A stretch of 64,000 bases of DNA from Lentinula raphanica (Eukaryota; Basidiomycota; Agaricomycetes; Agaricales; Omphalotaceae), in assembly GCA_027919835.1 (NCBI GenBank), contig JANVFP010000048.1, forward strand, positions 186,001-250,000, read 5' to 3'. Both the position numbers and the translations under genes were made by a program. The number at the start of each line of letters is the position of its first letter. Position 1 is the stretch's first letter. The notes beneath the pieces were generated by a model. The model had not been told where the DNA came from and ran no database searches. It was given only the letters and a program-made list of their open reading frames with translations. Positions 1 to 64,000 of this stretch are shown piece by piece.

Positions 1-1309
1 ACCGGGCTTGTAGCCGTCGTGTCGTTACCATTGTTCTTGGTAGTAGGAAACTGGGGAGACGATGGAGCGGCAGAACCTGTTGGAGAGGTAGACCGAGAGT
101 GAGAACTCCGTCTCAAAGCCTTGTCGCGGCGTCCAGGTCTCACTGGAGTATCAAAGAAGATTCTCTTCTTTTGGTCAAACGAGTACTTTGATCGTATCGT
201 ACTAGAAGGGGTGCCTCTGTCTTTCTCTGCAGTGACATTGTCTGGTTCGAAGGGGCTCCCAAAATCGAAGATATCGTTCCGTCGGGCAACATTATCATCG
301 AACACATCTTCATTGGCCTTCACCCCTAGCTTGCGCAGAGAGGTGGGCGAAGAAGACAAAGGCGAAGAAGCAGATAGAGAAGCCGGGGATGGGCAATCTT
401 TGGAAGAGGTTCTTGTAGCTAGGGAATGTCAATGGTCAGTGTTGAAAGAGCAATGAGTAGGAAGGCTCACTATTGAAGGTCGGCAGCATGAATCGACGGA
501 GAGTGCTATGGACGCTAGGGACGACGGCTAGGAGAGGTGGGTGTACTTCCACAACATCAGAATCATTGTCCGATGGTTGGTCAGAGGCAGAGGAGTCATT
601 GGAGGAATTCGAAGAAGCCTCGCCGTCAGAAGTATCACTGATGCGCAATCCATATCGACCTGAAGTAACTGAATTTCGTTTGTTCTGGGTCTTATTTGTG
701 GGCGTCAGAGGGGTGGGAGCGCTATATCCGAGTTCCACTCGTGCAACTATCGGTCGAACGATATCATTAATCTTGCCAACTGATCGGCCGAATGTGATCA
801 CATCTCCATCTTCAATTTGGACAGGCGTTTGGGTGGGTATCATCTTCGAAGTGGTTTCCAAGGGTTTTCGAATGTGCGTACCATAACGCGACAAAGTGTC
901 GGTGACATAGAGCTGGACGATTGGTTATCAGATCATTCACGAAGAACAAAAAGGATGGTAACGACGTACAAGCCCATCAGAGAACTTGATTTCAGCATGA
1001 TTCCTGCTCACAACGGGGCATCGAAACGATGCATTTGAGTTCTCAGCATCATAGACACTCGATGAGCTATGTTCAGCAAGCGGCTTGCGACCAACGATGA
1101 TTGTATTTGCGTTCGCTTTACGGAAGATCATACGATATCCTCGTTCGTCTCCATTCTTCTCAACATGCAAGGTGAACTCTACAGGTTTCAAGTTACAGAA
1201 TGGAGGCGATGCCACAAGGCAACCTCTTACCAGTTACAGACTTGACAGACCGAGCTCGAGGCAGCGGCGTGGTCTTCATCCCTAGATATTGAATATCGTC
1301 GTCGAGCAT
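1..1309 (-). CDS. FHA-domain protein, C-terminus beyond the window
   Basis: Four exons: 1309-1231, 1178-970, 912-471 and 418 to the window edge. The three introns (52, 57 and 52 nt) have GT-AG ends and keep one frame. The first ~200 residues form a forkhead-associated domain: a strand ending VGRKP, the loop SRNHAEI with the conserved Ser-Arg-Asn-His, and later SRYGTHI. A long Ser/Asp/Pro-rich tail follows with no second domain in view. I chose the ATG at 1309 over one at 1215 because its intron joins straight into the first FHA strand (SVTEFTLHVEKN). FHA domains bind phosphothreonine, so a signalling or DNA-damage role is likely from the family. Without the missing C-terminus it cannot be named; a RING or kinase domain could still follow. 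Confidence 0.85.
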
Positions 1310-2009
1310 CGCTTCGACGAATGAGTGAAAGCGAATGATTTCTAGCCTGGACTTGTTACAAAGAGCCGATGGGCGAGTCAGGTCAGAGTAAGAGAGCAAG
1401 CCAAAAGACGGTCGGCGCTTATTATATATTGTGTCGGCAACTCGGCTGATGACTGCCCCTATCTTTTGATATGATGTGACTCCTCGTGAGTCGTAGATAC
1501 ACCGTGTGAACACGACAAACCTGCACAACTTGAAGTCTACTCGACGAAGTTCTACTCGCCTCTAAAACTCTCAGCTTGTGAACATTCATGCAAAACGAGG
1601 AGAGTTCTTTGAGTCTATCGAGCTAAACGTGCAGATGTTTTCCTGCGAATGGCCTGAAGGGGCGTCAAAACGTTTGAAACAATGAAAGGACTGTTCGCCA
1701 GTACTGTAGAAAGGACTGATCAGACTCTACAGTTGTCACCTGCGCGAGCCTGCGCGGCTTACTTCACATGCCAGTATGTACTACCTGTACAGTTTGTATT
1801 CTCTCGTCACCCATAAATAAAGGATTTGCAAGAACCTCACGATCAACATATGTGCAGATCTGATAACGTATTCCAGCTCTAAACAGAACGTTCGTACTCC
1901 ATCGATCACTTTCAAACGAACAAAGCGGATGATATGACAGCATTGATGATAAATTTGGTCTGTAGAAAGAACACAAACAGACGACAAGAAAGACTGCCTA
2001 GGTTCCAAC
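1310..2009. other. Intergenic, promoter side of the FHA gene
   Basis: About 700 nt between the FHA start and the stop of the next minus-strand gene. Short open frames here carry no recognisable motif or good splice chain. I see no RNA gene or repeat. Confidence 0.5.
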
Positions 2010-3077
2010 TTAGATTGCACCCATATGACCACGAGGCGTTACCGGGGAATACGCTAGCACAGGCCTTGGTGTCAGCGGAGTAGTGGCACCAGCCGTACGT
2101 GGGGTCCGGGGAGGTATAGGTGCAGAAGAGAAGCCAGGTCCTGCGCTAAGAGGAGGAGCAGCCCCAAGTCTCGAAGGAGTTCGAGGAGTGTGTGGCGTGA
2201 TCGGAGGGATGACAGGCGCATTCTGTGTAGGATGTTAAACGGCAAATCAACAGACAACGATCAATGAACACTCACGTAGAACCCGCCGGGACCTTCAGCA
2301 ATGATATGCAATCCAGGAGACGGCCTCGACCTGGCCGCTTTCACTGGTGCAGATAACTGTTCCGGTCGAGGATCAAGACCAGCACTTCGGGAACCGTTCT
2401 TTGACTGCGAGCCATGGATCAGACTCCCCCAGTGAACTTTGCCTTTGGACATCGGACTCGACTTGAGAGAGGTTTCCGCTCCCGCACTTCGAGGCTTCTT
2501 GACAGCGGTCGACGAACCTCTCATCTGGTTAGATCCATGTCCAGGTGCACTGGCAGGGGCATGACCGTAGCTCCCGTATTCGGACCCAGAACGTGCTCCA
2601 GACTTGATACTACGCAACCGCGAGCTCCAGGAGCTGCTACCCTTGCCTGGCAGCGGCGCAGACGACGGGTCGTACCGGGCCTCCCAGGTAGGGCCCTGAA
2701 TCTGATTTTTTTCCACAGAAAGGTACTTGTCGTCGTCTGAGTCGTCGCCCTCCTCTACGTCACGTCGACGGCCACCATGAGAGCTGAATGCAAGTGGGGG
2801 GATGACCCAGGTGGGAGCATGCGTAGACAGCTTCCGAGTGCGTCGGATGAAGTAGTATATCGCAGCACAGAGGAGTAGTACGAGGACTATTGAATCAATA
2901 AGCGCTTCGTTTTCTTTCTTGAAAACCAGAAAGCTTACGGATCGTGATAACGATTGCAGCGATGGCGCCTCCGGAAAGCTTATCGTTACAAACGGTGGTA
3001 CCATCGGAGTTCGTAGTGCAAACTTGTGCTGCGGTGACGCTCTCCACGGAGCACGAAGAGATTACTAGAACAATCAT
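2010..3077 (-). CDS. Single-pass membrane protein with Ser/Pro-rich cytoplasmic tail
   Basis: Exons 3077-2939, 2886-2276 and 2222-2010 give a 320-residue protein; introns are 52 and 53 nt with GT-AG ends. A short hydrophobic leader and a Cys-containing ectodomain (VCTTNSDGTTVCND) precede one transmembrane segment, GGAIAAIVITILVLLLCAAI, which the first intron splits and splicing restores. A basic stop-transfer stretch (RRTRK) follows, then a long tail rich in Ser, Gly, Arg and TP/SP pairs. Small extracellular Cys cap, one helix and disordered tail are common in Agaricomycete surface proteins of unknown role. The tail's many Ser-Pro and Thr-Pro sites suggest phosphorylation (inference). A longer 5' exon cannot be excluded. 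Confidence 0.75.
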
Positions 3078-5106
3078 CAATACCCATCCTCGACTAGGGC
3101 AATCTGTAGTAGTAATCGTCAGATTGGATGAAAGCTATCCTACAGAGCTGAAGACATACTTCTCGAAAATCCAAAAACAAAACTATTTCGTCCCATGGTG
3201 AATGTTGTAGCCATTGCTCAGAAACTTCTTGAATTTAAACTAGGACTCGACCAGCGAATTACAGATGTATAGGGATACCGCGCAGCAGCAAACAAGTCGC
3301 CAGGACCTGGGGGAAGCAGACTTCACTGTCAAAGTGAGAGTATGAGGGTGGAAGGGAAAGACCAATCAAAAAGTTTGCACTAATTTGAAGCGATGCTTTT
3401 TAAACCCTCACTCGGCTAAAAACCCGGCGCTCATTGAAACTGTTTCCGATTTCACAGCCTTCAAACATTCAGAACCCCAAATCAAACTCTACAACATTCA
3501 GTGGAGCTATCTTGAATCGAGGTTAGATAGCTCTATGAAGCCATTGAAACGATGTATGTTGAAGGAGGCTGAAGGAGTTCGAAAAGGCAGCAAAGAGACG
3601 TCTTAGAAACATATCCGGCTTATTCCGATCCTCCATTGCTATATTCCCACGATAACCCTTGCCGATGGAACTCAGATGAAAGCAAGGGATACCAACGGAT
3701 ACCTTCAAGGAAACGCTTAATTACCTCGTCTGGCCTACATAGGCCTACATAGTACGGCCTCCTACGCTGTCCTACGTTGCTCGTCTCTGAGTGCATTCAA
3801 ACTCCTTGTTACCCACGTTGGACGTTGCTTCGAATACAATACAATTGAAATCCTCGACATGCCTTCGCGGTTCGTCCTCATGTGGCTGGTAGAAATTCTC
3901 TCTCGGTGACTCCTAAATCAGCTCAGATCCTGCTCGATACTCGAACGCACAGTTGAAATCGATTGACTTCCATTCGGTCGTTTGAGAGCTTTCTGATCGC
4001 GCCCGTTTCTCCCTTTCACGATACCTATACTAATCCTTCGACAAATCGATCTATACGTGCACTTAGGCCTCGAGCTTCAGACCATAGACGGTTGGAAGTC
4101 AGTGATTGCACGAATCACTCTGCTTCCTGTCTTCTTCTCGTACGTAGCGTTCACTTCGGAAGTATCTCAAACAGGCATCGCATCTGACGATGATAGGCTT
4201 TACAAGTTGGTTTGCCATTCACGGGCGACAGCACTGAGTGTTCTTGGGCTCGGACAGGGGAGTCTGCGGCGATACGAAGCTCTCGTAGAGATCGTGGAAT
4301 CCTTCGAATTCCCTGATATCGTTGCTGTGGAGCTTCATGTCCTCTATAGATTTCTTTTGAAGCCTTGGCACTGTACCCATATGGATAGGGGTATTTACAG
4401 AGCAAGTAACACATTGGGCGATACGGTATTAATATTGTTCGAGTCAATGACTATTGTACATATCCGTACAGATTCGAAAAGTGTCCTCAAATCAAGGCTA
4501 TCGTATCGGTCAAACATCGAAATGTGAGCTATACAAATTGATCTCGAAGCATTTCCTGCGTGCGATTCAGAGATTGAGATCTCGTTGCAAGTTAGTGTCG
4601 AACATGGCATCAATGAGCCACGGACTGAGAGTTCAACGTCTCTTGCGACAGGCTTGAGCAATGATTAACGAGAAACTATTTTTACTGACCTTGATCCTTG
4701 TGGCGTTTAGCGTTAAACTCTCCACAAGAGAATCAGAGAAGCGCGAGGAGGCATGATGTTATATACTTTGGGATATTCCCTACGCAATCACAACGAACTA
4801 CAGAGTTGGGGAAAAGTCGGTGAAATGAATCGACTTGAGAATATGACATGTATCAATGCGTGGAATAGAATATAGTATATATAGCGTACGAGGGCATCTA
4901 TCAATAACAGTGTTCATTTGGACAATATAAGAGCAAATGAAAGAGCGGGCGGGAGGTTTGGAAGAGGCAGTAATATCCATTATGTGAAGGCCAGTAGTTC
5001 AGGGCCATCGTTCACCGCTACATAATAAGCAGGGGCGGGAAGCTTAGAGCTACAGTCCGACTCCGTCGTTTGGTTGAAGTCCGACATTCATGAGAGAATT
5101 TGGACC
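3078..5106. other. Intergenic, no gene supported
   Basis: About 2 kb. Open frames of up to 156 codons occur on both strands around 4060-4660, but none has a recognisable domain, biased codon use or convincing introns. Near 3720-3780 the short phrase cctacatag recurs. Confidence 0.4.
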
Positions 5107-7532
5107 TTAACACTGCTCATACATCTTCACGGAGTCACTAGAGGAGATAGAACGTTAGAGCCTTTGCACCGGAAGACGACGGGAGAAGTTTAGTGTCCAC
5201 GCACATCACGAAAGCTCGTTCGTCTGGATTTGTTGGCCAAGTCGGATACCATTCATTTTGGGCTTCCAAGAAATCGCGCATAGCCGCTAACAATGGGGGT
5301 TATGTGAGGACTGTCCTGTATCGAAAGCCAACAATAGCCCGCTTACTCAGAGAACCGTCCAGCCAAGGCTTTTCAGGTCCATCAGGAAACCATCCGTTCG
5401 TACCTCCCACACCGACGTCCAGTATGAGATAGAACCCTAGAATTTTTATGAATCTGGGGAATAAATCACAGCGAGGTAGGAAACGAACTTTGATCGAAAG
5501 GTGCTGCATTTGTTCCATTGATCCAGGGATTCTGAAGAGCGACGACCTCTGAACCATTTTGAACGACAGCGGGGAAATCTCCCCGATCCCAGAACGCTTC
5601 GTTTATGTTCAGTTCCAGCATGTGATGCAAACGGGAGTCAACGTATATCCGACTTGAAGAATGGATAACCGGCGTTAGCGGTTTGTGCTATGCAGTGCGA
5701 TAACAGATGGCGTACATGAATTTTTCCGTCCATTCGAGCGAGTAGGTATGGAACCCTTTATCATAGGAGCCTCTCTTCATCTGCCACCACCCGTATGTTC
5801 GCCAGACTTCGTTGAGCCATGTCAACGGACCCCAATTCAACGACCCGCGGACATAGTCAGTTCCTCTGCGAGAAGAGTGGTTATTTTTGTGAGCACAGCA
5901 AAGATAGTGAATATAGGACTCGCTGCTCACTGTTTGGGATAGCTTGGTCCGTTCCCTCGGGCTTCCATGATGTCAATCTCTCCTGAACAAATGAAATGCG
6001 TCAGGAGTCGAGAAGCGCGAGAAGGAGATGAAAGCGTAAAAAAAGCTCAAGGAATATAAGATCCGACAGATTGTGTTTAGCATGAAGTCTAAGCTTGGAA
6101 GGATATTCGACAGAGAATTCTCACCACTTAAAGGCCACGCTCCATACGCATCGTCTACGGGCAGCATCCAGATCGCGGGCCACATCTGCATGAACGGAAC
6201 AATTAGTCGGACGGCCGAAGGTCTAGCTTTGCTCGATAACATACCCAATCGCTATAGCATGGGAAATCAGCTGAGCCAGGCAGGTGATCGAGGATTCGAA
6301 CACTTACCCTGTTGGAATCTTCGCCACTACGTCGACTCTTCCAAACTTCATACTCGCTGTCTTTCGTGTGCTAAGTCTCGCACTTTGGACGGGATTGATG
6401 ATCGTTCCCGCGGTAGCATTGCTGACTGCAGAACATGCTTTGTAGTAAGCTTCGGCATCGAAAGTATTGGATCCAATCGCGGTTTCGTTCAAGCTCGTGG
6501 CAGCGTTCGAAGAAGAGTCGGTATATGACAGTCCTTGCGTGATGTTGTATGTGCATCCTGAGATATTGTATACATATCCATCGAGGATTTCAGCCATGGG
6601 GATACTGTCGGAGGTCAATGTTGGCAGAATATAGAGGTGTCCATTCGCAACGAAAGAATTGTTTTCAGATGCAGTAGTCATTTCGAACTCGCCATTTCTG
6701 ATGATATTACTAAGATCAAGCTCAAAATCCGAGTAGGAGGACAGTCTTACCCAAATCCACTCATATCCACCTCTCTAAAGAATGTTCCGTTGTCCCCGAA
6801 AACGCCATCGGCGCTGCTGAAGTCTTCGTCTAGAACTTTACAGAGGTTCCCCGTTAACATTGGAACACCCCGATAGTCAAAAAAGCATTTGATGGCGCTG
6901 ACGACCACCCCAACGAAGATCATGCCATAAGTGAGGAAGTATGCGATGCGCATATATGGATCACGGGAAGAAAGCCAAGGTTTGCTCGGTGACGTGGTGA
7001 GCATGGTCGATTTGGGTCGGTCTCTTTTTGACTTTTCCGGAGCTAGAGCACTGTGAATCGTGAGTGGACGTGCTGCAGGAGCAGCGAAAGCCTCTCTAAG
7101 CCGACTTGATAGGTGACGAGTACTGCCATGGGGTGAGTCGGATAACGATGAAGTCGTAGGCCGACTACTGCTGTATATCGAAGAAGACATTCGAGGGAGA
7201 TCGGCAACACTGTTTGCAACAGATGTCAACCCGCTGTGAGGTCTGATTTCGGGGAAAGGGTAATGATTGTCTGCATTTTGGGTAGCCATTGGGGTTTGGT
7301 CACCAAAACTAACGACACTCGCTGGTGGAGAAAAGGGATTTACAGTGACAGGGAACGTAAGACTTCGTGGTGTAACCGGAGGTGTTTCGATATAGGTTAC
7401 ACCGGTGTTAGGACGAGAATCATCACTATGGGTACCACCGGTGGCTTGATTATGTTCAACAAACCGTGGCTGCTGAGGAGTGTCGTTGTTGGTACCATTG
7501 GCAACATCTGAAGTCGGGCCAGATGTAGACAT
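5107..7532 (-). CDS. GH16 Skn1/Kre6-type beta-glucan synthesis-associated protein
   Basis: Nine exons: 7532-6751, 6697-6308, 6222-6125, 5982-5931, 5865-5716, 5652-5489, 5436-5347, 5286-5205 and 5137-5107; 612 residues. A Ser/Pro-rich cytoplasmic N-terminus leads to one transmembrane segment at about 196-217, the type II layout of this family. The luminal part is a GH16 concanavalin-like fold with the catalytic signature EIDIME at about 425-430, then PSYPKQGTDYVRGSLNWGP, QNPWINGTNAAPFDQ and a C-terminus ending DSVKMYEQC. Skn1/Kre6 proteins act in the secretory pathway in beta-1,6-glucan assembly. One join is odd: between KIPTG and WPAIWM, where relatives have a short DWL-like link, the only in-frame acceptor I find (at 6222) adds about eleven residues. 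That exon edge is uncertain; the rest is firm. Confidence 0.93.
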
Positions 7533-10500
7533 TCTTGAGGCGGAACGAGGAGCCTAGGGAACACTAGGTAGCACACGGCCAAGTGACTGCTGGGTCCTTG
7601 TTATAAGAGAAAATCGGGCGGACAAATATTGACCGGCTCGAAAGCTTTTTCCGCTCACTCACCGTCTTTTTTTTGAATGTCAGAATTGTACCTGAAGGAG
7701 GACGGACAGTGGTGGGAAAGGTAGAGATGAATTTCTGAGATAGATCTTGTATAAAGGTTCGTGAGCGTAAGTGATTACCATAAACATCGGCCTAGCTCAT
7801 AATTTAACTCGATTTCCTTTTATAGACGTACTTGCATTACCTGTCCCCCCGATCACGATGAAAGCACCGCTCAGCACAGCTAAACCGCTCCTTTCAACTA
7901 CTTGGTACCGAATTGCCCAACACGCCCCGTCTGCCAATTTATCTTTGCTAGAAGGCCTATTCGTGAAAGTTAATCGCAGCATATGATCATGCCATTCAAC
8001 TATAGTGAGCTATAGCCTTCCCTACTCTGTTTCATGGCTCGGGTCCACTGATCAAACTCATTCTGCAGTTCCCATTAAAGCCACATAGATGATGACATCT
8101 AGTATGCAACACTCTGTGCAGCAACGGGCTGTTCTACGACTCTATCTGCCAACACTGTTGCCAATACTTCTAGAGGAAACTGAGAACGAATAGTTGTTCC
8201 AGCGATTGACACTCACCTCTTCTGACCTGGCCGAAAGGCAGCACGCACATCACGAGTTTTGCTTCAATTGAGTCTTCACTACCTCTGATCAAGGAACATA
8301 CTGCCAGATAACAAGTTTTGGATTGATCCAACAGTCATCGTTGATATTCACGAATATCATGTCAAAATTCGATTGCCGCAAGGATAGCAGATACTAGGCA
8401 TAGCCCCACAAGCTAAAGAGATTGACTAAGTGACCATCGCCAGTCAAAGATACATCGACCGTGATACCTTAAGATTCCAAGGCCGTGGTACCAGAAGCTT
8501 GCATGCTTTTCGACGCGGTGGATCACGAGGGGAACGGGTTCAAGGAGAGGGTTTGAAGCCGACAAGTTGGAGTAATCACTTCAGTTTCTTTCGCTTTCGT
8601 TGGACATGTCCTTGAACCAGTCATCTTCCGGTTTGGATTGACCTGACATGTTTCTAGCGTAACTTGGCAGAGGCGGCGGCAATGATTAGAAGGAAAAGAA
8701 AAAAAGATATCGTGCGAAAATCTGCGGTCTCGCCACCGGTCAGATTATTCCGGGCGCCTTCAAGATTCTAGTATTTCCTGAAAACTTTCCTCGACGTCGC
8801 GAATCTTCATTCTCCGACTCTTTGACGGCAAGCCTGGCCTAGGCAGAGTAGAGGAAAAAGTCTTTCTGACCAGTCTCATGACCTCAATGATCACCTATCC
8901 CATCAAGGTATGCGCACCCGGTCAGGACTATCAGAATTCAGGACGTGGGCACCGACCAGTATGCTCCTGCTCTAACATGAGGCGGGAGCATACCTAAAAA
9001 CCTAAAGGCAAATTACCGGGTCTGGACATCTCGAATTTCTCATGAAGCAACCACACTCCTCTTTCATCTTTTCCCAATGAAATCACTTCAAAGTGATCGC
9101 ACTCTCCGACTCCTATGGCGGCATTTCCTTGTGTGCGTTCATCTTCGAAACAGAAGCGTGAACAACCCCCCTTAGGCATGAATTAAATGAAAGGATTTTT
9201 CTATTTCGAGCAGCCCAAAATGGACTCTGAAGATGTCATTGGGGGCGCGTTCCTCCCCTCTTTTTTAAAACCGTTAACACATTCTGGTTTCGAAATAGTC
9301 AGGTCATAACGAAATAGTGGGCACCTCTCCCCTGTTTAACTAGAACTGGATCAGACCAACTCTCTCCTTCCATCATACTCACGAGCATCGCGTATCTCTA
9401 TCCCGCTCAAGACCCGTTTCAGTACGTACCAAGGCCTTTTACCATGAATTGTGAGCTTAATCTATAAACCGTCCCAGCGACAGACGCATCTCTGACCAAG
9501 CGTTAGCAAGCTCTGCTCTGAACGTGACGGCTCTATGCAGCTCTATGCTCGGACAGGCCCAACCTCAAATCACGATTTACATCCTTCGAGATTACTCAGC
9601 AGATCGAGGGCTTCTATGCTCTTGACTGTGACCTTGCCCCTGGTCTGAGTTTGAGATAATTCTATCTCAAAATATAATTACAGTGAAAGCTTTACTGAAA
9701 TACTCTGGAATGTCAGGTTCAGGTGTCGAACGAATGTCAACGGTGATGAGCGTAGTTCCAATGACATGCATGTTATTTCATGATCTTGTGCACAGCTACT
9801 ACCAGTCTGTATTGCAAAGTGTGCCTCCTCCGAAGTTGACGCGGGCTACAACTGTTGGATTGAGCTAGGTTGTTTTTCTGTACTTCTTTCTGTCTTTTCC
9901 CCTGTCCCTTGTGTGCTTGAAAACATATCACAGTCCCTGACTCAGTGAACATTCAGTCCTAGGTACCAACTTGAACTACTTCGGTATGTATATAGTCTGT
10001 TAGGCTCCGAAAGGTGATTTCGGAATATTCACAACATTTTACAGACACGGCGTCAGTCGTCCCCAAACTCGGGTCGTTCCGAGTCTTGTATACTACTGGC
10101 ACCTTCGGGCACAGGTGTAGAACAACAGGAAGAATTTTCCCACTGATAGTACAGAAGAATCGTAACTCTTGTTTTTAGATTGTCTGCTATCTTGACCTTT
10201 AATGCCGCCCACACAAGTTACGACGCACAAAGACTCTATCCGATAGGCCTTACATCACTACTTTCTAGAGTTCTATTAGCCCCTTCACTAAGCTCATTTA
10301 ACCCGTAGCTGAGGGGACAGTTTCCCAGATACAGAGTCCCTCACCGAGTTTAATACAAAGCGGCACGGTCTCACATACTTCTGCATGTCATTGCTTATCT
10401 GCCCATGCAAACGTCGTTATCTCTTACATCGTTAGTCATTTTCCTCGCTCTGCATCGTGAGCTGGGATTCATAAGTTAGGGGGACTGAGGGGTTCAAGAC

Positions 10501-12013
10501 AAGGAGATTAAGTGATACCGACAAGCCTTACGAGGCATGCTGTTCACGTCGACTGCTCCCATGCGCAATACTTCATGAGTACCTGATGTGGGTACCTACC
10601 GCCACTAGTAGCCAGCATCTGCCAGAAGATGCCGGCCTTGAAGACATTCAAGAGAATCAATAGTGTTTTAGGTTTTTGCGATGCATAAATGAGCATTATC
10701 TCCGTATCACGAATACATCATTGGACCTAGCATATGGTGTATCGTCCCCCTAAGTCGCTGTCTTCTATCCGTGCACCCTTCACTCGCAAAATGGGCGGGA
10801 CTGACTGGTCGCTTTTTCATTTTCGAATACCGACTGGCATCAAAATCTTTTCATTTTACACGTCCATCGACTCACATTTCTTTGGGACCTGTGCTTCGTC
10901 AATGCGATGATGTCAGTCATCTCCTGTTAAGCTTTGAACGCGCACCGAAAAAGATATCATTAAACCTCATACGCCTAAGCTTTGTGGCGTATGAGATGTA
11001 TTCAAGTTGGGCGCACACCTTACTAGACAGACCCACTTCAGTTGCCAGCACTTGGAACATTGCCACTGGATATCAGGCGCGGGGTCATCATGTCACCGGG
11101 AGCACACACCTAACCCTCCGACGTTTAGGTAGAATGAGTTTTGTTGGCTGAGAGCTGTCAGGATAATCTGAATAGAGCATGTGGATTTTTCTTTGGCACG
11201 TCTGTCGATCCCCTGGTCTGGTCGATCCCTTTGAATCCTGTTTACAATGTTGTACATTCAGTATGAAGCTAACATGGCTGTGAAGTGAATATACGATACG
11301 GATTCGTTTTCCATTGGCCAAACTTATCGCTTCCGTTAGAACCAAAGCCTCGCCGGCCTCGGAAAACAGTGGAAAACACGGGCCGAGTTTCGGTGAGTCG
11401 AGACCCAAAAGAGTAATTTTTCGGCAAGATGTCTCCGTGCGACTTTCATTCCATTGTTCGATAATCAACTTTGTTCCTAACCATCAAGTTGTTCTCATGG
11501 TCGATAACATACACGACGAGCTGGATCGCGACAACCACAGCCGCTCGAAGCTTGCTGGGCATCTGAGATAAGTAGTCCAGATGATTTTCTTCGAAGATTT
11601 GAATTATCATCCAGAACCCCCCAGCCGGTCTGACCGTAGCTGATGAAAGTCGAAATAGGTGTGCCCTAGTTGTTCTTCCGCATTGATTCCATCCAATCAA
11701 CTCCTAGCGTTCGCCTTGTCCGATCAGAGAGGTACAGAGGTGGCAAGTGTTGTTGGCATTCACACCTATTCACACGTCCAACCTCTTACATACTGAAGGT
11801 CGGAAGAATCAAGGAAAGGCCGAACGTACCTCGTCTCCTTCCGGCCTGTCAAGCTTCTATTGATGATCCTATCCAACTTCTTAAAGTACTCGATGCTAAG
11901 ATGACAACCTTCCTTTAAAAACGCGACGGGATGCAATTTCATTCCTCGGCTTCTCTTGTATTGTAGCTCCCCACGGCTTGTGGTCCTCAGCCAAAACTAA
12001 TTAGAGGTGCATC
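7533..12013. other. Long intergenic region without supported genes
   Basis: About 4.5 kb upstream of both the GH16 gene and the glycosyltransferase gene. Frames near 10771-11151 (+) and 11088-11700 (-) are the longest, but they overlap each other, lack recognisable motifs and do not join across plausible introns. I see no tRNA, rRNA or clear transposon ends. Confidence 0.4.
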
Positions 12014-15000
12014 ATGGACTACGACAACTACGACGCTGTTCTCCATTACCTCTGGGCCCGAGTAAGTTACAGCCATCATGCAACGTGTAACACTCCGGAC
12101 CACAACTCATACTTTCAACAGACCCAAGGAGACGCTTGGTTCAAACCTACCGAGGAGAATATCTCAGCAGGTGTCTGTCTCCGTGTAGAGCAAGGTAAGC
12201 GCATGTCGTTCGCCGCTGTTATTCGCGTTCTGATCTGCCGGATTACAGGTCATTTCAGAGTCTTCCCTTACGAAAATCGATATCTGGTTCCATTCGAGAA
12301 TGGTGAGCACTCCATCGTACCCGCCATTTCCTCAAACTCAGAGTTCCGTCTATCATCAGCTGTTAGGCAACTGAACCCCCTTGTGGCAATCAAAGTTCGT
12401 AGTGCAGCAGTGCACGCTGCTCTCGGAACAGTGTACGGTTTACTATCCGCCTCATGTTCATATCATTCATTCTCTTGCTTACAGTGCGGAGGACGCGACT
12501 GCTATCTATCTCGATGTCGAAACTCGGATCCAGATTTTAGAGACAATCGGCCACTTGCCTACTGCGGACAAAGAGCAATGCGGTGCGTTTATCGTAAGTT
12601 ACCGTTGTCCGTCCAATCGCGAACTCTCTGAACTCATCTGCATGAAGCGCGACGAGCGTGTGCTCATAGTTTGGTCAGATGATCTCGACAACATTCTTTC
12701 CTTGTGCACCGATTTCGAAAGCAAGCTCATGAAACTCGTTTGGCGTTCTCGTGTAACCCTGAGTGGAGCTCCGTCCCTCCTCAGTATCTCTCAGGGTAGT
12801 CCTTCTGTCCCTCCTTCGACTACCGCCTCGGATATCAATCTCGCTGAGAAGCCTTCTGGCTCATCTCAAACTTCGCCTTTGCCCTCTTTGACTGAGAAGA
12901 CCACTCAAGAGCCAAAACCTAAATCGAAATGGAGTTGGAGCTGGAAACTATCGAAAAGAGTTCCCGCGAATACTTCTGACCCAGAGAAGGGTTCGACACT
13001 ACAACCTCGCCCTACGCGCCTGTTCGCTCCTTTCTATGGTGGTTTCGGAGCTGGATTGTCTATCTGTACGTATTTTTAAGAACCATCTCTTGGTCTACTT
13101 CTGATTCTTAGTGTCATTCAGATTTCATCGGATCAGGATTATCTATCCTCATGCAAGAGTATCGGTTGGACAATGATTGGAAAAGGTTTCTGCTTTTGGT
13201 CACCGTTCCATTCCTGTACTGCGTATCTCTTGTGAGTTGCCTTCGCTGTTTGTAACTTCATGGTGCTGATTCCCAACAGTTCTTCGCCCTCCAATCAATG
13301 TCCAGCATCACATTTCTGTACGTAAACTGCATGCTGTGTCCAATTGGATTTTCCCTAATGTGCGAATCTAGCTTTGGCCCAGTCGCTCACTATCACGAGA
13401 ACTCTCGCTACTACTCTGCGGTCCCTCCAGATGCTAATCCCGACCTCGATGCACGCCTCCCTCATGTAACAGTCGAGCTCCCGGTATACAAGGAGAGCTT
13501 GGAAGAGACGATGTGAGCTCTATGTTTCTTTTTGTTCAACCCTTCAGTTCCTGAATGCTACCCCTCAGTGCACCCTCCGTTAACTCCCTCAAGAAAGCTA
13601 TGCAGACATATGCTCGACAAGGCGGAACCTCCTCAATCTTCGTTCATGACGATGGGCTACAACTTATCAGTCCTGAAGAACGCGAACGGCGAATACAGTT
13701 TTATGCCAATCATAACATCGGCTGGGTTGCTCGACCACCTCACTCGAACGATCCTGATGGTTTCAAGCGTGCTGGTCGGTTCAAGAAAGCGTCGAATATG
13801 AATTATGGCTTGGCGCTGTCGTTGAAGTTGGAGGCCAAGTTGGTCGAACTCGAGGCTCAGGAGGCGGCTGTCGTACCATCCGAAGATAATGGTATCCCAC
13901 TAGAAGATAAAGCTCTGCAAATGGCTGTCGAAGAAATGTACCAAGAGAACGGCAAGAAGTGGAAGCCTTGGGCGTGCAATGGTCGATCACTCCGAGTCGG
14001 CGACATAATTCTAATCGTTGACTCTGATACCATCGTTCCTGAGGTAAGGCTGATCTATGCAACCTTCTGACTATGTCCTGACCTCATCATGTGGCTGTAG
14101 GATTGTTTTCGCGATGCTGCTCGGGAGCTCGCAGAATGTCCCGATGTGGCGATCATCCAACATGAATCCGGTCAGTATCCGAGAGTTTTCTATGAGTCGC
14201 TCACGAATAGCGATTGCTCAATCCCGTCTTTCAGATGTCATGCAAGTTGCGCATCACTTCTTTGAGAACGGAATTGCCCATTTCACTCGTCGAATCAATA
14301 AATGGTGAAATTTTGGCCCAATATTCTACTCCTTCATAAAATCTCACCATCTTTGAATAGTATCTCTATGGGATGTGCCAATGGTGAAGTCGCACCATTC
14401 GTTGGTCACAACGCATTCCTTCGATGGTCCGCTATTCAAGATGCCGCCTTTATCGATCCAGATGACGGTGTCAAGAAAATCTGGTCCGAGTCGAACGTCT
14501 CTGAAGATTTCGATATGGCTTTACGATTACAAGTAGATATCCATTTCTCTGACAGTCCTATGAGTCGACTGAGCCTTTTTTACCAGCTCAAAGGATATAT
14601 CATTCGTTGGGCCACATATTCGGATGGAGGGTTCAAGGAAGGTGTCTCCTTAACAGTGGACGATGAATTGAACAGGTGGCAAAAGTACGCCTATGGTAAG
14701 GTGGCTTCTTCGCTGTGTGGAACGTTTCACTAATCAGCAACAGGGTGTAACGAGCTAATTTTCAATCCGCTCATTTCTTGGTGGAAAATGGGTCCCATCA
14801 CTAAACAATTGCGGACTTTCATTTGGTCAGGCGCGCCAGTGCATTACAAGATCAGCATGTGTGTATCCATTCTCAAGACCATGTTCCTTTCTTCTTAAAT
14901 TTCCCTACAGGATGTCCTATATGTTTTCCTATTACGGCTTGGCTGCATCTGTGAGTTCGGAACTTCACGCCATTTGAAATACCTGCTCAAGCGCTCTCTT

Positions 15001-15762
15001 GCCATGTAGGCTTTACTATCTGTCCTCAATTATTTCTTGCTGGGATGGGCAGCTGACGTCGACGGATACTATCTTAAGAGCTTCGAAATATGGCTAGCCT
15101 GTACTGTGGTCTTCCCTGGTGCAGGGAATGTAGGCTATACTATCTTGGAATACCGCTTAGGTCGCCGCAACTTGTTCTCAGCATTTATCGAGAATATCAC
15201 TTGGATCCCATTCTTGTCAGTCTTTCAAACTCTTTATAATCAACATATCAATCTCATGTCCATTTAGCTTCTTCTTTTTCGGCGGTCTGAGTATTCACCT
15301 CTCTGCTGCATTGCTAGCGCATATGTTTTCCTATAACATCAAATGGGAAGCAACGAAGAAGGTTCGCCCCTAAATCGCTATCGATTTGCACATTAATATG
15401 TACATATTTTGTACAGGAAGTTGAGCGGTCGAACTTCTTCATTGAGCTTCCGCGTATCTGGAAACGTTATCGTCACATCATGGTCCTTGGTGCCATTGCT
15501 ATCGCCACGATGATTGTTCTATCGCTTGATTTCGTACCAGAATCTTGGCGTATTCCTGGGACGTCATGGGCTGTTATTCTTCCTCTATCGTGAGCAACTT
15601 CATTTGTGTTCACAGCTTCACGACTGATGATTACATTCCAGAATTGTCACGGCAGGACACATGCTTTTCCCAGTAAGTCTATTCGTAGGGACGAACTAGC
15701 TTCGAACTTACCGTTCTTTCCAGATTGTACTGAACCCTTGGTTGATGATATTCTCTTTCTGA
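12014..15762 (+). CDS. Family 2 glycosyltransferase, multi-pass membrane enzyme
   Basis: Twenty exons starting at 12014, 12122, 12249, 12360, 12485, 13122, 13280, 13372, 13569, 14101, 14235, 14361, 14587, 14744, 14911, 15010, 15268, 15417, 15642 and 15724, stop at 15762, give 903 residues in one frame. A cytoplasmic N-terminal domain and two hydrophobic segments (FYGGFGAGLSIYFIGSG; FLLLVTVPFLYCVSLFF) precede the catalytic core. That core carries the GT2 motifs: HDD at 399-401, DSD at 524-526, SEDFD at about 625-629, and NRWQKYAYG near 664 as the Q/RxxRW-type motif. At least five hydrophobic segments follow. GT2 enzymes of this type are processive polysaccharide synthases using nucleotide sugars. 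This one belongs to a conserved fungal group distinct from classical chitin synthases; its product is unknown to me. With the GH16 gene it suggests a cell-wall neighbourhood. Confidence 0.92.
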
Positions 15763-16947
15763 GGTCTTGATATCCACACCTTCACTTGTATCACTACTCA
15801 CATCAAGGACACAATTGCGAGGATACATTCATTCTTGTGCTCCATTCTTTACCTATTGCGACGTGTCTCTCAATTATTCTATTTGCTTTCGGGTTTTTGT
15901 GACCGATTTTGGGCTTTAATGACAGAAAGCACATGTGCTACTTGGGACAGCTGCATGGACTTTGTGGTCAGTAACGTGAACATAGACTTAAATATTGCTG
16001 TGTATTCTTTACATCATACACATATTGACAGCTAGTTATTCGATGCGCATTATATGCCTTCTCCAGGTTTGACCTGAAACGGATATATACTTACAACAAT
16101 GGTGGCTTCTGCTTTGGCAAAGGTGTATCATCAGCTGCCGAGAGATCTTGCGAACTTCCCATTGTCGTTCCATAAACCACGTTTGAGAGGCAGATACCGT
16201 TGGACTATTTCAATCTTGACGTCTGTCTTCTTCCGCACTTCGATCGGTTGTTTTTCGTGGATGCTCCGGATCTAGAAATGAACCCTTCGATTGCATCCAC
16301 CCAGCTTTCCGTCCTCCTGCAACCAAAATTTTCCAGCTCACGATCTCAAGACCTTGAGATGGTAGAGACGGTGACGATGGAGAGGGAGATGAGGAGAGGG
16401 AGATGACGGTCACAACTGACGACATAGATGTTGTCGCAGGCGTCAACGTTGAAAGAGCTTCGAGGATTGCCAGGAGCGTAGTAAGGGACTGGTTGGGAAT
16501 CAACGAGCGCGGATGAGCGTGTGGACCTTTGGATAGCTGGATATTGTGTATTCCCGGATTCATTATCTTGCTTGTTTGCTCATTCTATTTGACATCTGTG
16601 AGTGTGAGGTGAGATGGGATGGAATGAGGACGCGATGTGAATCAAGCACGATGAAGATTCCGGGTGAGGTAGACGCTGCGCGTGGATGTATGTGTGGTAC
16701 GAGATCGACAGCCATCAACAGAAAATCTGAGTTGATAGTGAAGAGAAGTCGATGAGAGAGCGAAAGAGCAAGAGCAAGAAGTCACATACCCTTGAAAACT
16801 TTGATGCAATAACATCGCACTTCTATCCCTCCTCCTCTGAGTCGCTGGGCATTGGGGAAGGAAAAGGATGTGGACAGATTTGGGATAAGAGAGGGACGAT
16901 GGCGCGCGCGGGCTGTATAATGTAATGATTGTTGCACATGGTGGTTA
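15763..16947. other. Intergenic, converging 3' ends
   Basis: About 1.2 kb between the plus-strand glycosyltransferase stop and the stop of the next minus-strand gene. A Ser/Pro-rich minus frame at 16210-16563 looks like composition rather than a gene. Confidence 0.4.
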
Positions 16948-17479
16948 TTAATGGTATCCATCCATGGACTCCCTCCACTTCTCGAGCTCTCGAGCATGCG
17001 GAAGTCGATCGACGTGTTGATTACTGAAATCCAGTTCCAGTGTCGCGGTCAATCGAATCTGAGGACGCGGCGTCGGTTTGGATTTCGGTTTAAACGTAAG
17101 AACGGGATACGGGCCAGTGACGTATACCTGTGTTAGCATGAGTATTCTTGATCGAGAGCTTGAAATTTCAAGCAGCACATACCTCTCCCGCGTCGCCCAA
17201 CCTCTTACTCTTCAATAATCCTAAGTGCCTACTAGTAGCCTCTCTTCTTTCCTCTTCGTCGTCACTTTCTCGAAGTTGCATAATCCATAAATAGCCATTG
17301 TATCTCTTTCCTTCTAGTCGTTGAACCCGTCCATCTTCAACAGAGATAACATCAGCCAAAAAGTGTGTAAGCCTCTGATATGTGTTGAGAACATCGATTC
17401 CGAGGTCAAAAGATGAGAGAAAGAAGATTGAAAAATCAGCGCCCGTTGACGCTGAACTATTCTTCCCAGAAACCCTCAA
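16948..17479 (-). CDS. Small unrecognised protein, N-terminal exon(s) uncertain
   Basis: Two exons are clear: about 17479-17183 and 17127-16948, joined by a 55-nt GT-AG intron in phase 0. They read through DLGIDVLNTYQRLTHFLADV, RLEGKRYNGYLWIMQLRE, a DDEEERRE cluster, and a second exon with RPQIRLTATLELDFS ending LEKWRESMDGYH. The alternation of charged and aromatic residues and the clean splice argue for a real, probably conserved gene. I do not recognise the family. The start is not resolved: the frame is closed just upstream, and a possible first exon (MVAKQGLPNT..., ATG at 18108, followed by a gtatgt donor) lies 600 nt further up. Confidence 0.55.
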
Positions 17480-19270
17480 CTTCGTCGCGTCGTTTCATAT
17501 CCTGATAAATGATTGTTTGTCTTCATTCCAACCAAGAGCCGAGACGAAAGACTTCCTTCTTGACCTTCCAATACATGGCATGTTATGGGTTGCCCAATGA
17601 CAACGAGATGAGTGCAATTGAAATTGAGGGTCCGATAGAGAATGCGTTGGGGTTACAAAGTGTGTAAGGGAACTCTTGGGAAGGTCACTATGCTCGGGAG
17701 TCGGCCGCCATCTGTTAGGATACCGCTTAGTCCCTGTTGACCATATACATCGTCTCTTTTCTCTCTCTCTACGCCTTATTCAAGATAGTGGCTTTCCATT
17801 ACAGTTTCGTCTATTTCCCTTCCCCTTTGGCTCTCTCTTCCATCTATCTTTCTTCATCTTATGGCGTTGGAAACGGATGGGTGTGGACAGGTCTGGGTCA
17901 GATCAACAGGTGGTCCAGTGAACGGGAGAATGAGTTGCGGGATGGGAAAGGTGTCAAGGGGTGCCGGTGAAGCCTGGTGAGACAGACGAGGTGATGAGAA
18001 TAGGGTTGGGATGAACATACGAGTTTTCGCGGAGAGGATTCGAGAGGGATCCCGACGACCGGTAGCAGGAGCCAGTGGGGTATTGGGAAGGCCTTGTTTT
18101 GCAACCATACTTTGATGTAAAAGCCTCACCTAAGCTCTTTTCTACACCCACAACACGCATGCTGCACACACGAGATCCACGAACGAGGGAACGAGGACAC
18201 GCGTGTACCCGTAAGTTGAATGGGCGGAGATGAAGAGTGGGCAGGTGGCTGAAGCTACACGGTGGAAATTGAGGATGTGTGTGTGGGGAAGGGTGAAGGA
18301 TCGAGGAGGGATGGCCGAGGGGAACAGAGAAGAGAACGAGGATCTAGAAAGACAGGACGATGATATGAGAGAACCGGGTTCCCCTCTCTCGAGTCCCAGA
18401 CGCATCTGTCTCTCCTTTGCCTTTCGATCCCTTTGATTTCACTAGATCCTCCAAATGCTAACCCCCGTCGCCCTTTCCGTCTTCTGCTTTCTTCCCTTCT
18501 GTCAACGGCCCACCGTTTACGCATAGTATCACGGTGAAGCACCAAGAGGGAGGTCTGGTTATATAGACGGATTGTCCACATGTGTGGGGGCGTTACGCGT
18601 TGGGCAGCTGTGGAGTGTGTTGTACCTTCTGGATTGGATTACTATGCGACCAGGTGTGAGCGTTGATAATTCAACTTTTAGCCTTGGAAGGGTTGAGGGG
18701 AGAACGATAATGATGAGAGTTCAGAACATGATGAAATGAGCCCATAGAGATCTCCCTAGACCCTCTCTCTCCGTCTATTATCCACCTGAGCAGAGACCAT
18801 TTCCTGAAAGAAGAAACACTAGCCCCGTGAATCATGCATGTTGAATGAGAACACATTGATGATGGATTCGTGGATGGAGCACTGGCAGTTTGAAGTTCTG
18901 CTGTCGATGGGGAGTCTCCTTGAAGTCCTTATCCCGAACCTTCTGAATGTTCGACCGCGGCTCCTCCCATCCCTCCGTCGTATGCCACGGTCGAACAAAG
19001 CATGTGGGACCAATGGAGTGTCGGATATCCTGGTTCGTTTTCATTAGGATCATATGGCATTGACAACGACGACAGAGTCTATCGATGAAGCTGGAAATCG
19101 AGGGAAATTGAGGAGAGTTTAGACATTGTGTATATGTGCGTGTATGGCGTTCGGCCGCGGTCAACAATGAGCAGCAGCATTCAAGCTGGAAGTACAGGAA
19201 AGTTAGTGAGAGAGCGACGGAAAGAGAAGAAGATGCAATACCTTCAAGAGCTCCACACAATATCGTACTT
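17480..19270. other. Low-information region, possible first exon of the preceding gene
   Basis: Contains the possible first exon at 18108 (-) and several minus-strand frames at 18142-18405 and 18832-19260 with no recognisable domain. C/T-rich and G/A-rich runs around 17740-17880 and 18290-18500 create long frames by composition. Confidence 0.3.
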
Positions 19271-19271
19271 T

Positions 19272-19420
19272 CCCGTCTTCGTCTATAATGTAGCCTTGTC
19301 CTCGTCTATAATCTAGCCTCGTCCTCGTCCTCGTCTATAATGTAGCCTTGTCCTCGTCTATAATCTAGCCTCGTCCTCGTCCTCGTCTATAATCTAGCCT
19401 CGTCCCCGTCCTCGTCCTTG
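19272..19420. repeat. Minisatellite built on a GTCTATAAT unit
   Basis: Five imperfect copies of CTCGTCTATAATSTAGCC (S = C or G) spaced by 22-30 nt, with the spacer CTCGTC itself reiterated. Nothing coding is visible. Confidence 0.85.
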
Positions 19421-20037
19421 AGTCTTGTGCGGGAAGAGTTTGTCGACGATGGACATTATTAAGAAGGGATGGTAGGACAGTCCGTGTGTCACAGTTTTTG
19501 TGGCGGATGGATTGCTGTCCATGCGATTGCAATGGACGATGTAAGATAACAGGTGGTCAGAGAAGAAAAAACAAGCGCGCTTCATCTTGGTTTCGGTTGG
19601 AAAGTTTGATGACCGGCCGTGGCCCCAAGGCCGGTCCTTTACCACCCCAATCTCGAACCATCAGCATCTTCCCAACCCCTTCACCAATCCTCCCCCATTT
19701 TTTTTTACGAGTAGCTACAATGTAACTTTAGAGGATGCTGAAATCCTCATCCTCCCCCGATCCGTATTTCTCCCGCTATGAATTTTTTGAGAATTTCCAA
19801 ACAGAATTCCCTCGTATTGTCAGCATCCTCCGAAATATTGCCTCTGCTGAACGTCTCATGTAACCAAAAATGTCGCCTCGCATATATCCATCATTGTCCC
19901 AACTCCCAGGTCCATACAAGCTGTCCCTCGCCTGCAACGTACATGTTGTTCCCCAAACCCATCCATGGATGAGCGCGAAGAAGCCCCCCGCTCACCTGAC
20001 ATTACCAAATATGTCAAGCTGTGGAACCAATCAATCG
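19421..20037. other. Intergenic, no gene supported
   Basis: About 600 nt between the minisatellite and the tandem duplication. Short frames only. Confidence 0.4.
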
Positions 20038-20423
20038 ATCCCCGACTCGAAGTGAAACGGAGAGAAGGGCCTTGTGGGCTCTAAACGCAATTTTTTGAAC
20101 GCTTAGTAATCTCCGTCACATGCTAATTGCATTGAAACGGTTTATTGATGCGGTTTAATTTTTCACGCGGTTGTAGTTCTTTTCGTTCCGACAGTCTATG
20201 CTACCTCACGGTGAATACCACTTTGAATCGGTGAGTAACGCACCTTGCGTCTACTCTGAATCCCCGACTCGAAGTGAAACGGAGAGAAGGGCCTTGTGGG
20301 CTCTAAACGCAATTTTTTGAACGCTTACAAATCTCCGTCACATGCTAAGTGCGTTGAGGCGGTTTAATTTTTCATGCGGTTGTAGTTCATTAAACATTTC
20401 GTTTCGACATTCTATGCTACCTC
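20038..20423. repeat. Diverged tandem duplication, ~165-bp unit
   Basis: Two direct copies, about 20038-20206 and 20259-20423. Each starts ATCCCCGACTCGAAGTGAAA and ends TCTATGCTACCTC. The first ~75 nt are identical; the rest carries substitutions and small indels. A short inverted match (TTCGAGTCGGGGA) occurs again at 20829-20841. Confidence 0.85.
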
Positions 20424-20895
20424 TGAGGCCTCAATATTAATATTCAACTCGCATCGTATGTCGATAGCGTTTATTCATACTAACTTCCTCGCTTATAACT
20501 TTCTCAGTTCCGACGCCGGTTGGTTCGAAGGGGTCAAACTGATAATCTAATCTGTGTTGTGCTGCAAATTGATGTTATGCCCGGCGCCCGCGAACCTCAA
20601 CATCTGCCTATACAACGATAGACTAGGGTATAGACATCCGCTTTCAATGGGTAATTAAGATACCTCTGCCTTCTCCCAGCTGCGCGGTCGAGGTTCCTTC
20701 TATACTTCCTGCTTAACTCCATGCTTCTCATTTATTCAGACTTTGTACTAATCGTTATATACTTATATCTTTTGCCTACATACTCGTACTCAATAACGAA
20801 TGTTTCAAATCTATCAATGAGTGTCTGTTCGAGTCGGGGACCGCCAGCGAAGGTGGCGTTAAAGCATCAAATACCGGAGCCGGTACAAGGCGTTA

Positions 20896-21321
20896 GGGCC
20901 TGTTCAGTATCGAAATGACGCTCATTTCAAAATTTCATTTCTTTCTCATTTTGTGACCGAATAGGACCGAATGTGACCATTGTTATGTAAACTGTTGCTC
21001 CACCATGTGATAAGAGGTGATAAGATGTGATAGCGGGCGCTAAAATCGGCTCAGAGATATAAACACATCTTTGCCAGGTTGACGCCTGCTGCCGCTGGAA
21101 GCGCTCTATTCAAAACTGCGGAGCGCCCAAGGCGCTTAACAGAGCTTAATTCGGCCTCTCTACCACCCTGATCCAACCGAGTATCCGGACCAACCCGGAC
21201 CCGATGGTATCAGCCACAATTGTCACGCAAAATCACAGGAACTCACACAGCCAACTGATATCACTCTATTAGGAAATCTCATTTCAAAATGACAGCCGTC
21301 ATTTCGGTACTGAACAAGCCC
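20896..21321. mobile_element. PIF/Harbinger-type MITE with TTA target duplication
   Basis: A 426-bp non-coding element whose ends are inverted: left GGGCCTGTTCAGTATCGAAA, right (reverse complement) GGGCTTGTTCAGTACCGAAA, the similarity continuing through ATGACG and an ATTTCAAAAT-like stretch. It is flanked on both sides by TTA (20893-20895 and 21322-21324), the target duplication typical of PIF/Harbinger and Tourist-like elements. No transposase frame is present, so it would depend on one elsewhere. Confidence 0.85.
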
Positions 21322-21705
21322 TTAGCGGTTATTCCCCGCCAGTTGCTTAAAGTTCCGTAGCTCATCCGAACTTCCAGCAGCGCATAGCACTCCAGTAGTC
21401 CTTTGTTACTATTCCCAAGCATTATTTGACATATATTACAAGAAAATGACATTCTGTTTGGGCTATATACTCAATCTATCTAAGTACTATTGTTGAGATC
21501 GAGGGTGAAGCCCTCAGATGGACCTACTTCAAAATGCCTCGAGTACGCTGTGCGCACTTGTCCGGGCAATGCTACCTTATTCAGGAAGTCTCCCTAGCAT
21601 ATTGGGGACTTCCCTCTATGTTTCGGTGTTTCACAATTTTCCATTTGTTTCACGTTTACTTCCGTATTTTCACTTATACACAATATTGTGCCTCGTCCAC
21701 ACCTC

Positions 21706-21925
21706 AGTCATTTACCACTATCAGTGGATCGCCTGAGGTGTGTTTCTTTACTTATTTTTATATAGTACGACCGTAACTCATGGACTACTTACAGTACCAA
21801 AACCTCGTACTTACGTGTACTATTCTTGTCAGGTACTGTACATTGAATACCCAGTCGTTTACCACTATCAGTGGATCACCTGAGTACCAAAACCTCGTAC
21901 TTACGTGTACTATTCTCGTCAGGTT
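21706..21925. repeat. Interleaved tandem duplications
   Basis: The phrase TTACCACTATCAGTGGATC with flanks occurs at about 21706-21738 and 21853-21885. TACCAAAACCTCGTACTTAC and its continuation occurs at 21796-21835 and 21886-21925. Together they look like one ~90-150-bp segment duplicated in tandem and then shuffled. CCACTATCAGTGG is itself palindromic. Confidence 0.75.
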
Positions 21926-22309
21926 ATGGGCCCCATGCTTTGAACTCTGCACAGAAAAAATTGCGATCAACTGAAAATTTAGGGTATGTTCGGGAACCGG
22001 TGACGCTTGACGCTTACCAGCATATTTTTACCTTATGTAGTAATTGGCACATGAACAAAAATATTTTTGATCACATGAGAAATTTCGACTGTTCGGAAAA
22101 CATCGTCAACTTTTCGACACTTGTTCGACACTTTTTCAGCAAGTACAACTACCGTCTGCCTCTTTCTTCTCATGGATGACTCTCAATCCGGAAAGGGGTA
22201 GGGTTATAGGCATTGTTTCAAAAAACGGCTCTAGGGGTTGGCCAGGGGTTGACCCCCTAGTGGCTGTGCCTACCATATATGGTCATGGGGTGGTCCGTTA
22301 CTCCTCCTA

Positions 22310-22418
22310 CATGAGATAGGTATGTATGCATTGGTTGCACAACACTGACATGCCCGGGGTGGGGCGGGGTGGAGGGCATGTCTAAGTTGGGCAACCAATG
22401 CATACATACCTATCTCAT
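22310..22418. repeat. Long inverted repeat (hairpin)
   Basis: Left arm beginning ATGAGATAGGTATGTATGCA and right arm ending TGCATACATACCTATCTCAT pair perfectly over 28 bp, then imperfectly for ~17 bp more (ACATGCCC/GGGCATGT) around a G-rich loop of about 20 nt. It sits just outside the left end of the retroelement and may be a fold-back element. Confidence 0.85.
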
Positions 22419-22498
22419 TATGAAAAATGAAAATTATATTGGCATTTGGAGCAGACATCACAAATGGCTACTAGTGCCCGGCTAAATTATATAGCCGG

Positions 22499-22591
22499 CC
22501 TCTGCCTTTTGCACTCAGGTGGGACAGGAAGTTAAAGTTAGCCAACACTGGGCCAGAGCCCATAACATTCAAAGCGGATCATGGAGGGCTA
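22499..22591. repeat. 93-bp direct repeat, copy 1
   Basis: Identical to 23790-23882 in the same orientation. Starts CCTCTGCCTTTTGCACTCAG and ends CATGGAGGGCTA. Confidence 0.95.
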
Positions 22592-23789
22592 CATAATGGT
22601 ACAGGATAGGTAAGGGTGTAGCTACATACAACTACATATTTACAAACAATGAGAACATACATGATATGAGGGAGAGGAGGGAGGGTGAAGGAAAAACAGG
22701 CAGATCAAGGTTAGATCTATGTAGATAAGAGTCAGTACTATGTAGAAGCTTATCAGACATGATCAGAGCGCACTGAGACACCAAAAACCCAAGATCTAAC
22801 AAAGGAATCAACTCCTAGAGTGTCTGATCACCTTAGATCTGTCTGGATGTGCTTTGGTATCTGTTCAGTGTCTTGATGGTGAAAAATGCGAAATTTCATA
22901 CCAGATTCCTGTATCTGAGACACCTCTGGAAGGCCTGTAGTCTGTACAGATGTAGGAATGTACTGGACAGTGAAATCAGAGCTCAGAAAGAGCTAGGGAA
23001 CATGCAGGCAGCCTCACCCAGGTCAGAGATGGTGGGGGAAGGAAAGGAAGAATGGGAGATCAAAAATTGATGTTTCAACTCGCTTTTACAGGCCTCTGCT
23101 CAGACCTCTGGCACCTGTAACAGCCACATCAATTTAAAACAGCCCCATGATCAATTGCCTGATGCATGTGAAGATGGGATCATGTACAGCTATCAGCTGA
23201 TGATCCAGGCGCCCTATAAGCGCTGGAAATGTCCGAAATATGTCCAGGAATCCATGTGATGAGTCTAGGCATGGTGCTAAGTGATATAGAGGCTCTGGGA
23301 ATGAAATAACGCACAAGTGTTTTGAGTGTGCATTTTAAAATGAGGATTGCAGGAGAACCACTAGACCAAATGCCTTCAAAATTATTTGCATCTTGAAGAG
23401 GACATCAAACTGTATATTTCCATCTAAGACACCTATAGGTTTGATCCAGGAATGCTTTGTGTAGAATAGAAAATATTTCAAAAGCTTTATTAAAGCATTC
23501 TGAAAAAATATGAATAACTCGACACAGAGTGAGTATCATCATAGGGTTATAGTGGACAACTTGTAGGGACAATAGAGCTCTGTATGCGTACACAGTATAG
23601 TGGCAAGAGCACTTGAGAGGTAGCCAGCAATTAAGTGTATTCATGTACACATTAGGTATGATGAAGGTGAAGACCTTCATGTACATACCTGTTGTGATGA
23701 ATAGTGCACTATAATTACTGGGAGATGATCTGTTGTTTGCAGAGGCCTGCAGAAAGGCTCCCTACCCTTGGAATCCGCCTTCATGTCGA
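22592..23789. other. Non-coding spacer between the 93-bp repeats
   Basis: About 1.2 kb, AT-rich, frames under 100 codons only. In a split-direct-repeat element this would be the A2 segment; I could not match it to anything at the 5' end. Confidence 0.4.
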
Positions 23790-23882
23790 CCTCTGCCTTT
23801 TGCACTCAGGTGGGACAGGAAGTTAAAGTTAGCCAACACTGGGCCAGAGCCCATAACATTCAAAGCGGATCATGGAGGGCTA
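23790..23882. repeat. 93-bp direct repeat, copy 2
   Basis: Identical to 22499-22591. It lies about 120 nt behind the recombinase stop codon. Confidence 0.95.
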
Positions 23883-24000
23883 TAATTGCTATGAAATGTT
23901 GTTGAGGGGTGGATGGTGGTGAAAGAAAATGTGAATGAGACGCGAGGTAAATGGTTGTATATCAGATAGGATGATGTTACAAAAGTACTATAGTACAGTT

Positions 24001-25008
24001 TCAAGATTTTTGGGCTTGTTTGAGAGAAGCTAGCTGTAATTCTGCCCTTACTGTAGGATTGTCTCTGATATATATTTTCCAAGCTGAAGAAGACCAACGT
24101 CCTAAAGCCATTATCACAGATTCTGAAAGTCCAAGTCTAGCATAAAAAGTTGCACCACCAGCTCTTAGTGAATGTCCACCAAACTCCCTACCAACATAAG
24201 CAAAGAACCTGGATTCAAACCAGGATCTAGTGGGGAGTGTCCCATCTTCACAGAGGAACAATGCAGGCCTGGCTCCATGTAGTTTGTCTCTGATAGCACA
24301 GTATTCCTTCAGTAGAGACACAGGACTAGCCACTGCTTGATGACTTTGGAGAATATCTGTTCCATGATAGAAAGGATCACTTTTGTGATAAGGCAAATGA
24401 TAACCAGCTCTGCCATTCTCAAACTTGAGAGAAGCACGCTTGATCACCTTACGCCAGTCACGCAAGTCATACTGATTAGGAACAGTGAGTTCACCAATGC
24501 GGTGACAACCATAGAAGCCACAACTCAATAGAGTAGCAAACAGAAGATCATCATAGGAGAGATGACGAGAGTCATAGAAGAGTTGGATATGAGAAATTTG
24601 AAGAGGAGGCTTCCTCTTGACTGGGTCAGCTCTAACTTTCTTGGAGCCTCTGATTGTAGCTTGAACCAGAGGATGAGCACGAGATTCATCAAAGTGAGGA
24701 TAGAGTTGTTTGAGAAAGTGACGAGCACCAGAGAGATATTTGGGTCCAGAGGCAATATGTCTGGATGTGTAGGCAATGTATCTGGAGAGTGTGGATGGGG
24801 TGGGATCCAGATCCAGATTATGAGAGGTGCAGAACCTGATATAATCTTTAGCACCTGTAGTATAGTTCTGTTTGGTAGACTTCTCAATGGCATGGGCTTG
24901 AAGGAATAACACCAAATCATCTAACTTGTTCAAGTCCATAGGAGGGTGAGCAGAGTGACCTTGTCTCTTCCTCTGCTCACCCATGGCCTCTAAAAGGACT
25001 CTCTCCAT
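24001..25008 (-). CDS. Tyrosine recombinase of the DIRS-type element
   Basis: 335 residues. The N-terminal half resembles a SAM-like core-binding domain (STKQNYTTGAKDYIRFC). The catalytic half shows the family residues: Arg170 in CHRIGEL, His279-x-x-Arg282 in GGHSLRAGG, Trp305/Trp310 in GRWSSSAW and the nucleophile Tyr313 in WKIYIRDNP. It would join a circular cDNA intermediate to the target without duplication. The start ATG overlaps the end of the RT frame by 19 nt in another frame. The frame has no lesion, so the enzyme could be active. Confidence 0.92.
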   Translation of the reverse strand: MERVLLEAMGEQRKRQGHSAHPPMDLNKLDDLVLFLQAHAIEKSTKQNYTTGAKDYIRFCTSHNLDLDPTPSTLSRYIAYTSRHIASGPKYLSGARHFLKQLYPHFDESRAHPLVQATIRGSKKVRADPVKRKPPLQISHIQLFYDSRHLSYDDLLFATLLSCGFYGCHRIGELTVPNQYDLRDWRKVIKRASLKFENGRAGYHLPYHKSDPFYHGTDILQSHQAVASPVSLLKEYCAIRDKLHGARPALFLCEDGTLPTRSWFESRFFAYVGREFGGHSLRAGGATFYARLGLSESVIMALGRWSSSAWKIYIRDNPTVRAELQLASLKQAQKS

Positions 25009-26960
25009 CGCGCCGGCAGTAGCTCTCTTGGAGGCTCAAAAGTGCGGACGCGGTAGGAGGGAAACTGGAGCTTGAAGTCATCCAGTAGAAGTCTAGACAG
25101 AAGATCTGCCTTAATATTGTCTTTGCCAGGAATATGACGAACTCTGATGTCAATACCAGTTTTGAGAACTATACCTGCAATAGCAAGGAGGATGGAGTTA
25201 TGTGATGATTCTTTGACTGCAAGAGAACTGAGAACTTGGACAGAGTCCAAACTATCAGAGAAGAATAGGACTCTCTTGGGTGGACTAGGCTTGGAAGCAA
25301 TGTGATGTAGGCCAGATAAAATAGCTAGCAGCTCTCTGAAGAAGATGTCTACAATGGGGCTGCCAGGAGTTGGATGCACCTGATAACAAAAGCCATTACT
25401 GGCATAGACAAAGGATAGGCCTATGTTGCTTGCATCAGTCCAGCTTACAAAGTCTGCTTCACTATCACTCCATGCTTGGGCATCTACAAATCGTATCCCA
25501 ATGGCAGACTTGAGCATATCAGAGAACCAGGTCAGGTCTCTATGCACTTCACCATTGATAGGGATGTGACGAAATTGAAGTGTCTTCCCACTCATTTTGC
25601 GATACATTTCTGTAAGAGCAGGTCTAGCCCATGGAAGAACATTAAGTGACCAGTTTAGAGAACCTGTTAGATGCTGCCAGTCTCTGAGTGCAGCTTTGCG
25701 ATTGGGAGATGAGAGGAATGTATGAATAGCTTCTACAAGTCCATCTATGGATTCCTGAGTCAAAGAGAAAGAGCCTTTCATGATATCTGTTAAGAAGCCT
25801 ATGATCAAAAGCCAGACTCCCCAGTCTTGTTTTCTATCTTCATAAGGGCAATCAATCATGTCCCAAAAGACTAGAAGCTGTACTTGTCTCTTGGGATATT
25901 TCTTGCCATGAAAGGTGATTAGATTCCTCTTGAAGTCCCAGCCAAAGAAGTCATCCATGTAAACATGTAGATTAGGGATTCCTAGCTTCTCAGTCCCAAA
26001 CCAACAGAGCAGTGCAGACACAGAGCACCAACAGCGAGGAGAGGTTCTAGTCCCAAAGACCAGTCTCCTAACAATGTGAAATCTTCCATCAACAGAAACA
26101 ACTTGACAAAGTTGCCAGAGAGGATGAGCAGGGAGATTGAGGAAGGCTTTAGCCACATCACTCTTGAATAGCACAAGCTCCTCATTAGGGTGCTCTTTGA
26201 TAACATCATTGAGCACCTGACCAAAGGTGTGCATATCATCATATTTCACTTTGGCCTCCTCTCTAGGAATACCATCATTGAGACCTGATGCAGTTTGATC
26301 CATGACAACTCTAGCTTTCCCCTTCTGCCAGACTACAAACATAGGGGAAACTTTCATGCCAGGCAATAGTACAAAATCTTCTGGTAGTGCTTCTGACCAC
26401 CTTCCAGCAGCTACCTCCTGATCTCTGTGAGCTCTAAGTGCTGCAATGTCTACTGGTTCAGTCACATAGTTATCAACTTTTTGTCTGCATTCCTCTTCCC
26501 ACTCTGCTTCATAGAAAGGCCAGAACCCTTCTCTCAATGAATGAATAACAGAAGCAACAAAAGGTTGGTTAGGATGAGAAGATAAGAGGAGTTCCAAACG
26601 ATCCACATTGAATGGAGTTTCAACTTTGATGTAACCAGACATAGATTGTAGAGTAGCAAAAATTTGGGGATTATTCAAGAGATGTTCAGGAGGTGAAGGT
26701 AGAGGAGGTGCAGTCATAGTAGATGTGATACTGGGAGGAATGATGTTACAAGAAGAACTAGTAGAAGACCATAAATAACCACGTCTAAAACGTGGATTAG
26801 AAGTAGATTCAGATGTATCCAATAAATGCTTTGTACCAGCCAGAGATTTAGGCCCTTGAAGAGCGCTTTCTACTCTCTCTGCGACGCTTCTGGAGCTGGT
26901 CATAGCAGGACTGATTGTCAATGGCTCTGTGCTGTTCTCCACACTCACTGCAGTAGCCAT
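24990..26960 (-). CDS. Reverse transcriptase-RNase H of the DIRS-type element
   Basis: 656 residues from the ATG at 26960; the frame is open further up but only as a shadow of gag. The polymerase shows KARVVMDQT, LFKSDVAKAFLNLP and the catalytic YMDDFFG near residue 335. An RNase H domain follows with WTDASNIG, the RELLAILSGL helix, FFSDSLDSVQVL and RHIPGKDNIKADLLSR. No integrase or protease is seen, as expected for DIRS elements. It starts inside the last 113 nt of gag in a different frame, so it needs frameshifting, re-initiation or a separate transcript. Confidence 0.92.
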   Translation of the reverse strand: MATAVSVENSTEPLTISPAMTSSRSVAERVESALQGPKSLAGTKHLLDTSESTSNPRFRRGYLWSSTSSSCNIIPPSITSTMTAPPLPSPPEHLLNNPQIFATLQSMSGYIKVETPFNVDRLELLLSSHPNQPFVASVIHSLREGFWPFYEAEWEEECRQKVDNYVTEPVDIAALRAHRDQEVAAGRWSEALPEDFVLLPGMKVSPMFVVWQKGKARVVMDQTASGLNDGIPREEAKVKYDDMHTFGQVLNDVIKEHPNEELVLFKSDVAKAFLNLPAHPLWQLCQVVSVDGRFHIVRRLVFGTRTSPRCWCSVSALLCWFGTEKLGIPNLHVYMDDFFGWDFKRNLITFHGKKYPKRQVQLLVFWDMIDCPYEDRKQDWGVWLLIIGFLTDIMKGSFSLTQESIDGLVEAIHTFLSSPNRKAALRDWQHLTGSLNWSLNVLPWARPALTEMYRKMSGKTLQFRHIPINGEVHRDLTWFSDMLKSAIGIRFVDAQAWSDSEADFVSWTDASNIGLSFVYASNGFCYQVHPTPGSPIVDIFFRELLAILSGLHHIASKPSPPKRVLFFSDSLDSVQVLSSLAVKESSHNSILLAIAGIVLKTGIDIRVRHIPGKDNIKADLLSRLLLDDFKLQFPSYRVRTFEPPRELLPARWRESF

Positions 26961-28167
26961 GCTTCCTGTTATTAGGACAGGGCTCTGAACACCTCTTCTC
27001 ATTCCAAAGAATGCAAGGTGTGTCACGACGCTTTGAGCTGGATGAGGAAGAAGATTGGCTACCACCAGAAGGCCTCTTTCTAGCAGATAACAACTCTTTG
27101 AGAAGAAGAGTGTGGAAGCTCTCTGGATTGCCCAGGTCAAATGGAGTGTTGGCAGCTTTCTGCCTAGCTTCTTTATCAACCCTGATAGCCACAGATGGAT
27201 CATAAGGTGAGGATCTGAAATACTCCATAATTTGTGCTTTGTATGTCTCTAGCTCATCTTTGCGATGTGGATAAACCTTGAGCAAAGGAGCAGTCCATGC
27301 ATCAAAAACTCGGAGCCATTGAGACTCAGAAGTGACAGGCATAGACTTGAGAACTTGATCCTTACGAACCAGCTTGTATTCTGACCCAAAATCTCTGCTA
27401 TCATCATAGGTAGATGAGGAAAAGCTGACCAGTGCAGCATAGACTTTATCAAAGTCCACGAAGCGATCCTTGACAATGAGGCGAAGCAAAGAGACAGGGA
27501 GAGGATCAGAGAAAGGTTGAGCAGCAAGTAGAGATACAACTGGGTCAAGATTGCTTTCAGCAGCAAAGAGGTTCTTGAGTTCCCAAGTTTTCTGCACATG
27601 AGCAGGAAGAGATGAGGGGCCTGATAGATGTGCCAAGTGAGGAGCAGCTTCAAGAAGTGCAGCAGGAAGGACTGAAGCAGTTGAAGCAGGTTTGACAGGA
27701 GAGGCAAGAAGTCTAGCCAAGGCATCTCTCCCAGCCTGTAGAATAGGCTCTGGATCTTGAGGAGAAGCACCAGATTCAAGCTGGGCTTGCTCATCATCCA
27801 GATCCTGAATCTGAGTCTGCATGCTAGCCCAGGCAGCTTCATTGACAGCTTCTTCATGAGAGACATCATTCTGATCTGCTGAGACAGCAGTCTTCTTCCC
27901 TTTGAGCTTAGCTCTCTGATCTCTCTTAAACTTATTAGTCTCTCTCTGGATATCCATGATCTGAGACACATAGTCTTGGGATATAACAGCATCATTGAAA
28001 GAGAGATCTCTAACAGCCCTAAAGGCATCCATAGCATTGATCTCCTCATTTCTGAACTGTTCAACAACCTCCTGAAGAGCCCTGGCTTGTTCACCAACTG
28101 TCTCAAACTCCAGAGCCTGCACAGGGTCATCAGAGAGCCTGTCAGCAAGGGAGAGAGAGGGTGACAA
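26848..28167 (-). CDS. Gag-like protein of the DIRS-type element
   Basis: About 439 residues. The middle is helical and charged; the C-terminus has a Ser run, then CILWNEKRCSEPCPNNRKHG and a following CSECGEQH, a Cys/His cluster typical of the nucleic-acid-binding end of these gag proteins, and a basic tail. The first codon given here is TTG; the frame stays open upstream to about 28267 with no ATG, so the start is lost, spliced in or non-canonical. A long frame of 347 codons on the same strand (28292-27249) is its Leu-rich shadow. Confidence 0.8.
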   Translation of the reverse strand: MSPSLSLADRLSDDPVQALEFETVGEQARALQEVVEQFRNEEINAMDAFRAVRDLSFNDAVISQDYVSQIMDIQRETNKFKRDQRAKLKGKKTAVSADQNDVSHEEAVNEAAWASMQTQIQDLDDEQAQLESGASPQDPEPILQAGRDALARLLASPVKPASTASVLPAALLEAAPHLAHLSGPSSLPAHVQKTWELKNLFAAESNLDPVVSLLAAQPFSDPLPVSLLRLIVKDRFVDFDKVYAALVSFSSSTYDDSRDFGSEYKLVRKDQVLKSMPVTSESQWLRVFDAWTAPLLKVYPHRKDELETYKAQIMEYFRSSPYDPSVAIRVDKEARQKAANTPFDLGNPESFHTLLLKELLSARKRPSGGSQSSSSSSSKRRDTPCILWNEKRCSEPCPNNRKHGYCSECGEQHRAIDNQSCYDQLQKRRRESRKRSSRA

Positions 28168-28292
28168 GTGAGGAGCAGCAGAGGAGGATGGAACATTCTG
28201 GGAGTGAGGAGAAACAGACCTGAAGTGAACATGGGTTTCAGACTGCCTAGAGGAGCTAGAGGTGCCCTATATATATTACCCCCCGTATCCAC

Positions 28293-29085
28293 ATGTGGTT
28301 ACGATGTTAAGCCATGTTGCGTTTAAGGAATTCAGGTTCACAAAACGCATTTCAGGGCTCAGCAGATGCTATAAAATGGAGCAGATTGGTAGATATTGCC
28401 CTGATTTTTGATGCAAAATGAACATAATGTTAAGCATGTTAAGCCTATGTTAACATAAGGTGAACATCTATGTTAAGCCATGTTAAGCCATGTTAACCTC
28501 ATGTTAACCTCATGTTAAGCCATGTTAACCTCATGTTAACCTCATGTTAAGCTTATATTTAGCTTATGCTAAGCATATTAACATCCAGTGAACCTCCACA
28601 TTATTAATATTAAGCCATGTTAAGCCCATGTTAAGCATGTTAACATCAAGTGAACCTCTATATTAATGATGTTAAGCTCATGTTAAGCCATATCAAGCAC
28701 AGGTTAATTTATAAACTCACATGTTAAGCCATGGTCAACCTATGTTAAGCATGTTAACATCAACTGAACTCCTATGTAAAGCTCATGTTAAGTGTGTTAA
28801 GCCATATTAAGCTCATATTAACCATGCTAATATTAATTTTCAACCATGTTAAGCCATGCTCAGCTATGTGAACATCAACTGAATCTATATGTTAATCTAT
28901 GTTAAGCAAGTGAATATTTATATCAATTATGTTGAATTTCTATGAACCATGTTAATTCAAGTGAACCTCTATATTAACATTATATTAAGCTCTTGTAAAC
29001 CATGTCAATAACAAGCAAGCTTCCATATCAAGATTGTTAAGTCTATGTTAACTTCAAGTGGATATCATTCAAGCTTATATTATGC
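28293..29085. repeat. ATGTTAA-rich degenerate array
   Basis: About 800 nt in which ATGTTAA occurs more than twenty times, nearly always in the same orientation, in variants such as CATGTTAAGC and CATGTTAACCTC, mixed with decayed forms (ATATTAAG, GTGAACCTC). Very AT-rich and non-coding. It lies immediately upstream of the retroelement on the element's strand and just past the 3' end of the helicase fragment. Confidence 0.85.
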
Positions 29086-29198
29086 ATGTTCACTATCAAC
29101 TATATTGTGTTACTTATCTATATCAAAATATATAATATTTATAGCAGAAATGTTCGTTTAAAGATATTCAAGATGTTAAACGTAAAAAAATATTTGAA

Positions 29199-30335
29199 CT
29201 ATTTACTGGAGCGAAGAAGGTCTAAATACCAAGTAACAAGTCGCACAAAGTTGGAAACAAATCTAGGATGAGCAGGATCTTCTGGTGTAGCTAGGGGTCT
29301 TGCAACAAGCCATGTCCATTCATTTCCTTGAGTTAAGCCCACTTCTTTATAGACTCTTTGCATCAATGCTTTATCTGCATTGATACGCAACCACAAACCA
29401 AGCATGAAATCCAAATGTTCACATAAATTACGTTCCTTGCTGAATTCCTCATGGACCAAGTCTCCAGGTAGTTGAGGCAAATGGCAGTGGAAACAGATGG
29501 AACCCCAGTTTTTCTTCTCTTCTTTAGAGGGAAAGGGATAATGCTTGAGGTTCATTTTCATCAACTTGACTGTAAGTTTTCCAGTTTTAGGACATTGCTC
29601 CAGGGGATGCCAAGAAGTATTGCACAAAGTACAAAGACCTTTGAACAGATCAAATCCAAACTGGAAGATGTTGGCAATAGGCTGAATCCATGCAGTTCTC
29701 TTTTGGCGATATTCCTCAGCTGCGTTTACTGCAGCTCCAAAGTCTGAACGTCGAGTTATTGCAATACTGCCAATGACTTCGAGCCGCTTTGCTGAAGGAA
29801 TAGTCTGTGATATAGGAGGACGAATCCAGGGAGGAATAACTCTTCCTTCCAATGCTATGCAACTACTGCATTTGGCACCCAGCCCATCATTGCTATCTTT
29901 ACAAAGAACTCCAGCATCATCACACCACTTTGTGAATTGGAATCGTAGACATTGGATGGGTGCATTATTGCAAAGTGCAATAATCTGATTATTACCAGCA
30001 TAATCAGGAATTCCATAGCTGTGATACTTTGCTTTGGCATTTTGGGTAGGCAGAATATAGCAATGGGAGAGGACATGATCTCGACCAGCACGTGTAATTC
30101 CTTGAAATGTTCCAGTCATATCACCAGGAGTGCCGGCAAAGATGACTGTGCGAACATGAGGATAATCGTTGCCAGCGTAAAGAGCAGAAGTTCCAACTAT
30201 AATCTTGGAAATTCCAGCAATCCAGTTGTCGTAGATGAGGTTCCGATTTGGTGTAACTTCTTTGTCACCACTATAGAGTGTAGTATCAAAGCGAGTTGCG
30301 ATATCGATGCCTATATATATGGGCCTGGGAATTTA
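29199..30335 (-). pseudogene. RecQ-like helicase, 3' fragment
   Basis: An open frame of about 375 codons. It starts inside helicase lobe 2: IIVGTSALYAGNDYPHVRTVIF corresponds to motif V, and FQGITRAGRDHV matches the QxxGRxGRD-type motif VI of RecQ-like enzymes. A Cys/His-containing C-terminal region follows (CSSCIALEG, CTLCNTSWHPLEQCP, CFHCH). The Walker A and DEAH motifs are absent: upstream of about 30335 the sequence is unrelated. Either the 5' part was lost or it lies in exons I cannot see. Such RecQ-like genes are common in mobile and subtelomeric DNA of basidiomycetes. The remaining frame is undamaged. Confidence 0.7.
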
Positions 30336-30353
30336 GCCCTAAATTCCTCTGTA

Positions 30354-30674
30354 TTAAAATTGTCCATGCTGAATCTTCACATCCCCTCCCCCAATCCTCT
30401 TGAAACTTGGCACGCAAGTCCTCCTACCCTTGCCCTCCCCCTTCTTCCAATGGTCCGAGTCGGGATAACCATCTTTGGTGACATGACAGCTGCAGGCACT
30501 AAATAGGTCAATGTTGACCTGAATCCCAGCTTCGACTTGTCTGATGACTGTACAGCTTCCACAGTAGATGCACAAAGACCCAGGCTTCATTTGTTTGCAA
30601 GTGACCGAGTCCATATATCTGCTGGTTTTATTTTTATTTATGATATGCTTGGATTTCCATGTATTTATTGTCAT
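30354..30674 (-). other. Cys-rich open frame of unknown origin
   Basis: About 100 codons with CIYCGSC and CSCHVTKDGYPDSDHW; it abuts the truncated helicase on the same strand. It could be an exon of the same gene or an unrelated scrap. Confidence 0.25.
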
Positions 30675-30965
30675 ACCTGAATCCCAGAATTTCCAGGTCC
30701 TGTGGCCAAGGGGACCTCATCCACCTGCTGTCCTGGGTCTTAGCTACATCTTTTACTCATATTTCAACAGGATTCATCCACAACAACTCACGTTGCACTT
30801 CCAGATTTATATAGCCCCTATTCATTTGCAACTCCTGCTTGGACCCTTTCTTTCCTTGACAGGGGCACTACCTCATCTATACTATAGCTCTGACTGCCTA
30901 AAACCTCCAATCTCATACTATCATACCCACAGTACCCGTACTTTACCTCATTCACCCCCCATCAC

Positions 30966-31650
30966 TTAGACTAATAATAATCATCCCTGGACGATGCCCA
31001 CCTTTCATGCAATACTCATCCTGCTGTTACTTCAATTTTAATATATTGTTCAGTTGGGTCAGCATGCTATAGTTTCTGTCCTTGGTCCTCATGGGATACA
31101 CTACTCAGACTAATAGTAATCATCTCTAATTGATGCCTGATTTTGATGCAATCTTCTTCCTGCTAGTACTTGGCCCCCGATATGTTGCTCAGTTCGTTCT
31201 CCGTGTCATGCCTGCTGTTCAGGGTGTTCATGGGATATATGCTGGCAACTCTGCCACAAAGCATTGTGTCCCATCTTCAGCAACTCAGATTATTTTCGCA
31301 GTTGTCCAGATACCCCTTGGCAGATTAGCCTTTGCAAAGAAATACCATCTCAACCGAGTATGATATCCTGTCTGCCATATATGTATATTGACGGATTTAC
31401 CGGCACTGACATCAGGTCATTTTTGCATTTGCCGAGATATCCCTTGGCAGATTACCGAAATCCTCCTCGGCAGATTAGCCTTTGCCGAGAAGCCCCATGA
31501 CAACCAATCATGATATCCTCTAGTATCCTGTTCCCTTATATGTATATGTATCGCCGGATTTTCCGGCACTAATATAAAATTCACATGACATCATTTGGAC
31601 TGTTTTTCATGTGTTTGTTTCAACTCCATATATGAGCCGGATTTTCCGGC
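30966..31650. repeat. Diverged tandem repeats and CCGG palindromes upstream of the 405-residue gene
   Basis: Two ~140-bp units starting CAGACTAATARTAATCATC (30966 and 31106) are followed by two ~145-bp units sharing GGCAGATTAGCCTTTGC. Within these, a 15-nt palindrome GCCGGATTTTCCGGC occurs at 31553-31567 and 31636-31650, with a variant (GACGGATTTACCGGC) at 31390-31404. All three precede the start codon at 31672, the nearest by 22 nt, so they may be regulatory. Confidence 0.6.
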
Positions 31651-31671
31651 AACGCTTCATCCTCAACCACC

Positions 31672-33049
31672 ATGAGCTCTAAAGAAGATATGCAAACAGT
31701 CTCCCATCTTGCTCGTGAAATTTATACTTCTGTCGCTGCTATTCATCCTCCATCCCCAAATGCCTCTCAAGAAACTCGGGAAACATTCAACAGTATGCTT
31801 CGTACTGCTCAACAAGCATCTGGGCAGATCCTCAGTCTTGTCATCGGTATGGCCCAATCAACTACGGATTCCAATGGTCAATCTCTTGACCTTCACCTTG
31901 GCAATGGACACTGGGGTATGTACTCTCACGCCATATATATACAGCCTGTCCTTGTGTTAAATCATACTGCTAGATGACCTTCTCCTGGATGAAGACCCTG
32001 GATTAGCTTCCTCCACTGATAATGACAACGACCCTCCCCCTGACATCAATGATCAAATCCAAGCCGATATTGAAGAACTCCTTGCAGAAGCAAATGATCC
32101 TGAGCTTTGGTTTAGCCTCCAAGATTTCCGTACCATGGTAGAACAAGGCGAACACAGGGGTTCTACTATTCAAAAGGAGAAGGAAGCCTTTCGACGGATG
32201 CTTATTGGTTACCGCCAAGTTCCATTAGATGACATTGTATGTCCAATCACTTTTTAATATGTGACAGATAACCTATCAACCTTTTCTAGGTCCAAGCTTT
32301 TGATCTCCATGACCTTCAACTTGCATCAGTTTCAATCCAACGCCATACCCAACACATTTCCACATTCCACAATCTTCCTCTCCGTGACCAGCGACTGTTT
32401 GAGCGTGAAAAGCTCTTATACAACCCATCTAGCTCTCACTGTGTCCATGCCTGGATCAATGTAGTCATCAACAATATCGAAGCCATTGAGTTTGTCAAGG
32501 ACTGGGCTGGTGAAGCTGGTGAATGGCGAAAGGACTTTCGAAAAACACTGGCCACCCACTTTTATGCAAGTGAACTCAGCTTGATTGATCGAAGCCTCTT
32601 CCCAAGCACCAAGAAAGACAAACTCTGCAATAGACTTTACCGACGGTTTGCAAAAAAACATGACAAAGTTATTGTCCGGCGGCGCCATCTTCATCGTTTC
32701 TTTGAACTAGTATGTCCCATTCATTCTCTATACACTTATGTACTTAGGTACCACTCAGTTTGGCCCCACTGTACTTCTGGACCCCACCTGGCTTACACTT
32801 ACCAAACAAGGTTATCCTCGCCAATCCAAGCTTTGGTACGACCGTGTCCGTTCCGAGGTACTCGACTTTGGTTTACAAGATGAAGACATTGGGCGAGCCC
32901 GATACTGGAATCACCGCCGCTTCCTACTCTCTGTTGTTGAATGTCTGGGTGGCAGAACAGTCAAGGCCTATGTTGAAGACTTTCTGGACCAAAACTTGAC
33001 CTGGAATCCCCCACCTGAACCAGTAGACGATGATGACAATGACGACTAG
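31672..33049 (+). CDS. Unrecognised 405-residue protein, convergent partner of the dioxygenase gene
   Basis: Four exons: 31672-31915, 31974-32236, 32290-32709 and 32759-33049; GT-AG introns, one frame. The protein is soluble, with an acidic stretch (STDNDNDPPPDIND) in its N-terminal third, a central basic/helical region (KKDKLCNRLYRRFAKKHDK) and an acidic C-terminus (DDDDNDD). I see no catalytic motif I can name. Its stop codon is 9 bp from the stop of the convergent dioxygenase gene, and both have the same splice style, so the two probably travelled together. A helper or DNA-binding role is only a guess. Confidence 0.75.
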
Positions 33050-33058
33050 ATTCGTACC

Positions 33059-36000
33059 CTACTTGTAAATAGCATAGTAAGACTTCCGGCCCAACCTCTT
33101 TGGTGATGTTTTACACAGCCAATGTTCTACATCAATCATATCAATGGATGCACCCTTCTTCCCCCTCTTCTGATCCCATTTGCATCTCAGTTTACCTAAA
33201 ACCTGTTCAAATGCCACCTCTACATCACTAGCATCCTGTTTACCCTTCTTTTTCTTCAAATAGCCCAACCTAACCAACCCTTTCACTGCTCCAGCATCTA
33301 CCCATATCAAGGTTTCTGCAAATTCCTTCAATGTTGCTTCAAAAGCCCCTGCCCTCATATAGTCCACTGCAATCTGAAAAGCTGTTAGCTTCCCAATGCC
33401 ATAAAATCCTTTACCAGACAGAACTTTGACTACAGAAAGTAGAAAATTCTCCTGTGCATTAAATCCATCTGGATTCAACAGCCACTGGTTGTATTCCTGA
33501 TCATTGGCACTGGCCCAGTAGCCCTCCGCATTTTTGGGATCCCGGGAAGGACCACAGTGTTGTCCATATGCAGCTGGATCACAAAAATATTTTTTATCAT
33601 CAGGATGCTCCTCTTTAGCCTTCTCATATACTCCTTCCCAATCTTTATAGTCTTTGTAGAATGGTGTATGATCCAAGAGAAACTGGGTCCCATGATGGAT
33701 GCTTCGGACCATGAGTGCAGAGAAGAAACCAGATGTGGTTCGGAGATTCTTGGGTGTGTAGGGATTTTTGTTGGAATGAAGGACATGGAATCGAGATTCG
33801 CCTAGTTCCCGAAATGGAAGACGCTGGTTGGAATTTTGAGCAATCTCGCTGAGGTATTCAAATATCCTTTGTTCCCTTCCTGCTGCAGATTTTCGAGGTG
33901 GGTCAGGGAGAGTCGCCACATGAGAGAGATCATCTCCAGTGAGCTGTAAGCACAGATACACTTGGTCTACAAGATCATCCAGCTGCCATTCCAGCAGATT
34001 GTCTTCACTATCCACATCCATATCCAGATGAGTTTCGAGTGAGACTGATTGAGTGGGAAAGGAAGATGACAATGTTCCTGGACCAGACAGTACTGCTTCA
34101 GAAGATTCCAGCACAGAATGGTCATTTTCAGTATCCATATCCATGGGATCAGGAGTAAGGGGTGAGAGTGATGGATTTGGGAACAAAGATGGCACAGAAT
34201 CTGGAGCAAAAGATTCTGCTATGAGTGGTGTGGGAATAGAGCCTGGGTCAGGGAGAAGTTGCTGGACCATAGAATAGTCTCCAAAAGTCAAGGTACCTGA
34301 CTTGAGAGCTTGGGTGAAAACCAAGAAGCGCTCCTTCTCCTCTGTTGTTCGAACATCCCAGCACGCATTGTGCAGGTCTGTACAGATACCTATAATTTCA
34401 CCCATATTCACCTCTTGCTGTATCTTCCCTACAGCCATGCGAACCTCCTCAAATGTCCCCTTCTGTCCATGCTGCTTTTCCAGTATCCAGTGCACTATAC
34501 TTTGCGCAGCCTTCCATACCTTGTATACTGACAGCACTCCTGGGCCAAGCCATTGTTCCATGAGAGCAATGAACAATGCAGACAACACATCATTTCCCTC
34601 CTTTCCCATCTGAGCCAGACCAGTCCACTTCACCACCCACTCCTCTGCTTTATTGACTGCATATCCAACTGAGTCTCCATTCCTTTGGCTCCTTCCCACC
34701 TTCAGTTTGAATATATCTCCGTTCCTGATTGGTAGAGTGGTCGGGGAAAGATAGGTTGTGGGGTGAAACTCTGCATCCTGAGCCTGCACTGTCATCCAGG
34801 AGTATATATCCCATGCAAGACGCTCAAACCAGTGCAATTTCCCCTTGTCCAAATGCAGATTTCTATCGAGCTTCTCCCAAGCCTTTGCTTTCCACGTTCC
34901 CAGCTGCCCCCAAATAGCAGCCCGAAGTAACAAGAGATCCTGTCGCAGGATGGTTGATTGCAAATTTGAGCGACTGAATTTGGTCGAAAGAGTGCTATAG
35001 TAGCCAATGAGATCCTCCAAGCTCTCACCCAGTTTTGGAAGAGGATCTTCCAGTTGATACTGCACCATAGCAAAAGTACGTTCATCCAGCTCGGCCTGAA
35101 GCACATCCTTCGTTAAATGCTTTGCAAACTTTGTCGAAGGAGCATGCTGTTGCTCCCCTGAACCCAAAGGCTCCGAGTCCACTGTAACTCCTAGCACAGC
35201 ACTGTCCACCACATCTTGGACAGGTATCTCTTTAAACACATCATTCAGTCAACTGCAAACAAAATTTTTCAATATGACTCCCACCTTTCTCCTCTTCTGT
35301 CTTTATTACGGATGTTTTTTTATCTTCCCCCACCGACTTTTCTTCTGTTCTTTCTATAATTGATTTCAGCTCCAGCCCTTTACCTATCAACTTGTATAAC
35401 TCACCCTCGATATCTTTATTTTCTGACTCCCCTTTGCCCAAATATCAGAGCTCAACAGTAAAACAAGGTCAACAAAGCTCACCCCCTCTGTTATCAATCA
35501 CACCACCCTCACAGTCTATAACTATCTCAGTTCCTCATCATTCTCAGTTACTGAAACAATATACCTTGCTTTATATCCTTCTTCTCTTTTATCTCCTTCT
35601 TCTTATTTACTTTATTTTTGTTGTTCTTCTCTGCAAAAAAACTTCAGTCTTTGATGAGCACACTATTCATCCTTAACTCACCCTTTCCCTTTCCCTTTCC
35701 CTTCCTCTTCTCTCCTTTCTTGTTTGGAGCTAGAGGGTCCCTCTCCGGATTTTTTCTGGCAGTCCGGGTAGCTTCAAAACACATAGTCAGTTATGCCTCC
35801 ATATTTAACACTGATTCACTCACCACTATCCCTGATAATCCTCCGGTGACTACTGTGCTGATTTGTGTCTACCTGTTCTGCTTCTCCAGTTGCATGACAG
35901 ATTGGGATGCTACTCATCATCATCCTCCTGTGCTCTTCCCATTCTTCCCTTTGGGTAGCAATCCAAGTATTTCCATAAATAGTGTCCGACTTGCTGTCTG

Positions 36001-38257
36001 TATTCCAAAGTTGCCTCAACTCCTCCTCAGACAACTTTGAAAAGTCTTCTGCATACTTCTTCCCAACCCGTGTATCTTCACCTGTCCACCCTGGCCCTCT
36101 CTCCCATGGACTGGCCTCAATTCTCTCCTGTCCACTCCGCATGGTAAACGAGGAAAGAAATCGCCCTGTGTCTATACGCAACAGCCCCTCACGGGGTGCT
36201 TGACGGGCCATATAGAGCATGAACATGAGCATATTTCTGGAAAAGTGGTCGAGATAGGACTGGTCATCCATCACTCCAAGGCCATCAGCTATATAGTTGG
36301 CATAAGCAGATATCCCATTGGTATCGTATGCATGGGAGCTAACTCAGTTTTAGCCAACAATAGATGAAAAAAATCATTGCACATACTCAAAATCCCTCAT
36401 CTCCTTGTTCAATGTCAGCAACCCTCCCATGGTATCCTTAGGGATAAAACCCAAGGCTACTTGTGAGTCTCCTTCGATTTCATGTGCTGAAGGGTACATG
36501 ATAAGAGTGCTTCGAGTATAGACCATCTCTTGGGGATCAAAAGTTGCCTTGGGTACAGCTGCAGCACCACTGTGATAGTGAAGCCCTGAGAAATAGATAG
36601 TAGCAAATTCTTCTAGTTCCCAGCTGAGCCCAAGGTCGAATATAGTGAAATATTCAGCCTCTATATGCTGATTTCCTCTTGTAAGCACTTTCATTGCTGT
36701 TGGTATTCCCTCATGGTCTCCTCCATCCAGATGGGGACCTCCAAACTGCCCAATGTCTGCAATCTTTCTAGCTAAATAATACTTCAACTTCTTTTCTAAA
36801 AGCAACAATGAAATTTATACCTGACTCTCCTGACCCCTCTTTCTTGTGCCTCCTCCTCAGTTGAATACCCCCTGGAGTTGGATCAGAGTAATATCTTGTA
36901 AATATTTATAAACACTTACCATCTTCTACCTCTTTTTCATCATTCATACTAGCCACATTGAGCTGTGCACTAGTCCAATATTTGTTCTTGATAGACCCAA
37001 TTCGAGGACAGTTGGTCATCTCTGCCTGGCGATCCATTTTCTCCTTCAACCTCGAGTCCACCTTGCTCAGACCAATGACATTAGCCTCAGCTACCACCTA
37101 GAACTTTGTGATTATCATGATGGCCAGAAATCTTTGATTCACATACTGCCAGGATTTCTCTCTGCAACTCCTCACCCTCACACATCATTATCCCACTTCT
37201 CTTGCTATTACTTGCAGGCCCCTCCAGGTCTCTTTGACTTTGGTTGGACACCCCCATGGCATAGGCCCTCTTGGCTCCTTTGATTGGCTTCAGGGCTTTC
37301 ATCCTCTCGATTTCTATGCCTCCTGGCCCATTGTATTCCCTCTCTTTTGGTCCATACATTCTGTCTCTCCCCTCTGACATTCTTTTGAGCAGGTCCTCAG
37401 GGTGCTCCGATCTGACAATTGATTAGAATAATGACCACATCAATCATTCAGTCACTCACAGAGCCATTGCCCAGGTTTTAACTAAATCATCCTTTTCTTC
37501 TCCTGTCCCAAACTGATCTCTCCATGCCACATAGACATTATCACTTGGTTTAGCAACCAAAAATCCTAATCATGTCTTGTCATTTTGAGAATCATCTCAG
37601 CAGCCAACCTACACACCTTTTGCTAATATATCTTTTCTTGATCCCAATGTCTCTCTTTGGTTGGCAAAAACCTGGTGCCTCCTCAGCATGGCTTCCCTCC
37701 CCCAGTCCAACACTATGATATATATTATGCCGGGGTCCTTGTCTTCAATCAGCACATGTGTCTTCTTTCCACTCTCATATACTCTGCCAAATATATCCTC
37801 ATCTCTTCCTTCTAGTCCCAAGTAGAAATGTGCACTCATATCTACTTCCAGCTCTTTTTTCTTCCCTCTCTTTATTTCTGATAAACACTGAGTTTTCATT
37901 CTTTCTCAGCCAATCTTGCTCACCTTCAGTTCCTTCTTCCTTCTTAGTTGACACATGAACTAGATCCCCTTTGTCTTCTGTCAATAAAATTTTGCAGGAG
38001 TTTTCTTCTTCTTCAATCAAGCTTGCTCACCTTGAATATTCTCTTCCTCATCACTTGAAGTTTTCAAATATTTATCTTTATATATCCACACTTTAATTCA
38101 CTTTTTCCACCCAAAAAATCTGGTCACTTACTTTTTCCCACTTCCTTTAGCCTCTTGGACTGCCTTAGAGGCACAGGAGATGCAGGTCTTTTACCTATCA
38201 AATATACAGTTAACAAGATGTATGTTTTAGAGGAATCACATTACCTTTTCTCAACAT
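33059..38257 (-). CDS. TET/JBP-like dioxygenase fused to a 5-hmdU-kinase-type helical domain
   Basis: Fourteen exons starting at 38257, 38194, 38025, 37877, 37565, 37411, 37097, 36795, 36338, 35771, 35630, 35521, 35431 and 35229, stop at 33059, give 1474 residues; every join is in phase. A basic N-terminus (KRPASPVPLRQSKRLKE) precedes a region with VYVAWRDQFGTGEEKDDLV and KYWTSAQLNV. A 2-oxoglutarate/Fe(II) oxygenase core follows at about 330-470: metal ligands H351-x-D353 (GGPHLDGGDH) and a distal His in FSGLHYHSGAA (402/404), with YTRSTLIMYP as a possible 2-oxoglutarate Arg. This pattern resembles fungal TET/JBP enzymes, which oxidise 5-methylcytosine or thymine in DNA. A Lys-rich linker in small exons leads to a large C-terminal part. 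Its last ~110 residues (GKLTAFQIAVDY, DAGAVKGLVRLG, MIDVEHWLCKT) resemble the helical domain of phage and fungal 5-hmdU DNA kinases. Exons 3 and 13 use weak acceptors; two genes rather than one remain possible. Confidence 0.72.
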
Positions 38258-38568
38258 CAGTAATTTGATAGTGATAGTACGAAGGCAAGAGAGGTTGATT
38301 TTTCAACACCATTTACATAACATTCTCATGCTGCATGTGACTTTTCTACATTTCTTGCAATGTGTCTTTTCCCCCCCTCAATATACTACACTTTGCAGCA
38401 AGATAGCCTTCATATAGTGTCTTTTGCTTATCCAACTATTTACAACTCTGACAATATTCAGAACCCACCAGCAGACATGATTATTTATATACCTGATGCG
38501 AAACAGCATGAATGATGTCATTATTTTTTTTTTTTAGTTAGGGTCACAGCCACAGCCTTAGGTATGTA
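38258..38568. promoter_or_regulatory. Presumed promoter region of the dioxygenase fusion gene
   Basis: About 310 nt, AT-rich, with an 11-nt T run near 38525-38535, between the start codon at 38257 and the hairpin element. No defined box is convincing. Confidence 0.3.
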
Positions 38569-38642
38569 TAGACGCCCAGCCAAACATGTACATACGGGAG
38601 GCCCACAATTTCGGACCTTTTGTATGTACATGTTTGGCTGCC
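38569..38642. repeat. Short hairpin element, copy 1
   Basis: CAGCCAAACATGTACATAC and GTATGTACATGTTTGGCTG pair perfectly across a ~26-nt loop. The flank TATAGACGCC and both arms recur at 45219-45290, so this is a dispersed fold-back element. Confidence 0.85.
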
Positions 38643-39228
38643 TTGAGTCTGCTTTACATCTCTACTGTCAATGGCACCTACTTGTCCCTTCCTCAGGATT
38701 TATATTCTTTCCACATTCCCAGCATTTCCAGCAGCTCCACCTTCTCATCTTGCTCTTTCATACTCTGACATTACTTATACTGACTGGGAGAGATTTTCCC
38801 TGTACATATTTACCACAGGGAAAATCCAGGACAGACAGTTTTGGGCAATGGGTCAACCACAATTATTACTTTTCAAGGTTTTGCCTTCTTGATTCAGTGG
38901 TGACTGTTCCTAGTGTTGAAATAAATGGCAGCAGTAATTGCTCTTCTTTCTCATAAAATTCTATATCCAGATGTTCTATCCAACTCTCAAAGGTTCCAAT
39001 ATTCAAGCAGAGCTCTTGCAGGAAATCTCCCTCACTGTGGAGCAAAACTGTACACGTCCTTCCTGTCTTCCCTGGCTATATTTCAATACCTACTCTTGTG
39101 CGACATTGAAATATATTCCCCCTTCCAATAGTATGTCCCACTATCAGACTTTCTATGCTTCATCTCATGTGTATCGCCAACGAATTTACGTAGGCAGGCC
39201 ACGAGGACCTAATAATTGATGGGACATT
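38643..39228. other. Intergenic, short frames only
   Basis: About 590 nt. Three overlapping plus-strand frames of 60-130 codons lack any recognisable motif. Confidence 0.35.
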
Positions 39229-40248
39229 ATGCTCGCCTACAAATACCTATTAGAATCTTCAACATCCATCTCTTCTCACAATTATCACTACCCAATGCAG
39301 CTATCACCACCAAAAAACACCTCTCAAGTGCCAAACCGCCAACTCCTCCGCTCTGTCTCTCTTTTTGGCGATTCGCCCTCTCCCCAACCAACGATCACCC
39401 CTCTCCCACCTCTGAACACACACCGAATTGCAGTATCAGACAGGGCTGGAATAAACCAATTTGATCCAGACTGTTACGACGGTCAAGGGTCTGGCACAGG
39501 AGTGTTTCTCTCCCATGTCTTCGTACCTCCACTACCGAGTGACTCTACAGTCGCCCATTACTTGAAGCCACACCCTAGAGTTCTCAGCCGCATGACCAGA
39601 ACCAGTACACCGTCTATGCTATTCCAAGACGATGATTCTCCACCACCGATCTCCTCCAGAACTTCCATGTTCGAGGTCACACAGCCTTCTCTGAGCCCAA
39701 TCTCAAGCGCATCGACCATATATCAGAGCTTTGCAGATCTTTTGAATTCATCGACAGCACACAATTCATCTCAAATCGACACTTATTCTCATGCTTCACA
39801 CTCTTCCAAACGGCCTACAAAGACCCATCCCCCTCGCCATCGGGTGAGATCATTGAAAAACTCACACAGAAACCAGAAACAGACATTCAACCCAGGATCC
39901 TACGAAGGCAAGGGGTCAGGAACAGGCATCTTCTTCTCTCACATCCTTGTCCCTCCACTCCCGACACATTCTAGAATCATCGGTCACTCCACAACCCATA
40001 CAGCTGCCGACCATGACCTGGTCTGTTCTCTATGCTTCGTCTATGCCTTGCTGTCTGACTTTTCCACTCCCCTAGACACTAGAACGTTCACAGCCTCTGT
40101 ACCCTTTCTATGCAAACAGTCCAGCCCCCCTCGATCCATCCTCCAACCCTCCGCATACCCTATCCCCTCCACCACAAAACAGTGCCTTGCATTTTTTGTT
40201 GGAATACGACTCCGATCGGAGTACCTGATAATCCTACTCCTTGCATAG
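39229..40248 (+). CDS. Unrecognised 339-residue protein with an internal duplicated motif
   Basis: One uninterrupted frame, Ser/Pro-rich and likely disordered, ending in a short hydrophobic stretch. Residues near 78-103 and near 218-243 contain two versions of one sequence: a YDGQGSGTGVFLSHVFVPPLP block and a YEGKGSGTGIFFSHILVPPLP block. Such a repeat, with mostly conservative changes, argues that the frame is or was translated. I cannot name a family. Composition and the absence of introns differ from the neighbours; it could be a remnant of a larger gene. Confidence 0.4.
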   Translation: MLAYKYLLESSTSISSHNYHYPMQLSPPKNTSQVPNRQLLRSVSLFGDSPSPQPTITPLPPLNTHRIAVSDRAGINQFDPDCYDGQGSGTGVFLSHVFVPPLPSDSTVAHYLKPHPRVLSRMTRTSTPSMLFQDDDSPPPISSRTSMFEVTQPSLSPISSASTIYQSFADLLNSSTAHNSSQIDTYSHASHSSKRPTKTHPPRHRVRSLKNSHRNQKQTFNPGSYEGKGSGTGIFFSHILVPPLPTHSRIIGHSTTHTAADHDLVCSLCFVYALLSDFSTPLDTRTFTASVPFLCKQSSPPRSILQPSAYPIPSTTKQCLAFFVGIRLRSEYLIILLLA

Positions 40249-40810
40249 TATTTGTATATATATATATTTTGTATCCATCCTCAGCTTCCTCTCATTAAAT
40301 CTACACTGTGCAGATGCTACAGGCTTCAGACTTATGATAAACCTCATCTCACCTATCACCTCAACGATCCTAGCACTTCAATGAGTGCGCCATTGACAAG
40401 ATCCATGTGCCGGCAAATCCGGCCAATCAGCCAAACAAGTGTATACACATAGTCTGAAATCCTGGCTGACTTGTACGTAGTTCTCCTCCCGAGCCTCTCA
40501 CCTTTGATTTTCTGGTCTCAGACGACGGGGACCATCCATGCCTAAACTCTGTCCACGCACTCTTACACATCTCCTCAACAACGATCATCAACAAACCATT
40601 CCCAGATCAACAAAACAGACCCCTTCATTGAATTCATACTCCCTTAAGCAAATGATACTTAGGGGTTAACAAGCGACGAGGAAGATCCGGGAAATCAAAG
40701 AGAGATCAGCCAGTGATGCAATGAAGAGGCTCTCGAACTGAGACAAGGATCCCAGCTATATCTTGTTTCAATCAGGTCCTTGAACAAGTGCGAATGATAT
40801 AACCACTTTG
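40249..40810. other. Intergenic
   Basis: About 560 nt. Near 40409 the sequence GCCGGCAAATCCGGCC recalls the CCGG palindromes upstream of the gene at 31672. Nothing else supported. Confidence 0.3.
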
Positions 40811-42260
40811 TTACTCCGTACCCAATTCATACTTGACGACCTCCGCGAGCTGCAGCACATCACCTCCATCACTCCCATCTTCAACCCCCGCAACCTTCCG
40901 TACCCTCTCCCAATTAACCTTCCCCGCCAACCCCTCATTCTACAACGCCTCACGGAAGAAATTTGGCCGATCGGGCGTACCAGGACGATAGAACGCCCAT
41001 GCGATACGCATCGACGTACTGGCACCATCTGGAGGAGAGACTTCGAAGTCGGGGGAAGCGAGTGACGGCGGTGAAGGGGAGTATCCGACGCGGGCAGTGT
41101 GGATTAAGATCGCTCTGTACGTATCGCAAGAAAGGGGAGATAAGAAGCAAAGAGAATATCGTTAGTCATTGTGATGGGAGAGAGACATATAGGAACGTAC
41201 GCAGTCAAGCCATATACTGGTTTTATCCCTCCTGCTTCCCGACCTGTCAAGAACTGGTGCATTCGAAATTTGCGCTTTCGGAGTCCCGTCTCTTTCTGAA
41301 CTTGTTAGCTACAGCCAGAGGACCATCCCAATCCCAGTCGTTCGACATATGATAACAATAGCCTGAACCATTGTCTCCAAGCTCGACGAATTCTGGTTCT
41401 GATTGGGTTATGCTAGCTGGCGGGGTAGACGATAGAAACAATGCCAGAGGATGGGAGAAGAGAGCGGTGACTTCAGGTGCGTTGAGTATGGGCTGAAGAG
41501 AGATGAGTTGGATTCACGGTGATCTTGTCAGTCACAGAGAACGTACTTGAAGCGTGTTGTCTAGAATGAGCACTACGACTCTGTGGCGAGTAAGAGTCAG
41601 ATTCCTGTCGCTAGAGCTCAAGCGAGAACACGTACAGTGTTACGAGCAGCTGTCTATGAACATAGAACAACTCTAATATGCAGAGCAGCAGAACTTTATC
41701 CCTATCCGGAGGAAGCCCTATCTAATACAAATCGTGAGCGGCTTCTTGTCTTGAGATCGGGATTATCATTCACCTCCTCGAAAGCTTCCCTTCTCTGAAC
41801 GTGAAGTCAGCACTTGGTTTTCAGAAAAGAAAGAATTACAACATACAGCTGTATCCTCTATGGTTCTATCCTCCGGGTCCATCTTCCCTCCAGGTAACGA
41901 CGTGTCTCCAGCGAACGATCGCAAAGTAGAAGCTCGTCTATTGCCAGTCAGAGAAAGATCTTCGTGCATGAGAACGCACGTACTCATTTACTCAGCAAAA
42001 CATACAAATCACCTTTGCGTCCTACAAACAGAGCCACGAGTACCGCTGCGCGTCGTGAATGAGGAAAGGGTAGCCAAGGCTGAGGGAATGTGTCTTTCGG
42101 TGGCTTGTATGCTGCCAGGTTTCGTAAACATCTAACGCGTACAGATATATCAGAACCAAGCACCAAGAAAACAAGAAGTTCACTCTCACCTCTTCGATTC
42201 CCCAGTCAACACACCCAAATTCGCATTTCTCTCTATATCATCAGAAGATAACCTCAGCAT
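40811..42260 (-). pseudogene. Nudix hydrolase of the coenzyme A diphosphatase (Pcd1) type, probably damaged
   Basis: Recognisable from end to end: MLRLSSDDIERNANLGVL, then LRNLAAYKPP, SRRAAVLVALF, the Nudix box region LRSFAGDTSLPGGKMDPEDR continuing TARREAFEEIGLPPDRDK, a middle part (PEVTALFSHPLALFLS), RMHQFLTGREAGG, KPVYGLTAAILIHTARVGYSP and a C-terminus. First exons: 42260-42190, 42131-41992 and 41932-41847. These enzymes hydrolyse CoA and related dinucleotides, often in peroxisomes. Two problems: no in-phase splice restores the frame cleanly between YHMSNDWDWDG and FRMHQF (about 41290-41350), and an in-frame TAG at 40940-40942 cuts the C-terminus although the frame continues sensibly to TAA at 40811. 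It may be a decaying gene, or the TAG may be the true end. Confidence 0.7.
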
Positions 42261-43307
42261 CTTCGTTCTCGTTCTCTTCACTCCTTCATCCAGCTGGGAG
42301 TGATATCCTAGAAAGTTTCGTGAACCAATTGGGACCTTGCGCCGATTTCATGAGGCAGGTTTCTTCGTATTCATCCGGGCAAGAGCGTCGAAGAGAGTAG
42401 AGAGGAAGAGGACACAGCAGTCGTGGTGCAAGAAGAAAGCGGCATCGTCATAGTTTGGAAGCAACGTTCTCTTCGGTAACTTTGGAAGCCGGGAACGATC
42501 ACATGATGGTGTCACAATTTCAACTTTACTCTGTTCCACCATCATCCATGTCGACTGGCACCCAAATCAGACCCAAATAGCATCCATTGCTTCTTCTACC
42601 GCCGTTTACGACTACCTCATTCAAGCTGACATGGTCGTACTCGACCGATTCTGATCTAAAGGCTCGGAATTGTCGAAACGTATCGCCTCGTCGGGATTCA
42701 ACTCTTCCAGAATGCTGGTTCCATTGTAGCAACGTCGACCAGACTTGGACAGGATGTATCATGACCGACGATGCGACTGGGCTTTATTGGACAATTGAGA
42801 ATGGGAACAAAGTGAGCAAATTAGCTGGTTACTTGCAGCTGTCATGGAATTCACCGTTGCATCAAAGGTTGTTCTCGGGAAGTATTCAGGTGGTTTTAAT
42901 ATCCCTCAATTCCGGTTTAAACCAGTCATGGTCCAGACGCCGAGCGATGATGACAAGGTGCAAAATAGGGTACAGATTGAAGACGCGACGAGCGAACAAA
43001 CTCGGGCCACGATAGGACGAGAAACGTTTCAGACTTTTCTTACGCTCCTCATGTGGAGGCGACCATTCAAACCAGCGACATCCATGTCGAGATACATCAC
43101 TTCGTTCTTCGACCTCCCTCTTTCATTCTCAGTCTACTGCTTCGCATTGAGCATGAGCTCGGACCATGCGTTCATCGTTATATCGACCCCTCACGGCGTG
43201 AAAGCCAAACGTTCATCGATACGTTTACCTCCGAACTCACGTTATAAAACCCCAGCGCCATTTTCAATCATTCATTCCTCCTTGTCCATCACCGCCGAAC
43301 CATAAGA
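42261..43307. other. Intergenic, possible gene remnants
   Basis: About 1 kb between two divergent genes. Plus-strand frames at 42587-43015 and 42844-43305 have an amphipathic look (LTWSYSTDSDL, LYWTIENGNK) faintly recalling a CS/p23-type domain, but not enough to name. Confidence 0.3.
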
Positions 43308-44577
43308 ATGCGATCCTCCGTGACGCTTTTGACGCTTGCTCTTGTGACAGCATCAATCGCCTGTGGTGATGCTCACCACCATGCTCAGCAGTCGTCTAGC
43401 AGACTACGGAAAAGGCTCGACCCACAGGCTCCATTGACGCAGTCTACCCTACCTTTGGAATGGGGAGATTTGAATATCATCCATTCCATGGATACTCATG
43501 GCAAGTCGTCCTTCAAATTGAACTTTTGCTTCCCATAAGGTCTCACAACTTGTTCGCACAGACTGGTTTCTTGGACACCAACATCTTTCGTACCCGGAGC
43601 CCAACTACAGTGGAGATTTGGGAGATTTTGCGAGTTTTGTCAAGCACATGAAGGATATCGCTGTTGTACGTGTCACTCGCTTGAGATTCGAACTTTTAGT
43701 CGAGACTAACGCATTCGTTTTGCAGGAAAAGGACGTGGACTTGCTCTTAATGGACTCAGGCGACCTTCACGACGGGACAGGCCTCTCTGACGGATTTCCT
43801 GCTGGAGGTATTGACGCTCATGACACGAACCAATTCCTGAAGCAGCTTCCGTACGATATCATGGCCATTGGAAAGTATGTACCACTGAACCCTTTTACTT
43901 CTTCGAGACATCCATGAAATGAATCCTCCCAGCCACGAACTGTACAACTACATCAACACTTGGGACATGCACACCAACTTTGCACCTGCATTGAACGGCT
44001 GTTATCTCTCTTCGAACGCCAACATAACGATCTTTGATGAGAACAATAATACTGTCAGCGTTCCTGTCGGAAATCGGTACCGCAAGTTCACGACTAGGAA
44101 AGGCAGGAGAATCACCTCTTTGGGTGTCTTGTTCGACTTCACCGGAAATGATGTGAATACTACTGTCCAACCCGTAGCAGATATGGTCAAAGAGCAGTGA
44201 GTAAGTGTTGTGCTCTCGATCACTATGCTATTTCCCTAATTCAACGACAACAGTTCACCGAAGCCATTGCGGAACAGCCAGACGTTTTTGTTCTCGTGGG
44301 GTTCGTCAGTCTTCTTGAACTGATTCCATATGCTCACACCACATCACTCAACGTAGACACATGTCTGTTCCTTACAACAATTGTCCAACAGTCTTCAACA
44401 CCATACGAACTGCGCATGCGGAGACACCTACCATCATTCTAGGGGACATACTCATATTCGGGACTGCAGTATGTCAGCTTACTATAGCAAGGGCTCGAAA
44501 TCTGATTCTCCGTAGACCAGCCCGATGGACGTTCAATGGCACTCGAGATTGCGAGATACATGGAAACATCCTAGACG
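43308..44577 (+). pseudogene. Secreted metallophosphoesterase/5'-nucleotidase, damaged copy
   Basis: Signal peptide MRSSVTLLTLALVTASIACG, then a calcineurin-like phosphoesterase with NIIHSMDTHDWFLGH, LLLMDSGDLHDG, IMAIGNHELY and VLVGHM. Exons 43308-43500, 43562-43665, 43726-43874 and from 43933; the first intron has a GC donor (gcaagt). Family members hydrolyse 5'-nucleotides outside the cell with two metal ions. Three defects: near 44199 the exon end reads into TGA where relatives have Trp, the metal-binding GGHTHIRDC motif is reached only after a one-base frame change at about 44444, and the protein stops soon after RSMALEIARYMETS, far short of full length. The remnant runs straight into the Hse1 piece on the other strand. 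Confidence 0.75.
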
Positions 44578-44833
44578 CGTTTGTCTACTGACGTTCGTCG
44601 CCTTGGCGAAAACGGCAGCCTCTTGTTGCGCTTCACCCGCCAGCTAGGCTTCGTCTGGAGGAGGCAGAATCTCGACATAATTGACTGGGAAGATACCAGT
44701 ACGACCACGAAGTTGGCCTCGCCACCAATCTTTGTAATTGCGGTCGACGACGGTGATGATGTCACCAGCGTTAAACACGAGTTCGCCTGGTTCGGTTGGG
44801 GTGAACGGGTGAAGGGCACGAACTCAATTTGAG
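44571..44833 (-). pseudogene. Hse1/STAM-type SH3 domain fragment
   Basis: Reads VRALHPFTPTEPGELVFNAG, then DWWRGQLRGRTGIFPVNYVE, a typical SH3 domain with ALYDY-like start and the WW and PxNYV positions. After PPDEA comes an in-frame TAG, then the next helix of Hse1 (GEAQQEAAVFAKATNV). The VHS and UIM parts are missing; a TGA directly precedes the SH3 start. Hse1 with Vps27 forms ESCRT-0. This is a fragment without a promoter or start. Confidence 0.8.
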
Positions 44834-45218
44834 CGTCTGGTGAGACTAGATGTTGAGTCGAGAGAAGTAGTGGAGCCGATAGTCATCGATCCGAGACTGG
44901 AGGTGATAAGCTGGGGGTGCAGAGGAAGGTGCGAATGAACGTTGCGGCTGTGGGATTCACAGCGGGAACATAGCCTGATACGATTCTTTCGACATTGTTG
45001 CAATATGTGGCATGCGAGATAGAGAAGCGTTGTAATTTGGTTTAAATAAACATTCAAAACTGTAGCGTGATAGTTGTCGGTGAAAGAAATGATATGATAA
45101 GAGTTGTCATTGTCTGCACACAACACACTTCGTTGGTTCCGACACGCGTTCAGTATTGAAATGTCTTTGTGGACTTTATACAGACGCAAGTTCTGGAGAT
45201 AAGCCTAGCTTGTTGCTA
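44834..45218. other. Intergenic
   Basis: About 385 nt with only an unconvincing minus-strand frame (45189-44824). Confidence 0.35.
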
Positions 45219-45290
45219 TAGACGCCCAGCCAAACACGTACATACAAAACGTCCGCAATTTTGGATGTTTTGTATGTACGTGTTTGCCCA
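45219..45290. repeat. Short hairpin element, copy 2
   Basis: AGCCAAACACGTACATAC pairs with GTATGTACGTGTTTG. The flank TATAGACGCC and arms match 38569-38642 in the same orientation, but the central CATG/CATG of copy 1 is CACG/CGTG here: both arms changed together and pairing is kept. Confidence 0.85.
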
Positions 45291-45658
45291 GCGCTTCTGC
45301 CACACCTTCCCCAAACTCAGCAACTGCCTCTCTCTCATCACCTTCACCTTCACCGTCGACCTTTTGCCTATATCTCTATTTCCTGTGCAGATACTCCCAG
45401 GCAACAGCATCCTGAAGAAACTCCCTCCACCACCGGCGGCTTTCCTCTCCCAACTGGCCTTCGATCATCCCCGACGTTACAATTGAATATCGAGCCCACT
45501 TAATCCTACTGGAACTTGCCGACGTCTATCCCATCTCTAGTAATCCACCTCCCAGGACACCTATGACAGAGATTGAGAAGCAGACTCGAGAATAGGGAAA
45601 AGGAAGGCAAAAGTGCATCGTCAGCGGTGAACCTGAAAGCGGAACTGGCCTGCAGACG

Positions 45659-47218
45659 ATGAGGGGTTTCGAGCGCAGTACGGCTATGCATGTGAAGCCT
45701 CACAAGGTGATCACAAAGGCTCTCCTAAAGTCGTCGTCATCCCTGACAATGTTATCCACCAGCTCCGCGTCGACGTTGACTTTGGGATCTGTACCAATGT
45801 CAGCGCTCCCGTCCTCGAATCGCCCAAGAACACTCGATCTTACTGGCGTTTCACTTACCAGGACTCAGGCAGAGATTCTAGCAGATGTGTTATCTATAGA
45901 ATGGGGCCTTCGTTCGCTCATCTTGTGCGAATCAAATCTGGACCCAGAGGTTTTGAAGCCGATCCTACACGCTCTTTTACTCAACAACACCCTCATTTAC
46001 CTCTCTGTCGCTTCAAACACTGGACTAGGGAACAAGAGTTTAGCTGGTAGGGGTACAGGCGCGGGATATGGCTTGAGTGCTGGTTTGAAGGGTGCTGGGG
46101 TGACGATCACTGGTGGCGGAGGGCTAGGTTTAGGAGGAATTGGTGGTGGGGTCACAGGTTGGGTGGTACTCGAAGCGTATCTGAGCAAGTCGAGGCTAAA
46201 GGTTTTGGATCTATCGAGGAATGCCATTGATAAGCGATTGACGGTGTCATTAAAGGCGGTTTGGGATCTTCAAACTCCTCGAGCGAAACCACAAGTACTC
46301 CCACTCTGGAATCTCCTTCGAACAACGTCAAATCAGGGTCTTCCTCGCTCACCACTCTCACTCTCGACTCTGTTACTCTGAAGTCCGGCGCGTTAGATGT
46401 TCTGGCCATGAGGCGGCGGATACCCTCGCTTCGCCTGCGAGTGCCGCAATACCTTCAGCACGATCAGCTTTAAAATTGTCGTCGACAATAACAGGCTCGG
46501 TACCGATACAGAAACCGTTGCTTCCCCTGCCTAGGCATCCATTACCATCGTCCTTGAACTCTTCAAGTCATCCAAACTCACATCCTCCTCTCTCCCACCT
46601 TCCTCCACCGCCCCCGTCACATTCGACCAAGAATGTACAAATGACATATACGCCTTACGTCCCGAGATCTAAACGGGGCGTAGTAGCTGGATCGGGATCT
46701 GTTCCGGCTACACCTACTACGCCAATGGCGCCTATGGCCCCGACATTAACCACTGTGAGTCGTGGAGGTGTCACTGCTGGCAGCGTCACTTCAGATGACT
46801 CTTCCTCTTTGAACTCATCTTCGGAGAGTTTACATAACTATTCCGCATCGACAATAACACCGACTACGATCAATGCCATCACGCATGACCATCCTGGCTC
46901 AACGCTTGGTTTACAGCCAGTTCCCCCTTCTGTGGCGGCGTTGAACACCCTCTTGGATGTCAAGATTCCACCTGGAGTAGAGGGATATGCTAGGTGAGTT
47001 CACCTTTACAACTGTCGCGCTACAGTGTCATCGTGTGACTGATGCATACTCACATTCGAAGGTTATCAAGGGAAATACTCAACACCTGTATTACCAATGT
47101 CGAAGCCAGTGAGAGAGAAGAGCAAGAGCATGGAGGTGGTCTTGTACTCGGCGATGTCTTCAATAAACAGGCTTTATGTGTCCCTTTGATATTGAATATC
47201 ATTCAATCCACTATCTAG
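45659..47218 (+). pseudogene. Leucine-rich-repeat (RNI-like) protein, frameshifted
   Basis: Starts with LRR units (RPRTLDLTGVSLTRTQAEIL, LRSLILCESNLDPEVLKPIL, LIYLSVASNTGL, LKVLDLSRNAIDKR) and a Gly-rich insert. The frame then shifts near 46232 (continuing GGLGSSNSSSETTS, LTLDSVTLKSGALDVLA) and again near 46400-46470 before a Ser/Pro-rich part (PVPPSVAALNTLLDVKIPPG) and a last exon ending ILNIIQSTI. No intron set I can draw restores one frame. Related RNI-like proteins act as scaffolds; the exact orthologue is unclear. Confidence 0.65.
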
Positions 47219-47422
47219 ATCATCACTCCATTCCATCTCAATCTCAGATTCCCAAACTTATGTTATCTCATGCGAAGAAGTATGTGGCTGTGACCCTAAA
47301 ATAAAATTAAAAATAGTGATGTCATTGTTGTACTTCCCTCTCAAGCACCCATACTGTGGATAAATAAGGACATAGGCATGGTGGACTTCACCTTCAGTGC
47401 TGAACCTCAACATTGACAGGTG

Positions 47423-50400
47423 ATGACTAAGTTCGTTTGCAAGTATTTGCGCGGTGAATTTTCTCGCACTTTGCCTCTTCTTCATCAACCACCATCATCA
47501 ATGTTGCAACTCTCCAGGGAGGTAGCCCTCCACACCAAAACTGCCCAACCTCTTCCCTTCAATTGCAAAGAAGGATATGAGGTGAGTTTTTATGCTTTTT
47601 AGGCCTTATCCATCTCATCAGTTTCACACCAGCTGTTCATTTTGTCTCTCCAACAAGAACTTCAGCTCCATGTCCCACCAGATTCTGATCTAGAATCAGC
47701 CCAAGATGCCCTCAATTCCCTGGCTACTGTCTCCCCAACTGCCAATGAGTTGGCCATTCTTACCCTCAACATGCAACTGCTATCAATCCTCAACATTGGC
47801 CTTCCATCCAAGCCCCTAGGCTACTACACCCCCCCTCCCAATCTTGACATTAAATCAGTACTCAAATCTTTCAAAACCTTAGTAACTATATGCGTCCTTT
47901 TTCAGTCTATCTATCTTCTTGACCCAGTTTGGTAGTACCAGCCACTCTCCATGAGCTGGAAAGCGGTGATCAAAGAAGCTGAACAGACAATCACCCAAGG
48001 AAATCCCCTCTCATCCTCATCCTCCTCCTCCTCCTCCCTTGTGGTGGCCTCTCCACCACATTTGAAACTCTTCCAGCGAGTCAATGAGTTGGCCAACAAC
48101 TCTGCCTTCTACAACATCCAACTCTCTCTTACCCGTGCAGCCTTTCACCTCTCCCTTCTCAAATTAGTATGCTCCCACTCTGCTGAATCTCTATTACTTA
48201 TATCTCATTCAATCAAAAGGGGATCCTCAACTTTCCGTCCTCTTGGCAACAGTTTCGAGAAGAGATACTACGAGTCACCAAGTGAGTAAAACACCACTTT
48301 TAAGATGGTCAGATCCCAACCAGTTATATCTGTAGCGGTCCTTTACCCCCGGAGCTGGAAGATTTTAAACGCCACTATCAAGCCTCAAACCTGGCCTTCC
48401 CTCTCCACCTTGCAGTAACCATATCACCAATACTACTCCTACGTAAATCTGTTCTTAGGCCCTGTGCCAGAGAACATATTGTAAAAGCAAGTTGCTCTTC
48501 AATATCCTCACATCCCTATCTAACAAGCTCATAGATGGCAATTGCCATTGGCCACTCAAAGCCACCCCTTTTGCAGAAAACTGAAGAAATCATCTGGAAG
48601 AACATTGAACTCATGTCCATTGGAAGGATCACCGTTCAAGATGCACTAGCGCAAATCTTCCATGAAACGGAACCTATTTTGGCCTCTGTCACCAGGGAAG
48701 AAGAGGCCTACTTTTCCGGTCGTATGTTACCCTTTCCCTCTCCATAGACCTGCTTCATCTCCTTTCCACAGATCAAATACAACAGAGGCTCAACAACTGT
48801 AGGCATTGTTTCCTATCTGTCTACTATTTTGCTAATCAATGGTGTAGCAGCTACTCCAGATCCTTCTCTTGCCATTTCCCTATCCGGTCTTGAGATAGAT
48901 TCCAGTAAGTGCAAAACCTACACATATCCTGATCCTGATACTCATCAACCCAGGCTCAGACCAGGCCAAAGTTCATGCAGAAATGCATGGCAAAATGGTT
49001 GAGGCGCGACCTCTGGTCCCTGCTGCTGATACACCAACAGGTCACATTACTGTGGCTACTGATCATGATGTAGAAATGGATCCCGGGAACAAGGAAGCTC
49101 TGGCACCATCTAACGATGTGGAGATGGAGGACGAAACAGGCTCCAAGGGTTCCAATGATGATAACCACCCTGAGCCAGACAAAGATGAAATTTTAGACTC
49201 CAACAACAAGATCTGTATGCACTATTCTTTCTCCCTTTATTTCCACTAATGTTTTGGTCAAGCTGATGAGGGCGAGAGTGAGAAGCCTGATGACACATCT
49301 CAACCCAGCTCTACTCCCAACCCACCCCACCCTGAGCAAGATGAACATGAAAATGGAGAGGATAACAGTAATGCAGATGGAGATGGAAATGGCGAGGATA
49401 ACAGCAATGCAGATGGAGATGAAAATGGAGAGGATGATAGTAATGCAGACCCTGACTATGATCCCAGTATGTGCCTTCCTTTCCACCTCTATCTTTGACT
49501 CCTGAGAGTTATAACTTTCTATCTAGTAGAAGACCAAAGGAAAAAGGAAATCGAAAACGGTATGTGATTATACACTAATGGACACTGATTCACTCATTGT
49601 CTCACCATAGCCAAGAAAGAAAAGGCAAGAAAAGAAAAGGAGCAACAAGAGAAGGCTAAGAAAGACAAGGAAAGAGCAGAAAAAGGTTGGGCCTGCTACA
49701 TTTTGTCAAATAACACAGACTCATTCCATGCCTGATTACAGCCAAAAAACAAAGGATGGAACGAGAGAAAGGTTTGAGCTACACACTTTGGCAGTGGACA
49801 TTTCCTTACTCATTGTCCTGTCATAGCCAAGAAGGAAGAGAAAGGTTTGACTCAGTAATTTTGGAAATACCCAGTTTCACTCATTGACTCATGACAGCCA
49901 AGAAAGAGGAGGAGAAGAGGGTGAAAGGTTTGAATTACTACACATCTCCCTGCCCATCTTTTCACCATCCATTAATCAGATGCAGAAAGGAAAAAGACTC
50001 AAGAAAACAAGAGAAAGGCAGAAGAAGAGGAAGAAGAGAGGAAGAAGAGGGCCAAAAGAACACCTTTGGTGGGCAAGGTATCTCTTTTTTTGCTTTCTCT
50101 CAAAGAGTATCACTGAATCTCACTCCAGCCCATGACCCTCTATGACATTGACGGCACTACGGGCTACACATTCCATCCCAATGCCTATGCATGTTTTCCT
50201 ATTCTCAATCGTTGATTTTTGACTGACTTAGTAGTCACTTAGGATGAGACAGACTTTGAACTGTTCACTAGTGTGAGTAAAGCTGTCAGTCAGACTCAAA
50301 CGCCCGAGGGCCGGGGCATCCATGTCCTTGACTGGGCAGAGGCTCAATCAATCAAGAAAATCTCCATTGCCCGCCGTCAAGAAATCTTTCGAAACCAAAC

Positions 50401-51950
50401 CATCTTGATTCGGAACATTCCTACTGACAATCTTGACTTTTCATCTTCCGATGATATGGAGATGCTCTTTGGTGATAAACTTGACATTGGCCGCACTCTC
50501 CAAGGTAGTTCTCACTCTATTCACCCCTGCCCTTGACACTCAATGATTTATAGACAAAAGCCGTATCCTCGCTGATGAAAATGATGCCCATTGCAGAGGC
50601 ACCATCCGTGAGATGATGTCCACTGATCCTTTGGAGAAAATCTTGAATTGTCTAGACGTCACACTTCCTGCTTCAGAAGCCCCTAGGTGGGATGGAATCA
50701 GCTTGGAGGACAACGCTCAAGCTGAACTCAAGTATTCCATTTCTGCCCATGGGACCAACTGGGCCATATGCGGCATGAAAGGTGCATACAGCACCTTTCA
50801 CATGGATACCCATGGCCTCGTCACTCTTGTAGCTCCCAAGACTGGGTTGAAATATTGGGTCATCGCGGAACCCAAGGACCCTTCTGTTCTTGCCTCCCCA
50901 AAGTTTGTCAATGTTGATTTCAACAACCTCTCACACTCCTCATGGCACTTTTGGAGTATCCTCCTCAGGCCCGGTGACCTCCTGTGTGTCCTTTTTTCTC
51001 ATTTATTTCCAAGGGGACTTACCACTGTAATCTAGCATCATGCGCCCCGCTACCCTCCACTTTGTGATCACTTTGGAGTCATCTGTGTGCTATGGCACAC
51101 ACTGTTACTCCTTGAGTACACTGGACCGGACTGCGTTTGGAATTTTCCATGTTCTCACTGCTGGCGATTACCTTACCAACACATCCCATCCCAACCTCCT
51201 GGAGGGCCTGGCTCATACAGTGATTGTATGGAAAAGATACGTGGTTCACATTGGTCCAAAGTGGATAGAGTCCATGAAAAACTCACCCGGTATGAGTCCT
51301 ATCATCAGTGCAATGGAAACATATTGACGCCTCCCACAGAGGCAACACTTACTCGGAAACTCAATCTCCTCAGGCTGGATGACATGATCCAGTTCCTGAC
51401 TTTGTGCAACCTTGCACAGGGTCTGAGCATTCTGGATTCCCGCTACTACACAGAAGATTCTACCCACCCTTCCACACTATATTGTCACGCCCGAAATTCC
51501 TCCTATTTCCTTCAGGACTGGGTTTTCAAGAACTTTGCTCTGAAACTAGTCGATGGTGAAGATGACCTTGAAGACGAGGAAAGACTGCAAGTGGTGGCCG
51601 GGAGGTACTGTGCCTGCCAGTATGCTGGCCTGCTCGAGGCGAGAGCCTTGGCACCTTACCGCGCCGATGTTCCCACACTCACACCACAAGATATCTATTC
51701 CGCCATCGAATCTGAGATGCTCGCTGGTGACTTCAACAAATATTGGCCCCCGCCGGAAAAGGAGGGTCTCACTGCATGGAGGCGACTGCTCACCGCTTCC
51801 AATGAACCTGATTCAAAGGAACCTGCTTCGACGAGATTGGCTTCGAAGAGATCAGCTTTGAAGAAATCCGCCTTCTCTTGGCTGACACCCACCTATGAAT
51901 TCCCAACGCCCACCTCCGGTCACTATGAAATTGTGTGTATCAGTAAATAA
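47423..51950 (+). CDS. JmjC-like 2-oxoglutarate dioxygenase with long coiled-coil region
   Basis: Twenty-one exons: 47423-47581, 47633-47881, 47942-48166, 48220-48281, 48336-48480, 48535-48721, 48772-48798, 48851-48904, 48954-49214, 49263-49466, 49527-49559, 49611-49685, 49742-49771, 49827-49844, 49898-49927, 49980-50077, 50129-50188, 50243-50504, 50560-50983, 51036-51289 and 51340-51950; 1155 residues. A helical N-terminus is followed by an acidic repeat region (GEDNSNADGDGN), a Lys/Glu coiled coil made of four tiny exons, and a JmjC/cupin domain: H807-x-D809 (STFHMDTHG), KYWVIAEP, and the distal His at about 876 in MRPATLHFVITL. Such Agaricomycete proteins probably hydroxylate or demethylate chromatin proteins, but the substrate is unknown. 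The intron after 50188 has a GC donor. The C-terminus is Lys/Ser-rich. Undamaged, unlike its neighbours. Confidence 0.8.
49527..49979 (+). repeat. Tandem exon-intron duplications in the JmjC-like gene
   Basis: Exons of 75, 30, 18 and 30 nt each begin CCAARAAR (encoding AKK...) and are followed by introns that mostly begin gtttga or a close variant and carry an ACTCATTG-like box. The unit of about 75-130 bp has been copied in tandem, extending the Lys/Glu coiled coil by whole exons in phase. Confidence 0.75.
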
Positions 51951-52041
51951 ACACTGTAGATTACCTCTTGTAAGAGCCTACTGTCCTCTAGCCTTGTACA
52001 AATATATATCTATTCATTCTTGCTGATTCTTGATCCTGAAT

Positions 52042-52335
52042 ATGTCTTTTCTCAACCGACCTTCAACCGCGAGGCATTTGTACAGCGACAACGAAGATGA
52101 CACCATCGATCTAGAGCTACGCTTGCGAACGGTCAGGACCGCTGCTTCAGCTCTAGAAGAGTCTATACGCACAGAGGAGGAAGACCAGGCATAGGCGACG
52201 TTTGTTTGGTAGCAGGTCAGAGAAGAAGCGGTCGAACGAGCCAGCAGTGGACTCTACTGCTCCCTCAACAGAGATTCCCGGAGTTCGCAGGAATGTATAT
52301 GTTAACCATCCTCTTTCCTTTCCATGCAAATTCTG
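52042..52335 (+). pseudogene. P4-ATPase (phospholipid flippase) N-terminal fragment
   Basis: Starts MSFLNRPSTARHLYSDNEDD, reads LRLRTVRTAASALEESIRTEE, then needs a one-base frame change near 52190 to continue RRRLFGSRSEKKR and PGVRRNVYVNHPL, the basic N-terminus that precedes the first membrane segment in Dnf-type flippases. Nothing of the ATPase core follows. Its C-terminal counterpart lies at 54731-56308. Confidence 0.5.
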
Positions 52336-52478
52336 CACGAGTATACTCATCGTACCATTACTTCTTCACGTCCTCGCCTGTGACATCCTTTATTTAACTC
52401 ATTCATCCCATCTTCATTGCGCACCCCACTCGATCTATGAGAACCAGATAAAGCAGGAGGAAACGCAAAAAGCTTGGG

Positions 52479-52570
52479 CGTGGGAAATCTTGTTACGCTT
52501 TGGGTAACCGGCCCATTCTCTCTCGCCACTTGCCATAACTTGGGGTTACGCTTTGGGTAATCGGCCCATC
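52479..52570. repeat. Pair of short palindromic repeats (TTACGnWTTGGGTAA family), locus 1
   Basis: Two copies of TTACGCTTTGGGTAAYCGGC followed by CCAT, 53 nt apart. The first is preceded by CGTGGGAAATC and followed by CTCTCTCGCC, giving loosely inverted ends. The same family occurs at 61884-61981. Confidence 0.75.
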
Positions 52571-53971
52571 CACACCTGAACTTTTGTTTACTCTATACTA
52601 CTAGACCGCCGTTGCGTCTCAAGAATTTTTCTCATTTGTCTATCTTCTAGCACACTTCGGACCCTTGACACTCAGGAAATTGTCTACGCACATCTAACCC
52701 CCCTTCCCAAACCCAAACATGTACCTCAACAACAACATGGTCGACCTCATTCCCCTCAGACTACGCAGCCACGCAGCCCTTCACACCATCCTCATGCATA
52801 AGGACGTCCTTCATCTAGTGCCCGCGCTTTCGCGGCTTCAATTTTCAACTCACATTCGCGACCAATACCGGTCTTAGCAACATCACATCTGTCAAGCTCT
52901 AGCTCCCGGAGCGAACTCTCTGGACCGCCCTACGTCGTCTCACTTCGGAAGACACTTTTCGTATCCCGATTGGCAGATCAGTTACACACTCTCGTGATAG
53001 ACCTGGAAGCTTTACCAACAGTACCTGACCACAGCGGACTGGATGCGAGTTTGGCGGCTTATTACTCCACTTGGAGATCGTGAAGCTGATGTGCGAGGGC
53101 TTTTGGGAAGCCACCGGATACGCTCAAGGCCTGTCTCCGGGGTTGGTGTCGGTAGAAGAGATCGTGGAGATGACTTTGATAGCCATGAGCACTGAAATCA
53201 TGATCAAAGATGGATATCGACAACGATTTGGACGAGTCGAGCCCTAGGATCCAAGAAACCCAACAACCACCTTCACCTTCGTTTCTATTACACTGCACCT
53301 GACCGATGAAAAAACAACACCAGCCGCAGAGACTACTATTTCGTCGGTATCGCTCCATCCCTCGCTCTTACAATCTCTCATTCGCGTGTGCTCCTCACAG
53401 CTCGCTTGTCTCCAACTTTTTCGTCTTGCAGTGCTTCGTTATCCAAGTCGTTCAGCAAATTTAACTTTTCAAAACCCGTCGACATATCTACATTGATCTC
53501 GGAAACAGCGGACTGGATGCGAGTTCAGCAGTTTTGCAGTTATCCCTGCGCTTGGAACCCCCTAAGACGATGTGAGAAGTCAAAAGACTACTACACATCC
53601 AAACCGGCTCCTGACATCGATCGTAGGAATACCAGAGGTCATCCAAGGCGACATGCTCCTACCCCAAGCTGCTCCTCCGGCTACACTGCACTCGACGACA
53701 ACAGCACTCCATGTCTCACATACCTCGAGCTACTTTGGATGCAGGCCTATATCATCTAGAATTCGAAGAACCCGACGATCCAGGATGGTTTACCGCAGTT
53801 CCACCATCCTCCGGACGAAAGCACTGCGATTCAACCATGACTGTATCCTAACCCACGCCGGGTTCCTTCGTCGTTGACATACATCGCTGATCTCACACAT
53901 GTAGACTGGCCATTTGTGCGTGCCGTACTCATTACGCTACTCACATAATCTAATCGGATCTTTACTTACAG
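52571..53971. other. Uninterpreted sequence with scraps of open frame
   Basis: About 1.4 kb. The 20-mer CAGCGGACTGGATGCGAGTT occurs at 53032-53051 and again at 53507-53526. Open frames on both strands lack recognisable domains. Probably more gene remnants. Confidence 0.3.
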
Positions 53972-54589
53972 ATGTCAGTGAGTCCGCCTATGCTTCCTTC
54001 TCCTCTTCGACCATGGCGTAGGGTATTCATGACGCTAAAAATCCTTATCCGGCTCCTCTCACCGTCGCCCGCGAACTGTTCCAAGATCCAAAGGACAGAA
54101 CCTGTGTTCACTAAGGCAGGCGAAGTTTTGCAAATCGCCGCTGGAAATGATATTCGGGCTATCCCTACAGCTGAAAACACCACAGCATGGCCTATCCCCT
54201 TCGATATGATCGTATCCTCTATCCCTCGGCTCCAACCTCGTTACTACTCGATTTCCTCAAGCCCGAAACTTCACCCGAACTCCATCCACGTTACGTGTGT
54301 CGTTCTCAAATATCAGTCTAGCCCGAACGATCGTGTTCCGGAGAGATGGGTCTATGGTGTTGGCTCAAACTTCTTGCTCAATCTCAAGCATGCTGCTAAT
54401 GGCGAAGAGACCCCTCTCATCAGCGATTCTGGCGTCGCAAATACGGTCGTGCCTACTTATGCTATTGAAGGTCCTCGTGGAGCTTATAGACAGGAGAATA
54501 TCTACAAAGCCCCCATACATGTTCGACGTTCAACGTTCCGTCTACCCACTAACCCCAAGAGCCCTGTCATTATGGTTGGCCCAGGAACG
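53972..54589 (+). pseudogene. NADPH-cytochrome P450 reductase fragment
   Basis: Reads WPIPFDMIVSSIPRLQPRYY with SISSSP (the FAD-binding RxYS motif), then WVYGVGSNFLLNLKHA, PTYAIEGPRGAY, HVRRSTFRLPTNPKSPVIMV and GPGT, the start of the NADPH-binding GPGTG motif, where it stops at a GT donor. The following exon is not reductase but unrelated sequence leading into a P4-ATPase. The FMN domain and membrane anchor are missing, and upstream residues are only loosely alignable. Confidence 0.8.
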
Positions 54590-54730
54590 GTAAGTTTTTT
54601 CTTGTATTGGTCCTTTCATGATCAACTCATCAACCTTCGTCATAGGGTCATCATGGACCGTCATCGTCATGGGTGGTAAAGTCCTCTTTTTCTACTATCT
54701 CTCCTCGTGTTCTCAATACCTCTTCTGCAG

Positions 54731-56308
54731 CCTTTGATCAGGACCTCAATGCCAAAGCAGCTCTTGCCTTTCCTCAGTTATACGTTCGAGGCATCCGCAG
54801 CTTGGAATACACCAGGACGAAATTCTGGCTATACATGGGCGATGGATTGTATCAGTCGGTCGTCGTTTTCTTCATTCCCTATCTGGTCTGGACGCTCGGG
54901 ATTGCTGTATCATGGAATGGCAAAACAATCGAGTCACTATCGTATTTTGGTACAACAGCTTCAGTGGCGGCTATTCTGGCCGCGAATTCGTATGTGGGAA
55001 TCAATACTCACTAGTAAGTTCTCAAAACCTCACTATCATGGTACTGTCGTTGATGATTCTTTGTAGCTGGACTGTCATTACCTGGATAGTAATCTTCGGG
55101 TCGACCATTGTCATATTGTTGTGGATCACGGTGTATTCGTTCTTTTTCAGCTCGGACTTCATCAACGAGGTCATCATTTTATTCGGCGAGCTGACTTTCT
55201 GGACAACAGTCATATTCTCTGCCATCGTGGCACTTGGTAAGTTCTTTGATGTCTTTGTTGTGCAGCTCCTCGATTCCTTATCAAGTTTGTAAACTCTGCG
55301 TACCTACCACTTGACAAAGATATCGTTAGGGAATCCTGGGTTCGCGGTGATCTCAAAGATCAACTGGGTATTGGTCATCGGAAGGGAAAGAGCAGAAAGG
55401 AGATCAGTGCCAATACTCTCGAAGCCGCGCCTATGTTCCACGACTCGCACAACCGCTCTGCATCGGAAATATCGCAAAATCCCTACGAGCCGACTATGAC
55501 ATCCAGTCCTGGCACTGGAGGAATGGGTCTTAGACCAACGTATCTGGATACACCTCCGTTAACCGATATCGCTGAGGAAACATCAATGACTACTCCAGTT
55601 CAATATGCATACGCTACCGATGACGTCTTGATACCACCCTCAACAATCTTACCGGATGGACCCTCGAGAGCTTCGTATTATTCGGCATCCGATCTCCCAC
55701 CACCTTCACCTCTTCCTTCACCCAAATACAAGTATTCCGACGGCACCATCACAAGCACACCACCAAGTCGAAGATCGAGTCTTGCGACCATGAGGACGAT
55801 AGCACAAACATCTCCACCGAACCTTCCGTCTCATCCCCTGCCGCAGCAACGTTCACCAACCTCGACTCTCATGCTTCCTGGAGCTGTGGGAGAACTGACG
55901 AGACGATTGAGTGGTGGAGCACATAATCCACCGCTCAGTCCTCAGTCATATGAAATGCGAGTTCGCAGTCCACCTTTAGGCAGTCCTGGTTACAGTGACG
56001 TCAGCCATGGCCAACGGTCAGCAAGTGCGGCCTCGTACGACTACTTCACTGCAGAAGATGATGCTGCTGCCTCGATTTCTCAACATCGCCATCCAGCACC
56101 ACAGCCACCAGGACATGAGCAAGGTCAGACGCTTACACCGTATTATAATCAGCAGTATCCCAGTCAGTTTGGGTCAGAAGAAGGCTTCGATGCTCAGACT
56201 GTCAGACAATCTCAATACTCCCAATACTCCCAATATGATGACGACCGGCGGGCTAGCGCGATCTCGGGTGTGTCGGATGTGTCTTGGCAAGGAGGACGAG
56301 CGCTATAG
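54731..56308 (+). pseudogene. P4-ATPase (Dnf-type flippase) C-terminal fragment
   Basis: Exons 54731-55013, 55067-55236 and 55266-56308. Starts AFDQDLNAKAALAFPQLYVR in the C-terminal membrane domain, continues GIRSLEYTRTKFWLYMGDGL and several membrane helices (PYLVWTLGIAVSWNG, YWTVITWIVIFGSTIVILLW, FWTTVIFSAIVALAPRFL), then PLDKDIVRESWVRGDLKDQL and a long Ser/Pro/Tyr-rich tail. Flippases move phospholipids to the cytoplasmic leaflet. The actuator, P and N domains are missing; upstream is reductase sequence, not flippase. The second intron would be only 29 nt. The tail frame is long and undamaged, so the break may be recent. Confidence 0.85.
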
Positions 56309-56788
56309 CAGTCTGCTCAGTCGAATTGTGTTGTACTCTCAGGTGTACATGGATGGGCATGTTTGCAGACAGTAGACATATATTTACAGTGCTTTTTTTG
56401 TTTCCGGATCCAATATCTACTACAGTTCTTAACTTTCTACCTACTTTCTCGTTAATACTTGACTCTCTCTCTTTCTTTAAGCTCGTGGAATGGACTCCTG
56501 CAACTTTTTACATCGTTACTTGCAAGACTTATTGTTATTTGTAGATAGTGATACAGAGCTGGCTGCTTCAGCTACTTTCTTGATTTCTTCGCTGTGTTAT
56601 TGGTTCGGGTAATTCGGAAAATCGGATCGGATTAACACTCTCAAAAAGTTGATAACACATGACTAACTTCGAAAATCATTGTCCTCGACGACATTCGACA
56701 CTCATCCTGGAACTCTCAACTTCTTTGTGTTTGGCATTTTCACCAAACTTTGATTCTTCTCTCGAGTTTTCGGAACCCAGTGTGACGA
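56309..56788. other. Intergenic, AT-rich
   Basis: About 480 nt downstream of the flippase fragment. Nothing supported. Confidence 0.4.
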
Positions 56789-57722
56789 AGGTAATCCTTG
56801 CCAGGCTTGTTTAACAGCGAGTTCTGCCTGCCCCTTCGAAGAACCCGGAAAGAGGACACATCCTCTGAAATCAGAGTATGTCTTCCTCTATCGTGGTAGT
56901 CGTACGCGCAACTCACTCAAGAATTCAAATAGACGTACAGCAACACTCGAAGACCGAATGCATCATCTCGAAACTTTGATTCAGGCAATCCCACCCGCAG
57001 TTGCTCGATCTTCTGATTCAACGCCCGACACCCAATTCAGTCACGTCTACCTCCACAGTTCCTTCAAAGACCTACCCTTCTGATGCTTCAGGCGTCAATC
57101 TCGATTGGTTCCCCAACCGTGGCCTCCGGAGAACAGACGTTAATCTGCAGACTCTGTGGAGAATGATTACCTCTGTCATACCTCCAGATCTCATGGACAG
57201 GTACCAATTTTGCATTCATTCTTCTTCGCGTTCTAATCTCGTTTTCTTTCTTCTCTACTAGTCTCGTTCAATGTTACCTTTCCACGTCATACTACATTCT
57301 ACAAGCTTCCTATCGGTACGTTCTCAACCTTTCCGGCCACCGTGTCTATCGACGCTGGACTACACAGGTCTGCAGATACGTATGATTTATTCGACCCCAT
57401 CGAAGATGAGATTCGAAAACGCACGTTCTGGTGTGTATATCCCTGGGATAAACAGCTTTCGGCACACTTTCGTCGGCCTCGTATCATCCGTCTTAGGGAT
57501 TGTGACGTGGGGGAGCCAGCTGCGGTGGACGATGAATTCATCACGAAGGACGGTCTTGGTGTTCCTCCGCTTGGAACTGAGTGCCGGATGACTGCATTCA
57601 TTTCAGCTATTCGAATCATGGCTGTCTTAGAATCTGTTACCGATGTCCCGCCCATCCATCAATCATCTTCACCGTTTCTCGCTCGAGCCACTGCTAGGAG
57701 ATCGCGCTGTCCGGACGTATGA
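56789..57722 (+). pseudogene. Zn2Cys6 fungal transcription factor, truncated and frameshifted
   Basis: Starts in the second half of the zinc cluster (CDEGNPCQACLTASSACPFE, EPGKR), then the dimerisation-like RTATLEDRMHHLETLIQAIP, VNLDWFPNRGLRRTDVNLQT, and the Fungal_trans region DLFDPIEDEIRKRTFWCVYP continuing WDKQLSAHF and RPRIIRLRDCDVGEPAAV. The first three zinc-binding cysteines are not present upstream, and pieces lie in different frames between 57000 and 57350. It cannot make a working DNA-binding domain. Confidence 0.75.
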
Positions 57723-58034
57723 TTCCCATGTGCGTGAACTATGCTCCTTCACCGACGTTGGCTGATTCATTTCGGTGCAGTACCCTAATCGTAAAACACA
57801 AATATGCTTGATCAATACAGTTGAGATGGAATACGATGGTAGGTTCCGAGTATCGATATCAAGCCTTGACCCGTTCTCATCAACCTCAGGTTACCTATCT
57901 GATTGAAGTGAATCATCGCCGAGGACGGTCAGCAGGCCTCTTAACGCCAAGATCGCGTCATCTGGCATCACTGTTCCAGGACCTTCAAAAGAATGCTCTA
58001 AGGTCAGTCTCTCTAAGCTGGATCCTATCACGGG

Positions 58035-58626
58035 ATGTCTACTACCGCCGATTTCCAGATGATTCCAACACCCCACTACTCACTCACTGCGAATCCAGAA
58101 TCAAAAGCTCAGTTTATATCCCAGCTCCGCTCAGTGATTATCAACGTCGGGTTTCTCTACCTCTCTAACACACCCATGGATAAAGCCCTTATCTCGACGC
58201 TCAAGGATGATTATATCCCTCGGTTGTTCGCTCTCCCGCAAGAGGATAAGGATAGGATAAGGATGGTAAATTCGCCTCATTTCTTGGGGTATTCGAGAAT
58301 GGGGATGGAGCTTACCAAGGGAGAGGTCGATGTCCAGGGACAGTCGAAGCAGGGAGTTGGGGCGCATTATGATGCATCTATGCTCACTTTTGTGGGTTGC
58401 TCGAAGTTGTGGGGAAAGTTGAAGTCGATTGACGAGGTTTTGTGTATGTGTAGCTCCTTCAAGCATCCGGAAAACATCGAGGCTTGCAAGCGCAGAATCT
58501 TCGTGGAGAATGGGTTGATGTTCCACCGCAGCCTGATACCTTTGTAGTAAGTCTCTATCAGAAGTGATCCTCTTATCCAATACTCAAAACTTTCGAAACT
58601 TTCAAGGTTAACTTTGGGCGATGTAA
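58035..58626 (+). pseudogene. Isopenicillin-N-synthase-like 2OG-Fe(II) oxygenase, damaged
   Basis: The N-terminal part is good (PESKAQFISQLRSVIINVGF, LFALPQEDKDRIRMVNSPHF, LGYSRMGMELTKGEVD). It then jumps to the metal site GVGAHYDASMLTFV, skipping about 100 residues. After another frame break come LQAQNLRGEWVDVPPQPD and TFVVNFG across an intron. The internal loss and frame changes mark it as non-functional. Confidence 0.75.
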
Positions 58627-58978
58627 GACTTCACTTATTTTCACTCGATCTGTTCTATACACTGATACACTTGTATCAGAAAATCAGACAATGGAGTTTG
58701 TGGCAGGAGTTGCCAGCGTAACGTCTAGCACAATATTCGGAAATTCCCGTGGTTGGCTTTTCAACGTCGGACTACCACCATTCAGTCTGAGTTTCTCTTT
58801 TCCATTTGCTCCATTCGCCAATCCCAGCGAGAACTGAAGGATCAGCAGGAGTACGGGAAGAGGAACGATTGAAGGTTGTTGGAAATTACTGCTTGTGTAA
58901 GTGAGTAGTCTATTTTCTCACTCGAATTTGTCTCACTTATCTAATTTCACCACAAGGTGACCTCTATCTTTTGCCACG

Positions 58979-59840
58979 ATGACCATTATACTTGGCTGGT
59001 ATCCGGAGACTAACACGGACGACGCGTGCTCGGTTAAGCAGCTTCCCGGGGTCAATCAACCATCCTCGCTTACATCTCCTTCCCAATCACACTTGTTCAA
59101 CCCCGTCAAGGTCGAAGAACGCACACCGCCTCCCGTGTCTGCTCCCGAACCAGACGAGGTACCCAAGACCGAAGAGACATATGGATGGAAACATCCTGCA
59201 GAGCTGCAGTATTATACACCAGAAAACTGGTCTCAAACAAAAATCATACTGCATCTCATCGCAAATTCTTTCAGCATACCACCCCGCCCTCCTGCCCGGA
59301 GTAACACTCCGTTCTTTATCGTCACCGGAGCCAACGGGCAGACGACACGTCTCCCGATAGGCTATTGTATCCCTCTCATGTTCATCGCCCGATTCCAATG
59401 GCTTTCGCTCGAACTCGTCTTGACGGCCTCGTCAAGAGAAACCGAATGGGAGGAATACAAATTCAGCATTTTACATCTCTCTCGACTGTGCTCTACGCTC
59501 TTGAAGCCAGCACAGGACGTTCGCTCGGGTGAACCAAGACGGGCTATCGAAAGGCATGGACCGAAAATGGAGGTGTCCTACGTTCGACCGAGCCCTGATG
59601 AGATATCGCCTGAGATGGTTCGTATCGAATCCATCTCAAGTCAAGGAGTTCTTTGGCCACGTTCGGCGCTCAAAGGCTACCCCGCAACTTCACTTGTCTC
59701 ATGTCGATATGATGAACATGTTTGGCGACAACGGACTTGGAGGGGTCGATGTCGCTCAAATGTTCACCCCGGAGTTCATCCGCGCTCAGTAGGTGCCTGC
59801 ATCGACTCCAGGGAGTGGAATTGATATCGGGCAAGGTTCG
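58979..59840 (+). pseudogene. Unidentified gene remnant
   Basis: A frame from 58979 (MTIILGWYPETNTDD) through PEPDEVPKTEETYGWKHPAE and TPENWSQTKIILHLIANSFS is followed by pieces in other frames, ending MMNMFGDNGLGGVDVAQMFT with PEFIRAQ before a stop near 59792. The coding character is convincing at both ends, but I do not recognise the family and no intron chain joins them. Confidence 0.35.
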
Positions 59841-60175
59841 AATGGCGGCGGTGTCCACTCTGGCTTCCCGAAGCTTAGTGTCCCTTCGCCGTAAGGGCTT
59901 TGACCCGAGCGTGTTCACTCGATGTCGGTTTCAGCAGGTTTATTTGTGTGTATCTACATCAGTTGTACGATCCTTCAACGGACCCTGTTCATTTGACTTC
60001 AACTATGTACAGTGCTCGCGATGAGACCAAATGCTGATTGATTGTGACCATCTGCTGCTCAATTTACTTTAGTCAGCCAGAAATATTCTCCAGCGGACCC
60101 TGTCCAAGAAACCCAATTCTCTTCATATCTCATCGTCTCTGATCTGAACTTGTCTATGAAATCCTATCACATTGC
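59841..60175. other. Intergenic
   Basis: About 335 nt between converging ends. Nothing supported. Confidence 0.4.
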
Positions 60176-61644
60176 TTAGCTTTGAGTGAAACAACAAATT
60201 CTACCTTGTGTACTCACATCGCCCCCTCGTCCTCTACATGCACCACTCCTGGTGGTACCACAGAGTGTAAGTGATTGTGTACAGATGACTACACTTCCAA
60301 CCCTCATATTGAGGAGGAGTGTCTTGAGTTTTTCCGTTACTTGTAGATATCAGCATGAAACTCCATACCCATGATTTCAAACATGACTTACACTCGCCAC
60401 CGAACAGTTTATTATTGACCAATACCACATCTGCCTGCTTCAAGACCTCCACCGCTCGAGCACTTGCACACATATCCCCATTCTCAAACTCTATCTCCCC
60501 TGGAGTGACCCCCACAAATGAAGATCGCATTTTGAACTCTTGAATGAAGAGCTGGCCAAGATCTGCCACCTCCTTACGGATCTCAATACCATATGCAAAG
60601 CATCCAATTTTGAATGCTGCTTCCACCAATGTATTCCCAATACCACTCCCCAGATCCACAAATGTAGAGTGCTTTGCGAGCCTAGTCCCAGCAAATATGA
60701 ACTCCAACATGGGACTCAATAGCTCACCATATGTCTCCTCTTCCTTTTTTTTACCCCGTGCAACAAGCCTCTGGAGCTGAGGCTTAATCGAACGCCCATA
60801 AGAAGCCTGAAACACAACCTCGAACAGAGCTTTGCTTCTGAGACGGGGTGCCCAGATCATTATTTTGTTCACGCTCTCAAAAGCTTCACAGAACTGCCCA
60901 AAGTTTTTCTGCCGGAGCCCACTTTTGATATTCACCCAGTGGGTCTACAAACAGTGTCAGCAAGATCGGATGTATGTTCCAGGCACCCACATGAAGAGGA
61001 TTATCCTTGTTGGCCCCTGCAACTACTATTGATAGTAATCATCAGCATCTGCTCATGCAGGCTTAAATACAGACTTGCCTGATACAAAATGGCTCACTGT
61101 ATCCATCAAATCCTGCACTGGATCATAATCGATCCCTCTGGTGGGTTGACATATCAAAAATCTACTCACCCACTGTCAGGAGATACCCGTACATCTACAA
61201 TCACACTTACGATTCTGAGGCCACATTTCCTGGGTAGTGCAAAGTAATTTCAGGAAATGGATAGGGAGAACCCTTTGAGGTTGTATCAGGAAACACTATT
61301 TGAATGATAATCAGTGACAGTATCATCAAGAACATTCAACGCTTACCCGAGCTATATTTTGCTAGCTGCTTCAATATAATTTTTGTTGAAGAGATAAAGA
61401 AGGAAGCTTGGAATTCCTTTGTTTCATAGCTATTTTTGTTGAGATCTGGATGCAGTTCGTACACTGTTGATGGGCCAATGACATTGAAATGTACAATGGA
61501 AGGGGAAGCATAAGTTGTGGTGGGAGGCATGGTGCATGGAGCAGACCCAAATACGAGCTGGTTGCCTCTGAACTTTTTGTTTCTTGGTTTTTGGGAAGGA
61601 GGAGTCGTTCCTTGCTTCAGTGCAGCGTTATCTCTGCAATTCAT
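60176..61644 (-). CDS. Dot1-like histone methyltransferase domain protein
   Basis: Six exons: 61644-61347, 61295-61211, 61137-61079, 61025-60991, 60944-60392 and 60339-60176; 397 residues, all in phase. One intron (61078-61026) has a GC donor (gcaagt). The methyltransferase core shows YGRSIKPQL, TYGELLSPMLEFIFAGTRL, the SAM-binding FVDLGSGIGNTLVEAAFKIG at about 254-273, GIEIRKEVADLGQ and QADVVLVNNKLF, as in Dot1, which methylates Lys79 of histone H3. The N-terminal 250 residues are unrelated to Dot1 as far as I can see. Compared with the usual Dot1 signature the NNFAF segment is NNKLF. The first exon is uncertain: the ATG at 61644 is the first in frame, but a spliced 5' exon could exist. The gene looks intact among damaged neighbours. 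Confidence 0.8.
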
Positions 61645-61883
61645 TAGCAAAGCATGAGTTTTGAGATTGAGATCTCGATACCGTTTCTTTTGGCTTCTTA
61701 TAGCTTCTCCATGCTCGGACCGCTAATCACAGATCCAGAAATCAGAGATAGAGTATATGATGTATGAAATGTGCGCACATTCATTGGCTTCGGCAAAATA
61801 AATTCGGACATAACGGTTATTGCAGAAAAAGATCCGTTGACAAGATCATCACATGTACGTATACGAGAAACTATGCAGCTGGG

Positions 61884-61981
61884 TGTGGGAGCTTTTGTTA
61901 CGGATTGGGCAATCGGCCCATAATCTCACGCCCTTGTGGGAGATTTTGTTACGGATTGGGTAATTGGCCCATTCTCCCACG
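61884..61981. repeat. Pair of short palindromic repeats (TTACGnWTTGGGTAA family), locus 2
   Basis: Two tandem ~47-nt units, each running from GTGGGAG through TTTTGTTACGGATTGGG and AATYGGCCCAT to TCTCACG or TCTCCCACG. The ends are inverted (GTGGGAGA/TCTCCCAC). The same family is present at 52479-52570. Confidence 0.85.
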
Positions 61982-62040
61982 TACACGCGGGAATAATCAG
62001 CTCAGGTTGCCGCCTTTTCCGGCAATCTCGAGTCGACCAA

Positions 62041-62695
62041 ATGTCAACGTCAACCTCCATCAGCCCTCCTTCAACTTCGCATCAGCCTCATCCAACGACA
62101 CTAAACGATCCACCATGGGTTGGGTGGATAGAAACAACCGGAGATGCGCTTCCTATCCTCGAGGCAGCTCGTTGTGGCTTGATTCCACGCGTAACCAGAT
62201 GTCTCCTCGATTCCGAACGAAAAATGATTACTTCTGGCTCAGTCTTCATTTTTGACGAGGATGAATTCGGAATCAAACGTCGGACGTTGGAGCCCGAGCC
62301 GGATTTCAGGCAATTTCTTGCTGTATCGAGAGACCAATAAACGTGGGCCAGGGCATAAAGGCAGCGGCAGCGGTAGCTCGCGGTCTCAGGAAGATGCGGA
62401 AACGGATGCAGGAAACACCGGACTCTTGAAAAGGTACGTCTGGCTATGATTGTTGTGTCCTCTAACCATATCTGATATCGGTTATCTAGATGTTTTCCTT
62501 GACCATTGGAGGAGTAGCCCGACATCTGATATCCTACTATCACATCGAGGATGTCGAGAACGGTCATCTACGTTCTCCGTCTTCCCTACCAAGTTGGTCC
62601 AGACGGTGTCCCTCGATATCGTGGGGAAGCAGACGAACTTGAACCAACTACGACGTCGATCCTCACCGCCCCACTATCAACGGGCCCACTCTTGA
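62041..62695 (+). pseudogene. Gti1/Pac2 (WOPR) transcription factor, frameshifted
   Basis: Reads PPWVGWIETTGDALPILEAA and then VFIFDEDEFGIKR, loses bases near 62280 and resumes in another frame WSPSRISGNFLLYRETNKRG, continuing LLKR. After an intron ending at 62490 it continues MFSLTIGGVARHLISYYHIE and DVENGHLRSPSSLP in a frame that does not match the exon before it. These blocks are the two halves of the WOPR DNA-binding region found in Wor1, Ryp1 and Pac2, regulators of morphology. Two frame breaks make it non-functional. Confidence 0.8.
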
Positions 62696-62850
62696 CTGAC
62701 AGGCATCGAAGCCAACGTTCTCAGTCTACCTTATCCGCACCACCTGTCTGCCGCTCCTTCTACCCTCAACTTCTGAAAAATATCCTTCGAATCTCCAAGC
62801 AGCCACACCCTTGTCGTTTATCTCATCGTTGAACGCCTTGCCAGGACGCT

Positions 62851-63857
62851 ATGACACGTTTTGGTGACTTCGCTCCTCTATGCAGAAACACACCCTCGTA
62901 TACCTGGTGTAATCTCTTCTATCGACAACTTTCCGATGATTCCTCTCTGAAGAGTATCTTGACTGGTCTATCCGCCGATGCGAATTCTGCACCAGTAGGA
63001 ATCAACCCTGTTTGTGGTATCGCCAAATCCGGGACCATGATAAACGGACCACATCAGGGATCAGGAAAGAGCTTGGGAAACATCGCAAAGATAGTCGTCT
63101 GTGCTGTGAGCATGCTCGTGATTCTGGGGCTGATCGTTGGGTCTCAAAAGAGAAAAGCTGCTGTGGGTGAGTGAAGAACTTGGTCGAACCTCAATATACC
63201 GTCCTTTCTCATGTAAATTTCAACAGGTCGTGTTGAACTTCGCAATCTGCTAGTGATCTACTTCCTCACATTACCATTCCAACTCTTGACCACCGGCGCG
63301 GTACTCGAGCAAGGTTCAACAGCACTCGTTGCGTTAACTGCCATACACGCAGGACTCGTCGCAGCTTTCTTTTGGGCTCTGATCATGAATGCCCTCATTG
63401 CAACCCAGAAAATTGAAGATGGAACACCGGCTGCATTGGTCGTGCGTGTGCTTTTCAGTTCCTTAGCGACGATACAATTTACACAGTTTTGCGTAGCCTT
63501 ATTTCCTGTTCTGCGCAGCCTTTTTTGCGAGGACGACGTACATCGCATTTGATGTCGCACTGGGTATCACCACAGCATTGGGCCCCTCCAACGATCCGAG
63601 TGAATTACGAAGTATTCCATTATTTGTCTTGACAAGCGTTTGGCCAGCAGCGTGGGCATCTATGAATCTCTTTCACTTGTCCTTTTGGCGTTGACTTGGC
63701 CGTTACCAGGGCTTCCGTACTTTATTTTGCGATCATGGCCTATATCGTTCTGGCTGTGCTCAACGAGACACGGCCGATGTGGTATTACATTCTGTCTGCA
63801 GGCCTGTTTGTGCTCAGTCAACTTGCTTGGTTCCTTCTCGGGAAGGTTATCTGTGAG
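62851..63857 (+). CDS. chs7: Chs7-type chitin synthase export chaperone, partial
   Basis: Exons 62851-63166, 63227-63441, 63497-63651 and 63710-63857, all in phase; the gene runs on to the right edge. Starts MTRFGDFAPLCRNTPSYTWC, then membrane segments IVVCAVSMLVILGLIVG, NLLVIYFLTLPFQLLTTGAV, ALVALTAIHAGLVAAFFWAL, the conserved VxEDGT-like KIEDGT loop, FFARTTYIAFDVALGITTAL, IPLFVLTSVWPAAASVLYFA and WYYILSAGLFVLSQLAWFLL. The seven-helix layout and motifs match Chs7, an ER protein needed for exit of chitin synthase. The last ~50 residues are not identified in the 140 nt that follow. No lesion seen. Confidence 0.88.
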
Positions 63858-64000
63858 GTGAGTAGATTTCATGTCGCTGCTTTCAGTCCGCGCACTCGGT
63901 TGGTCCGAGGATCTCTAGTTACACGTGTTGTTTCATTGAGCTCACGTTGATCAATGGAGACATCGATATGGTGTCTGATTGCCTACCGTCTGCTAATGCA

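Follow-up and report, generated by a model that had tools for sequence, protein, structure and literature searches.

Routes to hypermodified bases that pass through oxidised pyrimidines are established for phages and for the base J of kinetoplastids, and no fungal equivalent was described in the literature searched. The systems closest to the locus described here were the TET/JBP dioxygenases (CMD1, NgTET1, TET2, and CcTET), the HMUDK_hel family (PF18723) of phages and fungi, the HhH-GPD DNA glycosylases, and the TET/JBP genes borne on fungal transposons. The last comprise types PU, AG, and PE, of which type PE is marked by an HxE motif, and the transposons themselves code for no extra protein that would carry out a subsequent modification, according to Kojima 2025 (PMC12730594).

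In the window, which is the whole 64,000-nucleotide stretch of Lentinula raphanica DNA that was analysed, a gene on the minus strand (gene A, 33059..38257) encoded a predicted TET/JBP-like dioxygenase and a C-terminal domain related to HMUDK_hel. The transposon-borne types of PMC12730594 resembled gene A as multi-copy oxygenase genes of Agaricales genomes, and what PF12851 found in the present genome was read as the AG type. Gene A differed from type PE, as described there, in carrying HxD, and from the transposons in that a second, putative base-handling domain was fused to the oxygenase. No description of a TET-like/HMUDK_hel fusion was found in the literature searched; an earlier prediction may exist.

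Exon structure, copies, and genomic setting of gene A

Gene A was composed of 14 exons running from 38257 to 33059, which joined in phase with zero internal stops, and all 13 introns followed the GT-AG rule. The original prediction of 14 in-phase exons was therefore borne out by the re-derived model, the product of which was 1425 residues instead of the predicted 1474. The HxD motif and distal histidine, formerly placed at 351/353 and 402/404, were found at His335/Asp337 and His386/His388 (an offset of 16), and the three stretches claimed for the C-terminal region, GKLTAFQIAVDY, DAGAVKGLVRLG, and MIDVEHWLCKT, were all present. Exons 1–3 and 10–13 were the least certain part of the model. In the comparison with the C32 paralogue, exons 1 and 12 were too short to be aligned, and exons 3, 11, and 13 had no match at any of three paralogue loci. 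Exon 2 (38132..38194, minus strand) contained a basic N-terminus, GKRPASPVPLRQSKRLKE, which by eye may be a nuclear localisation signal. The oxygenase part was followed by a basic, poorly conserved linker with uncertain boundaries (exons 10–13; 35285..35771, minus strand), and by a moderately conserved middle region with no Pfam family, encoded by the first part of exon 14 (33983..35229, minus strand).

The NCBI protein P0001 (1342 residues, source name Lentinula raphanica) was 98% identical to residues 200–1425 of gene A. Relatives of the C-terminal exon were located at five loci of the same genome, including the window, and at four of the five an oxygenase exon and a C-terminal exon shared a strand and kept their order. 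The copy at C32:425–434 kb was broken by stops and insertions, the oxygenase match at C46:44 kb crossed one TGA, and the locus at C46:22–24 kb was without the oxygenase core exon. In a motif scan of 17 database relatives, both motif sets were found in one chain in seven, from three genera (Lentinula, Marasmius crinis-equi, and Galerina marginata), oxygenase motifs alone in six, C-terminal motifs alone in three, and neither in one. The absence of relatives with the same domain order, named earlier as a result that would count against the fusion, was thus not observed. Several of the 10 relatives without both sets resembled fragments or truncated models.

When the window copy was compared with the copy at C32:329–333 kb, dN/dS was 0.155 over 1289 codons (dS ~1), leaving out stop codons and gapped positions. 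The ratio was 0.09 for the oxygenase exons (305 codons), 0.14 for the C-terminal domain (293 codons), and 0.27 for the middle region (260 codons), whereas the value for the short linker, 0.064 at a dS of 4.2, was unusable. The C-terminal domain gave 0.25 against L032, and for L033 saturation of synonymous sites left no overall ratio.

Two neighbouring genes, one for an oxygenase and one for a C-terminal helical protein, could have been wrongly joined, and the short, basic exons 10–13 and the database models carrying a single motif set would suit such an error. However, the exons kept phase, seven models carried both sets, and strand and order were the same at four loci, so that a wrong join was considered quite improbable. 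The same-order paralogues, the low dN/dS, and the two motif sets in one chain indicate that gene A is one real gene, and the fusion is in all probability genuine. As judged from sequence comparison, gene A is an in-phase coding unit under purifying selection, with a domain order conserved in three genera.

Gene B (31672..33049, plus strand), with exons at 31672–31915, 31974–32236, 32290–32709, and 32759–33049, encoded 405 residues and faced gene A tail to tail across a gap of 9 bases. Its three main frames matched no Pfam family above the cut-off. The loci C46:25 kb, C46:48 kb, and C32:435 kb each had a conserved gene B in the corresponding position, and at C32:333 kb the end of gene B alone was found. 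More distant relatives of gene B lay at four sites where no gene A relative was detected. C46 and C32 had in common a sharp-ended block of 7.6 kb that contained both genes and was ~93–97% identical; therefore, the gene pair had been duplicated as a unit. The left 31–38 bp of the block matched a palindromic repeat near C46:34.3 kb, and by blastn were absent from the window and from the stretches around the C32:330 kb and C46:22 kb copies.

These data bear on the possibility that genes A and B constitute, or are part of, a selfish mobile unit, which the oxidase would shield from methylation-based silencing, a role already proposed for TET/JBP genes on transposons. The five loci within a single genome, including one broken copy, and the sharp-ended block are consistent with such a unit, as are the transposon-borne TET/JBP genes reported in PMC12730594. 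On the other hand, an exact-word search at the ends of the C46 block gave no terminal inverted repeat longer than 7 bp and no direct repeat longer than 5 bp, and the copies differed in their end points. The transposase search covered the KDZ family, and among the matches listed (of 158) none lay on C46 or C32 and the closest, on C48, was ~128 kb away. Mobility is therefore put forward tentatively, and it can hold together with the activity in DNA modification proposed below.

The oxygenase part and its relation to TET/JBP enzymes

The oxygenase core with its extension (residues 299–621; end of exon 7 and exons 8–9; 35824..36965, minus strand) was preceded by a conserved stretch in exons 4–6 (37147..37877, minus strand), and in P0012, a close relative, the equivalent of these exons fell within the stretch aligning to TET/JBP structures. 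The iron-site HxD motif consisted of His335, Leu336, and Asp337 (36725..36733, minus strand). In His386-Tyr-His388 (36572..36580, minus strand), His388 was the invariant distal histidine, and the invariant Arg408 (36512..36514, minus strand) is a candidate for anchoring 2-oxoglutarate. These H, D, H, and R residues were invariant in ten aligned rows of oxygenase relatives. In a larger alignment the aspartate of HxD was kept in 11 of 12 rows, with HNN in P0015.

The fold was compared by using the predicted model of P0012 only, which had moderate to low pLDDT, with values below 50 in the HxD stretch. The nearest solved structures to this model were TET/JBP enzymes, aligned with 8–11% identity, which occupied all 16 best structural rows and scored at least 1.4 Z units above FTO; FTO and AlkB-type enzymes came next. 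The core fold of this relative, the HxD...H motif, and the candidate arginine were features shared with CMD1, NgTET1, TET2, and CcTET, whereas the low structural identity, the additional middle and C-terminal domains, and the lack of a PF12851 match set gene A apart. PF12851 gave 28 matches genome-wide, 5 of them over the cut-off, and zero in C48. None of the 12 aligned oxygenase relatives matched an oxygenase family at E ≤ 10, and an hhalign comparison with four Tet_JBP proteins of the same genome failed (0.5%). Foldseek with the P0003 model returned nothing significant in PDB or BFVD, and in PDB sequence searches the window oxygenase exon, the alignment of the 12 oxygenase relatives (A9), and alignment A2 gave matches that looked like chance, whereas alignment A8 gave none.

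The claim of a TET/JBP-like oxygenase was therefore upheld by the closest predicted fold and not by PF12851 or by profile comparison within the genome, and the oxygenase is TET/JBP-like by modelled structure only. Such a fold is very likely, at an estimate set slightly lower because of the pLDDT under 50 in the HxD stretch. The gene A protein probably oxidises a DNA base, where we infer both DNA as the substrate and the base concerned. An RNA or protein substrate, with the C-terminal domain as a general nucleic-acid binder, would accord with the rank of FTO and AlkB-type enzymes directly after TET/JBP and with the failure of sequence profiles to recognise TET/JBP. This alternative was considered improbable in view of the margin of the 16 best rows over FTO, and of a partner domain related to phage DNA-modification proteins.

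The C-terminal domain and the HMUDK_hel family

The C-terminal domain (residues 1119–1425; 33059..33982, minus strand) matched PF18723 with 18.2 bits (E 0.0017) in the window protein, below the Pfam cut-off of 25 bits. A second search gave 19.4–21.6 bits for the window and two paralogues, and P0013 scored 20.1 bits. The local match covered positions 168–268 of 281, so that only the second domain half was matched firmly, whereas global alignment extended over 240 columns (89.8%). In this second half the conserved pattern FPxxGkxxAYqxxxD...GxGAxxGL...DVEHxLCe of phage and fungal HMUDK_hel was in register, including VEHWLCK (residues 1403–1409; 33110..33130, minus strand), which corresponded to the DVEHTLCE-type sequence of the family. 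In contrast to that family, the gene A domain had no local match in its first half and was fused to an oxygenase. Profile comparisons with a control placed the homology at profile level, so that the HMUDK_hel claim stood as a remote relationship, with scores short of the family cut-off. Homology to HMUDK_hel is highly probable from these comparisons. Since tblastn of the domain against phages found nothing (best E 9), the phage link rests on profiles via the canonical fungal copy; PHROGs and NCBIfam searches with the window domain gave nothing useful.

The best structural match of the domain was an 8-oxoguanine DNA glycosylase of Thermotoga (3n0u), a member of the HhH-GPD superfamily, and a glycosylase-like fold is reasonably likely on the basis of the model. 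GIGKLTAF (residues 1313–1320; 33377..33400, minus strand) resembles a helix-hairpin-helix motif. Both features would suit a single-chain demethylase, in which 5-methylcytosine is oxidised by the oxygenase and then removed by the glycosylase-like domain. However, the catalytic lysine and aspartate positions of EndoIII-type enzymes appeared not to be kept, as judged by eye. The lysine position was Leu in 10 of 10 C-terminal rows (P0003 lay outside the alignment). The aspartate position was Asp only in the window copy and in P0001, which represent one gene, Asn in seven rows, and Gly in one, and was Gly in five HMUDK_hel relatives. A demethylase of this kind is therefore quite unlikely.

Among phages, the HMUDK_hel gene lay near a thymidylate-synthase gene in PaMx11, Ab19, and LuckyBarnes. 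Its PaMx11 neighbourhood also included genes for ADDT and a P-loop protein, and in LuckyBarnes two glycosyltransferase genes adjoined it. No such modification genes were found within 4–5 kb of the Nodularia and Dickeya phage copies; the 5-hmdU kinase (PF18748) and ADDT of Dickeya phage Ds9CZ were encoded by separate genes located elsewhere. A separate P-loop kinase gene was thus present in both PaMx11, below the family cut-off, and Ds9CZ. These neighbourhoods and the separate Ds9CZ genes indicate that HMUDK_hel belongs to phage modification gene sets, yet is not itself the kinase. A scan for the Walker A motif [AG]x4GK[ST] found none in the window protein or in 16 of its 17 relatives. The sequence GKKKPGKS of P0013 was a chance-looking P-loop match. 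The domain had originally been described as of the 5-hmdU-kinase type, a label that does not apply, and the gene A protein is not a kinase. The canonical fungal HMUDK_hel copy of the mushroom genome (C4:919 kb) was followed by a chromo domain, in place of the oxygenase fusion of gene A, which suggests a chromatin role of the family in fungi.

The kinase family PF18748 and the amino acid:DNA transferase family PF18724 had 0 matches in the mushroom genome, where DNA_methylase had three. In phage controls PF18724 matched 2 of 2 records and PF18748 2 of 3, over the cut-off in one of the three. The search therefore revealed no full phage-like pathway, although a gene split by introns may have escaped it, and the earlier coupling of oxidation to hypermodification is kept here as a conjecture. 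A C-terminal domain that chemically attaches a group to the hydroxymethyl base produced by the oxygenase would be consistent with its relatives in phage modification gene sets and with a fusion conserved across three genera. Nevertheless, the phage kinase and ADDT are separate proteins, their families went unmatched in this genome, and the literature searched gives no activity for HMUDK_hel itself, which makes such a transfer rather improbable.

Proposed activity and its meaning

In the preferred explanation, the N-terminal half, as an Fe(II)/2-oxoglutarate dioxygenase, would flip 5-methylcytosine or thymine out of the DNA duplex and oxidise the methyl group of the base. The last 300 residues would bind either that base or its oxidised form and flip it, and would either hold the enzyme on modified DNA, as a reader or targeting module, or act on the product. 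The chances of this explanation as a whole appear even. The likeliest specific role of the C-terminal domain is recognition or targeting, a part for which the balance is likewise about equal, and further chemistry by this domain is possible but doubtful. It is similarly doubtful that gene A encodes a two-step enzyme in one chain, in which TET/JBP-like oxidation is followed by hand-over to a repurposed HMUDK_hel-type domain of glycosylase fold for modification or excision of the base. If true, the modify-or-excise reading would represent a system of DNA hypermodification, or of demethylation by one protein, that is undescribed in fungi.

The conserved fusion of a TET-like oxygenase with an HMUDK_hel-type domain offers a single expressible protein, and the question is open to LC-MS. 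Comparison of sequences and models suggests that gene A encodes a DNA-modifying protein in fungi, and that TET/JBP-like enzymes in fungi may escape the profile models now in use.

Gene B and its distant relatives

Gene B, which encoded 405 residues on the plus strand of the window (31672–33049), was convergent to gene A, the predicted fusion of a TET/JBP-like dioxygenase with an HMUDK_hel-related domain, and was kept next to the gene A copies. A Pfam search of the three main frames of gene B returned no family above its cut-off. Distant relatives of gene B were located at four places in the same genome (C44:324 kb, C4:22 kb, C51:172 kb, and C48:268 kb, given as contig and position), and a contig end lay at most ~33 kb away from each of them.

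The C-terminal part of a helicase, RecQ-like by eye, was located on the minus strand (window 29199–30332), with a Helicase_C score of 23.4 bits, just below the cut-off of 23.5. A second helicase (430–1917 of the stretch L053) and the gene B relative at C48:268 kb were separated by 6–8 kb. The minus strand of the window also contained a DOT1 histone methylation domain (60234–60944; E = 8.3e-29).

Repeats and retroelement-like sequences

A perfect 38-bp palindrome, GCTTAGTCAGGAGACG...CGTCTCCTGACTAAGC, was located in C46 (42514–42551) at the left end of the 7.6-kb duplicated block containing genes A and B; it was not present in the C32 flank. The right half of this palindrome and the bases after it were repeated at C46:34.3 kb. 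In the window, a 28-bp inverted repeat (86%, 8-bp loop; 38577–38640) preceded the start of gene A by ~320 bases.

Tyrosine-recombinase retroelement-like ORFs occupied the minus strand at window 22495–28298, and were Ngaro/DIRS-like by eye, with Pfam hints only (E = 0.03–0.05). In C32, pieces 81–97% identical to these ORFs both interrupted the broken copy of gene A and lay on its flanks.

A possible further oxygenase and the canonical HMUDK_hel gene

Frames with an HRD...H pattern, recognized by eye on the minus strand at C44:329 kb (2208–3100 of the stretch L052), represented a candidate further 2OG oxygenase. They were convergent with a gene B relative 3–4 kb apart, and no Pfam match was found for them at E ≤ 0.1. 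The database model of P0011, a 1900-residue relative of gene A from Lentinula boryana, joined a long N-terminal protein (UniRef name JmjC) to the oxygenase, which is possibly an artefactual gene-model fusion. The canonical HMUDK_hel gene of the genome, at C4:919 kb (L036 3243–4853), encoded the helical domain followed by a chromo domain (325 and 49 bits, respectively).
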